Shown here: in pieces, positions 1-57,269 of the stretch
Layout of the letters: the number at the start of each line of letters is the position of its first letter
Position numbering within the stretch: position 1 is the first letter of the stretch
Assembly (NCBI GenBank): GCA_937951625.1
Contig: CALFBP010000044.1
Coordinates: 1-57,269, forward strand
DNA from: an uncultured Thermoguttaceae bacterium
Lineage (GTDB): Bacteria; Planctomycetota; Planctomycetia; Pirellulales; Thermoguttaceae
Direction of reading: 5' to 3'
Length of the DNA: 57,269 nucleotides
Translations under genes and position numbers: made by a program
Notes under the pieces: generated by a model
Seen by the model: only the letters and a program-made list of their open reading frames with translations
Database searches by the model: none
What the model was told of the DNA's origin: nothing

Positions 1-138
1 ATGCAGCGCTTCGGGTTTCTGCCCAAGGACCTCAAGCCCACCGATCCGATCGACTGCTACACCTTGGATCGGGCCTATTGGGAGTCGTTTTACTACCAGC
101 CGGTGACCACGGCCAAGACCGACGTGGAGGGGATGTAG
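1..138 (+). CDS. C-terminal end of an unidentified protein (5' end outside window)
   Basis: Forty-five codons are open from the first base to a TAG at 136-138. The peptide starts MQRFGFLPKDLKPTD and contains an aromatic run around YWESFYYQP. The first ATG may be an internal methionine, since the reading frame is open to the window edge. I do not recognise the family. Codon use is GC-rich at third positions, like the neighbouring genes. A short imperfect hairpin at 191-210 (arms CTTAG/CTAAG) lies 53 bases after the stop and could help end its transcript, but it has no clear T-run. Confidence 0.6.
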   Translation: MQRFGFLPKDLKPTDPIDCYTLDRAYWESFYYQPVTTAKTDVEGM

Positions 139-507
139 GGCCTGCGCGGACAACGAGTGGTGATACCTAAAAGTACTTGTCGCGCAACAGCTTAGTGTTC
201 CCACGCTAAGTTGATTCAGTTAGTCGTTTGCGGAGCCACGGCGGAACGCCTCGGACCAACCACTCCGTCGCCTTAATTTCCAATGCCCAGCGACAAAGGA
301 CCGAGCCTATCTCACGCCTCGGTTGCAAGCCAGAAATGGCGAATCATAATGGTCCGAATGAGGTAGGGGATGACGCCTTTGGTGGGCAGCCGGACGTCTT
401 GACCGTGTAGCCCGCCGTGCCGGCGGAGGCAAACGCTCGTCCGCGGCCTGTTCCCTGTTTCCAATTCTCCAGTCTTCTCCTCTTCCGAACACCGGGAGGA
501 TCTCTGC
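139..507. other. Intergenic region without a recognisable gene
   Basis: About 370 bases between the partial gene and the fusion gene. It holds the imperfect 20-base palindrome at 191-210. Close to the next gene is GGGAGG at about 491-496, a good ribosome binding site for the ATG at 508. No RNA gene or convincing protein is visible. The long open frame on the opposite strand here only continues the antisense shadow of the fusion gene. Confidence 0.5.
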
Positions 508-3225
508 ATGATCGCCAATCAGGGGATACCGGAACAGACGATGGTCGTGATCTTGGCCGCGGGCAAGGGGACGCGGATGGGCCGTCCTGACCTGGTCAAG
601 GTTTGCTTCGAGATCGACGGCGTGCCGGCCATCAATCGGCAGATTTCCGTGTTCAAGCGTCAACGATTCGGGCGTTTCCTGTTGGTGGTGGGTTCCCGCG
701 CGGACCAGGTGCTGGAGACCGTGACGCGCGACCACCCTGGCGTTCTCTACGTGCATCAGGAACCGCAATTGGGCACGGGCCATGCGGCCAAGATCGCCGC
801 CGAGGCCCTTCAAGCGATCGGCTATGAAGGCTATGTGTTGGTGGCCATGGGCGACAAGTTTTTGGAAGAAGCGGCCCTGGAGGCGCTGGTCAGCGGCTAC
901 GTCCGCCAACGGGCCGACCTGGCCTTGCTGACGATCCCCAAGACCCCAGCGACCGAGGCCTCGGCGGGCCGCGTGTTCGTGGACGAGCAAGGCCAAGCCT
1001 TGGACATCGTGGAACGGGTCGATCTGGCCCGGCAGATGATCGCCGACGACTTGACCGAAATGCTGGCCAAAAAAGAAGCCCTCCGCGGCGCGGACCTGAT
1101 GGCGGTCATCGAAAAACACATTCCGCAGCCCAAACGCCAACAGACAGCCGTTCCTGAACTTTTGGCTCTCGGCACCGCCGCCGACGCGTTCGTCGACCGC
1201 GGCAAGCTTGAAAACATCCTTCAGGGCAAGCAATACAACCTCACGATCGGGGGCAAGCGGTACTCGGGCCGCGAACTGGACCGGCTCTGCGGGGCGGTGA
1301 ATCCGAGTTTGTACTTGATGCGGGCCGAGGTTTTTTATCAAGGCGTGGGCCGCATCCGTAACGACAACGCTCAAGGTGAATACTACATCACCGATATGAT
1401 CCGCCTGCTGGCCGAACTCCGCGATCGCGAAGGCAATCCTCGGTACCGCATTCGGGCCGTGCCGGTGGATAATCCCGATTGGGTCCAAGGGTTCAATTCG
1501 CCCGACGAGCTGGTGGCCATCCAGGACTATGTGCGGCGCAAAAAGCTGGGCGAATTGAAGATCGAGGTGGCCGACCACCGCCCGGCGCTTCCTCCGCAAC
1601 AATACATGACGGTAAGGCAGTGGCTGGCCCGAATCGAGGCCCGACGCCCCGTGTTCCGACGCTGGCTCCGCAGGGTCTATGGCTCCCATCCCGATCTGCA
1701 CGAGGAAAAATGCCGCGATTTGAGCAACGTCTTGGAGTGCTACGCCAAGCGGTTCGGGCTGGACGAGAAGGTCTGCATCGTCCGCGCGCCGGGCCGGATC
1801 AATCTGATGGGCCGTCACGTGGACCATCGTGGCGGGATGACCAACTTTTTGGCCATCGACCGCGAGACCATCGCCGTCGTGGGCCGCCGCGACGACGGCG
1901 ACGTGATGGCGGTCAACACCCAGCCCAGCAAGTTCAAGCCGGTCCACTTCAATATCTCGGAGCTCATTGGCCGGTTCGCTTGGCACGATTGGGTCAATTT
2001 CGTCAACAGCGATTGGGTCCGCGACATGATCTACGTCAGCGCGGGCGACTGGGGCAACTACATCAAAGCGGCCACGTTGCGGCTCCAGCATCGCTATCAA
2101 GACGTCCGCGTCCGCGGCCTGAACATGGCCCTCACCGGCAACGTGCCCATGGCCGCAGGACTGAGTTCCAGCTCGACGCTCGTCGTGGCCACGCTGCAAG
2201 CGGCCATCGCCTTGAACAACTTCGATTTGACCAGCCAGCAATTCATCGACCTTTGTGGCGAGGGCGAGTGGTTCGTCGGTTCGCGGGGCGGGTCGGGCGA
2301 TCACGCGGCGATTTCCTTGGGCCAGCGAGGCAAGATCGCCCACGTCGGTTATCTCCCCTTCCGCGTGGAAAAAATCTTCGACGCCCCCGCCGATTACCAG
2401 GTCCTCATCGCCAACAGCCACATCAAGGCCGCCAAGAGCGGCTCGGCCCGCGATCAGTTCAATTCCCGGATCGCCGCGTACAACCTCGGGCTTGCCTTGC
2501 TGAAACAGCGTTGTCCGCAGCTCGAAGGCGTTGTGGAGCATCTCCGCGATCTGGACCCTAAAAAACTCGGCTGCTCGGTCAGCGACGTCTACCGTTGGCT
2601 GCTCAAAGTGCCAGAAAGCATGACCCGCAAGGACTTCCGTGCCGTGCTCTCCAAGGAACACCGCGAGATGATGGAGGCCAATTTCGCCACCCATGCTGAG
2701 CCGGAGGCCTATCGGCCGCGGGGCGTCTTGTTGTTCGGCATCGCCGAGATTCTCCGCAGCCGGATGTGCGTGGACCTACTGGAGACCGGGCAGGTCGAGG
2801 CCTTCGGACGCTTGATGAAGATCAGCCACGACGGCGACCGCGTGAGTCGTCCCGACGCCGAAGGACGATACCAGCCTTGGGAAATCGATTGTAGCGATGC
2901 CTGCTTCCATCGGCTCATCGCCGATCTGAGCAGCGAGGACCCGGAGCGCGTGCTTCGGGCCCAATTGTTCATGCAGCCGGGCCTTTATGCGTGTAGCACG
3001 CCGGAGATCGATCAGATGGTCGATATTGCCTGTGGGGTGCCGGGCGTGGCCGGGGCGCAGATCGCCGGGGCCGGGCTGGGCGGTTGCATCATGGTCTTGG
3101 CCCAGCGAAGCGCGGTTTCGGCTGTCCGGCGTGCCCTGGCTCGCCACTACTACCGTCCGCGTGGCCTGGAACCAGCGGCCTTGCCTTGCATCACCGTCGA
3201 GGGCGCTGGACTGGTCGAGGCGTGA
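508..3225 (+). CDS. Bifunctional GlmU-like nucleotidyltransferase / galactokinase-type GHMP sugar kinase fusion
   Basis: 905 residues. Residues 12-335 are a GlmU-type NTP transferase: LAAGKGTRM at 16-24, a GTGHAAK nucleotide-binding motif, YYITDMI and a closing GFNSPDEL. There is no left-handed beta-helix, so acetyltransferase activity is not expected. Residues about 410-905 are a galactokinase-like GHMP kinase: RAPGRINLMG from about 424, the ATP loop MAAGLSSSS near 548, and GAGLGGC near 853. The likely role is sugar salvage in the cytoplasm: the kinase makes a sugar-1-phosphate and the transferase converts it to an NDP-sugar. The sugar is unknown, because the galactose-binding stretch GEHTDY of classical GalK reads GRHVDH here. 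The start at 508 follows GGGAGG; another ATG at 541 would also keep the first motif. It converges with bioA, with 17 bases between them. Domain identities are seen in the sequence; the joint pathway is inference. Confidence 0.85.
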   Translation: MIANQGIPEQTMVVILAAGKGTRMGRPDLVKVCFEIDGVPAINRQISVFKRQRFGRFLLVVGSRADQVLETVTRDHPGVLYVHQEPQLGTGHAAKIAAEALQAIGYEGYVLVAMGDKFLEEAALEALVSGYVRQRADLALLTIPKTPATEASAGRVFVDEQGQALDIVERVDLARQMIADDLTEMLAKKEALRGADLMAVIEKHIPQPKRQQTAVPELLALGTAADAFVDRGKLENILQGKQYNLTIGGKRYSGRELDRLCGAVNPSLYLMRAEVFYQGVGRIRNDNAQGEYYITDMIRLLAELRDREGNPRYRIRAVPVDNPDWVQGFNSPDELVAIQDYVRRKKLGELKIEVADHRPALPPQQYMTVRQWLARIEARRPVFRRWLRRVYGSHPDLHEEKCRDLSNVLECYAKRFGLDEKVCIVRAPGRINLMGRHVDHRGGMTNFLAIDRETIAVVGRRDDGDVMAVNTQPSKFKPVHFNISELIGRFAWHDWVNFVNSDWVRDMIYVSAGDWGNYIKAATLRLQHRYQDVRVRGLNMALTGNVPMAAGLSSSSTLVVATLQAAIALNNFDLTSQQFIDLCGEGEWFVGSRGGSGDHAAISLGQRGKIAHVGYLPFRVEKIFDAPADYQVLIANSHIKAAKSGSARDQFNSRIAAYNLGLALLKQRCPQLEGVVEHLRDLDPKKLGCSVSDVYRWLLKVPESMTRKDFRAVLSKEHREMMEANFATHAEPEAYRPRGVLLFGIAEILRSRMCVDLLETGQVEAFGRLMKISHDGDRVSRPDAEGRYQPWEIDCSDACFHRLIADLSSEDPERVLRAQLFMQPGLYACSTPEIDQMVDIACGVPGVAGAQIAGAGLGGCIMVLAQRSAVSAVRRALARHYYRPRGLEPAALPCITVEGAGLVEA

Positions 3226-3242
3226 GGCGGGGCCGACCGCCT

Positions 3243-4610
3243 TCACTTCGTCATCTGTTGGATGCCTCGCTCCACGGCGGTACAAATCCGATCCAACTCG
3301 TCGAGCGTGATGCTCAGCGGCGGGAAAATGACGATCACGTTGCCCAACGGTCGCAAGAGCACGCCTTCGCGCCGCGCGTGATCGCACACCTGCCAGCCCC
3401 GTTTCTCGGCCCAAGGGAACGGCTCTTTCGTGGCTCGGTCGCGGACCAATTCCACCGCGCCGATCAGCCCGCATTGACGGCAATCGCCCACCGGCGGCAA
3501 GCGGCGGATGCGATCCAGGTGTTCACCGAGTCGTGCGATCTTGGGAGGAAGATTTTCGAGGGTCTTCTCCTCGTCGAAGACTTCGAGCGTGGCCAGGGCG
3601 GCCGCTGCCCCCAACGGATTGCCGCCGTAGGTATGGCCGTGGAAAAACGTCTTCGATTCGGCATACGTGCCCAGGAAGGCGTTCCAAATTTCCTCGGTGG
3701 CCAAGGTGGCGGCCAGCGGCAGATACCCCCCGGTGAGCCCCTTGGCCAGACACAGCAAGTCGGGCGACACGCCTTCGTGTTCGCAGGCGAACATGCGTCC
3801 GGTGCGGCCCATGCCCACGGCCACTTCGTCGGCGATCAGCAGCACGCCGTACTTTCGGGTCAAGTCGCGAACGCCGCGGAGGTATCCCGGCGGGTGGACG
3901 ATCATCCCCGCCGCGGCCTGAACCAGCGGCTCGACGACCATGGCCGCAATCCGCTCGTGGTGCTGGGCGAGAACTTCTTCAAGCTGTGCGAGGTAATAGC
4001 AGGTGGCGTTGTCTCGGGTGACGCCCGGCGGCATGCGGTAAAGATCGGGCGGCGGGACGCGGAGACACTCGAACAACAGCGGCTTGAACATGGCGTGGAA
4101 CCGCTCCACCCCGCCCACGCTCACGCTGCCCAGCGTGTCGCCGTGATAGGCCTCGCCCAACGCGAGATAACAGGTTTTTTGGGGCCGAGGATCGGACCGC
4201 TGCCGCCAATACTGGAAGGCCATCTTCAACGCCACCTCGACCGCCGTGGCGCCGTCGTCGGAAAAGAATACGTGCTCCAGGCCTTCGGGGGCGATGTCCA
4301 CCAGTCGCCGGGCCAAGCGGATCGTCGTCGGGTTCGACGCCCCCAAGAGCGTGACGTGGGCCACTTCGTCCAGTTGGCGTCGAATCGCGGCGTCGATTCG
4401 CGGGTGGCGATGGCCATGCACGTTGCACCACAGGCTGCTGGTGCCGTCGATGTATTCATGGCCGTCAATATCGAACAGGCGGCAGCCTTCGCCGCGCACA
4501 AGAATCAGCGGCTCGTACTCCGCCATCTGCGTGAAGGCGTGCCACACCAGGCGGCGATCCCATGCTTTGAGCTGTTCCTTGGTGGGCTGTTCAAGCGAAG
4601 ATGGGGGCAT
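3243..4610 (-). CDS. bioA: Adenosylmethionine--8-amino-7-oxononanoate aminotransferase
   Basis: 455 residues, normal for BioA. It transfers an amino group from S-adenosylmethionine to KAPA, giving DAPA, the penultimate intermediate of biotin synthesis (cytosolic, PLP-dependent). Visible family marks are WHAFTQM near residue 23 (BioA has WHPFTQM), DGTSSLWCNVHGH at 55-67, the YHGDT segment near 155, the DEVAVGMGRTG cofactor region at 261-271 and the PLP lysine in LAKGLTGG (K290). The WHxFTQM and SSLWCNVHGH segments favour BioA over other class III aminotransferases. No bioB, bioD or bioF is nearby, so the pathway must be scattered or completed elsewhere. Confidence 0.93.
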   Translation of the reverse strand: MPPSSLEQPTKEQLKAWDRRLVWHAFTQMAEYEPLILVRGEGCRLFDIDGHEYIDGTSSLWCNVHGHRHPRIDAAIRRQLDEVAHVTLLGASNPTTIRLARRLVDIAPEGLEHVFFSDDGATAVEVALKMAFQYWRQRSDPRPQKTCYLALGEAYHGDTLGSVSVGGVERFHAMFKPLLFECLRVPPPDLYRMPPGVTRDNATCYYLAQLEEVLAQHHERIAAMVVEPLVQAAAGMIVHPPGYLRGVRDLTRKYGVLLIADEVAVGMGRTGRMFACEHEGVSPDLLCLAKGLTGGYLPLAATLATEEIWNAFLGTYAESKTFFHGHTYGGNPLGAAAALATLEVFDEEKTLENLPPKIARLGEHLDRIRRLPPVGDCRQCGLIGAVELVRDRATKEPFPWAEKRGWQVCDHARREGVLLRPLGNVIVIFPPLSITLDELDRICTAVERGIQQMTK

Positions 4611-5003
4611 GAGGCCGGGGTTTCGACTGGATGTCGTGCCGGGTGACGCGATGTCAAGTGCGACCGATATGCCACGACAATAGGGGGGACGCGGAGCGGA
4701 GGAACCGTTGTGTACTCCGATCTTTAAAGTGCTGCGCTGGCCGGGCGATCGTTCCCACCGACCGGTCGCGCCGCGGTGGATGATGCCTTCTCATCCTTGT
4801 GCGGAGTCCTCCTCCTTCCTGGAACGCTCCGCGCCCACCCTATCGCCGTATCGTCAGTTCCGTTGATTGCTTGCCCTAAGCTCGGTCGAGGACCGCAACA
4901 AGCTCGACATTACGACTATCGGCAGTGTGTGTGGGAAATAGCGATTTGTCCGCCTGGGGCGGGAAAGAAGCGATTTTCCGACAATCCCACGTATTTTTCC
5001 CAG
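4611..5003. other. Intergenic region, nothing recognised
   Basis: About 390 bases between the bioA start and the end of the DUF62 gene. It must hold the promoter of bioA on the minus strand, but no strong -35/-10 pair stands out. No RNA gene or conserved small protein is visible. Confidence 0.4.
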
Positions 5004-5795
5004 TCACTCAATCGGCCAACTGGCCCTGACCTCTTCGCCCGGGGCGGCTTGGATTGCCGCCGCCGCATTGCCCTCGACCACCGCCAATTCCAATCGCCCG
5101 CTGGAGCCAACCAAAGCCACCAAAGCCCCTGGCGACGCATCGCCATACGTCCGCGACAACCCGCTGACAAGGTGCCCCCGGCAGAACACCCGTAGTTGGG
5201 GCCATTTGTCCGGCGCGGGGAGCATTTCCGCGGTGATGTCGGTGATCAGGTTGCCGAACGAGTCGATCAGCAGCACCGCGCCCTCGATGCGGCCTGCACC
5301 GCGTCGCACCTCGGGCCAGTCCAACATGACCAAACGTTCCATCGGCGAGCCCAAGTGGTCGGGATTCAAACCAAGGCTCAGGTGGGCGGCTACGGGAGCG
5401 AGAATGTCCCGACCGTGGAACGTCGCCGAAACCGGTCGCAACCAGTAATCCGATTCCGTTAGCCGCACGAGTTTCGCCGGCGGGGTCCGCCGCGCCAGGC
5501 GGCTTAACAATCCGTTGTCCGGGGCGAGGTAACTTTGCCGGCCGATGTGGGCGTAAACCAAGGCCCGATCCGTTCCCACCCCTGGATCGACCACCACCAC
5601 ATGGACCGTGCCGCCGGGAAACCGGTCGCACACGTCTTCGAGCACCACCGCCGCATAGCGAATATTTTGGGCGGGAACGGCATGAGTAATGTCGACCACC
5701 GTGGCGGCAGGGTTGAGCGACAAAATCACTCCCTTCATCGCCGCCACATAAGGACTGCCTTCGCCAAAATCCGTGGTCAACGTAATGATCGACAT
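5004..5795 (-). CDS. S-adenosyl-L-methionine hydroxide adenosyltransferase (DUF62 / SAM hydrolase family)
   Basis: 263 residues from the ATG at 5795. A TTG nine codons upstream is possible, but family members begin at MSIITLTTDFG. The family uses water or hydroxide to split SAM into adenosine and methionine and is related to the fluorinase and chlorinase. The Asp-Arg-His set known from archaeal DUF62 enzymes is intact: D70 and R77 in DPGVGTDR and H127 in TFHGRD. The N-terminal TLTTDFG and APDNGLL motifs are also present. The C-terminal half (IEGAVLLIDSFGNLITDI) is the usual beta-barrel part. It lies 135 bases after gatB on the same strand and may be co-transcribed. The cellular reason for SAM hydrolysis is not established for this family. 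Confidence 0.88.
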   Translation of the reverse strand: MSIITLTTDFGEGSPYVAAMKGVILSLNPAATVVDITHAVPAQNIRYAAVVLEDVCDRFPGGTVHVVVVDPGVGTDRALVYAHIGRQSYLAPDNGLLSRLARRTPPAKLVRLTESDYWLRPVSATFHGRDILAPVAAHLSLGLNPDHLGSPMERLVMLDWPEVRRGAGRIEGAVLLIDSFGNLITDITAEMLPAPDKWPQLRVFCRGHLVSGLSRTYGDASPGALVALVGSSGRLELAVVEGNAAAAIQAAPGEEVRASWPIE

Positions 5796-5929
5796 CGAAA
5801 GACCATGACCGAAAAAAGCCAAGATAATCGAAACGCGAGCTGGAGCGCCTACCAGTCTGGTTACAAGACGCCCAATCTCAATCGTACCGTGCCCCGCCTG
5901 CCGGCCTCCGCCCGACCAACCCTAGTCGT

Positions 5930-7429
5930 TCATGCCTCTGCCTTCATTTCCTCGACCAATTTCAGACAAATCTCACGGAATCGGTTGGGGTCGATGTTGG
6001 GATTGCGGCGTTTCGCCTGGCCGATCAACCAACCAGCGGCCTTGAGGTTGCCGTCCTTCAGATCGGCCAGCACCTTGGCATTCGATTGAAGCAACTCTCG
6101 GCCCAGGGCAACAAGCTCCGCCTCGTCGACCCGTTGGATGCCCAGGGCGGCAATCGCCTCATCGACCGGTTTGCCCGAGTCGATCATCAGGGCAAGGGCT
6201 TCGCGGGCCCGGCTGGTTGCGATCTCCCCAGTGCGGACCTTGGTCAATAACTGGGCCAAGGCGGAGGCAGCGACGGGAAAGCGATCGATTCCAATCTGCC
6301 GCTCGTTGAGCGTCCGTAACACATCTTGTTGGATCCAATTGCTGGCCAGCTTGCCGTCGCCGCAGCCGTCGGCCAGTTTGGAGTAATAGTCCACGACCGC
6401 TCGGCCCTGATTGACGATCACGTCGCTGTCGTAGGGCGTGATCCCGTAGCTCCGTTCGAGTCGCGCGCGGATCGCGGCGGGCAATTCGCCCAGCGACCGC
6501 CGGATTCGCTCGATCTCCTCCTCCGACACGGTAACGGGCACGAGGTCGGGGTCGGGGAAGTATCGGTAGTCGCTCGATTCTTCCTTGGACCGCTGGGGCA
6601 GGGTGACGCCCAAGTCTTCATCCCAACCGCGCGTCGATTTCGGCGCCTCGCCCTTCCGCTTGCCCGTTTCGCGCCACTCGCGGTATTGACGCTCGGCCTC
6701 GTAGGCCAATGCCCGCTCCACTGCCCGGAAACTATTCATGTTCTTAACCTCGACGATCGGCGTGGCCACCGTGCCGTCAGGCGAGGGGATGTGCAGGTTG
6801 ATGTTCGCATCCACCCGCAGGCTCCCCTCTTGCATGTTGCAGTCCGACACACCGAGATAGTTCAACAGCAGCTTCAATTCGGTCAGATAGGCCTTGGCCT
6901 CGGCGGGCGAGCGGATGTCGGGCTTACTGACGATCTCCAATAGCGGCGTGCCGGCGCGATTCAAGTCGATGCGGCTGTCGCCCGTGCCCGCCTTCTCGTC
7001 GTGCATGCTCTTGCCCGCGTCCTCCTCCAAATGGACGCGGATGATGCCGATGTTTTTCGGCTCGATCAGCCCCTTGGGATCGCGGATCGGCAGGTAGCCG
7101 TCGCGCGACAGCGGCAAATCGTACTGGCTGATCTGGTAGCCCTTGGGCAGGTCCGGGTAGTAGTAGTTTTTCCGGTCCCACTTCGTGAATCGGGCAATCT
7201 GGCAATTCAGCGCCAACGCCGCCTTTAGCGCCAGCTCGAAGGCCTTGCGATTCATGACCGGCAGCGTCCCTGGCATCCCGATGCAGACCGGGCAGGTCAG
7301 CGTGTTGGGCGGCGCGCCAAACTTCGTCGAACAACCGCAGAACATCTTGCTCTCGGTCAGGAGCTGTACGTGGACCTCCAGGCCGATGACGATTTCGTAG
7401 GATGGCGTCTTCTCCGCAAGGGACGACAT
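5930..7429 (-). CDS. gatB: Aspartyl/glutamyl-tRNA(Asn/Gln) amidotransferase subunit B
   Basis: 499 residues, near the usual length. GatB is the kinase and tRNA-binding subunit of GatCAB, which converts Glu-tRNA(Gln) and Asp-tRNA(Asn) to the amidated forms. Motifs: IGLEVHVQL near residue 15, the cysteine pairs CGC and CPVC, the GMPGTLPVMN segment, the RAGTPLLEIVSKPD motif in the catalytic cradle, and a C-terminal YqeY-like helical tail ending about 499. The ATG at 7429 has AAGGAG seven bases upstream. gatA and gatC are not in the window. The presence of gatB suggests an indirect route to at least one amide aminoacyl-tRNA. Confidence 0.96.
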   Translation of the reverse strand: MSSLAEKTPSYEIVIGLEVHVQLLTESKMFCGCSTKFGAPPNTLTCPVCIGMPGTLPVMNRKAFELALKAALALNCQIARFTKWDRKNYYYPDLPKGYQISQYDLPLSRDGYLPIRDPKGLIEPKNIGIIRVHLEEDAGKSMHDEKAGTGDSRIDLNRAGTPLLEIVSKPDIRSPAEAKAYLTELKLLLNYLGVSDCNMQEGSLRVDANINLHIPSPDGTVATPIVEVKNMNSFRAVERALAYEAERQYREWRETGKRKGEAPKSTRGWDEDLGVTLPQRSKEESSDYRYFPDPDLVPVTVSEEEIERIRRSLGELPAAIRARLERSYGITPYDSDVIVNQGRAVVDYYSKLADGCGDGKLASNWIQQDVLRTLNERQIGIDRFPVAASALAQLLTKVRTGEIATSRAREALALMIDSGKPVDEAIAALGIQRVDEAELVALGRELLQSNAKVLADLKDGNLKAAGWLIGQAKRRNPNIDPNRFREICLKLVEEMKAEA

Positions 7430-7998
7430 GATATTTCTCCTTGGGGATTCACTCCTATTTCACACAACCCAGCCGTTTGTTGACAGAGCGACTGGGGTGG
7501 AAGGCAGCTCCATGGCTAGCTGCTCTTCGCCATGCCTCCATCTGCGGCAACGTCGAATAAGTTCTCCTCCATGGCGGGCCGCAAGACGCTTGGAATGGAG
7601 GCCGAGTTCCATCGCCGCGGGTTTCATCAACCTTCTTCGCGCGTCGCACAGCCTCGCCCTAAAGGTCTTTCCACTTGGGAAAGAAATCTGAGAACGAACT
7701 CGCTTCACGATTTCGCTTTGTCTTCAACGTTCCGCCAGCGAGGGCAGGCATCATGCTCACCTGGGTCGGCGGGTGGCAGGGAAAGCCGAACTGGCCGGGC
7801 AAGGTCGTCAAACATGGGCTGAGGCACGTTTAGCTGAACGCCTGTGGCGTCCCTTCACGATTGTCGAGGGCGATCGCCCCGCCGCGAAGCCCCCCGGTGC
7901 TACGTTGAAAATCGCCCTTCGCGGCGAATGTCTTCCTCAACTCCGCCTGGAAACGGACCTTGGATGACGAGCGTGAAAGGTCGCGATGCCAAGTCGTG
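7430..7998. other. Long intergenic region, no gene recognised
   Basis: 569 bases upstream of gatB and downstream of the small gene at 7999-8265. Short open frames occur on both strands, but their peptides are Arg/Pro/Ser-rich and look like random GC-rich frames. It should include the gatB promoter; I cannot point to a convincing one. No tRNA-like or terminator-like structure is clear. Confidence 0.4.
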
Positions 7999-8265
7999 TC
8001 AGGTTTTGTTACTATCCTCGTCCGCGTTGGCAATGGGACGCGCCCACGTCAACCGCGTGGCGGCCTTGACCCGCGGCTCGAAATCGCCCAAAAGCCCGCC
8101 GATCACGTCCCAGCGATCGGAACGCCGCAGCTCAATGTCGCCCTGTCGGTTCACCCGCACGATGCTATCCTCTCGCACGCCCACTTCAGCCAGTTCGGCG
8201 GGGGTTGGGCCGTTTTCGTCAATTACGCGAAATAGCGTCTTCCCGGTCATCTCGATGAACTGCAT
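7999..8265 (-). CDS. Small protein of unknown function (88 aa)
   Basis: Begins MQFIEMTGKTLFRVI and ends ADEDSNKT. The chosen ATG at 8265 is preceded by GAGG with suitable spacing; a longer frame upstream is compositionally unlike protein. The sequence is well mixed and charged, with an acidic centre (DENGPTPAELAEVGVRED) followed by short beta-like stretches such as SIVRVNRQGDIEL and RWDVIGGLLGDF. This suggests a small folded domain with no membrane segment. It lies 152 bases downstream of rsmA on the same strand. I do not recognise the family; the amino-acid texture makes it a likely real gene, probably lineage-restricted. Confidence 0.65.
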   Translation of the reverse strand: MQFIEMTGKTLFRVIDENGPTPAELAEVGVREDSIVRVNRQGDIELRRSDRWDVIGGLLGDFEPRVKAATRLTWARPIANADEDSNKT

Positions 8266-8417
8266 GGCCAACCTCGCGGAAGGCGTCCGGGGAGTGCAGG
8301 GGCGCGGCGTCCGCACCATGCCCCACCAGGGAGGTCTTGGTCCACCGGTGCTCCGCGGCCACCGGCCGATGCACTCCTCAGGAGCTGCTATCATGGTAAA
8401 CCGGTCCCTTGCCAGCG

Positions 8418-9356
8418 TCAATCGGCGAGCCGCGCTCGGACGGCTTCGGCCAGGGCGAGAAGGGTTGTCACGTCGAGTTCCTCGGCCCGCTTCTCGCCAC
8501 AAAGGTCCGTGGACGCGAGCAGGCCATCGACGACCGCCTTGTCCACGGCGTCGCGTCGGTCGGCGGGGGCCAGAAGTCGGGCCGCAGTTAGAAGTTGCGA
8601 ACGCAAGAACTTCCGACGGTGCAGAAACAGGCCGCGAAGGAAATCGTGGAAAAAGGCTCGATCGGGGATGCGGCCGCGAAGCTCCTCGTCGAGCACGATC
8701 TGCACGATGGCCGAGCTGACCTTGGGCCTGGGCCAGAAGACCGAGGGCGCCATCGTCCGTACCCAGCGGACCCGACATTGGCTTTGGACCCACACGCTCA
8801 ACGCCCCGTAGTCCTTCGTCCCCGGTCGCGCCGCGATGCGGTCCGCGACTTCCTTTTGGATCGTCACCGTCATCGACTGGGGCGGGGCCTCGAGCGCCAA
8901 AAGGTTGGTGAGGATCGGAGTGGCCACGTTATAGGGCAGGTTGGCCACGAGTTTGAACCGCCGCGCAGGATCGACATCCAGGGCCTCGCGAACCGCTTGC
9001 AAGACCTCGGGATGAAAGCGGTGCTTGCCAGCCAAGGCGTCGAGATTCAGCATCCGCACGTTGGCCAGGCCGTGAATCTCTTCGGCGGCCAACCGGAACA
9101 AGTGAGGGTCCAGTTCCACGGTCACCACGGCCGCGACTTGGGGAGCCATCAAGGTAGTCAGCGCGCCTGTGCCCGTGCCGATCTCCAACACCACGTCCCG
9201 CGGCGAAAGCTCGGCAGTTTGGGCCAAAAGCCCCAAGAGGTTCAGATCAATCAGGAAGTTTTGACCCAACTGCGTGCGGGGCTGGATGCCCGCCTCGCGC
9301 AGACGCCGCATCAGGAACGAAAGAGTCTGCCGCTGCGGCAAATCGGGAACGTTCAT
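8418..9356 (-). CDS. rsmA: 16S rRNA (adenine(1518)-N6/adenine(1519)-N6)-dimethyltransferase
   Basis: 312 residues. RsmA (KsgA) dimethylates two adjacent adenines in the terminal hairpin of 16S rRNA using SAM during 30S maturation. The Rossmann SAM motif is VLEIGTGTGALT near residue 49, preceded by the typical QLGQNFLID. The catalytic NLPYNVATPIL motif (N-L-P-Y) is near 143, and the C-terminal helical domain carries FxRRKFLRSQL (here LHRRKFLRSQL). The ATG at 9356 starts MNVPDLPQ; the frame is open a further 71 codons upstream, but that part looks non-coding. About 40 residues longer than E. coli KsgA, partly from a longer linker before the catalytic motif. Confidence 0.93.
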   Translation of the reverse strand: MNVPDLPQRQTLSFLMRRLREAGIQPRTQLGQNFLIDLNLLGLLAQTAELSPRDVVLEIGTGTGALTTLMAPQVAAVVTVELDPHLFRLAAEEIHGLANVRMLNLDALAGKHRFHPEVLQAVREALDVDPARRFKLVANLPYNVATPILTNLLALEAPPQSMTVTIQKEVADRIAARPGTKDYGALSVWVQSQCRVRWVRTMAPSVFWPRPKVSSAIVQIVLDEELRGRIPDRAFFHDFLRGLFLHRRKFLRSQLLTAARLLAPADRRDAVDKAVVDGLLASTDLCGEKRAEELDVTTLLALAEAVRARLAD

Positions 9357-9835
9357 ACTTTCAAATCTTCTGCCCGGCCGCAAGTCGCCGAGCCGCGGCG
9401 GGGTTTCTACTGCCAGACTAGGGCTCAAGGTCGCATGGAGGCTGGGAGATCGTGCCTTGGCCATGATCCCAGGCAGATCGAAAGGGCGACTTCGCACAAA
9501 TCCGATTCTTTCCCAGCAACCGGAGAGTCCGACGCAACCAAGCACGCTAGACGCTCCACTCCAATGCACTCCAGACTAACAAGTTTTGCGACTTGACGGA
9601 AGCGCGAGGGAAAGGGCGCCACGGCCATTTGCGGCTCGTTTGCTCCCCGAGACTCGTTTCCTCCCCCGTATCGCGATGAGCATATCGCGTGCCAAACGCG
9701 GCGAAAGAAAGGCTTTTTTCCAGGGGCAAAATGGTCTTTGTAGCAGGGTCAGAAAGCGTTTATAATTTCAGTGGCGATGGAGAAAGTTGCTGAATTCGAC
9801 GGGCGATTTCATTCAGTCGGGAAGGGATAGCACTC
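9357..9835. other. Divergent intergenic region between rsmA and the DUF2617 gene
   Basis: About 480 bases carrying a recognisable plus-strand promoter at 9738-9766 near its right end, and presumably the rsmA promoter on the left. No other gene is apparent. Confidence 0.4.
9738..9766 (+). promoter_or_regulatory. Predicted sigma70-type promoter for the DUF2617 gene
   Basis: A perfect TATAAT at 9761-9766 lies 17 bases after TTGTAG (9738-9743), which keeps the TTG of a -35 box. Transcription would start near 9773, leaving a leader of about 60 bases before the GTG at 9836. Confidence 0.5.
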
Positions 9836-10375
9836 GTGCTTACGGTTCGACCCAAGATCGCGGAATTGGTGTTCCAGCTTTACGGGCGAGCGTTGCACCC
9901 CGAGTTGTTTGAAGTGTGTTCCTCGACTTCCGTGGAGCGTGAAAACTACACAGCCAAAGCGGACATCACCCGCACCGGTCATGTCATCGCGTGGCGGCAC
10001 GCCGGAATGCTTCTGACCGAGGTGACGACCAGCGCGCACCATCCGCTTCCTGTCCGCCGCCGCTTGATGAATTACCGGCTCAAGGGACAGCGCGGCGACC
10101 GCGTCGAGTGCCGCGGCGGCGTCAGCTATAGTGTGGAGTTCCAGCTCGAGCCAGTGGAACCGGAACTCTTCTGGACGCTTCAGGAGGAACTGCTGCGTTA
10201 CGGGGAACATCAAGGGCTGTTGCAGCGATTCGATTCCAGCGGCCGGATCGCCATGGGCGCGATCAGCTACATCAACCTCGAGGCTCGAAGCCATAGCCTT
10301 GTGGTCCGTGCCTTCCACACGTTTCCCGACGATCACGCCATCGTCAAGAGCCGGTCGGTGTTCCAGATCGCCTGA
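9836..10375 (+). CDS. DUF2617 family protein
   Basis: 179 residues, starting at a GTG (9836) with GGAAGGGA about nine bases upstream. The protein opens MLTVRPKIAELVFQLYGRAL and contains LHPELFEV, followed by an alternating beta-rich body. I assign it to DUF2617 from memory of similar planctomycete proteins. There is no signal peptide or membrane segment, so it should be cytosolic. HVIAWRH, TSAHHPLP and GGVSYSVEFQLE are its more distinctive stretches. It stands alone on the plus strand with its own promoter and converges with the alpha/beta hydrolase gene 80 bases away. Function is unknown. Confidence 0.75.
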   Translation: MLTVRPKIAELVFQLYGRALHPELFEVCSSTSVERENYTAKADITRTGHVIAWRHAGMLLTEVTTSAHHPLPVRRRLMNYRLKGQRGDRVECRGGVSYSVEFQLEPVEPELFWTLQEELLRYGEHQGLLQRFDSSGRIAMGAISYINLEARSHSLVVRAFHTFPDDHAIVKSRSVFQIA

Positions 10376-10455
10376 GCAGAACCCCTCGCGGTTGGTCGGG
10401 GAAAAGAGATTCCGTCGCCGAGAACCCCAGGTGGCAATGCCGCGAGCCGCCCGGC

Positions 10456-11253
10456 TCAAGGAAGCCCCTTGAGAAACGACTCGATGGCGGCGGTGGTCAA
10501 GGCGGGCTGTTCGACGGGGGTCAGATGCCCCGCCCCCGCGATGGTCACGAGCTTCGCCCCGTTGATCTTGGCCGCGATGCCCCGCATTTCTTCAAGGGTG
10601 GAGATGGCGTCGAATTTGCCGACGAGGATCAAACAGGGGCAGCGGATTTCCGGCAAAAGGGAAGTAGCGTCCGGTCGATCGGCGATGCCGCGGGCCGCGG
10701 CGGCGATTCCCCGAGGGTTGTTCGCAAGGATCATGCGTTGAATATTGGCCACGATTTCGGGCCGCGACGCAAGGGTGGAAGCCGCCAAGAGTTTGGGGAT
10801 CATCGCTTGGGCCAAGGGCTCTGGCCCTTCCCGAAGCACCCGCTCGACCATCTCCAAACGCCCGGCGCGAACCTCGGGCGTATCGGCCACGGCCCGCGTG
10901 TCGCAAAGGATCATGGCCCGGACCCGCTGACTGTACTTCCGGTAGAACTGCCAGCCAATGTACCCGCCCATGGACACGCCGCAAAAGACCACTGGCTCGG
11001 TGACTTGGAGCGCATCGAGCAATCCAGCCAGATCGTCGGCAAACTGCTCCATCGTCACCGTGCCTTCGGAAATCCTGCTCTGGCCGAAGCCACGGAGATC
11101 GGGGGCGATGACGCGATAGTTGGGAGCAAGGGCGGTGATCTGGGCATCCCACATCGAGTGGTTCAAGGGGAAGGCGTGGACCAACAGGATGGGCAGGCCA
11201 GCGCCCCGGTCGACCGTGGCCAAATCGATGCCGTGAACATGAACTTGTTTCAT
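10456..11253 (-). CDS. Alpha/beta hydrolase
   Basis: 265 residues from the ATG at 11253, which has AAGGGA at good spacing. Classic fold signs are seen: LLVHAFPLNHSMW (oxyanion side), DLRGFGQS, nucleophile elbow GVSMGG (Ser about 97), the acid in LVGKFDAIS and the histidine in GAGHLTPVEQP. It resembles 3-oxoadipate enol-lactonase and BioH-like esterases, but substrate cannot be read from sequence. No beta-ketoadipate genes are nearby. A role with BioH function in biotin synthesis is possible given bioA in the window, but distance and lack of linkage make that weak. It follows the TPR gene by 55 bases and probably shares its transcript. Confidence 0.88.
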   Translation of the reverse strand: MKQVHVHGIDLATVDRGAGLPILLVHAFPLNHSMWDAQITALAPNYRVIAPDLRGFGQSRISEGTVTMEQFADDLAGLLDALQVTEPVVFCGVSMGGYIGWQFYRKYSQRVRAMILCDTRAVADTPEVRAGRLEMVERVLREGPEPLAQAMIPKLLAASTLASRPEIVANIQRMILANNPRGIAAAARGIADRPDATSLLPEIRCPCLILVGKFDAISTLEEMRGIAAKINGAKLVTIAGAGHLTPVEQPALTTAAIESFLKGLP

Positions 11254-11308
11254 GTCGGTTTCCCTTTGCGATTCGGAGGTCTCGATCGATACGCGCGGAC
11301 GGCGTCCG

Positions 11309-12955
11309 CTAATTCTCGGGCCGTGGCTTCGCACGGTCCGTGCTCCTCTCCTCCGCCGCGGCACGGAACGCCTTCAGGGCGTTGGCGATCTGCGCCGAAT
11401 GAGGCTCAATCTCCACCGCTTGTTCCTGGAAGCGAATCGCGTTCTCCAAGTCGCCCTTGGCAAAGTAGACGTGGGCCAACGTATCCAGATAGGCGGCGTT
11501 CTCCGGGCTCAACTCATTGGCCTTGTTGGCCAGCCGCAGGGCCTCGTCGAGGTCCCTCTGGGTATTGCCCATCAACCAGGCCGCTTGGTTGTAGGCCGTC
11601 GCGTCCTCCGGGCTTTCCTCGATGTCCCGGCGAAGCAAAAGCAAAGCCTTATCGATTAGTCGCCGGGTGTTTTGGCGTTCGGCGTCTGTCTGGTCGGGTA
11701 GTTTCGCCAACGCGATCAAGGTGTCGATCTCTGCGCTGTTGGCTCGGATCGCTTCGTTCAGGCATTGCCGGTGCTTGACGCGGTCGCCTTGCTGGAGCCA
11801 ATGGCACGCCTCGAAGTAGTGCATGCGCGCGGCGATGTCGGCGGGGTCGATTCCGTACAAGAGCAGTGATTCTTTGACCTGCTCGCGAACCGCCGGCGCC
11901 AAGTTTTGAAGGAGCTTGAGGCCCTCGCGCCGGGCTTCGGCCGCACGGAGGGATTCGCCCACGTCATGGAGCATCTCCGACAGGTAAACAAAGGAAACCA
12001 CGCGGTCGACGGCCGCCCCTTGATCAGCCACGAGCCGGTATTCGGCCTCGGCCCAGGCGTGCAAACCCCTGCGCCGGAGCGTCAAGGCGAGCTGAAATCG
12101 GGCACGCAGCAACCCAGGCTCAGCGGTTCCCCCGAGTCGCAGGGCCTGGGCGGCGGTTTCCGCGGCCTTGTCCTTTTGGCCGGCGCGGGCGTAGGCCTCG
12201 GCCAAAAGGTAGGTCAGCAGGGACGCCGCTCCCGGCACCATTCGTTCCGGGCTGGCCCGCAGAAACTCTTGCTCCTCCGCAACCAGCTTCGACCATTTTC
12301 CCAAGACTTCGCCAGGGTTTTCCCGCAGGTCCACGTAGGTCAGCAACCACAACGCGGGACGGCGCTGGCTCCCGACGAGGTGCTCTCGAAGCAGCGACGC
12401 GAGCTTGGCCCAGCCGCCCCGGTCCACGGGTTCATGATACAAAATCTGCAAGGCCGCGTGCCCAGCCAGTAGCTCCGATTTCTCGAATCGAATCAGACGG
12501 CACACCACCGGGATGCCGCCAAACCGCGGCAACCGAACCAAACGACCTATCCGCCATGACCGCTCATTCGTCCCTAGCAGCTCGTAGCCTTCAAGCAGCT
12601 TCTGCGCCTCAGGCGGATCCTTATCGGTGGCCCACTGCGAGCGAATCAGACGAAGCAGGTACCTGGCCCGGCTGGCAATCTCGAAGTCGGGATGGTTCGC
12701 CGCCTCGTTCAACGCCTCATAGGCTGCCACTCCGAAGCGAGCCAATTCCTCCTGGGCCCGTTGCCGAACACTGTATTCCTCCGCCCCGAGCTGCCCAATC
12801 AGTTGTTCGATCCGCTTGGGGTCGTATGGAGGGGCAGCAAGCGAGTCAGCCGAATCCGTTGGCGCCGCGGCACAAACCGACGACGCAACAAGCAACTCGG
12901 CTGCCAGGACCAACCGCACGCCCCAAAAGCCGATCATTCGCCGCCGCGCGTTCAT
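11309..12955 (-). CDS. Secreted TPR-repeat protein with an N-terminal HEAT-like region
   Basis: 548 residues. An N-terminal signal peptide (basic MNARRRM, hydrophobic segment, then SSVCAAAP) predicts export. Residues about 45-105 (QLGAEEYSVRQRAQEELARFG onward) resemble a HEAT-type helical pair. The remainder is helical, with clear tetratricopeptide repeats near the C terminus: the segments AYNQAAWLMGNTQRDLDEAL, ANELSPENAAYLDTLAHVYF and KGDLENAIRFQEQAVEIEP are tandem TPR units. It is likely a periplasmic scaffold for protein-protein contacts; the partner is unknown. AAGGG precedes the ATG at 12955. The alpha/beta hydrolase follows it. Confidence 0.8.
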   Translation of the reverse strand: MNARRRMIGFWGVRLVLAAELLVASSVCAAAPTDSADSLAAPPYDPKRIEQLIGQLGAEEYSVRQRAQEELARFGVAAYEALNEAANHPDFEIASRARYLLRLIRSQWATDKDPPEAQKLLEGYELLGTNERSWRIGRLVRLPRFGGIPVVCRLIRFEKSELLAGHAALQILYHEPVDRGGWAKLASLLREHLVGSQRRPALWLLTYVDLRENPGEVLGKWSKLVAEEQEFLRASPERMVPGAASLLTYLLAEAYARAGQKDKAAETAAQALRLGGTAEPGLLRARFQLALTLRRRGLHAWAEAEYRLVADQGAAVDRVVSFVYLSEMLHDVGESLRAAEARREGLKLLQNLAPAVREQVKESLLLYGIDPADIAARMHYFEACHWLQQGDRVKHRQCLNEAIRANSAEIDTLIALAKLPDQTDAERQNTRRLIDKALLLLRRDIEESPEDATAYNQAAWLMGNTQRDLDEALRLANKANELSPENAAYLDTLAHVYFAKGDLENAIRFQEQAVEIEPHSAQIANALKAFRAAAEERSTDRAKPRPEN

Positions 12956-13422
12956 GTCGGCCCTTTGAAGAGAGTCGCAAAAAGAGGCACTGAATTCCCT
13001 CTTAGCTTACGTCAGATGGTCTGCCGCTGGCAAGGCGGGCGGAGTTGAGGTTGGCTGTCCTTCATCACCCCCCGCAGGTGGGATGTAAAATACTCCACCT
13101 CTCAAAGGTCAAGTCTCTGCGGTGAGTTGGGGGGAAGAAACCCGGTCGTCTTCAGCGCATCGGCTCGGTCTTGGCCCTGCGTAACCATCCATTCCACTAC
13201 GAATAGGGTATGCCTCTATCTTCCATGATGGGGCAACGACGTGTCCTGCGCAATCGGCATTCCACGAGATCCAGTCGCCCCATACGAAATAGGCATTCCA
13301 GCCTAAATGGTAGAATTCTCGGTAAGTCATATAGCACGGCTGGACACCGCGAGGGGCATTGCGAGGCATTGCCTGCTTGGGTGATGCTTGGTTGGCTGTT
13401 TCGAGGTTGGCGGTTTCCTGCC
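12956..13422. other. Intergenic region with a doubtful short open frame
   Basis: 467 bases between the TPR gene start and the HAD gene stop. A minus-strand frame at 13109-13369 gives an 86-residue peptide with natural-looking stretches such as TYREFYHLGWNAYFVWGDW, but it has no ribosome binding site and an atypical Arg/Pro-rich upstream frame. I do not call it a gene. Nothing else is recognised. Confidence 0.35.
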
Positions 13423-14085
13423 TCAAAGTCCGAGCAGGGCGTAGAGTCGGCGGTCGTCGAGTCTGTTGAGGATCACGGAAGCGACGCTGAAATCCTGGTT
13501 TCGGCTGTGCTCGCAGGGGACGGCCACCACGAGGGTGCCGGCTGCCGCTGCGGCCCGGCACCCTGTCTGACTGTCTTCGAGCACAACGATTTCTTTTGGT
13601 GGAAGCGAGAGGCGTTCCGCCGCCTTGAGGTAGATCTCCGGATGGGGTTTGCCGTGAGTGATGTCTTCGGCGGTAAGAGTGAAAGCGAAACGTGGCTCGA
13701 GGTCGAAACGGGAGAGGACTGCCGTCAGCACCCGACGGCTGCTGCTAGTGCAAATCGCCTTCGGCAGGCGCGCAGCCTCCAAGGCATCGAGCAGTTCCAT
13801 CAAGCCCGGCATGGGAAAAAGCCGCCCGTCCAAAAGCGAAATGAACAAATCCTCCGACTCCGCGGCCAAGGCTTCCCAGCGATCGTCCAAATTGTGCCAA
13901 CGGATCATGGTCTCGAAGCAGTCTTGCGGGGGGCGGCCCATCACCGCGTCGCTCAATTGTCGCGTGTACTCGCGACCACGGCGACGCATCAGCTCCGTTC
14001 CCACCTCGAAATACACGTCCTCGGTGTTGAACATCAAACCATCCATGTCGAAAATCACCGCGCGCGGCGTTATGGGAGGTTTCAT
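13423..14085 (-). CDS. HAD-superfamily phosphatase, beta-phosphoglucomutase-like subfamily IA
   Basis: 220 residues. HAD motif I is FDMDGLMFNTE (nucleophile D13, acid/base D15), motif II is CTSSSR near residue 112, the lysine of motif III is in HGKPHPEIY and motif IV is LEDSQTG. A helical cap lies between motifs I and II, as in beta-phosphoglucomutase and 2-deoxyglucose-6-phosphatase-type enzymes. It acts on a small phosphorylated metabolite in the cytosol; substrate is not predictable. The ATG at 14085 has only weak ribosome-binding signal. Neighbours give no pathway clue. Confidence 0.88.
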   Translation of the reverse strand: MKPPITPRAVIFDMDGLMFNTEDVYFEVGTELMRRRGREYTRQLSDAVMGRPPQDCFETMIRWHNLDDRWEALAAESEDLFISLLDGRLFPMPGLMELLDALEAARLPKAICTSSSRRVLTAVLSRFDLEPRFAFTLTAEDITHGKPHPEIYLKAAERLSLPPKEIVVLEDSQTGCRAAAAAGTLVVAVPCEHSRNQDFSVASVILNRLDDRRLYALLGL

Positions 14086-14792
14086 GCGGTTTCGAGATAG
14101 GATTGAAAAAAGGCCTCACTTGATCCGAAAGATGGGATCGGCTGGCGTCAAGCTGCGGGCCGCGACCCGCTGGCCAAAGGAAACCGGGTCCCCGTCTTTC
14201 TTCACGCCCTCGAACCGATCAGTTTAACCCGTACCTGGCCGACTGAGGAAGGGGGAGGGCAATCTGACTGAGCCCAATATTTTCTTATCGGGTGCCACTG
14301 CTGCTGACTTGTCCAGCAGTGCCACCCGATCGTGCGCTGCTTGGCGGTTACTCCGCGTTTCGAGTTTGGGTTGGTCAAAAAATCCACAAACTCTTACCGG
14401 AAGATACGCTACAAGACACCGCCATTTTTTCTGCAACGCGGCCGAAGACAGCGGATGTGTCATGCAGCCCACGCATTGTGTTCCTGCGGCAGGTTCTTAG
14501 AATGGGAGACGCTAACGTTGGTCTTCTCACCAGAGCCCACGTGCAACTGCTTGACGCGAAGGAACCAGGCAAGCCAGACATTCTCGGATCGCGGGCGGGC
14601 GTGAGGTGGAACCGATTGGTAGCGGGAGCATAGACGAGCGGCTGCGTATAGAAGTTTCAAGGTGGCTCTCCAGCCTGCGACCCGGGATGGCCAACAGTCG
14701 ACTTGGGCACGGCTGGAACACCACATGACTTGTGGATAGACAACCAAGCAACCACGTTTCCCCAGGCCTTTTGACGTGAGGATTTGCTTTCA
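14086..14792. other. Long intergenic region carrying a palindromic repeat
   Basis: About 700 bases upstream of the glycoside hydrolase gene. It contains the palindrome at 14287-14330 and several short frames on both strands that look random. Some of it may be remnant DNA, but no transposase fragment is recognisable. The ribosome binding site of the next gene (GAGGA near 14778) is at its right end. Confidence 0.4.
14287..14330. repeat. Imperfect palindrome (17-base arms, 10-base loop)
   Basis: The arm at 14287-14303 (ATCGGGTGCCACTGCTG) and the arm at 14314-14330 (CAGCAGTGCCACCCGAT) are inverted copies with a single C-C mismatch, separated by ten bases. There is no T-run after it. Similar GTGCCACTGCTGG-type palindromes occur, to my recollection, as dispersed elements in planctomycete intergenic DNA. 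Confidence 0.7.
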
Positions 14793-17408
14793 ATGCATCG
14801 CACACTCGTTTTGTTTGTTTCCCTGGTGATTGGTAGCGTGCTGCCGCTTCGCTTGGCCACTGCCGCCGAGGAGGGATTGTTTCCCTTTGTGATTTCCTAC
14901 GAGGCGCCAGACAACGTGACCAACGTTTCGGCGTGGCTGGAACGGCCAGCGGGAAAGCATGGGTTCGTTCGGGCCGAGGGCGGGAAACTGGTGACCGACG
15001 CGGGCCCCATCCGCTTCTGGGCCACGAACCTCTGCTTCGACGCCTGCTTCCCGGAAAAAAAGCAGGCCGAACGGGTCGCGGCCCGGCTGGCTCGCTTGGG
15101 GATCAACTGCGTGCGCATGCACCACATGGATTCCCATTCGATTTTCAAGGGCAGTCCCAACAAACTCACGCTCAGCGCGGAGCAGCTCGACAAACTCGAC
15201 TATCTCATCTTTCAGCTCAAGCAGCACGGGGTGTATACGAATCTCAACCTGCACGTGTCGCGTTGGTTGGACGAGGCTGAGGGGTTTCCCAATCGGGCCG
15301 CGCGGCCGAACTACGATAAGGGCTTGGACAACTTCGAGCCGCGGATGATCGAGCTCCAAAAAAAATATGCCCGTGATCTGCTCACCCATGTGAACCGCTA
15401 CACCGGCAAGCCCTACACCGACGAACCGGCGGTGGCCTTCGTCGAAATCAACAACGAGAATGCCTTGTTCGCCACGTGGGGCTGGGGACAATTGGACCGC
15501 TTGCCTGACCCCTATGCCACGACCTTCCGCAAGCTCTGGAATGCCTGGCTGCGAAAGAAATACGGCGACACGGAAAAGCTCCGCGCGGCTTGGAATGCCC
15601 AGGCTGTGCCGCTGGGCGCGGAAATGCTCCGCAACGGGGATTTCCGCGAGCCTTTGGATCGCGGGTGGAACATCGAACGGGACGCCAAGACGGAGGTGCA
15701 AACGACGATCGCCGCGAACGGCCCGGAAGGGACCCCGTCGCTGCGGATCGTGGTCCGCCGTCAGGGCGAGGTTCCTTGGCGTCCGCAGCTCAGCCAATCC
15801 AACTTCGCGGTGCGTAAGGACCACCCGTATACGCTTACTTTCCATGCGCGAAGCGACGCTGCACGGCAAATCCATGTCAACTGCATGATGGCCCACGACC
15901 CGTGGAAGCGGCTAGGCTTCGACGCCGAGGTCGCCCTCACGCCGCAATGGAAGCCATTTCGTTTCACTTTTATCGCCGATGCGGACGACCCCAATGCCCG
16001 TATTACCATCACAGGGCTTGAGCCGGGGACGTACGAATTTGCCAAGGTCTCGCTGCGGCCAGGTGGCATGGTTGGCGTCGAGGCCGGGCAGACGATCGAG
16101 GACGACACCGTGCCCGTCCTCCGCCACGGCGAAATGCGTCTCACCCCGACGGCCCGAAACGATTTCATCGACTTTCTCTGGGACACGGAGGCCCGCTACT
16201 GGGGCGGCATGTACCGGTTCCTTAAGGACGAACTGAGAGTCAAGTCGATTGTGTCCGGGACCCAGATGGGCTACAGCCCGGCGCATATCCAAGCCCGGCT
16301 CGACTACGTGGACGCCCACGCCTACTGGCATCATCCGGCCTTTCCTGGCCGTCCCTGGGACCCGAGGAACTGGTACGTCCAGAACGAGGCCCTGGTGAAC
16401 CACGTGGGCGGCACGCTCGCGCGTTTGGCGGCGACGCGGGTCGTGGGCAAGGCTTATACGGTGAGCGAATACAACCATCCTCGGCCGATTTCCTATGCGG
16501 CCGAAGGGTTCCCGATGATCGCCGCCTTCGCATCGCTCCAAGATTGGGATGGCGTGTTCTCCTTCGCCTATTGCCACAATGCCAACTTCGAGCCGCGCAA
16601 AGTGGACAGCTACTTCGACATCAAGGGCGACACGACCAAGTTGGCCCACATGCCGGCCTGTGTCGCGATGTTCCTCCGTGGCGACGTGGCGGCGGCGAAG
16701 GAATTACTCACGGTGCCGCTGTCGGGCGATATGGAACGGACCATGCTCCACCAGACGCGAAGTGGGTGGACGCTGAACGCCGGCCAGTTGGGGCTGGACC
16801 TCCGATGGTCGCTCAAGCACCGCATCGGTCTGGACTTGAGCGATACTGGCGACGTCTCCGGCAAAAAGACGTTTCCTCAGATCCCCGCGGGGAGCGATGT
16901 TTTCGAGTCGGACACGGGTCAGGTGCGATGGGATGTCTCACAAAGGGACGCCGGATATTTCTCGGTCAACACACCGCGATGCAAGCTATGGACCGGGTTC
17001 GTGCGAGGGAGGACCTTCGAACTGGGCAACGTGACGCTCAAGATCGGCAAGACCCGGCTTGATTGGGCCACGGTCTCAATGGTTGCCATGGACGGGCAGG
17101 ATTTCGACCAGCCCGGCCGAATACTCGTTGCCGCCACAGGCTGGCAGCAGAACGCCGACGCCGAATTGGAGGAACTGGGCGGCAACCGGGTCACGCTGCG
17201 GGACCGTTGGGGTAACGAGCCGGTCCTGTGCGAGGGAGTGCCCGCGGAAATTACTCTGCCCGTCGAGGCCGCCAAGGTTCGCTTCTTTCCGCTCGATGAA
17301 TCGGGCAATCGCCGGAAGGCGGCGCCTGTCTTTGAGGCGGAAAATAAGGCCAAGCTGATCCTCGGGCCCCAGCACGTGACCGTTTGGTACGAGGTCGAGA
17401 TTCAATGA
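14793..17408 (+). CDS. Secreted GH5-like (clan GH-A) glycoside hydrolase with an internal carbohydrate-binding-like domain
   Basis: 871 residues from ATG 14793 (GAGGA upstream; a TTG three codons earlier is less likely). A signal peptide ends near ATAAEEG. The TIM barrel begins about residue 55 (RFWATNLCFDACF). It carries the proposed acid/base glutamate in FVEINNENALF near 216, HAYWHHP, and the proposed nucleophile glutamate in YTVSEYNHP near 560. Between about residues 268 and 430 the barrel is interrupted by a beta-rich domain (NGDFREPLDRGWNIE ... LEPGTYEFAKVSLRPGG) that looks like a CBM4/9-type module. A beta-sandwich region follows to the end. It probably cleaves a plant or algal polysaccharide in the periplasm or outside the cell; the substrate is unknown. 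No other carbohydrate genes adjoin it. Confidence 0.82.
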   Translation: MHRTLVLFVSLVIGSVLPLRLATAAEEGLFPFVISYEAPDNVTNVSAWLERPAGKHGFVRAEGGKLVTDAGPIRFWATNLCFDACFPEKKQAERVAARLARLGINCVRMHHMDSHSIFKGSPNKLTLSAEQLDKLDYLIFQLKQHGVYTNLNLHVSRWLDEAEGFPNRAARPNYDKGLDNFEPRMIELQKKYARDLLTHVNRYTGKPYTDEPAVAFVEINNENALFATWGWGQLDRLPDPYATTFRKLWNAWLRKKYGDTEKLRAAWNAQAVPLGAEMLRNGDFREPLDRGWNIERDAKTEVQTTIAANGPEGTPSLRIVVRRQGEVPWRPQLSQSNFAVRKDHPYTLTFHARSDAARQIHVNCMMAHDPWKRLGFDAEVALTPQWKPFRFTFIADADDPNARITITGLEPGTYEFAKVSLRPGGMVGVEAGQTIEDDTVPVLRHGEMRLTPTARNDFIDFLWDTEARYWGGMYRFLKDELRVKSIVSGTQMGYSPAHIQARLDYVDAHAYWHHPAFPGRPWDPRNWYVQNEALVNHVGGTLARLAATRVVGKAYTVSEYNHPRPISYAAEGFPMIAAFASLQDWDGVFSFAYCHNANFEPRKVDSYFDIKGDTTKLAHMPACVAMFLRGDVAAAKELLTVPLSGDMERTMLHQTRSGWTLNAGQLGLDLRWSLKHRIGLDLSDTGDVSGKKTFPQIPAGSDVFESDTGQVRWDVSQRDAGYFSVNTPRCKLWTGFVRGRTFELGNVTLKIGKTRLDWATVSMVAMDGQDFDQPGRILVAATGWQQNADAELEELGGNRVTLRDRWGNEPVLCEGVPAEITLPVEAAKVRFFPLDESGNRRKAAPVFEAENKAKLILGPQHVTVWYEVEIQ

Positions 17409-17477
17409 CCTCTCAGCGCCAAAGCCCTCATCGTCGGCAACGCCATGCGGTGTGCCCGACACCTCTCGTCGATCGCT

Positions 17478-18479
17478 TTAGGTGCGTTCGAAGCCAGGAA
17501 GCATGGCTTGAACTGGCGGGCGGATACGCTCTTGATATCGTTGGCGATAACCCTCGGCCAAATGAACCATCATTTCCAAGGCGAGGAGGTCGGCCCGGGT
17601 CATGACATGTCGGGTGCTACGGGTTCCGAGACCCGCCACGAGTTCTCCGAGCACTTGCAAGTGCAATTGCAGGGTTTGGCGGGCCGAGACCCCAGCGGTG
17701 GTCAGCAAGTCGGCCAAACGGCTCATTTCGTGAGCCAGATTTCCTGAACCCATGATCACATAAGTGCGGAGAAGGTCGCGGTAGTGTTGGACCAATTCTT
17801 TCGGCAAAGGCGGCGACTGACTGTCGGCAGTAGCGTTGGCGGCCGGTCCGGGGGCGTGGCCGCCGGCGGATGCGGGGGCCGATTCTAGCTGGGTTGAGCG
17901 CGGCGTTATCTTCCGCTGAATCGCCTCCAGGTCGGCGATCAACGCCCGCTGCTGCACCAAGAGCCGTTCCGCCTCGTCACGCTCCCGTTGCAGTCGTTGA
18001 CGTTCTGCTAACAGCAGTCGACGGTTTTCGCGGAGGAGTTGGTGCTGGTGAACGGCTCGGGCAACGATCCAGAGCAGGTTCCGCGAGGTGGTCGTGTGTG
18101 CGCAGACATAGGCGTCGGCGCCTGCTTCGAAGCAGCAGGCCGCCATTTCCTGTTCGCTCTGATTGCCGAGCACGATGACCGCCTCGTCGGCCCCGCCCGC
18201 CCGGTAGCCCGACACCAACTCCACGGCGTCTAGTTCGCCAGGCTCGTGGCTGACCAAAACGGCGTCCACGACTTCATCCCGGAGTCGGGCCAAGCCCGCG
18301 GTAGCACCGACTACCTCCTCTAAGACCACGCGCCGCGCGTTCTCGGCCGCTAAGGCGTCCGCCAACCACCCGCCCGTCCTCTGCCGATTCGTAATGAACA
18401 CAACCCTCATCGTCGAGGGAAGCGACTTCCAAAGTAAGGAGGACGGAGGCAACGGCGATCGCTTCAGGGTTACGGCCAT
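17478..18479 (-). CDS. Degenerate receiver-domain protein with coiled coil
   Basis: 333 residues. Residues about 24-140 have the length and pattern of a response-regulator receiver, but the phosphorylation residues are missing. The acidic pair of strand 1 reads VVFITNRQR, the phospho-acceptor strand reads AVLVSHEPGELDA without Asp at the usual place, and the conserved lysine is absent (AYVCAHTTT). Residues about 145-195 form a charged coiled coil (LLRENRRLLLAERQRLQRER). A low-complexity Ala/Pro/Ser linker and a helical C-terminal domain follow. It likely works as a non-phosphorylated interaction module. The start at 18479 has GGAAAA upstream; ATG 18410 (MRVVFITN) is an alternative. It lies 184 bases downstream of infC. 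Confidence 0.7.
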   Translation of the reverse strand: MAVTLKRSPLPPSSLLWKSLPSTMRVVFITNRQRTGGWLADALAAENARRVVLEEVVGATAGLARLRDEVVDAVLVSHEPGELDAVELVSGYRAGGADEAVIVLGNQSEQEMAACCFEAGADAYVCAHTTTSRNLLWIVARAVHQHQLLRENRRLLLAERQRLQRERDEAERLLVQQRALIADLEAIQRKITPRSTQLESAPASAGGHAPGPAANATADSQSPPLPKELVQHYRDLLRTYVIMGSGNLAHEMSRLADLLTTAGVSARQTLQLHLQVLGELVAGLGTRSTRHVMTRADLLALEMMVHLAEGYRQRYQERIRPPVQAMLPGFERT

Positions 18480-18595
18480 GCCGTTTTCCAGATCGAATAA
18501 GCAACGGGCATTCCGGGAGGCGATACTCTAGCGATCTTGCCCAGATGGGTCAACACGGCAAAATGCGCGTACCTTGCGCGCCGATTGGAACAACG

Positions 18596-18663
18596 AAAAA
18601 CCCTACCCCCCTCAAGCCGGAGACGGCATCTCGAGAAAGTCGGATTCCACCTTGTAAGGGGGG
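18596..18663 (-). terminator. Possible intrinsic terminator after infC
   Basis: On the minus strand, just after the infC stop, CCCCCCT (18657-18663) can pair with AGGGGGG (18606-18612), with a small GCCG-TCTC-CGGC hairpin inside. The outer arm is followed a few bases later by five T residues (18596-18600). The loop is long, so the call is tentative. Confidence 0.35.
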
Positions 18664-19179
18664 CTATTTTGGCCCCAAAGTGCAGATAATCCGGCGACCT
18701 TGCTGCGAGGGGGGAGATTCCACCTTGGCACAGTCATCCAATTTCTGAAGGATTCCCTCGAGCACCCGACGCCCTTCTTCCACATGCGCCAGCTCGCGGC
18801 CCCGAAACATGACCGAGATCAGGACCTTATCCTTGTGCCCAAGAAATTCTCTGGCCTTCTCCACCTTGACTTGAATATCATGCTCCCCTGTTTTGGGGCG
18901 CACCCGGATTTCTTTGACTTTGATCTGTCGTGAGTGGGCCTTGTGCTGCCGCTTCTTCTGTTGGTACTTGAACTTGCCGAAGTCCATGATGCGGCAGACT
19001 GGCGGACGTTCATTGGGAGCGACTTCCACCAAGTCGAGTCCTGCTGCTCTGGCTTGAGCCAAGGCCTCCTCAATTGCGAGGATTCCCAACTGTTTGCCAT
19101 CCGCGGAGATGACCCGAACGGGCGAGGTTCGGATCTGCTCGTTGACCCTCTGATGTGCTTTGTTGTCGATAGCCGGCAT
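18664..19179 (-). CDS. infC: Translation initiation factor IF-3
   Basis: 171 residues, slightly short of the usual 180. IF-3 binds the 30S subunit, keeps 50S away and checks the initiator tRNA. The N domain has RVNEQIRTSPVRVI and the linker has RPPVCRIMDFGKFKYQQKK. The C domain shows KEIRVRPKTGEHD, VMFRGRELAH and a final GRRIICTLGPK. The ATG at 19179 follows GGAGAGGAGG, an unusually strong site for this window, so the 41-codon open extension upstream is not used. thrS is directly upstream on the same strand. The usual rpmI-rplT pair does not follow. Confidence 0.96.
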   Translation of the reverse strand: MPAIDNKAHQRVNEQIRTSPVRVISADGKQLGILAIEEALAQARAAGLDLVEVAPNERPPVCRIMDFGKFKYQQKKRQHKAHSRQIKVKEIRVRPKTGEHDIQVKVEKAREFLGHKDKVLISVMFRGRELAHVEEGRRVLEGILQKLDDCAKVESPPSQQGRRIICTLGPK

Positions 19180-19317
19180 CCTCCTCTCCAAAAGTGTCTG
19201 TTTGCCCCTTGAAAACTCAATTCTTGCGAGACGACTGGGACGGCTCGGAGATAACCCCGATCGTCGGGGGTGTAATATTCCCGATACGATCGTCGCGGTC
19301 AATGACCTTGCCCTAGT

Positions 19318-21270
19318 TTATCGGATCGTCTTGGAGCGAATCTCCTCTTGAAACATGGCCAAAGCCGCATCGAGCGGCATCGCGCCCAGGTCGCCCTGGC
19401 GGCGATGACGTACGGCAACGCCGCCCGATTCCTGTTCGCGGGCCCCTACGACGAGCATATACGGAATGAGTTCCAGTTGGGCGTCGCGGATTTTGGCGTT
19501 GATTTTTTCGGGCCGGTAGTCGCCGGTCACACGCAACCCCGCCCCGCCCAACCGCGCCTCGACTTGCCGTGCGTATTCCTCGAACTTTTCACTGACGGAA
19601 AGCACCCGGACTTGCTCCGGCGCCAACCACAAGGGAAACGCCCCGGCAAAATGCTCGATCAGCATCCCCGTAAACCGCTCGAATGACCCGAACGGCGCCC
19701 GATGGATCATGACCGGCTGATGGGGTTGATTGTCGGGCCCGATGTAGTGCAGGTTAAACCGCTCTGGGCTCGGCAGATTATAGTCCAGTTGAACCGTCCC
19801 GAGCTGCCAGTCCCGTCCAATGCAATCGGCGACGATGAAGTCGACCTTTGGGCCGTAGAAGGCTGCTTCGCCCCGTTGCACCGAGACGTTGTTCAGCCTC
19901 ATCTCCCGGCACACGGCCTCCAGCGTCGCCTCGGCCCGCTCCCATGTCTCCGGACTGCCCACGTACTTGTCGCTCGTCGGGTCGCGGAAGCCCAAACGCA
20001 CACGGTAATCGTTCAAACCCAAGGTGCTCAAGACCAACTGTGTAATCCGGATGCAGTCCCGGAACTCTTCGCCTACCTGATCTTCGGTACAAAAGATGTG
20101 GGCGTCGTCTTGCGTGAAGCCCCGCACCCGCGTCATTCCCGTCAGTTCGCCCGACTGCTCGAAGCGATAGACCGTGCCGAACTCCGCCAAGCGCAAGGGC
20201 AAGTCCCGATAACTCCGCGGCTTGGACTGATAGATCCGCACGTGGTGCGGGCAGTTCATCGGTTTGAGCAGATAACGATCACCATCCGCCATTTGGATCG
20301 GCGGGAACTGGCTGTCGGCGTAATAGGGGTAATGGCCCGAGGTCTGATACAACTCGACGCGGCCGATGTTCGGCGTGTACACCGGCTGATAGCCGCTTCG
20401 CATCAACTCGCCGTAGATGAAGTTTTCCAGTTCCCGGCGGATGATCGCGCCTTTAGGCAACCAAAGGATCAGGCCGGAGCCGACCTCCGGGTCCACGGCA
20501 AACAACTCCAAGCGCTTTCCCAGTACCCGATGGTCCCGTTTCTTGGCCTCTTCAAGGCGAGCCAGATGTTCGTCCAACTCTTTTTTAGTGAAGAACGCCG
20601 TGCCGTAGAGGCGTTGAAGTTGTTCGCGCGAGGCATCGCCTTTCCAATAGGCCCCGGCAACGGAAAGCACCTTGAAGGCCCCAATAACCCCCGCCCGCGG
20701 CACGTGCGGCCCCCGGCACAGATCCAAAAACTCGCCCTGCCGGTAAAACGAAACCTGCTCCTCGCCCGAGAGACCCTCTCTCAAGTGCTCCACCTTAAGC
20801 CTTTGGCCCAGGTCCTCACAGATCTGAACGGCCTTTTCGTGCGAGGTTTCGATGCGTTCAAACAACTCGTCCTCGGCGATGATCTTGGCCATCTCGGCCT
20901 CGATCCGAGGAAAATCGTCTTCGGAAATCTTGTGCTCAAGCCGGAAATCGTAGTAGAACCCGCTGTCCACCGTCGGGCCGAATCCGAGTTCCACGCCTGG
21001 AAATAGCCGCATCACCGCCCGCGCCATGACGTGGGCACACGAGTGCCGCAAGACGTCGAGGGCCTCGGGATCCTTAGCGGTCAACAAACGGAGCCGTACC
21101 TCGCCCTGCCGCGGCAAAACCTCTCCGGATCCGATTATCTTGCCATCCACCTCCGCGGCCACCGTTGCCTTGGCAAGCCGGGGGCCAATCCGCTGAGCCA
21201 CGTCGATCGGCCGAACAGGCGTGGAGGCAAACTCAATAACACTTTCATCCGGAAGTCGAACTACCAACAT
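19318..21270 (-). CDS. thrS: Threonine--tRNA ligase
   Basis: 650 residues. ThrRS charges tRNA(Thr) and edits Ser-tRNA(Thr). Domain order is complete: TGS (residues 1-65), the second additional domain with the editing motif [10 protein letters not shown] near 76, the class II catalytic core, and the anticodon-binding domain from about 540. The zinc ligands are visible in MNCPHH, DDAHIF and MIHRAPFGS. Class II motif 2 is [15 protein letters not shown]. The ATG at 21270 ([10 protein letters not shown]) is chosen because the TGS domain starts there; GAGGA lies 12 bases upstream. infC follows after 138 bases, the classical thrS-infC order. Confidence 0.96.
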
Positions 21271-21508
21271 GGACAGATTTTTCCTCAAAACTTTGTTGCG
21301 TCCAAGCGTGCTGAACGTACCGCGACGCAACAAACAGAGCCAGCGGCAGCCGGCAAAGACGTGCTACAAATATAAGCGCCAAACGCCCTTGCAAGCAAGA
21401 CCGTGTGTTCATACCTTGGGCATCGGCCCTCTTTTTTTACGTCGATTCTCCGCTCGCTGCGAGATGGCTGGCATCTTGCGAAGGGTACGCCGCGGTAGGA
21501 GATAGACG

Positions 21509-22426
21509 TCATGCCGTGGAATTGCGACACACGAGATGTTCGTCAAAGTCTACCGGCTCGATTTGGATCGTGACGTGATGGATGCCGAATCGGCTGGCCA
21601 AAATGCGGCGGATGTCGCGCAAAAGCGGCGCCGAGGGGCCGTGGTCCTCGGCGACAACATGGGCGGAAAGCGAATCCATGCCGCTGGTAATCGTCCACAC
21701 ATGAAGGTCGTGGACGCCCAGCACGCCCGGCACGCCGCGCAGGGCGGCCTCCACGGCGTCGACGTCGATTCCCCGCGGGGCGCTTTCCATGAGCACGGCC
21801 ACGGATTCCGAGAGGAGCCGCCACGCCGAATAAATGATTAAAGCGCCGATGGCGGCAGACACGGCCGGATCCGCCCAGTGCCATCCGAAGCTGAAGATCA
21901 TCGCGCCGGCAATCATCGCGCCGACGCTCCCGAGACTGTCGCCGAGCACGTGGAGCCACGCCCCGCGGAGATTCAGGCTCGCGTCGCGAACCCCGCGAAG
22001 CACCGCCAGGCTGAGCAGGTTCACGCCCAAACCCCCGGCGGCGATGGCCAGCATGGTCCCTCCCTGAACTTGCGGGGGATGAAGCATCCGTTCGCAGGCC
22101 TCGATGAAAACATAGATCGCTACCGCCACCAACGTTGCGCCGTTGGCCAACGCGGCGAGAATTTCCATGCGGTAGTAGCCGTAGGTCTTGCGGGCGTTGG
22201 GGGGGCGTTCGGCGATCCACAAGGCGAACCAGCTCAGGCCAAGCGCAGCCACGTCCGAGAACATGTGGCCCGCGTCGGCCAAAAGGGCCAACGAATTGGT
22301 CAGCAGGCCGCCAACGGCCTCCGCCACCATGTAACCGGCGGCCAGACCCAGCGCCACTCCCAGCCGCCGCTTGCTTCCCGAAGCCCGGGCCGGGCCATGC
22401 AATGCGTGCTCGCCCTGGCAACTCAT
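21509..22426 (-). CDS. Cation diffusion facilitator family metal transporter (CzcD/ZitB-like)
   Basis: 305 residues from ATG 22426. CDF proteins are inner-membrane antiporters that export Zn2+ or related divalent metals in exchange for protons. Six membrane helices are visible. The two metal-site motifs are in helix 2 (DAGHMFSD) and helix 5 (HVLGDSLGS), both HxxxD as in zinc-type members. A cytoplasmic C-terminal domain (VLGVHDLHVWTITSGMDSLS) closes the protein. No His-rich loop is present between helices 4 and 5. The longer frame upstream to 22522 also reads partly hydrophobic, so the start has some doubt. No metal-responsive regulator is adjacent. Confidence 0.9.
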   Translation of the reverse strand: MSCQGEHALHGPARASGSKRRLGVALGLAAGYMVAEAVGGLLTNSLALLADAGHMFSDVAALGLSWFALWIAERPPNARKTYGYYRMEILAALANGATLVAVAIYVFIEACERMLHPPQVQGGTMLAIAAGGLGVNLLSLAVLRGVRDASLNLRGAWLHVLGDSLGSVGAMIAGAMIFSFGWHWADPAVSAAIGALIIYSAWRLLSESVAVLMESAPRGIDVDAVEAALRGVPGVLGVHDLHVWTITSGMDSLSAHVVAEDHGPSAPLLRDIRRILASRFGIHHVTIQIEPVDFDEHLVCRNSTA

Positions 22427-22587
22427 GACGATTTTCAACTCGAAGGGCAAACCTGGGGAGGCCCCCAAGCCGAGGACGGCAAACCGGCAAGCCGCCCCTG
22501 ACGCGACTCCAAACCACCGCATTCGAAGGCCCGGTAGCTTTCCGAGTCCGGAAGGGCGTCACGGGGAAGCACGATTCACTCAATAAA

Positions 22588-24744
22588 CTACCGGTCCTTG
22601 GGCGCAGCGGCCTGCGCTGCTTGCGGGGCCGAAGCGGTACCAAGAAGTGTCAGATAATCCACGGCAATCGCCATGACCTCGCCCAGGTAATAGTCCTTCT
22701 TGATTTCTGTCGCGCCAGGACCGTCGATCTCCTCCAGCCGTTTTTCCTCTTCCTTGTCGGCATTCAGCTCAGCCCGCTCTTCGAGAAACTTCCGTTCCTC
22801 CAAGGGAACCCACTTGCGTTCCTTCTGCTGCTTGTAGCGGGCGATGTCACGGCGGACCTTCTCGAAATCGCTGGATTGGGCGCAACGTTCCGAACTGAGT
22901 TTCTTGAGCTGGTCGATCAACGCCCGGTTGACCGCGGCGAACGGTTGGAACTCGGCCGGCGGCACGCGGTCGAAAGGAATGGCGTAATCCAAGTCTCCCT
23001 CGGCCACATCCAGATGCGTGGTCAGCGAAGGCAGTTCGATGTCCGACAAGACTCCCCGCTGTTGCGTGCTCTCGCCACTGGGGCGATAGAACTGTTGCAC
23101 CGTGACCTTCAACGCCCCGTATTTCGACGAAAACGGATTGCGGAACAACTGTTCGCCCAAGTCCATCAGGCTTTGAACCGTGCCCTTGCCGTGCGTAGCG
23201 TGGTCGCCAACGACCAGGCCGCGGCGATAGTCCTGGATCGCTCCCGCGAGAATCTCGCTGGCGCTGGCGCTGAACTTGCTGATGACTACGATCAACGGAC
23301 CCCGCCAGGCCATCGAGCCGTCGTGATCGTTGTAGGTCCGCACTTGACCGTCGCTATCCTTCACTTGGACAATCGGTCCATCGCCGAGGAAGAGCCCGGT
23401 CAGACTGATCGCCTCCTGGAGCGATCCGCCGCCATTGCGGCGCAAATCCAAAATCAACGCGTCCACGCCTTGGCGATTGAAATCGTCGAGAATCTTGCGG
23501 ACGTCGCGGGTCGTACTTTTGAAGTCGCGGCGTCCTGCCCGCGCGGCGGCCATGTCCATGTAAAAGCTGGGCAGGTCGATCACGCCGATCTTGTAGGGGC
23601 GACCGTCAGGCTTGGCGCCTTCGTCGAAGACCTTGGCGCGGGCCTCGCTGTTTTTCAATTCGATCTTCGCCCGAGTCAACTGGATGATCGTCTTCTGTTG
23701 GCTGTGGGCGGGCATGACCTCGAGCCGAACCACGGTGCCCGCCGGCCCGCGAATCTTCTTCACCACGTCGTTGAGTTTCATGTTCACGACGTCTTCGATT
23801 GGGCCGTCGGCGTTTTGCCCTACCCCCGTGATGCGGTCGCCTTTTTTCAGCCGTTTATCCAGAAACGCCGGACCGCCGGCGATGATCTCCTGAACGGTCG
23901 TGTACTCATCCTCGATGCGCAGCGCGGCGCCGATGCCCTCCAGCTTCAGCCCCATCTGGATGTCGAAATTCTCGACCGTGCTGGGCGACATGTAGCTGGT
24001 GTGCGGGTCGAAGCTGGAACTCATGGCGGTCAAGTACATTTCCAGCAACTCTTCGCTGTCGACCTGGTGCATCCGCTTGGCAAAACTGGCATAGCGGCGG
24101 CGGAGCCGGTTGACAGGGTCTTCGGGGAGCGGCGGAGCGGGCTGGGCTTCGGGGGCATCGGGCTTGGCTTCCTTGCTGGCCTTCTTTTCCTTTTCGAGTC
24201 GGTCTGCCTTCAACACGAGAAGGTCGTATTTGATTCGCTGCCGCCAACGCTCGAAGGCCTCGGCCTCGTCCCTGGGAAACTGAATCGCATCCCGATCCAC
24301 TATATAACGTTCGTCGACCGTAAAGTCGTGTTGCATGGACAGCAGTTGATCGACCAGCTTGACCCGCTGATCCAATCTGCCCAAAAACACGCGGAAGATA
24401 TCGTGGGCGAATTGCACATCGCCGCGGACGACCCTGCCGACCTCATCCTGACGGGCATAAAAGCCGTCCACGTCTGACTGATAAAAGTACACCTTGGCCG
24501 GGTCCAACATCTTGATGAACTGACTCACCGTGCGGTTGAAGATCTCACGGTCGAGAGGTCGCCGAGAAATGTGTTCCTTTTGCAATAGCGCCGTGAAGGT
24601 CACCGCAATGTTGCGGTCCTTGGCGCTTGGGGGCGCGGGATCGCCCCAGATCGGACGCGACGAGGTCGCCACCACCGCGGCAACTAAGACAGAAATCCCG
24701 AGTCGCTTGGCGAAAAAGCAAAAGTTGGGGCCCGCGTTGTTCAT
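22588..24744 (-). CDS. prc: Carboxy-terminal (tail-specific) protease, Prc-like, peptidase S41
   Basis: 718 residues with an N-terminal signal segment (KRLGISVLVAAVVATSSRPI). Order of parts: N-terminal helical domain; a PDZ domain near residues 240-330 containing GAALRIEDEYTTVQEI; the S41 catalytic domain with LDLRRNGGGSL, the serine in KFSASASE and the lysine in THGKGTVQ; and a lysine-rich C-terminal domain (DUF3340-like) with repeated Glu/Lys helices. Prc enzymes degrade or trim periplasmic proteins from their C termini. The ATG at 24744 has AAGGA six bases upstream. It is divergent from the propeller gene at 25121. Confidence 0.9.
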   Translation of the reverse strand: MNNAGPNFCFFAKRLGISVLVAAVVATSSRPIWGDPAPPSAKDRNIAVTFTALLQKEHISRRPLDREIFNRTVSQFIKMLDPAKVYFYQSDVDGFYARQDEVGRVVRGDVQFAHDIFRVFLGRLDQRVKLVDQLLSMQHDFTVDERYIVDRDAIQFPRDEAEAFERWRQRIKYDLLVLKADRLEKEKKASKEAKPDAPEAQPAPPLPEDPVNRLRRRYASFAKRMHQVDSEELLEMYLTAMSSSFDPHTSYMSPSTVENFDIQMGLKLEGIGAALRIEDEYTTVQEIIAGGPAFLDKRLKKGDRITGVGQNADGPIEDVVNMKLNDVVKKIRGPAGTVVRLEVMPAHSQQKTIIQLTRAKIELKNSEARAKVFDEGAKPDGRPYKIGVIDLPSFYMDMAAARAGRRDFKSTTRDVRKILDDFNRQGVDALILDLRRNGGGSLQEAISLTGLFLGDGPIVQVKDSDGQVRTYNDHDGSMAWRGPLIVVISKFSASASEILAGAIQDYRRGLVVGDHATHGKGTVQSLMDLGEQLFRNPFSSKYGALKVTVQQFYRPSGESTQQRGVLSDIELPSLTTHLDVAEGDLDYAIPFDRVPPAEFQPFAAVNRALIDQLKKLSSERCAQSSDFEKVRRDIARYKQQKERKWVPLEERKFLEERAELNADKEEEKRLEEIDGPGATEIKKDYYLGEVMAIAVDYLTLLGTASAPQAAQAAAPKDR

Positions 24745-25120
24745 CCGATTCCTTTCTCCGCGTGGGGGCTGGATGTGTCTGTAACCTATTCTCACTCACT
24801 AACTTACTTATTTCGATGTATCTTACCGGCGACGCCCCCCCGCGACAAGACCGATCGCCCGGCGGTCAGTCTTCCGAGCCCTCTGCCTCCCCGCCCTTGA
24901 GCCCTCTCACTGCGTCTCGCCCCACGCCGAGGAGCGAAACCCACTTGGCCCGTGATCCGCGGAAAGGGCAAAGGGACCTTGGGCCACGAACCAGCGTGTG
25001 TTTAGGCTTAGGAAGCGCGACGGGCGACCTCCACCCTATTGGGCCAAGTCCACGCCCACACTCGACAACCGCGCTGGTCGGTCAGTAGAATCCCCGAGAA
25101 ACCCAGGAGGGCAACCGGTC
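24745..25120. other. Divergent intergenic region between prc and the propeller gene
   Basis: 376 bases. The part next to prc (about 24785-24825) is AT-rich and likely carries its promoter. The right end has AGGAGGG as ribosome binding site for the gene at 25121. I cannot mark a convincing -35/-10 pair on either strand. Confidence 0.4.
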
Positions 25121-26386
25121 ATGATAGCCAGCCTGTTACGGGGGTGGACGAGCGTGGCGTTGCTTGCGGTGGGGGCGACCGAGGGCGATTCCTCGTATTG
25201 GCCTCGGTTTCGTGGTCCCCATGGGAGCGGCGAGAGCGAGGCTGCCTCCATTCCCGTCCAGTGGACCGCCCAGGACTATCGCTGGAACGTGGAACTGCCC
25301 GGGGTGGGGCACTCTTCGCCGGTAGTGTGGGGCAATCGCGTGATCGTCACCAGTGCCAGCGAAGACGGCGAGCGGGGAAGTGTGTTCGCGCTCCGCACAA
25401 GCGATGGCACTCGCCTCTGGGAAACCACGCTAAAGGGTGGCGCCTATCCCAAGAGCCAACTGAACAGCTATGCCTCGACCACGCCCGCGATCGACGGCCA
25501 GCGGGTGTTCGTCACGTGGGGGTCGCCGAATCACTATCTGGTGGCGGCGCTGTCGCTCGACACCGGCGCCAAGCTTTGGCAACGCGAGTTCCCGCCGTTT
25601 GCCTCGGAGCACGGCTTGGGCGCCTCGCCGATTGTCTGGAACGATCTGGTGATCGTGCCCAACGACCAGGACGGACCAAGTTCGGTAATGGCGCTGGATG
25701 CCGCCACTGGCGCGACCCGCTGGGAAGTCCCACGCCGAAGCCAAAAAGCGGCGTTTTCCACACCCTGCTTGTTCCAGCCTCCAGGGGCAAAACCCCAATT
25801 GATCCTCACAAGTTGGGCTCATGGGGTTTCGAGCCTCGATCCGGCGACGGGAAAAACCTATTGGGAATTGCCGGTGTTTCAGTTTCGCACGGTCGGTTCG
25901 CCCACGTTAGCGGCGGGGCTGATCTTTGCCAGCGCAGGCGTGGGGGGCGTGGGGCGGCAGATGGTAGCGATTCGGCCTGGCGATCCAGACGGCAACGCCC
26001 AAGCCGCGGTGGCCTACGAGGTGCAAAATCCTTTCCCCTACGTCCCTGTACCCGTGGCCAAAGGCGACCTCGTGTTCCTTTGGCAGGACCGCGGGTTGGT
26101 GACCTGTTTGGACGGCCCCAGCGGCAAGGTCCACTGGCGTCAGAGGGTCGGGGGGGACTATTTCAGTTCGCCGATTCGAGTGGGCGATCGTATTTACTGC
26201 CCTACGCGGAGCGGCGAAATGGTCGTTTTGGCCGCCTCGGAGCAATTCCAACAGCTTGCCCGATTCCCCCTCGGCGACAAAACCCACAGCACCCCCGCCG
26301 TGGCCGGAGGTGTGATGTACATTCGCACGTTCTCTCGCCTCGCCGCCATCGGCGGAGGCCCAAACACTACGACGGCGGCACGATAA
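25121..26386 (+). CDS. Secreted PQQ-type beta-propeller protein
   Basis: 421 residues. A short N-terminal hydrophobic segment (LLRGWTSVALLAVGA) suggests export. The mature part starts YWPRFRGPHGSGES, the common opening of planctomycete PQQ-like propeller proteins. Repeated blades follow, each with a pattern like SSPVVWGNRVIVTSAS, FALRTSDGTRLWE, ALSLDTGAKLWQ, ALDAATGATRWE, SLDPATGKTYWE and LDGPSGKVHWRQ. These D/S-x-x-x-G-x-x-x-W repeats are the propeller signature. Whether it binds a quinone cofactor cannot be told; most such planctomycete proteins have no known activity. AGGAGGG precedes the ATG. Its 3' end overlaps the convergent response regulator by 20 bases. Confidence 0.85.
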   Translation: MIASLLRGWTSVALLAVGATEGDSSYWPRFRGPHGSGESEAASIPVQWTAQDYRWNVELPGVGHSSPVVWGNRVIVTSASEDGERGSVFALRTSDGTRLWETTLKGGAYPKSQLNSYASTTPAIDGQRVFVTWGSPNHYLVAALSLDTGAKLWQREFPPFASEHGLGASPIVWNDLVIVPNDQDGPSSVMALDAATGATRWEVPRRSQKAAFSTPCLFQPPGAKPQLILTSWAHGVSSLDPATGKTYWELPVFQFRTVGSPTLAAGLIFASAGVGGVGRQMVAIRPGDPDGNAQAAVAYEVQNPFPYVPVPVAKGDLVFLWQDRGLVTCLDGPSGKVHWRQRVGGDYFSSPIRVGDRIYCPTRSGEMVVLAASEQFQQLARFPLGDKTHSTPAVAGGVMYIRTFSRLAAIGGGPNTTTAAR

Positions 26387-26813
26387 GCTCGCTCAGCCAC
26401 GACCGACGCAGCGACTTGACCACGCCGATGAATTGTTCGAGACTGACGGGCTTGGGCAAAAAGCCGTCCACGCGATATTGTTCGGCTCTCAACGCGGTTT
26501 GATGGACCAACGAACCGGTCAAGACCACGACCGGGATGCACTCGAGTTCTGCGTCGCCGCGAACCTCCAACAGCACTTGACGACCGTCTTTTTTAGGCAG
26601 ATCAAGGTCCAGCAAGATAACGTCGGGCCGCGGTGCGCGGGCGAAGACGCCCTGGCGGTGGAGGAATGCCATCGCCTCCTCGCCGTCGCACACTAGCGTC
26701 ACGCGGCACCGAATGCCCTCGTGCCGCAACGCCTGAATGGTGGTTCGGGCATCGTGGGGGTTATCCTCGATGAGGAGAATTTCCATGGCTCTGCCGACGG
26801 TGGTGGGGGTCAT
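26367..26813 (-). CDS. Single-domain response regulator (Rcp1/CheY-like)
   Basis: 148 residues that are almost wholly one receiver domain. All active-site residues are present: acidic E16 and D17 in LIEDNPHDA, phospho-acceptor D69 in VILLDLDLP, T99 in VVVLTGS and K121 in FLPKPV. The extended PKKDG loop and the FLHRQG segment before it are typical of the Rcp1 type that pairs with phytochrome-like or hybrid histidine kinases. There is no output domain, so it acts by phosphotransfer or protein binding. ATG 26786 (MEILLIEDN) is an alternative start. No kinase is adjacent. Confidence 0.88.
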   Translation of the reverse strand: MTPTTVGRAMEILLIEDNPHDARTTIQALRHEGIRCRVTLVCDGEEAMAFLHRQGVFARAPRPDVILLDLDLPKKDGRQVLLEVRGDAELECIPVVVLTGSLVHQTALRAEQYRVDGFLPKPVSLEQFIGVVKSLRRSWLSELIVPPS

Positions 26814-27008
26814 CGCTAGCTCTTTCTGCCGACATAAGCGGCGAATCGGTTCTGGCCTGGAGCAACATGACAGTCATTTCTTCTGGGCGAGAATGGATGC
26901 TCGCCGGGGAGCCGATTTGCTATCGCCCCGCCCCAAGTGAGTGCGTCGGTGAGATTTGACACCGCTTGATCAGGCCTTAAGCCATAGTCCGCTCTGCGGG
27001 GTCGATGT

Positions 27009-27518
27009 TCACATATCGTAGATCGTTTCGTCGACGTGAGGCGGTCTTAACCTGCGTGTCAAACCGCGGAGCCTGCCGCTGCGGGCATCTTCCCCTCCGA
27101 AAGGATTTTCCTCGTCTAAAATATCGCCCATCTCTTCTTCGATTTTGTCTGGGTCTTCGCCCGCCTCCAGACGGCGCACCGCCTCTTCCATTTTTTCGTT
27201 CATTGGCAAACCGGTGGTCTCGCAGAGCTTGCGCATGATTCGGGCCATTTGGCGGGGATCGTCCTCGTCGATGCCCTCGGCCTCGTTGGCCAACTGTTCC
27301 ATGGCCTGCTCGAGCTTGTCCTCGTCCACGTCGGGCATGGCGTCGTCCGATTCCGAGGCTTCGCGCCGCCCCTTGGAAATCGCGAAGCGGGAAACCCGGC
27401 GCTCAAGTTTGGGCCGCCCGCAGCGAGGACAGTCCGGGCGTTTGGTGGTGTTCACCGTGCGTGAAAGAAAGCTGAAAATCGTATGGCAATCGGCACAATA
27501 GAATTCGTAAATCGGCAT
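27009..27518 (-). CDS. FmdB-family zinc-ribbon protein with acidic tail
   Basis: 169 residues. The first 45 residues are the FmdB zinc ribbon: MPIYEFYCADCHTIFSF, with the paired cysteines CADC and CPRCG. A long, very acidic helical region (DDAMPDVDEDKLEQAMEQL, then EEAVRRLEAGEDPDKIEEEM) and a basic C-terminal end follow. FmdB-like proteins are small putative regulators of unknown mechanism. GGGAGA lies ahead of the ATG at 27518. It is 206 bases downstream of tsaD on the same strand. Confidence 0.85.
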   Translation of the reverse strand: MPIYEFYCADCHTIFSFLSRTVNTTKRPDCPRCGRPKLERRVSRFAISKGRREASESDDAMPDVDEDKLEQAMEQLANEAEGIDEDDPRQMARIMRKLCETTGLPMNEKMEEAVRRLEAGEDPDKIEEEMGDILDEENPFGGEDARSGRLRGLTRRLRPPHVDETIYDM

Positions 27519-27724
27519 AGCGTCTCCCACACGTCAAACGGCCGTGAAGAAACAGACGTTGTCGTTTTTGAGACTTTAGCAACTTCGTCAAAATCCTCGC
27601 AATCCGCGACGATTTCCGACGCAAAGTTCCATTGCCAAAGTGCTTTCCGTTCTCTTGTTTGGTTGACTCTCGTACTTTAGCCTCCCTCGCGCGGCCAAGG
27701 ACGCTCGGGGCAACCGCTTCAAAT

Positions 27725-28798
27725 TCAACGGGGAATCGGTTTGCTTGCACCGGCGGCGTTCGTTCCACTGGCCCGGGAGGTTCGCACCAGGCCGGGCTCG
27801 ACGTCCAGTTCGAGCGACTCGAAACGGCCGGCGCGATAGCGTTCCACGGCGATGGCCGCCATGACCGCGTTGTCGGTGCAAAGGCGGAGCGGTGCGACGT
27901 AGAGGCGGACGCCCTTAACGGTCGCCTCCTCCTGGAGCCTCTGGCGAAGCCTGGCGTTGGCCGCCACGCCGCCGCCGACGCACAACGTCCGCTCGCCGGT
28001 CAACTCCAGGGCCAAGATAGCCTTGCCGACCAAACAGTCGACCACGGCCTCTTGGAAGCTGGCGGCCAAGTCGGCTGTGTGCTCGGGAGTAAGGCGAATC
28101 TGGCTGAAGTCGAGTCGGCCGGGACCGGCGATGGCGTAACGGACCGCCGTCTTCAGGCCGCTGAAACTGAAGTCCAGTCGTTGGCGATCCTGGAGGAAAG
28201 GCCGTGGAAACGCGAAGGCCGCCGGATTGCCTCGCGCTGCGGCCCGCTCGATTGCCGGCCCGCCCGGATAGCCCAAGCCCAGCATGGCCGACACCTTATC
28301 GAAGGCCTCACCGGCCGCATCGTCGATCGTCCCGCCCAGCAGATCGAAATCCAGCGGTCCAGGGCAGCGGTATAAGCTGGAATGCCCGCCACTGACGATC
28401 AGGCCGATGCACGGGAAGACCTCCTCTCCGCTGGCCAGCTTGCACGCATAAATGTGGGCCTGCAAGTGATTCACCGCAATCAAGGGAACGTCCAGCGCCA
28501 CACAGAGCGACTTGGCGGCCGACAGGCCAATGAGCAACGATCCGGCCAGTCCCGGGGTGTTGGCCACCGCGATGGCGTCGAGGTCCCGCAACCCCACGCC
28601 CGCACGCCGCAGCGTCTCGTCGATGACCGGCAGGATCCGCTCGACGTGGGCCCGAGAAGCAATCTCGGGAACGACCCCGCCGAACCGCTGATGCAAGGCG
28701 TCTTGCGAGGCGACCACCGCGCCGAGGACCTCCAATCGGTCGGTCACGACCGCGGCCGCCGTCTCGTCGCAGGTGGTTTCCAGCGTCAGGATTTTCAT
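27725..28798 (-). CDS. tsaD: tRNA N6-adenosine threonylcarbamoyltransferase
   Basis: 357 residues. TsaD transfers threonylcarbamoyl from the AMP derivative to A37 of ANN-decoding tRNAs, working with TsaB and TsaE. Motifs: LTLETTCDETAAAVV at the start, GGVVPEIASRAH near 61, the metal-binding histidine pair in VNHLQAH, LIVSGGHSSL, GEAFDKVSAMLGL, and LCTDNAVMAA with the conserved Asp near the end. The start at 28798 gives the family-standard MKILTLE. No ribosome binding site is apparent, in keeping with several genes here. Confidence 0.95.
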   Translation of the reverse strand: MKILTLETTCDETAAAVVTDRLEVLGAVVASQDALHQRFGGVVPEIASRAHVERILPVIDETLRRAGVGLRDLDAIAVANTPGLAGSLLIGLSAAKSLCVALDVPLIAVNHLQAHIYACKLASGEEVFPCIGLIVSGGHSSLYRCPGPLDFDLLGGTIDDAAGEAFDKVSAMLGLGYPGGPAIERAAARGNPAAFAFPRPFLQDRQRLDFSFSGLKTAVRYAIAGPGRLDFSQIRLTPEHTADLAASFQEAVVDCLVGKAILALELTGERTLCVGGGVAANARLRQRLQEEATVKGVRLYVAPLRLCTDNAVMAAIAVERYRAGRFESLELDVEPGLVRTSRASGTNAAGASKPIPR

Positions 28799-29028
28799 CG
28801 TGGATTCGTCGTTGCCGAAACAACGCTTGGGCTTACTTTTTGAGCGACGATTTTCGAGCGTCCATCCGCCGGAGGCGTCTTTTGAATAAAGCGGGCGATC
28901 CCATTGAAAGAAGCACGTCGGTTCAAGTAAACCTTATGCGACCGTTGCCAACCAACGATCCCCTGCGTTGCTCCGGCCGCGGCGTTCGTTCCCAGGAACG
29001 GGCCACCGTGGAAGATGGCCTTAGTGTC

Positions 29029-29172
29029 TATCCCAAAAGTCCCCTCTCCCCATGGGAGAGGGTCGGAGTGAGGGCCCAAGATTTTTTCAGACGACGGGAA
29101 AAAACGCCTGCCTTGCAGTTGCCCTCACCCCCACCCCTGTCCCACGAGCGGGAGAGGGGAGGTTTTGGGATA
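29029..29172 (-). mobile_element. MITE-like repeat with terminal inverted repeats, copy 1
   Basis: About 144 bases bounded by TATCCCAAAA (29029-29038) and TTTTGGGATA (29163-29172). Inside are two C/T-G/A-rich palindromes of the CCCTCTCCC/GGGAGAGGG type around a core holding a six-base A-run (29099-29104). The element shares long identical blocks with 55933-56075, including 40 matching bases (29027-29066 against 56038-56077 reversed). Orientation is given relative to the upstream protease gene, whose stop codon lies five bases from the right end. It encodes no protein. The remainder of the 28799-29177 gap holds nothing recognisable. Confidence 0.75.
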
Positions 29173-29177
29173 AGCTC

Positions 29178-30656
29178 TTAATTCGACCGGGCCAGTTCCG
29201 CGGTCAAATACTCGATCGCCCGCTGCAACTGACGATCCACGAAGGCGGGGGGCTTGTTGTCGCTCGCCCCTGGAGCCGCTTCCGAGGTGGACGACCCCGG
29301 GTCGCCACTCGCCGGGGGTGGATCGGCATTTGCGTCCGGGGCTGCCACCGGTTTCGGGGCCACGATGTCGCGTTGACGACGATCGGCCACCAGCAGGGCG
29401 AGGTCCTCGTCGCTGAGCTTGACCTCGAACCCGGGATCCGGCTTGACGCCCCACTCTTCGTTCTCCGTGGCGCCGGGCGGTCGGTCAATATTCTTGCCGC
29501 TGGGCCGCCGGTACCCGGCCACCGTCAGCTTCAGCGCGCTTCGGCTGACCAATTCACCATCGGCGACGCTGGTTCCGCCCGAAGCGTGTTCTTCCAGGGG
29601 AATTACGTTTTGCACGCTCCCCTTGCCCCAGGTCCGCTCCCCGACGATCACCGCGCGCTTATGATCCTGCAAGCAGGCCGCGACGATCTCGCTCGCGCTG
29701 GCGGAGAAGCGATTGACCAGAATCGCCATGGGAAAGCCCTCGAAGGCGTCTTTGTTCTCCGCTTCCCAGACCCGCTCTGGGCTGTTGCGTCCGGCCGTGC
29801 TCACGATCCTGCCGCTGGAAATAAAAAGATTGCACACCTCGACGGCCGAGTTGAGCAGCCCGCCGGGATTGAAACGCAAGTCCAGGATCAATCCCCGCAT
29901 GTTCTGGTCCTTCAAGGATTGCAGCGCGCGGCGGAGTTCCGCGGCGGTCTCCCGACTGAAGGCGGTCACGCGGATGTAACCGATCTTCTTTTCGGCGTCC
30001 AGCATGAAGTCCCATTGGTCGTCCGGCTTGCGGCGGTCGCCCAGGACCGTGTCGATGTGGATGATCTCCCGAGTGATGGCAATCTCTTGTTTTTGGGAGC
30101 TTCCGGGATGAACGACCGTAAGCTTCACTTGGGTACCTGGTTTTCCCTTGACCCGGCGCACGGCCTCGTCCAGAGTCATTTCGGAAGTACTCTTGCCGTC
30201 GATTTCAAGGATCGTGTCGCCGGCCATCAGTCCCGCCCGATACGCCGGCGTCCCGACCATGGGACTAAGCACCTTCAGCCGCCCGCCCTCATACGAGATT
30301 TGTATTCCAATGCCGCCGAACTCGGCTTCCAACGCATCGCGGAACCTCTCCATTTCGTCGGGCGGGATGTAGGTGGAGTACGGATCCAATTCCGACAAGA
30401 TGCCTTTGATGGCGGCTTGCACCAGTTTGCGCCGGGGCACCTCGCGTACATAGTTCCGCTGCACCTGGTCGATCGTATCGATCAGAAGTCGCTGGAGTTC
30501 ATAGTCGTCGAGTTCGTCCTGTGCGGGGATCGGCTTAGGCTTGGCGGGGGCGGGCTTGGAAGGCTCGGCCGGGAGCTGGCTGACCCAGATCACCAGCGCC
30601 CAACCAAGCAGAAACAAACCGCTCCGCAACTGCCGCAGACCACCCCCGCGACCCAT
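29178..30656 (-). CDS. C-terminal processing peptidase (CtpA-type S41 serine protease)
   Basis: 492 residues. The N terminus has a hydrophobic anchor or signal (GLFLLGWALVIWVSQL) and a Pro/Lys-rich spacer. Then come the CTP N domain (LDPYSTYIPPDEMERFRD), PDZ (FGGIGIQISYEGGRLKVLSP, GDTILEIDGKS) and the S41 core. The core has GLILDLRFNPGGLL, nucleophile Ser in NRFSASASE and Lys in TWGKGSVQ. The C terminus is Ala/Pro-rich before a final helix. It would process exported proteins. The start at 30656 has GGGGAG at good spacing; an open frame runs further upstream without signal. Its stop codon directly adjoins the repeat at 29029-29172. Confidence 0.9.
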   Translation of the reverse strand: MGRGGGLRQLRSGLFLLGWALVIWVSQLPAEPSKPAPAKPKPIPAQDELDDYELQRLLIDTIDQVQRNYVREVPRRKLVQAAIKGILSELDPYSTYIPPDEMERFRDALEAEFGGIGIQISYEGGRLKVLSPMVGTPAYRAGLMAGDTILEIDGKSTSEMTLDEAVRRVKGKPGTQVKLTVVHPGSSQKQEIAITREIIHIDTVLGDRRKPDDQWDFMLDAEKKIGYIRVTAFSRETAAELRRALQSLKDQNMRGLILDLRFNPGGLLNSAVEVCNLFISSGRIVSTAGRNSPERVWEAENKDAFEGFPMAILVNRFSASASEIVAACLQDHKRAVIVGERTWGKGSVQNVIPLEEHASGGTSVADGELVSRSALKLTVAGYRRPSGKNIDRPPGATENEEWGVKPDPGFEVKLSDEDLALLVADRRQRDIVAPKPVAAPDANADPPPASGDPGSSTSEAAPGASDNKPPAFVDRQLQRAIEYLTAELARSN

Positions 30657-30736
30657 CGATGAACTCCCCGACATGCCGTTTGCCGAAATCCCGTGGACCG
30701 ACAAATTCCCGACTGCCCCGAAACCCGCGCTTCCTA

Positions 30737-31444
30737 TTATACCGATTTTGGGGAAGGCGGGCATGCGCGGCCTGCGGTACCGCTGAGATGTTTCGGTTCG
30801 GAGAACCGGACGTGATGCACCCAGGCCGGCGGGACGTTGGGCCAAATCCAATCCCGACGGATTTCGTAAGGCCCCAAAACGGCCGCCAAAGCCCGACCGA
30901 CGCCCCGCAACCGGGCCCGCTCGGCGCGACCACTAATCAACCTCCGCGCGTGCCGCACGGCAATATACTCAAAGAAGGACAGCGTTCCATCCGCCTTCAA
31001 CAACGCGGCTAGCTTGGCCAGAATTTGCTCGACCTCCGCGGCGGTGAAATTGTTGAGGGGCAGGCCGGAGATGATGACGTCGTAAATCCCTTCGCCAGGC
31101 AACTCCTCGACTGCACTGTGGAAGAGTTGCGTTCGTGAAGCGATCGGCCTGAAGACCGGCTCCTCGGCCAGGGCAGCGCGGAGCCGGGCGACGAACACAT
31201 CGTTCAATTCCACGAGATCGAGCTGATCGGCCGGGCCCATGCGCCGGGCAATCACCCTGGTGACCGCCCCCGTGCCCGGACCGACTTCGAGGATCCGCTG
31301 GGCGTGCCCATTGCTTTTGCCGACATACCGCGACAAGGCCTTCGCAAGCGACCGGCCACTCGGCAGCAGCGCTCCCGTACTTCGGAAGTTCCGCAGATAT
31401 TCACCAAGAAATAGCCGGTATTCGTGGAAACGTCCGCGCGCCAT
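30737..31444 (-). CDS. Class I SAM-dependent methyltransferase, PmtA-like
   Basis: 235 residues. The N-terminal segment FLGEYLRNFRSTGALLPSGRSLA matches phospholipid N-methyltransferases of the PmtA type, where an amphipathic helix contacts the membrane. SAM motif I is ILEVGPGTGAVT near residue 52, with an acidic residue in LVELND after strand 2. DVIISGLPLNNF is the catalytic-loop region. The likely substrate is phosphatidylethanolamine, giving methylated derivatives or phosphatidylcholine, but rRNA dimethylases share motif I and substrate is not proven. Its ATG lies four bases after the stop of the DUF1207 gene, so the two are co-transcribed. Confidence 0.75.
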   Translation of the reverse strand: MARGRFHEYRLFLGEYLRNFRSTGALLPSGRSLAKALSRYVGKSNGHAQRILEVGPGTGAVTRVIARRMGPADQLDLVELNDVFVARLRAALAEEPVFRPIASRTQLFHSAVEELPGEGIYDVIISGLPLNNFTAAEVEQILAKLAALLKADGTLSFFEYIAVRHARRLISGRAERARLRGVGRALAAVLGPYEIRRDWIWPNVPPAWVHHVRFSEPKHLSGTAGRACPPSPKSV

Positions 31445-31448
31445 GGAA

Positions 31449-32558
31449 TCAGAAATCGTACCACACGCCAAGGCCGATTTGATGCTCGAAGTCGTTGAAG
31501 AACTGTCCTTGATTGCTCTTGCCGTTGAAATAGTGGACACCGGCGCGTAGCAACTGACCCGATTGGCCGCGCCACTGCCAGCCGCTTTGAACGGTCAAAT
31601 TGCCCCCAAACTTCACGTCTTCGCGGATCATGCCGTTGATCGCAAAAAATGGCGCCCCGCGGATTCCCGTCGGCCTGAGCGTGCTCCAATCCACGCCGAA
31701 CTGGAACTGCCAGGGATCGGCGTTGCCAAAAACGTAGAAAGCATAGTCGGCCTCGACGTAGATGCGGAAGTCTTCTACAGGCCGCAACGCAACCCCTAAG
31801 ACGATCGCGTCGCGGGTGTAGGGAGCGCGCAACACACCGGGATGGTTCTCAATGTACACATCGCCAAGGTGCGAGGAAAAGTGGTAGTAGCCGAGTTTTG
31901 CCTCGAACGGGCCGCGGCGGAAGGTCAACGGCAGGCCCCCGCGAAAATCGGCCGAAACAAATTCGCGCGTCGAGTCCAACCGAAAGCGGGGAAAAACAGC
32001 GGCCTCGGCGTCGAGTTGGAAGCCCTCGGGCCGGATCAGATCGTCTGTGCCCCAACGGCTAATTCCCACTCTGCCTCCAATCGCCAAGTCTACCAGCCAA
32101 TCCTCGGTTTTTTCGTAGAAAAACGTCGCGCCCATCCGTGATTCCCGCTGGCTCGCAAGATAGCTCGGGTACATCCAGCCGTGGGGAAACAGTTGCCAGT
32201 GCCAACTCGAGTCATATAACGCAAGCCCCGGCGAAAACCCACCGGGGGCGTATCCTCCAGGCGCCCACATTCCTCCCCAAGGTGTAGTCGGCGCTGGGTT
32301 ATACCCATAGCCGCCAAACGGATCGACCGGAGCGCCGCCCATGGAGTACAACGGGGCCGGAACAGCGCCTATCGGGTAAAGGTTGGCTGGGGCGGCCGAC
32401 CCCAAATCGTCGCCCTGCGACGGGTCCGGCCCAGCAGATAGAGGCATGAAGGTGATCTGGGCCCATGCGTCTTGCAACCCCAGAAAGGGGATTGCCGTCA
32501 AAAATATGCCAAGCAAAGAATTGAAAAATGTCTGCCGCGCCGATCGCATCCGTTGCAT
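31449..32558 (-). CDS. DUF1207 family outer-membrane beta-barrel protein
   Basis: 369 residues from ATG 32558, which has GGAAGGG upstream. ATG 32579 is an alternative, but its GGGAGA is too close. A signal peptide (LLGIFLTAIPFLGLQDAWAQ) is followed by a Gly/Pro/Tyr-rich low-complexity stretch (residues about 55-105, with repeated GGYAPGG-type units). The DUF1207 domain starts at LFPHGWMYPSYLASQRESRM. Many alternating beta strands follow, ending in the terminal aromatic WYDF, as expected for an outer-membrane barrel. Its function is unknown. The linked methyltransferase suggests a membrane-related operon. Confidence 0.8.
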   Translation of the reverse strand: MQRMRSARQTFFNSLLGIFLTAIPFLGLQDAWAQITFMPLSAGPDPSQGDDLGSAAPANLYPIGAVPAPLYSMGGAPVDPFGGYGYNPAPTTPWGGMWAPGGYAPGGFSPGLALYDSSWHWQLFPHGWMYPSYLASQRESRMGATFFYEKTEDWLVDLAIGGRVGISRWGTDDLIRPEGFQLDAEAAVFPRFRLDSTREFVSADFRGGLPLTFRRGPFEAKLGYYHFSSHLGDVYIENHPGVLRAPYTRDAIVLGVALRPVEDFRIYVEADYAFYVFGNADPWQFQFGVDWSTLRPTGIRGAPFFAINGMIREDVKFGGNLTVQSGWQWRGQSGQLLRAGVHYFNGKSNQGQFFNDFEHQIGLGVWYDF

Positions 32559-32880
32559 AGGGTTCAACCCTTCCAACATTCTCCCGATAAATGTAATTAA
32601 TCCCAGTCGTGAGGGCAGGGGCGACCTCCTGCGATTGTGGGATGCGATACCTCACTAGGAGGTTGCGGCGAACGATGTTTTTCTGTTCATGGCTTTTTGC
32701 ACCTACCGCCGCACGTTTCGGCCTGCCTTGCCGAGACTTTGGCGGGGGCATACTGTAGCGATTTCCTCGATGCAACGCCAGTGCCGATTGTTGAAAACAT
32801 AAGTAATTTAATGATTTGCACTTACGTTCATCGATGCGGCGAACCGTGAAGATAATCAGAAGACGTTGAGGTGAGTGGAG
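32559..32880. other. Divergent intergenic region
   Basis: 322 bases between the DUF1207 gene (minus) and the small protein gene (plus). There is an AT-rich stretch at about 32786-32822 (TTGTTGAAAACATAAGTAAT) that may hold the plus-strand promoter, though spacing to a -10 is poor. Nothing else is recognised. Confidence 0.4.
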
Positions 32881-33186
32881 ATGCTGCTCGTCGATTTCAG
32901 CATGTTTCCCGTGGGCAAGGGCGAGAGCCTCAGCCCGTATGTCGCCAAGAGCCTTGAAATCATCGAGTCCAGTGGTTTGGACTATCATTGCCATGCCATG
33001 GGCACGGTCGTCGAAGGTGAATACGACGAGGTCATGGCCGTGATCAAGCGCTGCTTCGAGGCCATGTCGGCTCAAAGCGACCGGATCGTATGCACGATCA
33101 AGTTCGACTATCGCAAGGGTCACCAAGGGCGGCTTCGCTCGAAAGTGGCCAGCGTAGAAACGAAGCTCGGACGGAAGTTGAAGTGA
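32881..33186 (+). CDS. MTH1187-family thiamine-binding protein (DUF77)
   Basis: 101 residues, full length for the family. The small alpha/beta (ferredoxin-like) fold is indicated by MLLVDFSMFPVGKGESLSPY, SSGLDYHCHAMGTVVEGEYD and the closing IKFDYRKGHQGRL. Family members such as MTH1187 and YqgV/YkoF-related proteins bind thiamine or its pyrimidine and form tetramers. GAGGTGA is upstream of the ATG; a GTG two codons earlier is possible. It sits 115 bases before glcD. No thiamine transport or synthesis genes are nearby, so the ligand here is inferred only from the family. Confidence 0.88.
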   Translation: MLLVDFSMFPVGKGESLSPYVAKSLEIIESSGLDYHCHAMGTVVEGEYDEVMAVIKRCFEAMSAQSDRIVCTIKFDYRKGHQGRLRSKVASVETKLGRKLK

Positions 33187-33301
33187 TCCGGGCCCAAGGA
33201 CGGGTTCGAGTTGCCGCGGCGAGCTTTATCCGCCTTTCGCATGTTCTCTCGACCCCTGAATCCTGCTCGTCCACTCGCCCGTTGTGAGTGGGGTGATTAA
33301 A

Positions 33302-34786
33302 ATGTCTGGGGCCGTGCCTACCTCATTCCCTGTCAACCCGAAAATCCCTATGCTCACCGCGATGAAAGCCCCGCTGCTTGCCAAGCTCCGTCGTTGCCTT
33401 GGCAGGGAAAACGTCCTCACTGAGCCTTCAGAGCTCGTGGTGTACGAGTGTGACGGGTACACAATCGAGAAGAATCAACCCGACGCGGTGGTTTTTCCTC
33501 GCTCCGCCGAGCAGGTGGCGGAGGTCGTCCGGTTGTGCAACGAGTACGATGTGCCCGTGATTCCCCGGGCAGCGGGTACGAGTCTCGCCGGCGGATGCCT
33601 TCCGGTCGGGGGCGGCGTGGTGGTGATGTTGACCCGCATGAATCGCATTCTCGAAATCGACTTGCGCAACCGCATGGCGGTAGTCGAGGCAGGGGTGCCC
33701 AACCTCCAGCTTAGTCGCGCTTTGGCTGGGACAGGCTATCATTTTGCGCCGGATCCCTCGAGTCAGGTGGCATCGACGATTGGAGGCAATGCAGCGACGA
33801 ACGCTGGCGGGCCGCACACATTGAAATACGGCGTGACGGTCAACCACGTGTTAGGGGCGGAAGCTGTGTTGGGCGACGGCTCGATCATCCAGTGCGGACC
33901 ATTGCCCGAGCCAGCCGGTCTGGACCTCATCGGCGTGCTGGTCGGCAGCGAGGGAACGCTGGCCATTTTGACCAAGCTTTGGGTCCGGCTGACACCCAAT
34001 CCGCAGGATTACCGCACCCTCCGCGTGATCTTTAACTCGGTGGACGACGCCACCAACGCGATTGGCGACATCATCGCCGCGGGCATCATTCCCGCCGCCA
34101 TGGAACTCATGGATCGGGGGATCGTGGAGGCGGTCGAGGCGGCCTTCCACTTCGGTTTCCCGCTCGACGCCGAGGCCATCGTGGTGATTGAACTCGATGG
34201 GCTGTCGGTCAGCCTGGATTGGCAGCAACGGCTGGTGGTCGAACTTTGCAACAAATGGCATGCCCGCGAAGTGCTCCAAGCCAGCACGCGCGCGGAGCGC
34301 GAGTTGCTTTGGAAATGCCGCAAGATGGCGGTGGGGGCCGTGGGCCGCCTCAGCCCCAGCTATTGCATCCAAGATGGCGTGGTGCCGAGAACGCAACTGC
34401 CTCGCATCCTCGCCCGAGTCACGGAAATCAGCGGCAAGCACCAGGTGCGGATCGTCAACGTGGCCCATGCCGGCGACGGCAACGTCCATCCCATTCTCCT
34501 GTTCGACGAACGGGACAAAGAACAGGTCGCCCGGGTGCTTGCCGCCGGAGAGGACATTCTGGAGGAATGCATCCGTTGCGGTGGCAGTGTGACGGCCGAG
34601 CACGGAATCGGTGTGGAAAAGCTGGCGTTGATGGACCGATTGTTCGGACCAACGGATTTGACGGCAATGCGTCGGGTGCGCGACGCCTTCAATCCTGCCG
34701 GGCGACTGAATCCCGGCAAATTGCTCCCCAGCGCGAATGGCGATCAGACTTTCCGCGTCGGCGCCAGTCGTCGGGCGTTACCGTGA
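33302..34786 (+). CDS. glcD: Glycolate oxidase subunit GlcD (FAD-linked)
   Basis: 494 residues. GlcD is the catalytic flavoprotein that oxidises glycolate, and often D-lactate, to the 2-oxoacid. The PCMH-type FAD domain shows VVFPRSAEQVAEVVRLCNEY, PRAAGTSLAGG and SSQVASTIGGNAATNAGG. The FAD-linked oxidase C-terminal domain shows VNVAHAGDGNVHPILLFD and TAEHGIGVEK, the conserved metal/substrate region. Several start codons are possible: 33284 (GTG), 33302 (ATG, GGGGTGA upstream, chosen) and 33362. It leads the glcDEF group. D-lactate dehydrogenases are close homologues, but the two partner genes support glycolate oxidase. Confidence 0.92.
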   Translation: MSGAVPTSFPVNPKIPMLTAMKAPLLAKLRRCLGRENVLTEPSELVVYECDGYTIEKNQPDAVVFPRSAEQVAEVVRLCNEYDVPVIPRAAGTSLAGGCLPVGGGVVVMLTRMNRILEIDLRNRMAVVEAGVPNLQLSRALAGTGYHFAPDPSSQVASTIGGNAATNAGGPHTLKYGVTVNHVLGAEAVLGDGSIIQCGPLPEPAGLDLIGVLVGSEGTLAILTKLWVRLTPNPQDYRTLRVIFNSVDDATNAIGDIIAAGIIPAAMELMDRGIVEAVEAAFHFGFPLDAEAIVVIELDGLSVSLDWQQRLVVELCNKWHAREVLQASTRAERELLWKCRKMAVGAVGRLSPSYCIQDGVVPRTQLPRILARVTEISGKHQVRIVNVAHAGDGNVHPILLFDERDKEQVARVLAAGEDILEECIRCGGSVTAEHGIGVEKLALMDRLFGPTDLTAMRRVRDAFNPAGRLNPGKLLPSANGDQTFRVGASRRALP

Positions 34787-35044
34787 TAAGGCTTCCTCGG
34801 CCCGCGGCTCCGTGGGCCTACAGACAAGCCCTACGTCAGATCGACACGATAGTTTCTTTCAAGCAAACCGAAGACAGACGGAAGACAGTGGGAAGCCGGG
34901 CCACGTTGAGAATCGTCGTTTTTGCTGGTCGCGGCCGTCGGCGGCGCCGAGGGATGCGTGCCCCAGGGCCGGGGAACGACGCGCCAACCCAGCCCTCGCC
35001 AGGGACTCCGCCCTCCTTCAATTACTCGCAGACTTGGTAAAGCC

Positions 35045-36322
35045 ATGAACCAGAATCCGGAGAGTTCTGTCAGTCCGGCGACGGTGGAGCTTCCCCTCAA
35101 AGAGGCCGTCGAGCCTGCGGATCAGGAGGCCGTTGCCGGAATCATCGAACGGGCGTGGAAGGACGGGATTCCCGTTTATCCCTGGGGCGGATGCACGCAG
35201 ATGGGCCGTGGCGCTCGCGCCGTGGAGCCGGGGATGGGGCTGTCGCTTCGGGGCTTGAATCGCCTGGTGGATTATCCCTCGCGGGATTTGACGGTCACCG
35301 TGGAGGCGGGCCTCACGGTTGCCGAACTTCGCCATACTCTGGCACGCCACAACCAGCGATTGCCCGTCGACATTCCCAACGCCGCAACGGCCACGATCGG
35401 CGGCGCGGTGGCCGCAAGCGTGGCTGGACCACGGCAGTTCCGTTGGGGAACGCTTCGCGATTACGTCATCGGGGTTCGCGCCGTGGATGGGTCGGGCATG
35501 GTGTTTTCTGGCGGCGGTCGCGTGGTAAAAAACGCTGCTGGTTACGATCTTTGCCGACTCTTGACCGGGTCCTACGGCACGCTGGCCGTCCTTGTGCAGC
35601 TCACCCTGATGGTCAAGCCGATGCCCGAGGAAACGGCCTTCGTGATCGTTGAAGCCTCGGATCACGGCGACGCCGAGCGGATCCTGGCCCATCTGGTGCG
35701 GACGCGGACCTTGCCTTCCGCCGTCGAATTGCTTGCTGGACCGGCTTGGGAGTCGTTGGGCGATGGCCTTGCGTCGCGGGGGGGTTTCTGGATCGCCGTA
35801 GGTCTGGAGGGTTCGCCGGACGAAGTGTCGTGGATGGTCGACCAACTCCAAGCCGAATGGCGAGAAGCTGGCGTCGCCCTCTGGCATACACTTCACGGTG
35901 ACGAGGCCTGGGCGTTTTGGGATCGCCTGACGGAGTTTCCCTGGAAAGCCGCGTCGAACAACGGCGATGGAGAATTGTTGGTCCAGTTCCACGTCTTTCC
36001 CAGCGCGGTCTGCGAGCTCGTGCAGCGTCTTCGTGCTTCGCAGCCGAGGGCCTCGATCCAAGCCCACGCGGGCAATGGAGTCGTCCTGGCCCGGCTGGAC
36101 ATCGCGGCGGAGCAGGCAGCGGCGATGGTCGAACAAAACCTGCGGCCGATGTCAGCGTCCCTTGGCGGTCGTGCGATCGTCCTGAAGCAGCCACGGGGGA
36201 GCGACTTGAGCCGCCAAGCGATCTTTGGTCCGGCCCCACCAGGTTGGCAAGTCATGCAGGCGATCAAAAGGCAATTCGACCCTAAGGGGATACTCAACCG
36301 CGGCCGATTCCTGCTGGGCTAA
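35045..36322 (+). CDS. glcE: Glycolate oxidase subunit GlcE (FAD-binding)
   Basis: 425 residues. A second, shorter FAD-binding PCMH protein: PVYPWGGCTQMGRGA near residue 40, DLTVTVEAGLTVAELRHTL, NAATATIGGAVAASVAGPRQ and GGGRVVKNAAGYDLCRLLTG are all standard GlcE stretches. The conserved GDGNVH/AEHGIG metal-site motifs of GlcD are absent, as expected. The ATG at 35045 was chosen because the similarity begins soon after. The 258 bases before it, after glcD, hold no gene. It is required with GlcD and GlcF for enzyme activity in known systems. Confidence 0.9.
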   Translation: MNQNPESSVSPATVELPLKEAVEPADQEAVAGIIERAWKDGIPVYPWGGCTQMGRGARAVEPGMGLSLRGLNRLVDYPSRDLTVTVEAGLTVAELRHTLARHNQRLPVDIPNAATATIGGAVAASVAGPRQFRWGTLRDYVIGVRAVDGSGMVFSGGGRVVKNAAGYDLCRLLTGSYGTLAVLVQLTLMVKPMPEETAFVIVEASDHGDAERILAHLVRTRTLPSAVELLAGPAWESLGDGLASRGGFWIAVGLEGSPDEVSWMVDQLQAEWREAGVALWHTLHGDEAWAFWDRLTEFPWKAASNNGDGELLVQFHVFPSAVCELVQRLRASQPRASIQAHAGNGVVLARLDIAAEQAAAMVEQNLRPMSASLGGRAIVLKQPRGSDLSRQAIFGPAPPGWQVMQAIKRQFDPKGILNRGRFLLG

Positions 36323-36404
36323 TGCTCGGAAGCCGATGCCAGCATAACGCGAAACGTGCAGGCGCGGCAGGCAGGCCGCATCCACGCCTTACGGCGAGTA
36401 CACC

Positions 36405-37730
36405 ATGAGCAGCAACCACGAACCATCAAAATCGCAAGCCAGTGCCGCCAATCCCGCGGCGTCGATCGGTTTTGAATTGTTTCTCGATTGCGTCCATTGC
36501 GGACTCTGCACTTCGGCCTGCCCGACCTACACCGAGTTGGGCGATGAGAACGACGGCCCACGGGGAAGAATCTATCTGATGCGTCAAATCGCCGAGGGTC
36601 GCATGGAACTTGACGAGAGCATGAGGCGGCATCTGGATCGGTGTCTGGATTGTCGGGCGTGCGAAACGGCGTGCCCTTCCGGCGTGCATTACGGCCGCTT
36701 GATCGAACCTTTCCGGCTGGCGGTCGAAGAGTCGGACAAGGGCCTGGCCAAACGGTTCGACTGGTTCCGGGAACTGGTCTTGTTCCGGCTATTTCCTTAT
36801 GCGAACCGCATCCGGCTAGCGATGGCGCCGGTGCGTTGGGCCCAGCGGTGGGGCCTGTATGGGCTGGCCGAACGCTTAGGACTGTTCCGATTGATCCCTG
36901 GGCGGCTGGGGCAGATGATCACCTTGGTCGGGCCGCCAGTCGATCCAGGAAAGAAGCTGCCCTCGTTTCTGCCCGCCGTGGGCCGGCGGCGTGCCCGGGT
37001 AGCATTTTTCGTCGGCTGCGTGGCCGAGGCCATGTTCCGCCACACGCATTGGGCCACGCTCCGCGTGCTTCAGGAAAATGGTTGCGATATCCTTATCCCG
37101 CAGGGGCAAGGCTGCTGTGGGGCGATCCACTACCACGCGGGTTCCAGCGAGGGAGCGCGTCGGCTGGCCGACGCCAACGTCGCCGCCTTCGAACTGGACG
37201 GCATCGACGCGATAATCGTCAATCATGCCGGTTGCGGGGCCATGCTCAAGGAATACGGCATCCATTGGCATGACGAACGGCAATCGGCGCGGGCCCGCTT
37301 CGCCGCCAAGGTCAGGGACATCAACGAATTCCTCGACCAACTTGGCCTGATACCGCCAACGGGTCGGATCGAGGCCGTGGCCACCTACCACGACGCCTGC
37401 CATCTGGCCCACGCCCAAAAGGTCCGCGACGCCCCCCGGCGAATCCTGGGACAAATCCCCGGCCTCGAACTTCGGGAACTGCCCGAAACCGAGCTGTGTT
37501 GCGGCTCGGCGGGAACTTACAACCTGAACCAACCGGAGATGGCCCAACGCCTCATCCGCCGCAAGCTGGACAACGTGCTCCGCACTGGGGCTACGATCGT
37601 CTTGGCGTCCAACGCTGGCTGCCTACTGCAAATTGGCCGCGAAGTACGGCAGCAACGGCGCCCCCTGACCGTCATGCATCCCATGGACCTGCTCGACCTC
37701 AGCTACCGAGGCATGGGTTTGAGGCCATAA
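36405..37730 (+). CDS. glcF: Glycolate oxidase iron-sulfur subunit GlcF
   Basis: 441 residues. Two 4Fe-4S motifs are present near the N terminus: CVHCGLCTSACP (about residues 29-40) and CLDCRACETACP (about 83-94). Two CCG-type domains follow, marked by GQGCCGAIHYHAG, NHAGCGAML, YHDACHLAHAQ and LCCGSAGTYNL. These bind further clusters or haem-like partners and move electrons from the flavoproteins to the quinone pool. It begins 82 bases after glcE and closes the group. Confidence 0.93.
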   Translation: MSSNHEPSKSQASAANPAASIGFELFLDCVHCGLCTSACPTYTELGDENDGPRGRIYLMRQIAEGRMELDESMRRHLDRCLDCRACETACPSGVHYGRLIEPFRLAVEESDKGLAKRFDWFRELVLFRLFPYANRIRLAMAPVRWAQRWGLYGLAERLGLFRLIPGRLGQMITLVGPPVDPGKKLPSFLPAVGRRRARVAFFVGCVAEAMFRHTHWATLRVLQENGCDILIPQGQGCCGAIHYHAGSSEGARRLADANVAAFELDGIDAIIVNHAGCGAMLKEYGIHWHDERQSARARFAAKVRDINEFLDQLGLIPPTGRIEAVATYHDACHLAHAQKVRDAPRRILGQIPGLELRELPETELCCGSAGTYNLNQPEMAQRLIRRKLDNVLRTGATIVLASNAGCLLQIGREVRQQRRPLTVMHPMDLLDLSYRGMGLRP

Positions 37731-37796
37731 CGGCCAAGCCAAGGCCCCCTTCGCGGCTCAGAATCGCTCGCGCCCCGACGCGCGTCGCGGACGGTT

Positions 37797-38756
37797 TCAA
37801 CTTCGGGTCCAAGCCTTGTAGATCTCCGGCAAATCGGCTTCCTTCGGTGTTCGCGTGTAGCCCACCACGCGGAAACGAAGCTGGACCGACTTGCCTGCCC
37901 CCAATTGCCACGGCTTGTCCAGGAAAAAGAATGGGGTGGGCGAGATGAAACCGTAATCGCGGGTAAACCAGGGACAATGCTTCCAAGGGTTGAGCGGGTG
38001 ATTGAAAAGGGCCACGCCTTCGACCACCGTGCCTGGAATGCCCGATCGTTGATTGTAAAACGTACACCACGCCGCCGGTTGGCCGAAGGTGGCCTTTTCG
38101 CCTTGCTGGCCGGCGGCGTTCTCCAACGTGCCGCCCGCCCAAGGGATCAGGTCCGCCGCCGCCCGCAACGAAAACAACGCATGATTCGTCTTCTCAATGG
38201 TCACGTCCTGAACGGCGGTCCATTGGATTTCCACGTCGATCCATCGCAGTTCGTCGCTGACGACGTGAACAGCGATCCTCCGCGTGTCGGTCATGACCGG
38301 TTCCTGGCCAGGGCGGCGCCACTCGCAGGCGTCGTGGATTTCCGCCGACTGGGGCGTCACCTCGCCCAGTCGAAGCCCCTTCGACACGATTTGTCCAAGC
38401 TCGACGGGCCCCTGCCAGTAGTTTCCGCCGTTCACCCGGTCGCAAGCGAAGAAAACGGAGCGATGATGAGGGTACGGGACGCAGGTCTCGCTCGTGAGCG
38501 ACAAGCCCGAGCTGGGACCCGAAAACGGATACAAATAAGGGTACTTCTGCGTCGGATGGGCCCGATAGCTCGTCAGCGGGTGATTGGCCCAGCGGAGCCA
38601 AATCTGCGGGCCTTCCTGATAGGCGGTGAGCTTTTCGGAACCGGGCTCGGGCTTGATCTGGGCGAAGGCCTCGACGCCGGCGGCAGCTCCCCAAGGCAGC
38701 GCGGCCGCAAACAATCCTTTCAACACATCGCGTCGCGTGGGATGGTTTAAGCTCAT
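37797..38756 (-). CDS. DUF6807 (PmoA-like) exported protein
   Basis: 319 residues. A twin-arginine-type leader is visible (TRRDVLKGLFAAALPWGAAA), so export in folded form is predicted. The rest matches the DUF6807 pattern: YPYLYPFSGPSSGLSLTSE, PHHRSVFFACDRVNGGNYW and FTRDYGFISPTPFFFLD, with several histidines and tyrosines. Members are common in planctomycetes near sugar catabolism and secreted dehydrogenase genes; no activity is established. The ATG at 38756 has GAGGAG seven bases upstream. It converges with glcF (66 bases apart). Confidence 0.82.
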   Translation of the reverse strand: MSLNHPTRRDVLKGLFAAALPWGAAAGVEAFAQIKPEPGSEKLTAYQEGPQIWLRWANHPLTSYRAHPTQKYPYLYPFSGPSSGLSLTSETCVPYPHHRSVFFACDRVNGGNYWQGPVELGQIVSKGLRLGEVTPQSAEIHDACEWRRPGQEPVMTDTRRIAVHVVSDELRWIDVEIQWTAVQDVTIEKTNHALFSLRAAADLIPWAGGTLENAAGQQGEKATFGQPAAWCTFYNQRSGIPGTVVEGVALFNHPLNPWKHCPWFTRDYGFISPTPFFFLDKPWQLGAGKSVQLRFRVVGYTRTPKEADLPEIYKAWTRS

Positions 38757-38900
38757 CTCGGTGCTCCTCAAGCAGACCTCCGGATGGACCGTGGAGGGAA
38801 GGGAACGGAAACCGGAAACAGCGAGCGGCCCTTCCGGGCTGACACCGCCCTCCGATTCTTCACGACGCCGCGGCCGCTGTCCATCCCCAAACGTTGCCCA

Positions 38901-39899
38901 TCACTGGACGAAGCGTTCTTCCTCTTGGTTGGCGTGGATGGTGATCTCGCCAGCGTCCTCCAGACGTCGGATCACGTCGACGATCTGCTGTTGCACCTGC
39001 TCGACAGCCGACGCCCGCACCGGCCCAAGGTACTCCATCTCTTCCACCAACATGGCCGCCGCGCGCTTCGACATGTTGTTGAGGATCTTCTGCTTGAGTT
39101 CTTCGCTCGCGCCTTTGAGGGCCATGGCCCACTGCGAGTTTTCCACATTCTTCAAGATCGTCTGAATGTCGCGATCCGAGAACTTGGTGATGTCGTCGAA
39201 GACGAACATCAAGCGGCGGATTTCCTCGACAAGCTCCGGGTCTTCCTGGGCGAGATTCTCCAGCAGGGTCCGCTCCGTCGCCCGGTCGATCACGTTGAGG
39301 ATTTCGGCCACCGCCTCGACGCCGCCGGCGTTCTTGAATTGTTGGCTCATCACGCTCGACATGCGGCTTTCCAAGCCTTGTTCAACTTCATGGATGATCT
39401 CGGGACTGGTTTGCCGCATGGTGGCAATGCGGCGGACGACCGAGAGCTGGCGGTCGGCTGGCAGACCGCTGATGACCGCCGCGGCCTGGGCCGGCGACAT
39501 GTGCGAGAGGATGAGGGCGATGGTCTGGGGATGCTCGTCGATGATGAAAGTGAGCAGGTTCTGGCTGTCGACTTTCTGGAGAAATCCGAAAGGGAGGGCC
39601 TCGATCGATTGACGCACGTTGTCCAATGTGGCCGTAGCGTTCTTGCCCAACGCCCGTTCCAACAGGGTCTTGGCCACGGACATGCCCCCGGAGCCTGCGA
39701 TCATCCCCGCCGGACTGGCCCCGATGAATTCTTGGATAACCTGTTGTTGCTCCTCACCCGTGATATGCTCCGTCTTCGCGATCTCGATCGAGACGGCCTC
39801 CACTTGCGCAGGCTCAAGCTTGGCCATCAATTGGGCAGCTTGATCCTCGGGCAGCGACATCAAAAGGACGGCTGCTTTATGGATGTCAGAACCCGCCAT
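38901..39899 (-). CDS. fliG: Flagellar motor switch protein FliG
   Basis: 332 residues, full length. FliG sits on the MS ring and receives torque from the stator. Conserved parts are KAAVLLMSLPEDQAAQLM (N domain), EHPQTIALILSHM (middle domain), and the C domain with charged helix LMFVFDDITKFSDRDIQTIL and VRASAVEQVQQQIVDVIRRL. Torque-helix charged residues seem kept. It begins at ATG 39899 (GAGGGC upstream); TTG 39908 is possible. No other flagellar gene lies in the window, so it is separated from the MS ring and export genes, which is atypical but seen in genomes with scattered flagellar loci. Confidence 0.93.
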   Translation of the reverse strand: MAGSDIHKAAVLLMSLPEDQAAQLMAKLEPAQVEAVSIEIAKTEHITGEEQQQVIQEFIGASPAGMIAGSGGMSVAKTLLERALGKNATATLDNVRQSIEALPFGFLQKVDSQNLLTFIIDEHPQTIALILSHMSPAQAAAVISGLPADRQLSVVRRIATMRQTSPEIIHEVEQGLESRMSSVMSQQFKNAGGVEAVAEILNVIDRATERTLLENLAQEDPELVEEIRRLMFVFDDITKFSDRDIQTILKNVENSQWAMALKGASEELKQKILNNMSKRAAAMLVEEMEYLGPVRASAVEQVQQQIVDVIRRLEDAGEITIHANQEEERFVQ

Positions 39900-40089
39900 G
39901 CCACCCAAGCCCTCTATGGGTCGCGGTTTGCCTGCGCCGCAGAGTTTCCGAATTCGGCGCTTCTCGGCCCTTATCGGCGGTTTGGTACGCGAGCTTTAGA
40001 GCAGCTCGCTAGAGTTCAAAAGGGTGGAGGCGATAGCCATTCAAGGGGGTATTGCGTAACCCGGAAAACGAAACCACCTTCTTGCACGG

Positions 40090-40575
40090 CTAAGCGCGGA
40101 GTTCGCATAGAGCCGACTGCCCGAAGCTCTCCTCCACTTCAATGCGGATTGCCAGGGATGTCGTATCCATCTGTCGGGAAAGCTCTTCCTTCAGCCGTAC
40201 ACCAATGTAGCGGGCCAGCAACTCCGCGGTGGTGTTAACCAATGGCAAGATCACGCAATTATCGCGGGGAAACACCCAACGGCGGTTGTCGAACCGGGCG
40301 ACGACCTCGTCGCCCTCGATGGTGACACGAATCTGTGGGTGCTCGGAGGGCAGGAGGACGTAATGGTCCAATTCGGCCAGGATCTTGCGCAGGGCCTCCC
40401 GAAGGGCGACAAAGTCCACGACGTAGTGATTCTCGTCGAGCGGGCCCTGGACCTCCGCCGCCACCCGGTAATTATGACCATGCAAACGCTCGCACTGGCC
40501 ACCCGCAAAGGTAATGAAGTGCCCTGCGCTGAACCCTAGCTCGTTCTTGGCGACGCGAACGCGATACGACTCCAT
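40090..40575 (-). CDS. queD: 6-carboxy-5,6,7,8-tetrahydropterin synthase / PTPS family (QueD-like)
   Basis: 161 residues. Zinc ligands are visible in FSAGHF and in HGH of ERLHGHNY. The catalytic cysteine is spaced as C-x3-HGH (CERLHGH), the QueD pattern, rather than that of eukaryotic PTPS. The end has the usual acidic strand (RIEVEESFGQSA). QueD makes 6-carboxytetrahydropterin in the pathway to 7-deazaguanine (queuosine). Length is about 40 residues above E. coli QueD because of an insert around residues 85-120. queC, queE and queF are not nearby. The ATG at 40575 has no obvious ribosome binding site. Confidence 0.88.
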   Translation of the reverse strand: MESYRVRVAKNELGFSAGHFITFAGGQCERLHGHNYRVAAEVQGPLDENHYVVDFVALREALRKILAELDHYVLLPSEHPQIRVTIEGDEVVARFDNRRWVFPRDNCVILPLVNTTAELLARYIGVRLKEELSRQMDTTSLAIRIEVEESFGQSALCELRA

Positions 40576-40967
40576 GGCAATTTTTATTGTAATCCGCGGC
40601 GATCCCCGCCGGACAGTGGTTCGTCTGCGACGTGTCTTTACTCGTGGTTTTGGTCGCTCCCTGCCGAGATGGTTAAACCTCTCTACGGCTTACCCTCGAC
40701 GAGTCGGCGTCGGAATACCCCCATCTGAGGAATAATAATACCCCCCTATCTAAAAGTACAACCGGGAAGGTCAACGTCTCGAAAGGTGGGGACCGCCCGG
40801 CATTCGCGAACTGCGGTATCGGTCCTAACTCTTGCCGCAAAAATCCTTAACGCGGCGGCTTTTTCTGCCTTGAAGTTGATTCCAAGCTACAATTAGGAGA
40901 GCTACTAAATAGCCGACAACGTGTTTGCACACCAAATAGGAGGCTATGGTTAGCGCTGTCTTTATTG
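40576..40967. other. Divergent intergenic region with AATACCCCC repeats
   Basis: 392 bases between queD and the prepilin peptidase gene. Two direct copies of AATACCCCC begin 23 bases apart (40714-40722 and 40737-40745), and an inverted copy lies beyond queD at 40045-40053. A TACAAT at 40888-40893 could be a -10 box for the pilus genes but has no matching -35. A strong AGGAGG is at 40938-40943. Confidence 0.45.
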
Positions 40968-41555
40968 ATGGAGCGGGTCCTTTTAGCGCCACCGACGATG
41001 TGGGTAGAGATTCTCATCACGATTTTGGTAGCGGGGTTCACGTTGGCGTGCATGTGGATTGACGTCCGCGCCCGGCGAATCCCCAATTGGCTGACTGTGC
41101 CATCCTTTGCATTGGGAGTTGCTGTTCATGCGGTGGCGGGCGGCTGGACAGGACTGCTGACATCGTTGGGGGGATTCGCGACCGGTTTCACCATTCTCTT
41201 CGTGCTATGGTTGTTCGGCGGCGGCGGTGGCGGGGATGTGAAAATGCTCGGCGCCCTGGGCGCGTGGCTCGGCGCGACATTGGTCCTCTTTGCATTTCTC
41301 GCCAGCGCGGTCGTGACCATCTTTATTGTTTTGGGGGCGATCCTGTGGGAAGTTTTTTTCGGAGACAAAGCCAAGGGCGATCCTGTGGCAAAACGATCGA
41401 AAAAAGACGCCAGTGGTGCGCGTTTCGCCCCCAAGGTATCTTCCGGGCTCAGACTCAAGTTGCCTTACGCCGTGCCGCTGGCCATCGGCACTTGGGCAGT
41501 GCTTGCGTTCTGCTGGTGGCGATTCGGAGGGCTGTTTGAAGGCGGACTGTTTTAG
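40968..41555 (+). CDS. cpaA: Prepilin peptidase, TadV/CpaA type (peptidase A24)
   Basis: 195 residues, an integral membrane aspartic protease that cuts Flp-type prepilins. The first catalytic Asp is in MWIDVRARRIPNWL and the second in GGGGGDVKMLGALG, a GxGD-type motif. Four to five hydrophobic helices are visible. The start is uncertain: ATG 40968, TTG 40965 and ATG 40998 are in frame, but AGGAGG at 40938-40943 is 24 bases before 40968. An out-of-frame ATG at 40946 stands right after that AGGAGG. The gene is followed by cpaB after about 100 bases and heads the Tad group. Confidence 0.85.
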   Translation: MERVLLAPPTMWVEILITILVAGFTLACMWIDVRARRIPNWLTVPSFALGVAVHAVAGGWTGLLTSLGGFATGFTILFVLWLFGGGGGGDVKMLGALGAWLGATLVLFAFLASAVVTIFIVLGAILWEVFFGDKAKGDPVAKRSKKDASGARFAPKVSSGLRLKLPYAVPLAIGTWAVLAFCWWRFGGLFEGGLF

Positions 41556-41658
41556 AGCAGATTGTCGTCAGAAACGGAGTAAGGTGAGCGAGAATTAGGC
41601 AGGCGCGGGAGGGAGGCCCGACAGAACTAGGCGGTCGGTTCCGACGGGAGCAGTTCTC

Positions 41659-42723
41659 ATGCAACGCATCAGTCCCGGCACGATCATCGTTGGGGTGTTC
41701 GCGATTTGCCTCGGGTTGCTGGCCATGTATGCGGTCAAACGCTACATGACGCCGACAGAGCTACCGCCGCCTGAACCCCCTCGAGTGGAAACCCTTCGCA
41801 TCCCGGTGGCTGCCATCGATTTGCCCAAGGGTCGCACGGTAAACGAAAGCGACGTCATGACGCTTACCATGACGCGGGAACAGGCCGTGGAGGCCAAGTT
41901 CCCGCCGATTTATATGGACCGCGTGGCCCAGATCCAAGGCCGGATTTTGAAGGAACCGATCAAGGCGGGCCGCCCGTTCGAACCCTCGGTGTTTTATCCG
42001 GTTGGGATGGGACCGGACCCGACCGAGGAATTGAAACCCGGGGAAAGGGCGGTGGTCATCCCTTTTGCTCGCGATAGCGTGGACGACCAGTTCCTCGTGC
42101 CCGGCTCCATAGTGGATGTCCTATTCCGAGCCAACCCGGATCCCGCGATTGGGGCAGCCGACGCCACAGTGACCCTTCTCAGCGGGGTTCGCGTGTTGGC
42201 CGTGGGAAAGGAGACGGTCGCTGGCACCAAAGACAAGACCGAGGAGGAGCCTAGCGGAAAGCCCACACGGACGGTGACCCTCGCCGTGACGCAGACTCAG
42301 GCCCGCGCGATTAAGGTCGTCGAGGGGAGGGGAAGCATGATGATTGCCCTTCGCAACAAGAACGACACTGCCCTGGCCGAAGCTGGAGGCCCCACGAGTC
42401 TGCCGGGCCTTTTGGGCATGAAGGAACCGGCGCGACCGTTCGTGTCGGAGATTTATCGGCGCGGGGCCTATTCGGCGATTACGTTTGCGGGCGGGGCACG
42501 CGAAAAGATCAAACTGGATCCGCCCTATGGTTTACCGGTTTCCCAGGAGCCCAAAGGCGATAAAGCGAAGGAGATTGAGGTCTGGCCTTATGGCTGGGGT
42601 TCGGGGGGCGGCGTTTGGTGGCCCTGGACAGGGGCATGGCCGGGAGCCGTTAACTGGGGCGGCGTGAATGCCTGGGGTGGCTGGGGACGCGGTTGGGGTG
42701 GCGGTTGGGGGTGGGGACGCTAA
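41659..42723 (+). CDS. cpaB: Flp pilus assembly protein CpaB with Trp/Gly-rich C-terminal tail
   Basis: 354 residues. An N-terminal membrane anchor (TIIVGVFAICLGLLAMYAVKRY) is followed by the SAF/CpaB region: IPVAAIDLPKGRTVNESDVM, IQGRILKEPIKAGRPFEPS and, in the RcpC part, FLVPGSIVDVLF. Then comes TVTLAVTQTQARAIKVVEGRGSMMIALRN, split by normal linkers. CpaB is thought to help place the secretin and pilus in the cell envelope. The last 47 residues (about 308-354) contain 12 Trp and are almost wholly Trp and Gly, with a few Pro, Asn and Arg; this is not a usual CpaB feature. The start at 41659 suits the signal anchor. cpaF follows after four bases. Confidence 0.9.
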   Translation: MQRISPGTIIVGVFAICLGLLAMYAVKRYMTPTELPPPEPPRVETLRIPVAAIDLPKGRTVNESDVMTLTMTREQAVEAKFPPIYMDRVAQIQGRILKEPIKAGRPFEPSVFYPVGMGPDPTEELKPGERAVVIPFARDSVDDQFLVPGSIVDVLFRANPDPAIGAADATVTLLSGVRVLAVGKETVAGTKDKTEEEPSGKPTRTVTLAVTQTQARAIKVVEGRGSMMIALRNKNDTALAEAGGPTSLPGLLGMKEPARPFVSEIYRRGAYSAITFAGGAREKIKLDPPYGLPVSQEPKGDKAKEIEVWPYGWGSGGGVWWPWTGAWPGAVNWGGVNAWGGWGRGWGGGWGWGR

Positions 42724-42727
42724 AAAA

Positions 42728-44134
42728 ATGACGATCGATGCCACACCTGTCACACGCCCGGTCGATTCCCCCTTCGTGATCGATCCTGCCGAACTCGAGT
42801 TTCAACGCCTCAAAACGGCCGTGCATGAGGAACTCGTCGAGTCGCTCGATCTGTCGCGAATTGGCGAGATGGATCGCGACTGGCTCAGGGCCGAAATTCG
42901 CCGCTTGGGCGAAGAAATCTGCCGCGAGCGGGGCAAAGACCTTTCCGAAGAAGGTCACCGCCGCATGTTGGACGAGTTGTTGGACGAGATCTTCGGTCTC
43001 GGTCCGCTGGAATGCCTGATGCAGGACCCCGCGATCAGCGACATCTTGGTCAACGGCCCTCACGAGGTGTTTGTCGAACGCCATGGGCGGCTAGAGCGGG
43101 CGGAGGTGATTTTCGCCGACGAGCGCCATTTGATGCGGATCATTCAGCGCATCGTGGCGAAAGTGGGCCGGCGGATTGACGAAGTCAGTCCGATGGTCGA
43201 CGCCCGGCTCCCCGACGGCTCGCGCGTCAACGCCATCATTCCGCCCTTGGCCTTGGACGGCCCCAAGCTCTCCATCCGCCGTTTTGGCAAGCATCGCTTG
43301 AAGGCCGACGATCTGGTCGCACTAGGCACTGCTCCACCCGAGATGATGCAGTTCCTCGAGGCCGCGGTGCGGGCGAGGGTGAGTTTTTTGATTTCCGGTG
43401 GGACGGGGGCAGGCAAGACGACCTTGCTCAATGCCCTCTCCGCGTTCATTCCTCGCGGCGAGCGATTGATTACCATCGAGGATTCCGCCGAGTTGATGCT
43501 CGATCACATCCATGTGGTGCGACTGGAGACCCGCGACGCCAACGTGGAGGGAATGGGGATGGTGACGCAGCGGGACCTGGTCCGCAACAGCCTGCGGATG
43601 CGTCCTGACCGCATCTTGGTGGGCGAGGTCCGCGGCGCGGAGGCTTTGGACATGCTCCAGGCCATGAACACCGGCCACGAGGGCTCGTTGACGACGATCC
43701 ACGCCAACGACACCCGCGACGCCCTGGCCCGACTTGAGATGATGGTCGCCATGACCGGTTTGGAACTGCCGATCCCGGTGGTGCGGCAGTACATTGCCGC
43801 CGGGATCCGCCTCGTGGTCCACGTGACGCGGTTGCAAGGCGGTGCGCGGAAGATCACACGGATCACGGAATTGGTGGGCGTCGAGGGCGGGACGTATCAG
43901 TTGGAGGACATTTTCGGCTATCGCCAGACGGGGGTGGATGCCGAGGGCAACGCCGTGGGAGAGTTCTACGTCACCGGTTACATTCCCGCCTGCGTGGAGC
44001 GACTGAGAACGAGCGGGCTACCGATTCCGGACGCTTGGTTCGCGCGGCGGACCATTCCCGACCGCCCCCGCACCGACGGCCCAGCTCTGCCGGAATATCA
44101 TCTCCCGCCTTACGAGCCCCCTCATGAGTCTTGA
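42728..44134 (+). CDS. cpaF: Tad secretion ATPase CpaF/TadA
   Basis: 468 residues. A hexameric secretion ATPase that powers Flp pilus extension and retraction. Visible motifs: [19 protein letters not shown] in the N-terminal domain; Walker A GGTGAGKT at 224-231; the Asp/Glu box ITIEDSAEL; Walker B ILVGEVRG near 296-303; and the His box [14 protein letters not shown]. The C terminus is Pro-rich. An open frame reaches 42668, but the ATG at 42728 starts the family-like sequence and sits four bases after the cpaB stop. tadB overlaps its 3' end by 11 bases. Confidence 0.95.
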
Positions 44135-45056
44135 AACCGTTTCGGTAATCGTGTTTGTGGCTGTCGTCGCGGTGGTGGGGGCCATCGCGATGGTGGTGCG
44201 CGACCTCCGGGCGGCGCGCCGCCTCGCGCAACCCGTCGCCGTCCAGCCCGCCCGACTCCAGCGCATCAAACGTCCCGAGCCGGAAGCTGAAGCCGGTATT
44301 TCCGTGGCGGGATTCGACCGCTGGTTGGAAGGCTTGATCCAGGACGCCGGACTGGATTGGAATCCCCTGCTGACGGCAATCCTGATGGTCGCCTGGGGGC
44401 TGCTCTGCGGGGTTACCTTGTTCACTTTCAGTGAACGGTTCCCCATGGCAGTGGTGGCCGGGCTGCTCGCCATCCCCCTGCCCCTAGCTTGGCTGATCCT
44501 GCGCCGTGCTCGGCGGTTGGCACGACTGCAAGATCAGATGCCCCAGGCCCTAGACGTCCTCGCCCGAAGCATCCGCGCCGGTCAAACGCTGGAACAAGCT
44601 ATCGAACTGGTGGGCGACCATTGTCCCGAGCCGTTGGGCCACGAGTTTCGTTGGTGTGCCCGGCAACTGAGCATGGGTCTCGGCCTGCCCGCCGTGATGC
44701 GCTCCCTCGTACGGCGGCTGCCGCTTTATGATGTGCGGATCCTTGCTACTACGCTGGTCGTCCATCGGCAGATGGGCGGGAACGTCGTCACCGTGTTGGA
44801 GCGGTTAGCCCAAGTCACTCGCGATCGGTTGAATAGTCGGCGTCAATTGCGGGCGATGACCGCGGCGGGCCGGGCTTCGGCGGCCTTCATCGCCGTGGTT
44901 ACCCCGGCCGTTTTCCTCTATTTTGTCCTCTTCCGACCCGACTACGTGGCGGAGATGCTGGGCACACCCTTGGGGCAGTCGATGTTGGCCATCGCCGCGC
45001 TATTGGAAATCGTGGGTTTGATCTGGATGGCTCGTTTGTTGCGGTCCACCTATTGA
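44124..45056 (+). CDS. tadB: Tad inner-membrane platform protein TadB (T2SSF domain)
   Basis: 310 residues. An N-terminal membrane helix is followed by a basic loop, further helices near residues 85-130, and the T2SSF core. The core shows MPQALDVLARSIRAGQTLEQAIELV and RQMGGNVVTVLERLAQVTRDR, both characteristic. Two final helices close it. TadB and TadC form the membrane platform contacted by CpaF. The ATG overlaps the end of cpaF, showing coupled expression. Confidence 0.92.
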   Translation: MSLETVSVIVFVAVVAVVGAIAMVVRDLRAARRLAQPVAVQPARLQRIKRPEPEAEAGISVAGFDRWLEGLIQDAGLDWNPLLTAILMVAWGLLCGVTLFTFSERFPMAVVAGLLAIPLPLAWLILRRARRLARLQDQMPQALDVLARSIRAGQTLEQAIELVGDHCPEPLGHEFRWCARQLSMGLGLPAVMRSLVRRLPLYDVRILATTLVVHRQMGGNVVTVLERLAQVTRDRLNSRRQLRAMTAAGRASAAFIAVVTPAVFLYFVLFRPDYVAEMLGTPLGQSMLAIAALLEIVGLIWMARLLRSTY

Positions 45057-45107
45057 ACCGCGGAGGATGCCTCGAAGCGAACGGATGAAATTTTCGGGAG
45101 TGCTGGC

Positions 45108-46139
45108 ATGGGTGCCCTCGTTCCAATTACCTTTTTGGCGGTCACGGTGGGCAGTTTCCTCATTCTGCGGTGGTTTGTGCGGGCTGGACAAAACCGCGAG
45201 GATGCGGTGATGACTCCCCGCGGACCACGGCCTTTGATCTTCGGCGGCTTGACAGAGGCCTTGGCCGGCATCTTTCCCCTGCGGCCCGAAATGCGTGAAC
45301 GCTATCTGAAATTCTTGCGTCAGGCCGGCCATTATCATTCGCAGGCCCTGGCTGAATACCTGGCCTTGCGCAACGCCTTGGTGCTGGGCTCATTTTTATT
45401 GACTCTGGCGGCGATCGTGGTGTTCACCGAACCGGGCGAGCCGCTGATGTACCAGATCGGGGTGGCGGGGCTGGTGGTGATTGCCCTGGTGTACTCCCTG
45501 CCCCGGCTGGGATTGGAAGCCGCGGCCAATGCCCGAACCCGACGCATCGCGCAGAGCCTTCCCGACGCATTGGACATGATCACGATGTGTACGTCGGCGG
45601 GCTTGCCGCTCCAGCACGCCATCTTGCGGATCAGCGACGAATTGCGGTCGAGCCATCCGGATCTGGCCTTCGAGCTGCGGATCGTGGGGCGTCACGCCGA
45701 GGCCAGTGCGCTGAGTTCGGCGTTCCAACATTTCGCCAAACGGCTCGATGTGCCCGACGTCCATGCCGTGGCTTCCATGGTCTGGCAGGCGGAAAAACAG
45801 GGGTCGAGCGTGGCCGGTGCCTTTCACGCCTTTTCCGACCAGGTACGGCTCACCCGGCGGCAAAGGGCCGAGGAAGCGGCCAATAAAACGGCCTTCAAGA
45901 TGCTCTTTCCGCTGGTGCTCTGCCTCATGCCAGCGGTATACTTGGTGTTGTTGGGACCGGCGGTCCTAGAGCTGAGAAAGTTCTTTCAAACCGCGCGCGA
46001 TCCTGGCGGGCCGTTGGCCATGCCGAATTTCCAGGTGCTGTCCGAGCCGGCGGTTTCACCGGACCTAATCGGACCTACTCCACCTCCGCAAGCCACGCCG
46101 GCTACGCCTACTTCCCCACCGTTGCAGCTCAATCCGTAA
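45108..46139 (+). CDS. tadC: Tad inner-membrane platform protein TadC (T2SSF domain)
   Basis: 343 residues. Same architecture as TadB: membrane helices at about 5-22 and 95-130, then the T2SSF core with QSLPDALDMITMCTSAGLPL and VWQAEKQGSSVAGAFHAFSDQ. A helix pair near 270-290 follows. The last 40 residues are a Pro/Thr-rich tail (PTPPPQATPATPTSPP). GGGAG lies ahead of the ATG. Downstream it converges with atpC; no tadD/E or pilin follows. Confidence 0.92.
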   Translation: MGALVPITFLAVTVGSFLILRWFVRAGQNREDAVMTPRGPRPLIFGGLTEALAGIFPLRPEMRERYLKFLRQAGHYHSQALAEYLALRNALVLGSFLLTLAAIVVFTEPGEPLMYQIGVAGLVVIALVYSLPRLGLEAAANARTRRIAQSLPDALDMITMCTSAGLPLQHAILRISDELRSSHPDLAFELRIVGRHAEASALSSAFQHFAKRLDVPDVHAVASMVWQAEKQGSSVAGAFHAFSDQVRLTRRQRAEEAANKTAFKMLFPLVLCLMPAVYLVLLGPAVLELRKFFQTARDPGGPLAMPNFQVLSEPAVSPDLIGPTPPPQATPATPTSPPLQLNP

Positions 46140-46315
46140 GGTGTTCCCGTCGCAATCGCGAAAGGTGGGCCGCATTCGTGCTTCGCTTTCCACCGCACGG
46201 CGGCCTACGTCCCGCGGCCGCATAGTCCAAGCCTGCAACCATGCCTCAGCGTTGGTTTCGGCTTATTCGCTCGGCTGGCTCCTACGAACCTACCTTGTGG
46301 CCGTGACTGGGTCCA

Positions 46316-46729
46316 CTATCGTGCGGCTTGCTGGGCGCGGCGGGCGACGCGGGCCTGGGCGCGATACTGGGCTGCAAGTCGATCGCGCTCGGCGAACTCC
46401 TCGTCGGAGCGGGCGGGTCGGCTTCGGGCCGCTCGGAGCTGCTCGGCGACGACGTCCGGATTGATCTCTTCGGCGGGCAAAGCCCGGCTGGTGAGCACCG
46501 TCACCACGTTGTCGAGCACCTCGACAAATCCGCCCTCCACATAGAATCGCCTCGTGCCCTCGGCCGCGCGGATCCGCAGTTCGCCCGATCCCAGCCGACC
46601 GATCATGGGCGTGTGGCCCGGCGCGACGCCCAGCTCCCCATCGTAGAGCGGTAACGCCGCAAAGTCGGCTCGCTGGTCCACCACGGTTTTCTCGGGCGTG
46701 ACAATCAGGCACTGAATCTGGGAAGTCAT
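46316..46729 (-). CDS. atpC: F-type ATP synthase epsilon subunit
   Basis: 137 residues. Epsilon couples rotation and inhibits hydrolysis. The beta-sandwich has QCLIVTPEKTVVDQRADFAAL, YDGELGVAPGHTPMIGRLGSG and FYVEGGFVEVLDNVVTVLTS. The C-terminal helical hairpin is Arg/Ala-rich (RAARSRPARSDEEFAERDRL). It is the last gene of the operon, 74 bases after atpD. Confidence 0.93.
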   Translation of the reverse strand: MTSQIQCLIVTPEKTVVDQRADFAALPLYDGELGVAPGHTPMIGRLGSGELRIRAAEGTRRFYVEGGFVEVLDNVVTVLTSRALPAEEINPDVVAEQLRAARSRPARSDEEFAERDRLAAQYRAQARVARRAQQAAR

Positions 46730-46803
46730 CGTCGCTCGCCGTCAGGAATTTGTCGTGGACACCTCGACCTGGATCGCTCGACCTCTTGCGGAACGTCGCC
46801 AGG

Positions 46804-49297
<2,494 letters not shown>

Positions 49298-49414
49298 CGT
49301 TCAACCCCGGGGGACCTGATTGTCACCCACTTTCCATGAGCAGGCGGGCGGCGGCACGCCCCCTCCTCCCGCCCAACGAATCTCCTCCCCTCAACTTCTC
49401 CCGGCCTGAGCGCC

Positions 49415-50950
49415 TCAGGCTCTCGCTTTCATCGGTTTTTTCTGTTCCAAGTAAACGGCATGGTACTCGTTCATCGCGGCCAGGACTTGCTCGGCCGTCG
49501 TCGCGTCGAGGTCCTTGGTGTCGGTGATCCTCTGCCAAAGGGCGGCCTTGCGATCGCGGAAAAACTGAAGCATGCCGTCCAGCCACGGGCGGACCTCTTC
49601 CAAGCGAATCCGGTCAAGGAGTCCTCGAGTGCCAGCGAAAATGCTGAGCACCTGGTCGGTCACGTGCATGGGCTGGTAAAGGCCCTGTTTCAAGAGTTCC
49701 GTCATGCGGTATCCCCGATCGAGCCGGGCCTGGGTCGCGGGATCGAGTTCCGTACCCAGTTGGGCAAAGGCCTCCAACTCGCGGAACGCCGCCAGGTCCA
49801 AGCGGAGGCCGCCGGCGACTTTCTTCATTGCGGGAATCTGGGCTGCCCCGCCGACGCGTGACACCGAAATGCCCACGTTCATGGCCGGGCGCTGGCCAGC
49901 GAAGAACAAGTCGGGCTGGAGGTAAATCTGCCCGTCGGTGATGGAAATCACGTTGGTGGGGATATAGGCGGACACCTCGCCTTCGAGGGTCTCGACGATC
50001 GGCAGCGCCGTCAGCGAACCACCGCCCAACTCGTCGCTGAGCTTGGCTGCCCTTTCCAGCAAACGGCTGTGACAATAGAAAATGTCGCCTGGGTAGGCCT
50101 CGCGTCCCGGCGGACGCCGCATCAGAAGCGACAACTGGCGGTAGGCCTGGGCCTGCTTCGAGAGATCGTCGTATACGCACAAAGCGTGCCCGCCCTTGTA
50201 CATGAAGTATTCGGCCATGGCGCAGCCGGCATAGGGAGCGACGTATTGCATGGGAGCGGGATCGCTGGCCCCGGCCACAATCACGCAGGTGTAGTCCATC
50301 GCCCCCTCGCGGCGGAGCACGTCGATCAGTCCCGCCACGGTCGATTCCTTCTGGCCAATCGCCACATAGAAGCACTTCACGTCGGTGTGCTTCTGGTTGA
50401 GGATCGTGTCGATGCAGATCGAGGTCTTACCGGTTTTGCGGTCGCCGATGATCAACTCGCGTTGCCCTCGCCCGATGGGCGTCATCGAGTCGATCGCCTT
50501 GATGCCGGTCTGGAGCGGTTCACGGACGGGCTGGCGTTCGGCCACGCCGGGGGCTGGCGATTCGACCAGCCGACGCTCGCTGGAAATGACCGGGCCGCGG
50601 CCGTCTAGAGGATTTCCCAGCGGGTCCAATACGCGGCCCAGCACGGCCTCGCCCACCGGCACACTCAACAACCGGCCGGTGCTCCGCACCTCGTCGCCTT
50701 CCTGGATGCCCAGATAGTCGCCGAGAATGATCACACCCACCGAGTCTTCCTCGAGGTTCATCGCCAGACCGCTGGCGCCGTTGGGGAACTCGACCATCTC
50801 GCCCGACGCCACGCCGGACAGGCCATAAACGCGGGCGATGCCATCGCCCAGGCTCACCACCCGGCCTACCTCGCGCACGTCGACCCGCGACTCGAAACGC
50901 TCAATTTCCTGCTGGATAACGGAAGCGATCTCGTCGGCTTTGAATTTCAT
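49415..50950 (-). CDS. atpA: F-type ATP synthase alpha subunit
   Basis: 511 residues. Alpha forms the non-catalytic sites of F1. P-loop GDRKTGKTS at 169-177 (usually GDRQTGKT). The arginine finger region [12 protein letters not shown] is intact, as are GIARVYGL and the [21 protein letters not shown] segment. The ATG at 50950 has AGGAG with seven-base spacing, and lies inside the 3' end of atpH, which it overlaps by 50 bases. An ATG two codons earlier is less well placed. Confidence 0.96.
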
Positions 50951-51563
50951 GGGCACTCCTGTCGATCACTTGCTGCCGCAAGGTTTGAAGTTGACGGGCG
51001 ACGGAGGCGTCGTACACCGTGTCGCCCACGCGAACCACCAGCCCGCCAATCACGCTGGGATCCACCCGCTCGTGCAGCTCGGGCGTTCCGCCCACCAGCG
51101 GCGCCAAGGCTTCGCGGAGCCGCGCTGCCGTGTCCGGGTCCAGCGGCGTGGCCGTGGCCACCTCGACCGCCACCTGCCCCAGCTTTTTTTGATACAGAGT
51201 GCGAGCCCGGGCGCAAATGACGCGGAGAAACTTCATCCGCCCGTGACTCGAAATCACCTTCAGAAAATTCATCACCAGCGGCGATACCCGGCCGCCAAGC
51301 ACGCGGTCAAGAATCCCCGACCGCTCCTCGTGGGAGATCATTCCGGAGGCGAGCACGCGCTCAAAGTCGGGGTACGCATCGAGCACTTCCGTCACCAAGC
51401 CGTCCAGCTCGTCGAGCACCGTAGCCGTCTGACCAGTGGATTCCGCCGCCCCGAGCACTGCGGCGGCATACACGTCGGCCATATGCTCCAGCCCGATCTC
51501 GCGCTCCAAGGCGGCCGCAAGCTGCGCGTCGCGTTCGAGTCGGTTGTCGGACTTTGCTGGCAT
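50901..51563 (-). CDS. atpH: F-type ATP synthase delta subunit
   Basis: 220 residues, longer than E. coli delta (177) by an N-terminal charged stretch. Delta links F1 to the b stator. The N-terminal helical bundle ([16 protein letters not shown]) and the C-terminal part ([42 protein letters not shown]) are as in the OSCP/delta family. The ATG at 51563 is followed directly by the sequence; frames upstream are not protein-like. The stop is 50 bases inside atpA. Confidence 0.92.
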
Positions 51564-51806
51564 GGCTTGCTTTCTAGAGTGACACTTGCTAACGGTTCCA
51601 AAAACACTCCGCCCGCCGCAGTCGCTTCGCACGACAGACAGTCAGCAGGCGCCGCGACGCGTCGACGATCTTGCCCACGACCCGGCCGGCACGCGCGAAC
51701 CCATCCGACGAGCGGCGGCAGGGCTCAAAATTGCGCCGATCCAAGTCGCGATTGCAGCGACCTTGCCGAGGTTGCGGCGACTGCGACATCGGGGTGAATG
51801 TCTCCG

Positions 51807-52415
51807 TCATCTCCGCTTTTTCGAGGCCGCCGATTCACTGAAGCCGGCTACCGCCCGTTCGATGAGCTTGGCGTGTTCCGAGCGATCGAGCTTGGCCTCC
51901 ACGATCTTGCTAGCGAGATCGACCGCCAAGTCGGCGCTCCGCTCGATCAACTCGCGGAGGGCGTCATCGGTGGCCGCCTCAATCTCGCGCAGCGCTCGCT
52001 CCTTTTCGCGGCGGGACTCCTCGCGGGTCTCGTCGAGCATCCGGCGGCTGAGGGCCTCGGCCTCGCGCCGCCCTCGCTCCAGGATCTCGCGTACCTCGGC
52101 CTCAGCATTGGCCAGTCGCTGCTCGTACTCGGCCAGGATCCGCTTAGCTTCGGCGTTGGCCTGTTCGGCCGAGGCGATTTGGCCGTCGATGTGTTTTTCC
52201 CGTTCATCAAGGGCCTGGACGATCCGCCGCCAGGCGGTGGGGCCAAGAACACCCAGCAAGAGCAGGAACACCACGGCCGTCCAAATTGCCAAGTCAGCCT
52301 TGAAGTCAAGGGGATTGAGCCCCCCGCCCGCGTGACCATCCCCCGCGGCGGCCGCCACCGCAGCGTTCATCAGCGCCCACCCCAAGGCGAGGCCGGGTAC
52401 CAGTCGGATGAACAT
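51807..52415 (-). CDS. atpF: F-type ATP synthase b subunit with leader-like N terminus
   Basis: 202 residues. The first 24 residues (MFIRLVPGLALGWALMNAAV, then AAAAGDGH) read like a cleavable signal peptide, followed by the real membrane helix LAIWTAVVFLLLLGVLGP near 42-60. The long charged stator coiled coil (EQANAEAKRILAEYEQRLAN onward) follows to the end. Most bacterial b subunits have only the one membrane helix. The first helix may be cut or may make a second pass. 243 bases separate its stop from atpH, an unusually large gap in this tight operon. Confidence 0.93.
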   Translation of the reverse strand: MFIRLVPGLALGWALMNAAVAAAAGDGHAGGGLNPLDFKADLAIWTAVVFLLLLGVLGPTAWRRIVQALDEREKHIDGQIASAEQANAEAKRILAEYEQRLANAEAEVREILERGRREAEALSRRMLDETREESRREKERALREIEAATDDALRELIERSADLAVDLASKIVEAKLDRSEHAKLIERAVAGFSESAASKKRR

Positions 52416-52443
52416 CGTGCTCGTGCCTTTGAGAAAGGGCGGG

Positions 52444-52755
52444 CTAGCTTCGCACCATGCACACGATGAGGCCGAAGAACGTGGCCCCCTCGATGATCGC
52501 CGCGGCGATGATCATGGCGATCTGAATGCTACCTGCGACCTCGGGCTGCCGGGCCATGCTCTCCACGGCCGTGGCGCCGATCTTACCGATGCCCAACCCA
52601 GCCCCCAACACGATCAATCCCGCCCCAAAAGCGCTCCCGGCCAGGAACGTAATTCCCCCCGAGCCTGATCCCGAGGTTGGCTCAGCGGCCAAGACGGGCG
52701 AGGCGGCCAAGAGAAACAACACCACTAACATCGCGATCTTCGACAGCTTGTTCAC
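52444..52755 (-). CDS. atpE: F-type ATP synthase c subunit with leader-like N terminus
   Basis: 103 residues, against about 75-85 usual. The first 24 residues (NKLSKIAMLVVLFLLAASPV, then LAAEP) look like a signal peptide and precede a Gly/Ser linker. The two ring helices are ITFLAGSAFGAGLIVLGAG and AMIIAAAIIEGATFFGLIVC. The ion-binding carboxylate is E89 and the polar loop is ARQPE at 68-72. Compared with Na+-type rings, the helix-1 glutamine position reads Ile and the Ser/Thr after the carboxylate read Gly-Ala, so proton coupling is predicted. Confidence 0.93.
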   Translation of the reverse strand: MNKLSKIAMLVVLFLLAASPVLAAEPTSGSGSGGITFLAGSAFGAGLIVLGAGLGIGKIGATAVESMARQPEVAGSIQIAMIIAAAIIEGATFFGLIVCMVRS

Positions 52756-52845
52756 CAGAGTCCTCTCCTTTTTTGTACACGGGCGGCGATTCCGCGACTC
52801 GCTCGCGTTCCGAAGTCGCGCGACTCCGGAACGCGAGGTGAACCG

Positions 52846-53658
52846 TCAATGCGGGTGGATCGCCATCCCGATGAACAGGGCCGACAAAAACGTGAAAATG
52901 TACGCTTGCAGGAACGCCACCAAAAGTTCCAGGATGTTCAAACAAAACGCCCCGATCACGCTCGCCGGCATCACGCCGTACCATAACCAGCTTTGCGCGG
53001 TCGCCGCAATGAAGCCCATGATCACGGCCAATACCAAGTGACCGGCGAACATATTCGCCAATAGACGTACGGAAAGCACCCCGTGCTTGATGATAACCCC
53101 AACCACCTCAATGGTCAGGATCATCGGTTTGAGAAACACAGCCAGCACCCAAGGTAATTCCATATGGGGAATCTGACCGGTGAAATAACCCACGGGGCCT
53201 AACTTCCGCATCCCCGCGCCCACCGACATGCACAATGCAATCCCGGCCAATGTTCCGGTTACCGCCAGCGACCCGGTAGGTGATCCCATCCAGGGAACCA
53301 AGCCAATCAAATTGCAAGATAAAATGAAGAAAAATGTCGTCCAGAGGTAAGGGAGGAATCGGTCGGCATCATGTCGGCCAATGGCAGGTCGGGCGATCTC
53401 GTCCCGGATAAACAACAACATCAACTCCAAGAGGTTCCATAACCGACCGCGGGGGGGACGGCCCCCACGAATCTTTCCCGCCAGGGGCACAAACACCGCG
53501 ATCATGAGCAGCGCGACCGCGAGCTCCAACAGCATGAACTTGGAAATCCGGAAGCCGATTGCTTCAAACGGTTGCGGGATTTCTAGATGAATCCCGAGCG
53601 GAAGCTCGAAAGCGTAGGCGTCTTGAACATGATGGCTGGCCTGGGCAACGTCGATCAT
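52846..53658 (-). CDS. atpB: F-type ATP synthase a subunit
   Basis: 270 residues from ATG 53658. Subunit a forms the ion half-channels beside the c ring. Five to six membrane helices are visible. The essential arginine is in SVRLLANMFAGH, helix 4 of the conserved core, and further signature stretches are LPYLWTTFFFILSCNLIGLVP and LNILELLVAFLQAYIFTFLS (each quoted in part). The frame is open upstream to 53916, but that part is Arg/Pro-rich and not part of the family. GGGGGTGG upstream is a weak binding site. Confidence 0.93.
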   Translation of the reverse strand: MIDVAQASHHVQDAYAFELPLGIHLEIPQPFEAIGFRISKFMLLELAVALLMIAVFVPLAGKIRGGRPPRGRLWNLLELMLLFIRDEIARPAIGRHDADRFLPYLWTTFFFILSCNLIGLVPWMGSPTGSLAVTGTLAGIALCMSVGAGMRKLGPVGYFTGQIPHMELPWVLAVFLKPMILTIEVVGVIIKHGVLSVRLLANMFAGHLVLAVIMGFIAATAQSWLWYGVMPASVIGAFCLNILELLVAFLQAYIFTFLSALFIGMAIHPH

Positions 53659-53939
53659 GGGCGAACGGCCACCCCCGTCTGAACCACAACGCTCTATCAA
53701 ATCGTTAGCGTCAACACCTGAAACACAAAAAGATAGTACACGAAGCGGCCTGTGACCAGGGCCTCCACCTAAAGTTCCCCAAAATCCCGCATTCCTCAAC
53801 GCCACTTGCGGGCGGAAAATTCGCCCGGGGTTTAACTTTTGATTCCACCCGAAACGCGAACTGGCTCTCGAGCGACTCGGGTTCCATGCTTGGGGTATGC
53901 TTGTGGTCATGACCAATGCTCGGATGTGGTGTCACTCGC
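53659..53939. other. Gap between atpZ and atpB
   Basis: 281 bases in the place where many operons carry atpI. No intact atpI frame is seen; only a 23-codon hydrophobic-ended frame just before 53690 hints at remnant sequence. It could hold an internal promoter for atpB. Confidence 0.35.
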
Positions 53940-54200
53940 CTAGTCCATTGGGGTGCGCGATCGCGATTCCGCGAGGGATTTTGCTATCCCCCACAAGGAA
54001 ATCATGCCGGTAACGAAGCCTAAAATAGCTCCGACAGTGAGGAAGGCAAAACCAGTCCCCATTTTGCCATCTAGCCAAACTCCCACGATGGGTGGAAGTG
54101 TCATTTCCAAGGCGATTGAGGTGACCCGCGACGCCCACTGAACCGCAGCGGAGAGTAGCGATGTTTTTTCTCCAAGCGGCTTGTCACTCTGTTGAATCAT
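53940..54200 (-). CDS. atpZ: AtpZ/AtpI-family small membrane protein
   Basis: 86 residues with two membrane helices: VTSIALEMTLPPIVGVWL and FLTVGAILGFVTGMISLWGI, joined by DGKMGTGF. This two-helix pattern with a G-W-L-D-x-K/R turn is the AtpZ (DUF, AtpI-like) family found at the head of ATP synthase operons, proposed to aid c-ring assembly or Mg2+/Ca2+ uptake. AGGGGAAG lies about ten bases before the ATG. It is the first gene of the operon. Confidence 0.82.
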   Translation of the reverse strand: MIQQSDKPLGEKTSLLSAAVQWASRVTSIALEMTLPPIVGVWLDGKMGTGFAFLTVGAILGFVTGMISLWGIAKSLAESRSRTPMD

Positions 54201-54472
54201 GATTGTGTACTTCCCCTGAAGCTTAGTCCACTATAAGTGGGGATTGATGTCCTACATTTGGGGCTTATTTTTCGTAAGGGGCTGAGACTGTTGCGACTCT
54301 TTCGGAAGCAGTCTGCGGTACGCCATAACACGATCTTCGGGGGGATGTCTGTGGCGATCGCAAACACGCCTCCCTCGAAGGCTCGGCGACGAACTGCTCG
54401 TTTCTCCACGAAGCTAAAGCGAAGCCACCACCGGAGGCTCGAGTTTCTCTGTACGAAAATAAATTTGGGCCA

Positions 54473-54478
54473 ATTATA
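54473..54478 (-). promoter_or_regulatory. Possible -10 box of the ATP synthase operon
   Basis: A perfect TATAAT on the minus strand, with no good -35 match 16-18 bases upstream (TGGTTC is nearest). Use of this site would give a leader of about 265 bases before atpZ. Confidence 0.3.
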
Positions 54479-54747
54479 CTAAATGATGTATCTAGGAACC
54501 ATTTTTGCACTTACGACTATTCACACAGTTTTCTCCCGGGGTGAAATGTTGTGGCGCGCTAGTTGCGTTGGCCAGAGATCGTGATTAAAATCGATAAAAA
54601 GCGACTTCCCCGTCCTGCCTAAAGCCTTGGAGTCAATCCTGCCAACCATAGCGGGGAAGGCCAAACTAGGGCGAGGACAGCCGGAGCAGGGGGCGGTGAT
54701 CCGGGTCAAGGACGATAGATAGCGAAGAGCCGACTAACACCGAAAGG

Positions 54748-54780
54748 CCTCCCGAGAGGTCCGAATTCGGTTCCCGGAGG
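54748..54780 (+). promoter_or_regulatory. Stem-loop that can mask a ribosome binding site
   Basis: CCTCC (54748-54752) can pair with GGAGG (54776-54780), the ribosome binding site of the gene at 54789, enclosing the perfect palindrome CCGAATTCGG (54761-54770). The same CCTC can instead pair with GAGG at 54756-54759. Two exclusive structures are thus possible. Confidence 0.35.
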
Positions 54781-54788
54781 TGAGTCCC

Positions 54789-55928
54789 GTGTTAACCGTA
54801 GCCAAACTGAAGACGCGCACCGTGAAAGACCTTGCGTCCATGGCCAAACGGAAAGGGATAGCCGGCTGGCATTCCATGCGGAAAGAGGAGTTGATCCAGG
54901 CCTTGGTTCGGTTGGCCGCTGCTGGCCGCAATGGCCACGCCAAGAAGCCCGGCCGCACGAATGGGTGCCAAGACACCAATCACGGCAAATCTAATAAAAA
55001 GAGCGGCAAGGATTCCAACGGCCACGCCCCGCCCCAGGCAGCGAAAGCCCGACCCGCAAAAATCGAACGCCGACTCGACGAAATCCGTAACAAACTCCTG
55101 GCAGCCCGAGACTTGTCCCTCCATTCCGCCAACGAGAACGGACACTCGGACCGGCTAGTGGCTATGGTCCGGGATCCTTATTGGCTCCACGTCTATTGGG
55201 AATTGTCGCGTCAGAGCGTCGAGCGTGCCCGGGCTGCGCTGGGTCAGTTCTGGCACAGTGCCCGGCCCACTTTGCGGCTGCTGGAAGTGTGCCGCGATGG
55301 CACCACCAGCAACGTGCGGAAGGTGCTGCGCGACATCGAAATCCATGGAAGCGTGAACAACTGGTACATTGACGTCGATTCCCCGCCACGAAGCTTTCAG
55401 TTGGAGATCGGCTATCTGGCGCCGGGCACCAAATTCGTTTGCCTCGCGCGGAGCAATACGGTGACCACGCCGGCTGTTGGGGCGGTCAAGCCGGCCAACG
55501 GGGCTTTTTTCCATGCGGAAGAGGATTATGACCGCATTTATGCCCTAAGCGGTGGGTACTTGGAAGAGGGGGACAACTCGGACCTGAAGTCGCTGCTCGG
55601 CGACCGTTTGCGTCGGCCGATAAGCTCTCAGTTTAGTGTTCCTACGCCCACGACGGAAACGTCGCGGCGGCGGTTCAATTTCGAGGTCGACGCCGAGTTG
55701 GTTGTTTTCGGTGTGACGGAGCCCGACGCCCGCGTCACCCTCAAGGGCGAACCGGTGACCGTGGACCCCGACGGCAAGTTCCAAATCCGCTTCAATCTCC
55801 CCGAACGGCGTCAGGTGTTTCCCGTCGTGGCCAGCAGTGGCGATGGCGTGGAACAACGCACGATCGTGTTGGCCGTCGAGCGCAACACTAAGGTCATGGA
55901 ACCGGTCATTCGCGAGCCAGAGGCGTAA
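54789..55928 (+). CDS. SAP/Rho_N-like plus DUF4912 protein
   Basis: 379 residues from GTG 54789, with GGAGG eight bases upstream; GTG 54780 overlaps that site and is less likely. The first 50 residues (KTRTVKDLASMAKRKGIAGW, then HSMRKEELIQALVRL) are a SAP/Rho_N-type helical motif that often binds nucleic acid. A Lys/Asn/Gly-rich spacer follows (about 50-95). DUF4912 starts at LVAMVRDPYWLHVYWEL and continues as beta-rich sequence (FQLEIGYLAPGTKFVCLA). A C-terminal beta domain has VFGVTEPDARVTLKGEPVTV. It is probably cytosolic; its function is unknown. Its stop codon adjoins the repeat at 55933. Confidence 0.8.
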   Translation: MLTVAKLKTRTVKDLASMAKRKGIAGWHSMRKEELIQALVRLAAAGRNGHAKKPGRTNGCQDTNHGKSNKKSGKDSNGHAPPQAAKARPAKIERRLDEIRNKLLAARDLSLHSANENGHSDRLVAMVRDPYWLHVYWELSRQSVERARAALGQFWHSARPTLRLLEVCRDGTTSNVRKVLRDIEIHGSVNNWYIDVDSPPRSFQLEIGYLAPGTKFVCLARSNTVTTPAVGAVKPANGAFFHAEEDYDRIYALSGGYLEEGDNSDLKSLLGDRLRRPISSQFSVPTPTTETSRRRFNFEVDAELVVFGVTEPDARVTLKGEPVTVDPDGKFQIRFNLPERRQVFPVVASSGDGVEQRTIVLAVERNTKVMEPVIREPEA

Positions 55929-55932
55929 AGCT

Positions 55933-56075
55933 TATCCCACAACCCCCCTTTCCCGCGCATGGGAGAGGGGTTGGGGATTAAGGTAACTGCAAGGCAGGCG
56001 TTTTTTCCGTCGTCTGCAAAGAGCTTGAGCCCTCACCCCGACCCTCTCCCATGGGGAGAGGGGACTTTTGGGATA
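55933..56075 (+). mobile_element. MITE-like repeat with terminal inverted repeats, copy 2
   Basis: About 143 bases bounded by TATCCCACAA (55933-55942) and TTTTGGGATA (56066-56075). It is a close copy of 29029-29172, in the same orientation relative to its upstream gene: the TAA stop of the DUF4912 gene lies four bases before it. The core has CTGC-AAG-GCAG followed closely by six T residues (56001-56006), and two C/T-rich palindromes. The rest of the 55929-56236 gap shows nothing. Confidence 0.75.
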
Positions 56076-56236
56076 GATACTTAGAGCAGTCCGCCCGAGT
56101 TCCGTGAGCTAGACTTGTTGGCGGCTTAACGATTCCAAAGCTGGTGGGAAGGCTTTTCTCGCCTTTTCCGCGGCGTGGGGTGCTGCCAGCGTTCGCTTTG
56201 GGGATAAACCAAGCCGTCGGTCGGAAAATCATCAAC

Positions 56237-57262
56237 ATGCGACCATGGTTCGCTTCGGCGGTCTGCTCGTGCCTTGCCCTGATGGCGGCTGGTCCTCGGC
56301 CTGCTTTGGCAGCCGGAAGGGTCAAGCTGGAGATCTTCACCGACACGCAAGCCTCGATCACCAGTCAGCAGCATTGGTTGCGGCAACTGGCCGCCGCGGG
56401 AATCGCAGACGTGCGGATACGCACGGGCCAGCCGGGCGATCAAGTGGGCATCGAAATTTTGGGGAGCGAGCGAGAACCGCTTTATCTGGTTCGAGCCAAA
56501 ATCGGTCCAGGCGACGAACTGATCCTGCCCGGCCGCCGCTTTCGTCCTTCGGAGGCCGCCCAGCTCGCCCGCTGGCTGGACGACTTGGCCCGAAAGGGTA
56601 CAAAACCCGAAGAACCTCTTTCCGCTTTCGGGCTCAGCCCGCGGGAATTGGAACAGGCCCATCAGGACCTTGCCCGGCCCATTGACTTTTCTACCCGGGG
56701 AATGTCGCGTTTGCAGGCCGTGAGGCGGATCGGCCAAGGCTTGACCTTTCCCTTGCGGTTGAGCAACGTTGCCTTGGATGATGACGACCAATTGGCCGAG
56801 GAACTGACCGGGCTTTCGTGCGGCACGGGCCTAGCTTGCCTGCTCCGGCCAGCCGGGCTGATTCTCGTTCCCCAGCGGGCTGGCGATCGGATCGAATATC
56901 AAGTCCGCAAGGCACAGCCAGGACTGGATGCCTGGCCCGTGGGCTGGCCGCCCGAGAAACCACTGCCTCAGGTGGTCCCCGCCATGTACGAGTCGTTCAA
57001 CGCCAATATCGAGAATGTGCCGGTCAGTAAGGTGCTGGAGGCCGTCAGCCAGCGACTAAAGATTCCCTATCTGTTTGATCACAACGCCCTGGCCCGGCAT
57101 GGCATCGAGCCTGAGGCAAAAAAAGTCAATTCGCCCCAAAGCCGTGTGACGTATCACCAACTGCTCCGCCGTGTTCTTTCGCAAGCTGGCTTGAAATATG
57201 AAGTTCGCGTCGACGAGGCGGAGAAACCGTTTCTCTGGATCACGACGGTCAAGCCGTTGTGA
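56237..57262 (+). CDS. Secreted protein with STN/secretin-like C-terminal domain
   Basis: 341 residues from ATG 56237; an open frame reaches 56144, but the signal peptide (RPWFASAVCSCLALMAAGPR) begins here. The mature N-terminal part has a thioredoxin-like texture without cysteines (VKLEIFTDTQASITSQQHWL, then QLAAAGIADVRIRTGQ). The middle and C-terminal parts contain two STN-like stretches: GMSRLQAVRRIGQGLTFPLR and NIENVPVSKVLEAVSQRLK with LLRRVLSQAGLKYEV, the short beta-alpha module found in secretins and TonB-type receptors. It is likely periplasmic. I do not know the exact family. Confidence 0.7.
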   Translation: MRPWFASAVCSCLALMAAGPRPALAAGRVKLEIFTDTQASITSQQHWLRQLAAAGIADVRIRTGQPGDQVGIEILGSEREPLYLVRAKIGPGDELILPGRRFRPSEAAQLARWLDDLARKGTKPEEPLSAFGLSPRELEQAHQDLARPIDFSTRGMSRLQAVRRIGQGLTFPLRLSNVALDDDDQLAEELTGLSCGTGLACLLRPAGLILVPQRAGDRIEYQVRKAQPGLDAWPVGWPPEKPLPQVVPAMYESFNANIENVPVSKVLEAVSQRLKIPYLFDHNALARHGIEPEAKKVNSPQSRVTYHQLLRRVLSQAGLKYEVRVDEAEKPFLWITTVKPL

Positions 57263-57269
57263 CAGGTCA

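Follow-up and report, generated by a model that had tools for sequence, protein, structure and literature searches.

We identified, within the window (the whole 57,269-nucleotide stretch of DNA that was analysed), a gene encoding two intact, co-conserved modules, a GlmU-type uridylyltransferase and a galactokinase-type GHMP kinase. We predict that the product is a working sugar 1-kinase/uridylyltransferase (probability about 0.85), and we see roughly even odds that its putative substrate class is an N-acetylhexosamine (GalNAc/GlcNAc). Both reactions, the use of UTP as donor, the identity of the sugar and any passing of the intermediate from one site to the other are what we infer for it: the C-module would transfer phosphate from ATP to the anomeric hydroxyl of a free hexose derivative, and the N-module would couple the sugar-1-phosphate to UTP, giving a UDP-sugar and pyrophosphate. 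If the substrate were GalNAc and/or GlcNAc, the product would therefore be UDP-GalNAc/UDP-GlcNAc, and the protein would be a bifunctional salvage enzyme.

508..3225, + strand: whole gene, GlmU-type uridylyltransferase plus galactokinase-type GHMP kinase, 905 aa (ORF, translation, Pfam/NCBIfam, alignment with 56 other fused proteins)
538..1551, + strand: N-module, residues 11-348, GlmU-type nucleotidyltransferase (profile against PDB, model of residues 1-348)
1552..1719, + strand: linker, residues 349-404, with low order at 352-355 and helices after (pLDDT, secondary structure)
1720..3222, + strand: C-module, residues 405-905, GHMP kinase of galactokinase type (Pfam, structure matches)

The translation places both modules in one unbroken ORF with an ATG start, upstream of which the same frame stays open only as far as base 403; GGGAGG is found 8 bases 5' of the ATG. 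All the motifs quoted by the sequence-only reading, which had claimed two modules in one polypeptide, are present in the 905-aa protein, and domain searches with Pfam and NCBIfam recovered an NTP_transferase-type N-terminal part and a GHMP galactokinase-type C-terminal part. The Pfam search gave six matches at E 0.001, those above cut-off being NTP_transf_3 (13-147) and NTP_transferase (13-170) in the N-module, and GalKase_gal_bdg (411-460), GHMP_kinases_N (517-605) and GHMP_kinases_C (816-882) in the C-module. With NCBIfam, GlmU models are best for the N-module (up to 118 bits) and galactokinase models for the C-module (among the best 25 of 30 matches), and all of these lie far under their curated cut-offs (109.6 bits against 366.85 for GlmU, TIGR01173; 152.2 bits against 226.65 for galactokinase, TIGR00131). 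The predicted structure of the whole protein (pLDDT 90) resembles GlmU and galactokinase/GalNAc-kinase structures; in the linker region, the alignment of GALK2 chain 2a2c begins at residue 364 and those of GALK1 chains at about 396.

We aligned 57 fused proteins, from the window and 56 of the best 80 of 307 related loci, leaving out L094, which contains a stop, and 23 others that were partial, near-copies or unselected, including L071 and L069.

553..579, + strand: nucleotide-binding loop LAAGKGTRM, residues 16-24, containing R23 (R23 and, shortly after it, K31 in 57/57)
853..855, + strand: D116, metal ligand position (57/57)
1030..1287, + strand: insert of about residues 175-260, mainly helices, separating the two aligned halves of the GlmU fold (alignment gap, model helices)
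1366..1395, + strand: NAQGEYYITD, residues 287-296, GlmU-like sugar-site motif with E291 and Y293 (each 57/57)
1495..1497, + strand: N330, second metal ligand position (57/57)

The N-terminal part had been called GlmU-type from its motifs, and GlmU is indeed its best NCBIfam, PDB profile and structure match. Its profile scored 109-143 bits against GlmU entries of the PDB and 48 bits against the top non-GlmU entry. Residues 1-348 modelled alone (pLDDT 95.1) matched GlmU (Z 31.1; 247 residues, 1.9 A), and the first non-GlmU structures were PntC (Z 27.0) and UDP-glucose pyrophosphorylase (Z 26.1). The N-module is closer to GlmU than to UDP-glucose pyrophosphorylases. The catalytic and sugar-site positions R23, K31, Q84, T90, D116, E169, N265, E291, Y293 and N330 are conserved in all 57 proteins, including the equivalents of GlmU R18, K25, D105 and N227 (we take R23, D116 and N330 to correspond to R18, D105 and N227), and G154 in 55/57; the position of GlmU T199 holds T in only 39/57. 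NAQGEYYITD aligns with identical letters in Streptococcus pneumoniae GlmU. The GlmU alignment falls into two stretches that leave about residues 175-260 unmatched, and the left-handed beta-helix acetyltransferase domain of GlmU is absent, the C-terminal part of the fusion being the kinase.

1783..1836, + strand: RAPGRINLMGRHVDHRGG, residues 426-443, with R436 at the galactokinase Glu43 position (R436 and H437 in 57/57, D439 in 55/57)
2158..2175, + strand: GLSSSS phosphate loop, residues 551-556 (invariant alignment columns)
2299..2301, + strand: D598, catalytic base position (D in 55/57, E in 2/57)
3067..3087, + strand: GAGLGGC, residues 854-860, third GHMP motif (alignment, GHMP_kinases_C)

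The C-module has the GHMP fold and motifs of galactokinases, the equivalent of catalytic Arg37 being R in 57/57 and that of Asp186, which we take to be D598, being D in 55/57. By Z, galactokinases are slightly ahead (38.0, 377 residues, 2.1 A) of GALK2 (36.2, 432 residues, 2.8 A); GALK2, a GalNAc kinase, is the top PDB sequence match (96 bits for the query, 170 bits for the family profile) and the first Foldseek row for the fusion model. F651 and N652, aligned to FN of GALK2, are each found in 55/57. We propose an N-acetylhexosamine because of the GlmU sugar-site residues, the GALK2 top sequence match and the NagA or TviB/TviC-like neighbours found in a minority of genomes. In animals, GALK2 and UAP1 perform a route of this type in two steps.

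Judged from the alignment, R436 would be left unexplained by an N-acetylhexosamine. The Glu43 position, which we presume to sit near C6 of galactose, is Glu in the aligned GALK1 and GALK2, Arg in 57/57 fused proteins, and Met in four of five kinase-only homologues (Arg in the fifth); therefore, it looks like a specificity switch. Its invariance keeps uronic acids in play, as an unlikely reading in which galacturonate or another hexuronate would pass through uronate-1-phosphate to UDP-uronate, with R436 pairing with the C6 carboxylate. The HxDHxGG of the fusion presumably resembles that of plant galacturonokinase, which would also favour a uronate, as does the existence of uronate kinase-nucleotidyltransferase fusions in fish and frog (per the portion of PMC3938481 consulted). 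Against a uronate stand the GlcNAc-surrounding residues retained by the N-module, the NagA-family neighbours, and the neighbouring genes at large, among whose 25 commonest families no pectin or uronate gene is prominent.

The sequence-only reading had also proposed that a free sugar could be turned directly into an NDP-sugar, bypassing GalT. The first part stands on the two-enzyme architecture, since a GlmU-type N-terminal part and a galactokinase-type C-terminal part together could make an NDP-sugar from a free sugar; the bypass found no such backing. Galactose as substrate, converted through Gal-1-P to UDP-Gal in a GalT-independent (pyrophosphorylase) variant of the Leloir pathway, would fit the galactokinase models and structures closest to the C-module, the lack of a galT-family match at E 0.001 in the window's own genome, and the epimerase genes that follow the fusion at two loci (L097 and L107). 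We nevertheless consider it improbable, because Arg holds the Glu43 position in 57/57 and the fusion shows no avoidance of galT-family genes: of 37 genomes of the window's family scanned, 15 have the fusion and 22 do not, and matches (E <= 0.001) were found in 11 of the former and 13 of the latter, showing no link. The nearness of the N-module to GlmU rather than to UDP-glucose pyrophosphorylases also speaks against it.

We surveyed the distribution of this module order and found the fusion in 24 of the 61 genomes of the window's family. In 19 of these the match extends from residue 8 or earlier to residue 904 or 905, stop-free, with 63-100% identity; in the other five it is truncated by the end of a contig (G005), divided between two contigs (G027), matched as two pieces in one frame (G010 and G026), or complete in length with 38% identity (G033). 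The best 80 related loci span, by title, 13 phyla or candidate phyla, and in 74 of them a single frame without stops covers both modules, L069 being among these, where the gene caller gave no gene, yet a 1263-aa stop-free frame contains the match. Four of the remaining six run off the contig. A stop or frameshift between the modules, which would have spoken against a genuine fusion, occurs in none of the 19 full-length family matches, the exceptions elsewhere being L071, where the frame changes within the N-module, and L094, with a stop within the matched stretch. Thus, the fusion is no assembly accident, as 24/61 family genomes carry it and 74/80 loci are stop-free across both modules. Plasmid records gave 27 matches, none reaching 80% query coverage, and the best 10 of these match the kinase part (22-31% identity).

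Loss of catalytic residues was not seen, the catalytic positions of both modules being kept in 55-57 of the 57 aligned proteins, and dN/dS values taken for each module in six pairs were 0.03-0.18; both modules are under purifying selection. These observations, together with the uninterrupted frames (four of the six exceptions leaving their contig), make it very improbable that the modules act on different sugars or that one is merely structural, with no coupled pathway. That arrangement would accord with the frame change inside the N-module of L071 (1/80 loci) and with the frog homologue of the zebrafish fusion, for which kinase activity is confirmed and pyrophosphorylase activity is not, in the part of PMC3938481 seen.

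Within the window's family, GlmU-type matches separate from the fusion (TIGR01173, E < 1e-50) were identified in 5/24 genomes with the fusion and in 25/37 without (Fisher p 0.0006; 0.005 by genus; 0.049 for genomes at least 90% complete; all uncorrected for kinship). Outside the family, GlmU is present in 15 of 34 fusion genomes and absent from 19, of which one (G485) is recorded as complete and nine also have no UDPGP match below 1e-15. This inverse occurrence and the GlmU-less genomes would suit an N-module that is mainly a housekeeping UDP-GlcNAc pyrophosphorylase which displaced GlmU, the kinase being an added salvage entry, as would two g38 genomes (G037 and G057, among 51 around the window) that have the fusion, no GlmU match below 1e-50 and no UDPGP match below 1e-15. 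We think this rather doubtful: GlmU is retained by the 15 fusion genomes elsewhere, the family contrast leaves shared ancestry and missing contigs uncontrolled, and 47 of the 51 genomes, the window's own included, have a UDPGP match below 1e-15 able to do the job. UDPGP (PF01704) was itself considered as a third alternative, and with matches in 49/51 genomes it hardly discriminates. It is likewise doubtful that bacteria without GlmU depend mainly or wholly on the fusion for making UDP-N-acetylhexosamine, in which case free sugar would feed this cell-wall precursor directly through a kinase-coupled pyrophosphorylase.

NagA is GlcNAc-6-P deacetylase. In G012, G015 and G044 a NagA-family gene sits immediately upstream of the fusion, the two matches being 54-83 bases apart; in G027 such a gene lies 1.8 kb downstream, separated from the fusion by a 195-aa ORF; and in G379 one sits immediately upstream of a kinase-only homologue. 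These are 5 of 62 genomes searched; the other 57 have no such gene within 2 kb, several of them, the window's own genome included, having the fusion near a contig end. The NagA matches range from 78 bits, for a fragment, to 220 bits, and none reaches the equivalog cut-off of 225.65. Genes like TviB (UDP-GlcNAc dehydrogenase) and TviC (epimerase) stand immediately before the fusion in L093, a Clostridiaceae MAG, and in L097 and L107 a related epimerase gene comes immediately after it; the matches to TviB and TviC likewise fall under their cut-offs. Other neighbours point away from N-acetylhexosamines: pgk and gpmI in two Chloroflexota, rpiB and deoC in a spirochaete, and gmd and fcl in L055.

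A conserved operon was not recovered, the largest cluster of neighbours grouped by protein similarity at 70 of the 80 loci covering only 8 loci. This cluster, whose members lie at varying distances, contains a Gfo/Idh/MocA-type gene of L105. An aceric acid hydrolase family matched 2/56 neighbour proteins. A GlmU-C-like hexapeptide (LbH) protein is encoded directly upstream of three of the five kinase-only homologues; it has no relative among the neighbour proteins of the 70 fusion loci, and is therefore not part of the fusion finding.

If our reading is correct, about a dozen phyla or candidate phyla would have a naturally occurring UDP-HexNAc (or UDP-uronate) synthase in a single chain, and in Planctomycetota, Lentisphaerota, Verrucomicrobiota and Chloroflexota it would provide a salvage step. 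One gene would then suffice to test how UDP-GlcNAc is supplied in members that have no recognisable GlmU, and were the fusion the main UDP-HexNAc maker, it would add a further solution, beside GlmU and UAP1, for supplying UDP-GlcNAc/UDP-GalNAc, an essential cell-wall precursor. The fusion would also offer a one-enzyme tool for nucleotide-sugar synthesis, a use for which an artificial NahK-GlmU has already been built.

Sugar 1-kinase/pyrophosphorylase fusions are a known kind, represented by FKP, the zebrafish glucuronokinase fusion and the engineered NahK-GlmU, whose NahK we take not to be a GHMP kinase. The pairing of a GlmU-type with a galactokinase-type module is new to the literature searched, no report of it having been found in open-licence publications. 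The fusion shares the fold, motifs and catalytic positions of GlmU in its N-module, and differs in having no beta-helix acetyltransferase, in its helical insert, in the attached kinase and in scoring under the GlmU cut-offs. Its C-module has the fold and GHMP motifs of GALK1/GALK2, and differs in the Arg for Glu43 and in scoring under the galactokinase cut-off.

FKP of Bacteroides fragilis, a 949-aa bifunctional L-fucokinase/GDP-fucose pyrophosphorylase, likewise has an N-terminal nucleotidyltransferase and a C-terminal GHMP kinase in one chain, and differs in that its N-terminal domain has a beta-helix and makes GDP-fucose (as far as the part of PMC11982464 seen describes it), whereas our N-module is GlmU-type with no beta-helix domain behind. 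No fucokinase/fucose pyrophosphorylase family appeared among the six Pfam matches or the best 25 of 30 NCBIfam matches; FKP and glucuronokinase are not among the best 50 structure matches, which is no evidence of difference. The earlier description of FKP as the nearest design holds for the module order and not for its uniqueness, as the zebrafish/Xenopus fusion (DrGKUP) is equally ordered, with a bacterial-type nucleotidyltransferase followed by a GHMP kinase (same partial source, PMC3938481). By description only, DrGKUP differs in its glucuronokinase-family kinase and in an N-domain compared with glucose-1-phosphate nucleotidyltransferases; it is said to be able to make UDP-GlcA, yet the pyrophosphorylase activity of the frog protein is given as unconfirmed (PMC3938481, in part). 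Finally, the engineered NahK-GlmU (Zhai et al. 2012) also joins a kinase and GlmU in one chain, is man-made, and achieves one-step synthesis of UDP-GlcNAc (as related in the section of PMC12525235 seen).

The fusion gene occupies exactly the coordinates proposed by the sequence-only reading, as one uninterrupted gene.

Features of the window around the fusion gene
508-3225, forward strand: fusion gene, 905 aa, ATG start, GGGAGG before the ATG
3243-4610, reverse strand: convergent neighbour gene, which we take, by eye, to encode a BioA-type aminotransferase
307-2694, reverse strand: antisense open frame of 795 aa, overlapping the fusion gene

The contig (G000:C44) is identical to the window and the gene lies 507 bases from its end, so that its upstream neighbour in this genome is unreadable. 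The antisense frame has 1 stop over the length of the fusion gene in the window, and 0, 0, 6, 4, 6, 1, 2 and 2 in eight relatives, being stop-free in two close ones. Given these counts, and third codon positions of 80% GC, this frame is probably a shadow of GC-rich codons.

Pfam searches identified NTP_transf_3 at residues 13-147 and three galactokinase/GHMP domains within residues 411-882, each over its cut-off. The best NCBIfam matches were GlmU models for the N-terminal part and galactokinase models for the C-terminal part, all below equivalog cut-offs, placing the fusion strictly in neither family. An AlphaFold2 model of the whole protein, built from 57 aligned proteins, had a mean pLDDT of 90.2 and a pTM of 0.80. 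In VIA comparisons of this model, the C-module matched galactokinase (Z 38.0, 377 residues, 2.1 A) and the GalNAc kinase GALK2 (Z 36.2, 432 residues, 2.8 A), and the N-module matched GlmU (Z 31.7, 254 residues, 1.9 A); GALK2 was the top Foldseek match. With the N-module modelled alone (pLDDT 95.1), 24 GlmU entries led the ranking (Z 31.1 to 27.1), followed by PntC (27.0), with UDP-glucose pyrophosphorylase at rank 33 (Z 26.1). The sequence profile sets GlmU apart better than structural Z does, with 109-143 bits for GlmU and the next-best family at 48 bits. Between its two GlmU stretches, the N-module carries an insert of some 85 residues that is mostly helical.

The fusion was identified in 24 of the 61 genomes of the window's family among 99 genomes examined, with 19 copies at full length, free of internal stops and 63-100% identical. 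The copy is cut at a contig end in G005, matched as two pieces of one frame in G010 and G026, split over two contigs in G027, and full length at 38% identity in G033. No full-length fusion was found in the 38 genomes that represent other families of the order, where the best match was no better than about E 1e-21. In a survey of 392 genomes spread over the phylum, scoring each genome's two best candidates, seven had matches at E 1e-100 or better, at full length in the window's own genome, G224 and G242. Kinase-only forms occur in G153, G196 and G227, and in G030 beside its own fusion; the planctomycete genome G379 carries both a divergent fused form (L124, 5842-8640, forward strand, 33% identity) and a kinase-only form (L123, 5591-7351, reverse strand).

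Among genomes of 84,980 species, we found 307 stretches encoding a relative, and took the best 80 further. The match started at or before query residue 107 in 76 of these 80, the other four beginning no more than 12 bases from the end of a contig. Both modules lay in one stop-free frame in 74 of the 80, the exceptions being the four contig-cut loci, L069, where the match lies within one long frame whose N-terminal part the frame test left unaligned, and L071. At L071 (7782-10739), the N-module falls in more than one stop-free piece (query 1-144, 152-268 and 266-904), through either decay of the copy or assembly errors. By record titles, the best 80 of 307 cover 13 phyla or candidate phyla (Planctomycetota, Verrucomicrobiota, Lentisphaerota, Chloroflexota, Armatimonadota, Spirochaetota, Sumerlaeota, Hydrogenedentota, KSB1, WS1, Bacillota, Actinomycetota and a deltaproteobacterium); all but three titles start with MAG, and L112 is a complete genome. 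A quick kinase-module tree required three changes for the fused label, with which a single origin is possibly compatible, and grouped two Verrucomicrobia rows with planctomycete ones in a single clade, perhaps as a result of gene transfer. In six pairwise comparisons, dN/dS ranged over 0.10-0.18 in the N-module and 0.03-0.16 in the kinase. We judge from these sequence comparisons that the fusion is real and maintained.

We compared active-site residues through alignments, using the residue numbering of GlmU and galactokinase. GlmU positions R18, K25, Q76, T82, D105, E154, N169, E195, Y197 and N227 were unchanged in all 57 fused proteins and G140 in 55, with T199 being T, S or P in 39, 14 and 4. 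Galactokinase positions R37, H44, G183 and the loop serine were likewise unchanged in all 57, and D46 and D186 were D in 55 and E in two. Glu43 of galactokinase, which contacts the C6 hydroxyl of the sugar, corresponds to Arg (R436) in all 57, and to Met in four and Arg in one of five kinase-only homologues. The position appears to be a specificity switch, which argues against ordinary galactose as the substrate. A galactose substrate, which would fit the GalT bypass suggested by the sequence-only reading, is accordingly weakened, and lacks a link to galT: family hits (E up to 0.001) occurred in 11 of 15 fusion genomes versus 13 of 22 others (Fisher p 0.49), and a search of the window's own genome returned none. 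We consider it improbable. A uronate substrate, which rests on R436, seems somewhat less unlikely, if still doubtful.

We favour an N-acetylhexosamine, at a probability of roughly one half. The N-module retains the sugar-site residues of GlmU, and among relatives of solved structure GALK2 gives the best sequence match. Of 62 genomes searched, five have NagA-family deacetylase genes at a distance of up to 2 kb.

NagA-family genes near the fusion or its homologue
G012, G015 and G044: immediately upstream of the fusion
G027: 1.8 kb downstream of the fusion, with a 195-aa ORF between
G379 (L123): immediately upstream of the kinase-only homologue

These cases are not all independent, since G012 and G044 share a genus. 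The NagA-like proteins of G015 (L050) and L123 score 181 and 220 bits against the NagA model and 304 bits against each other, and so are closer to one another than to the model. In L093 the fusion is immediately preceded by a TviB-like gene, at 482 bits against an equivalog cut-off of 592, and a TviC-like gene, at 313 bits against 760; a related epimerase gene immediately follows the fusion in L097 and L107. However, 57 of the 62 genomes have no NagA-family neighbour within 2 kb, other neighbours are very mixed (glycolysis genes in L088 and L096, rpiB and deoC in L087, gmd and fcl in L055), and an N-acetylhexosamine leaves R436 without explanation.

Related arrangements with separate genes were also observed. 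In the window's own genome, a kinase gene touches a nucleotidyltransferase gene, a two-gene version of the fusion's logic. Among five loci with kinase-only homologues, three have a GlmU-C-like hexapeptide gene immediately upstream, and their kinases have Met where the fusion has Arg436.

Separate-gene arrangements
L119 (contig C93), 1349-2737 and 2737-3663, both reverse strand: galactokinase-type GHMP kinase (GKHTDYAGG) and nucleotidyltransferase
L122, 4265-5218, reverse strand: hexapeptide-associated locus
L125, 5606-6316, forward strand: hexapeptide-associated locus
L126, 428-1360, forward strand: hexapeptide-associated locus

A GlmU-type uridylyltransferase encoded apart from any fusion (TIGR01173 match below 1e-50) was present in five of 24 fusion genomes of the window's family versus 25 of 37 without the fusion (p 0.0006), in four of 18 versus 15 of 22 by genus (p 0.005), and in four of 16 versus 12 of 20 among genomes at least 90% complete (p 0.049), all p values ignoring shared ancestry. 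Outside the family, 15 of 34 fusion genomes had a GlmU match and 19 did not, one of the 19 being recorded as complete. It is possible, from this distribution, that the fusion displaced GlmU. Eukaryotic UDP-GlcNAc pyrophosphorylase belongs to the UDPGP family. Of 51 genomes around the window, 47 had UDPGP matches below 1e-15, as did 10 of the 19 GlmU-less fusion genomes elsewhere (G511 additionally showing a fragment where a contig ends), so that most could reach UDP-GlcNAc by some other route. Neither kind of match was found in nine genomes elsewhere, nor in G037 or G057 close to the window. Weak similarity to UDPGP turns up repeatedly within very long open frames (about 1100-1300 aa), in G486, G487, G490, G499, G507, G511 and others. 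In eight fusion genomes picked by choice, without a GlmU match below 1e-50, we observed a GlmU-C-like hexapeptide protein (224-323 aa) that stands alone (L139-L146), perhaps an acetyltransferase half.

Finally, the tests made here place the fusion outside FKP, GlmU and galactokinase alike, and searches of open-licence literature returned no report of a GlmU-type and galactokinase-type fusion. One-chain sugar 1-kinase/pyrophosphorylases are already known, namely FKP (PMC11982464) and a fish and frog glucuronokinase fusion (PMC3938481). The abstract on the latter credits it with conversion to UDP-GlcA; the text states that the frog protein's pyrophosphorylase activity could not be confirmed. An engineered NahK-GlmU fusion made for UDP-GlcNAc is mentioned in PMC12525235. 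The fusion probably works like these known one-chain enzymes.
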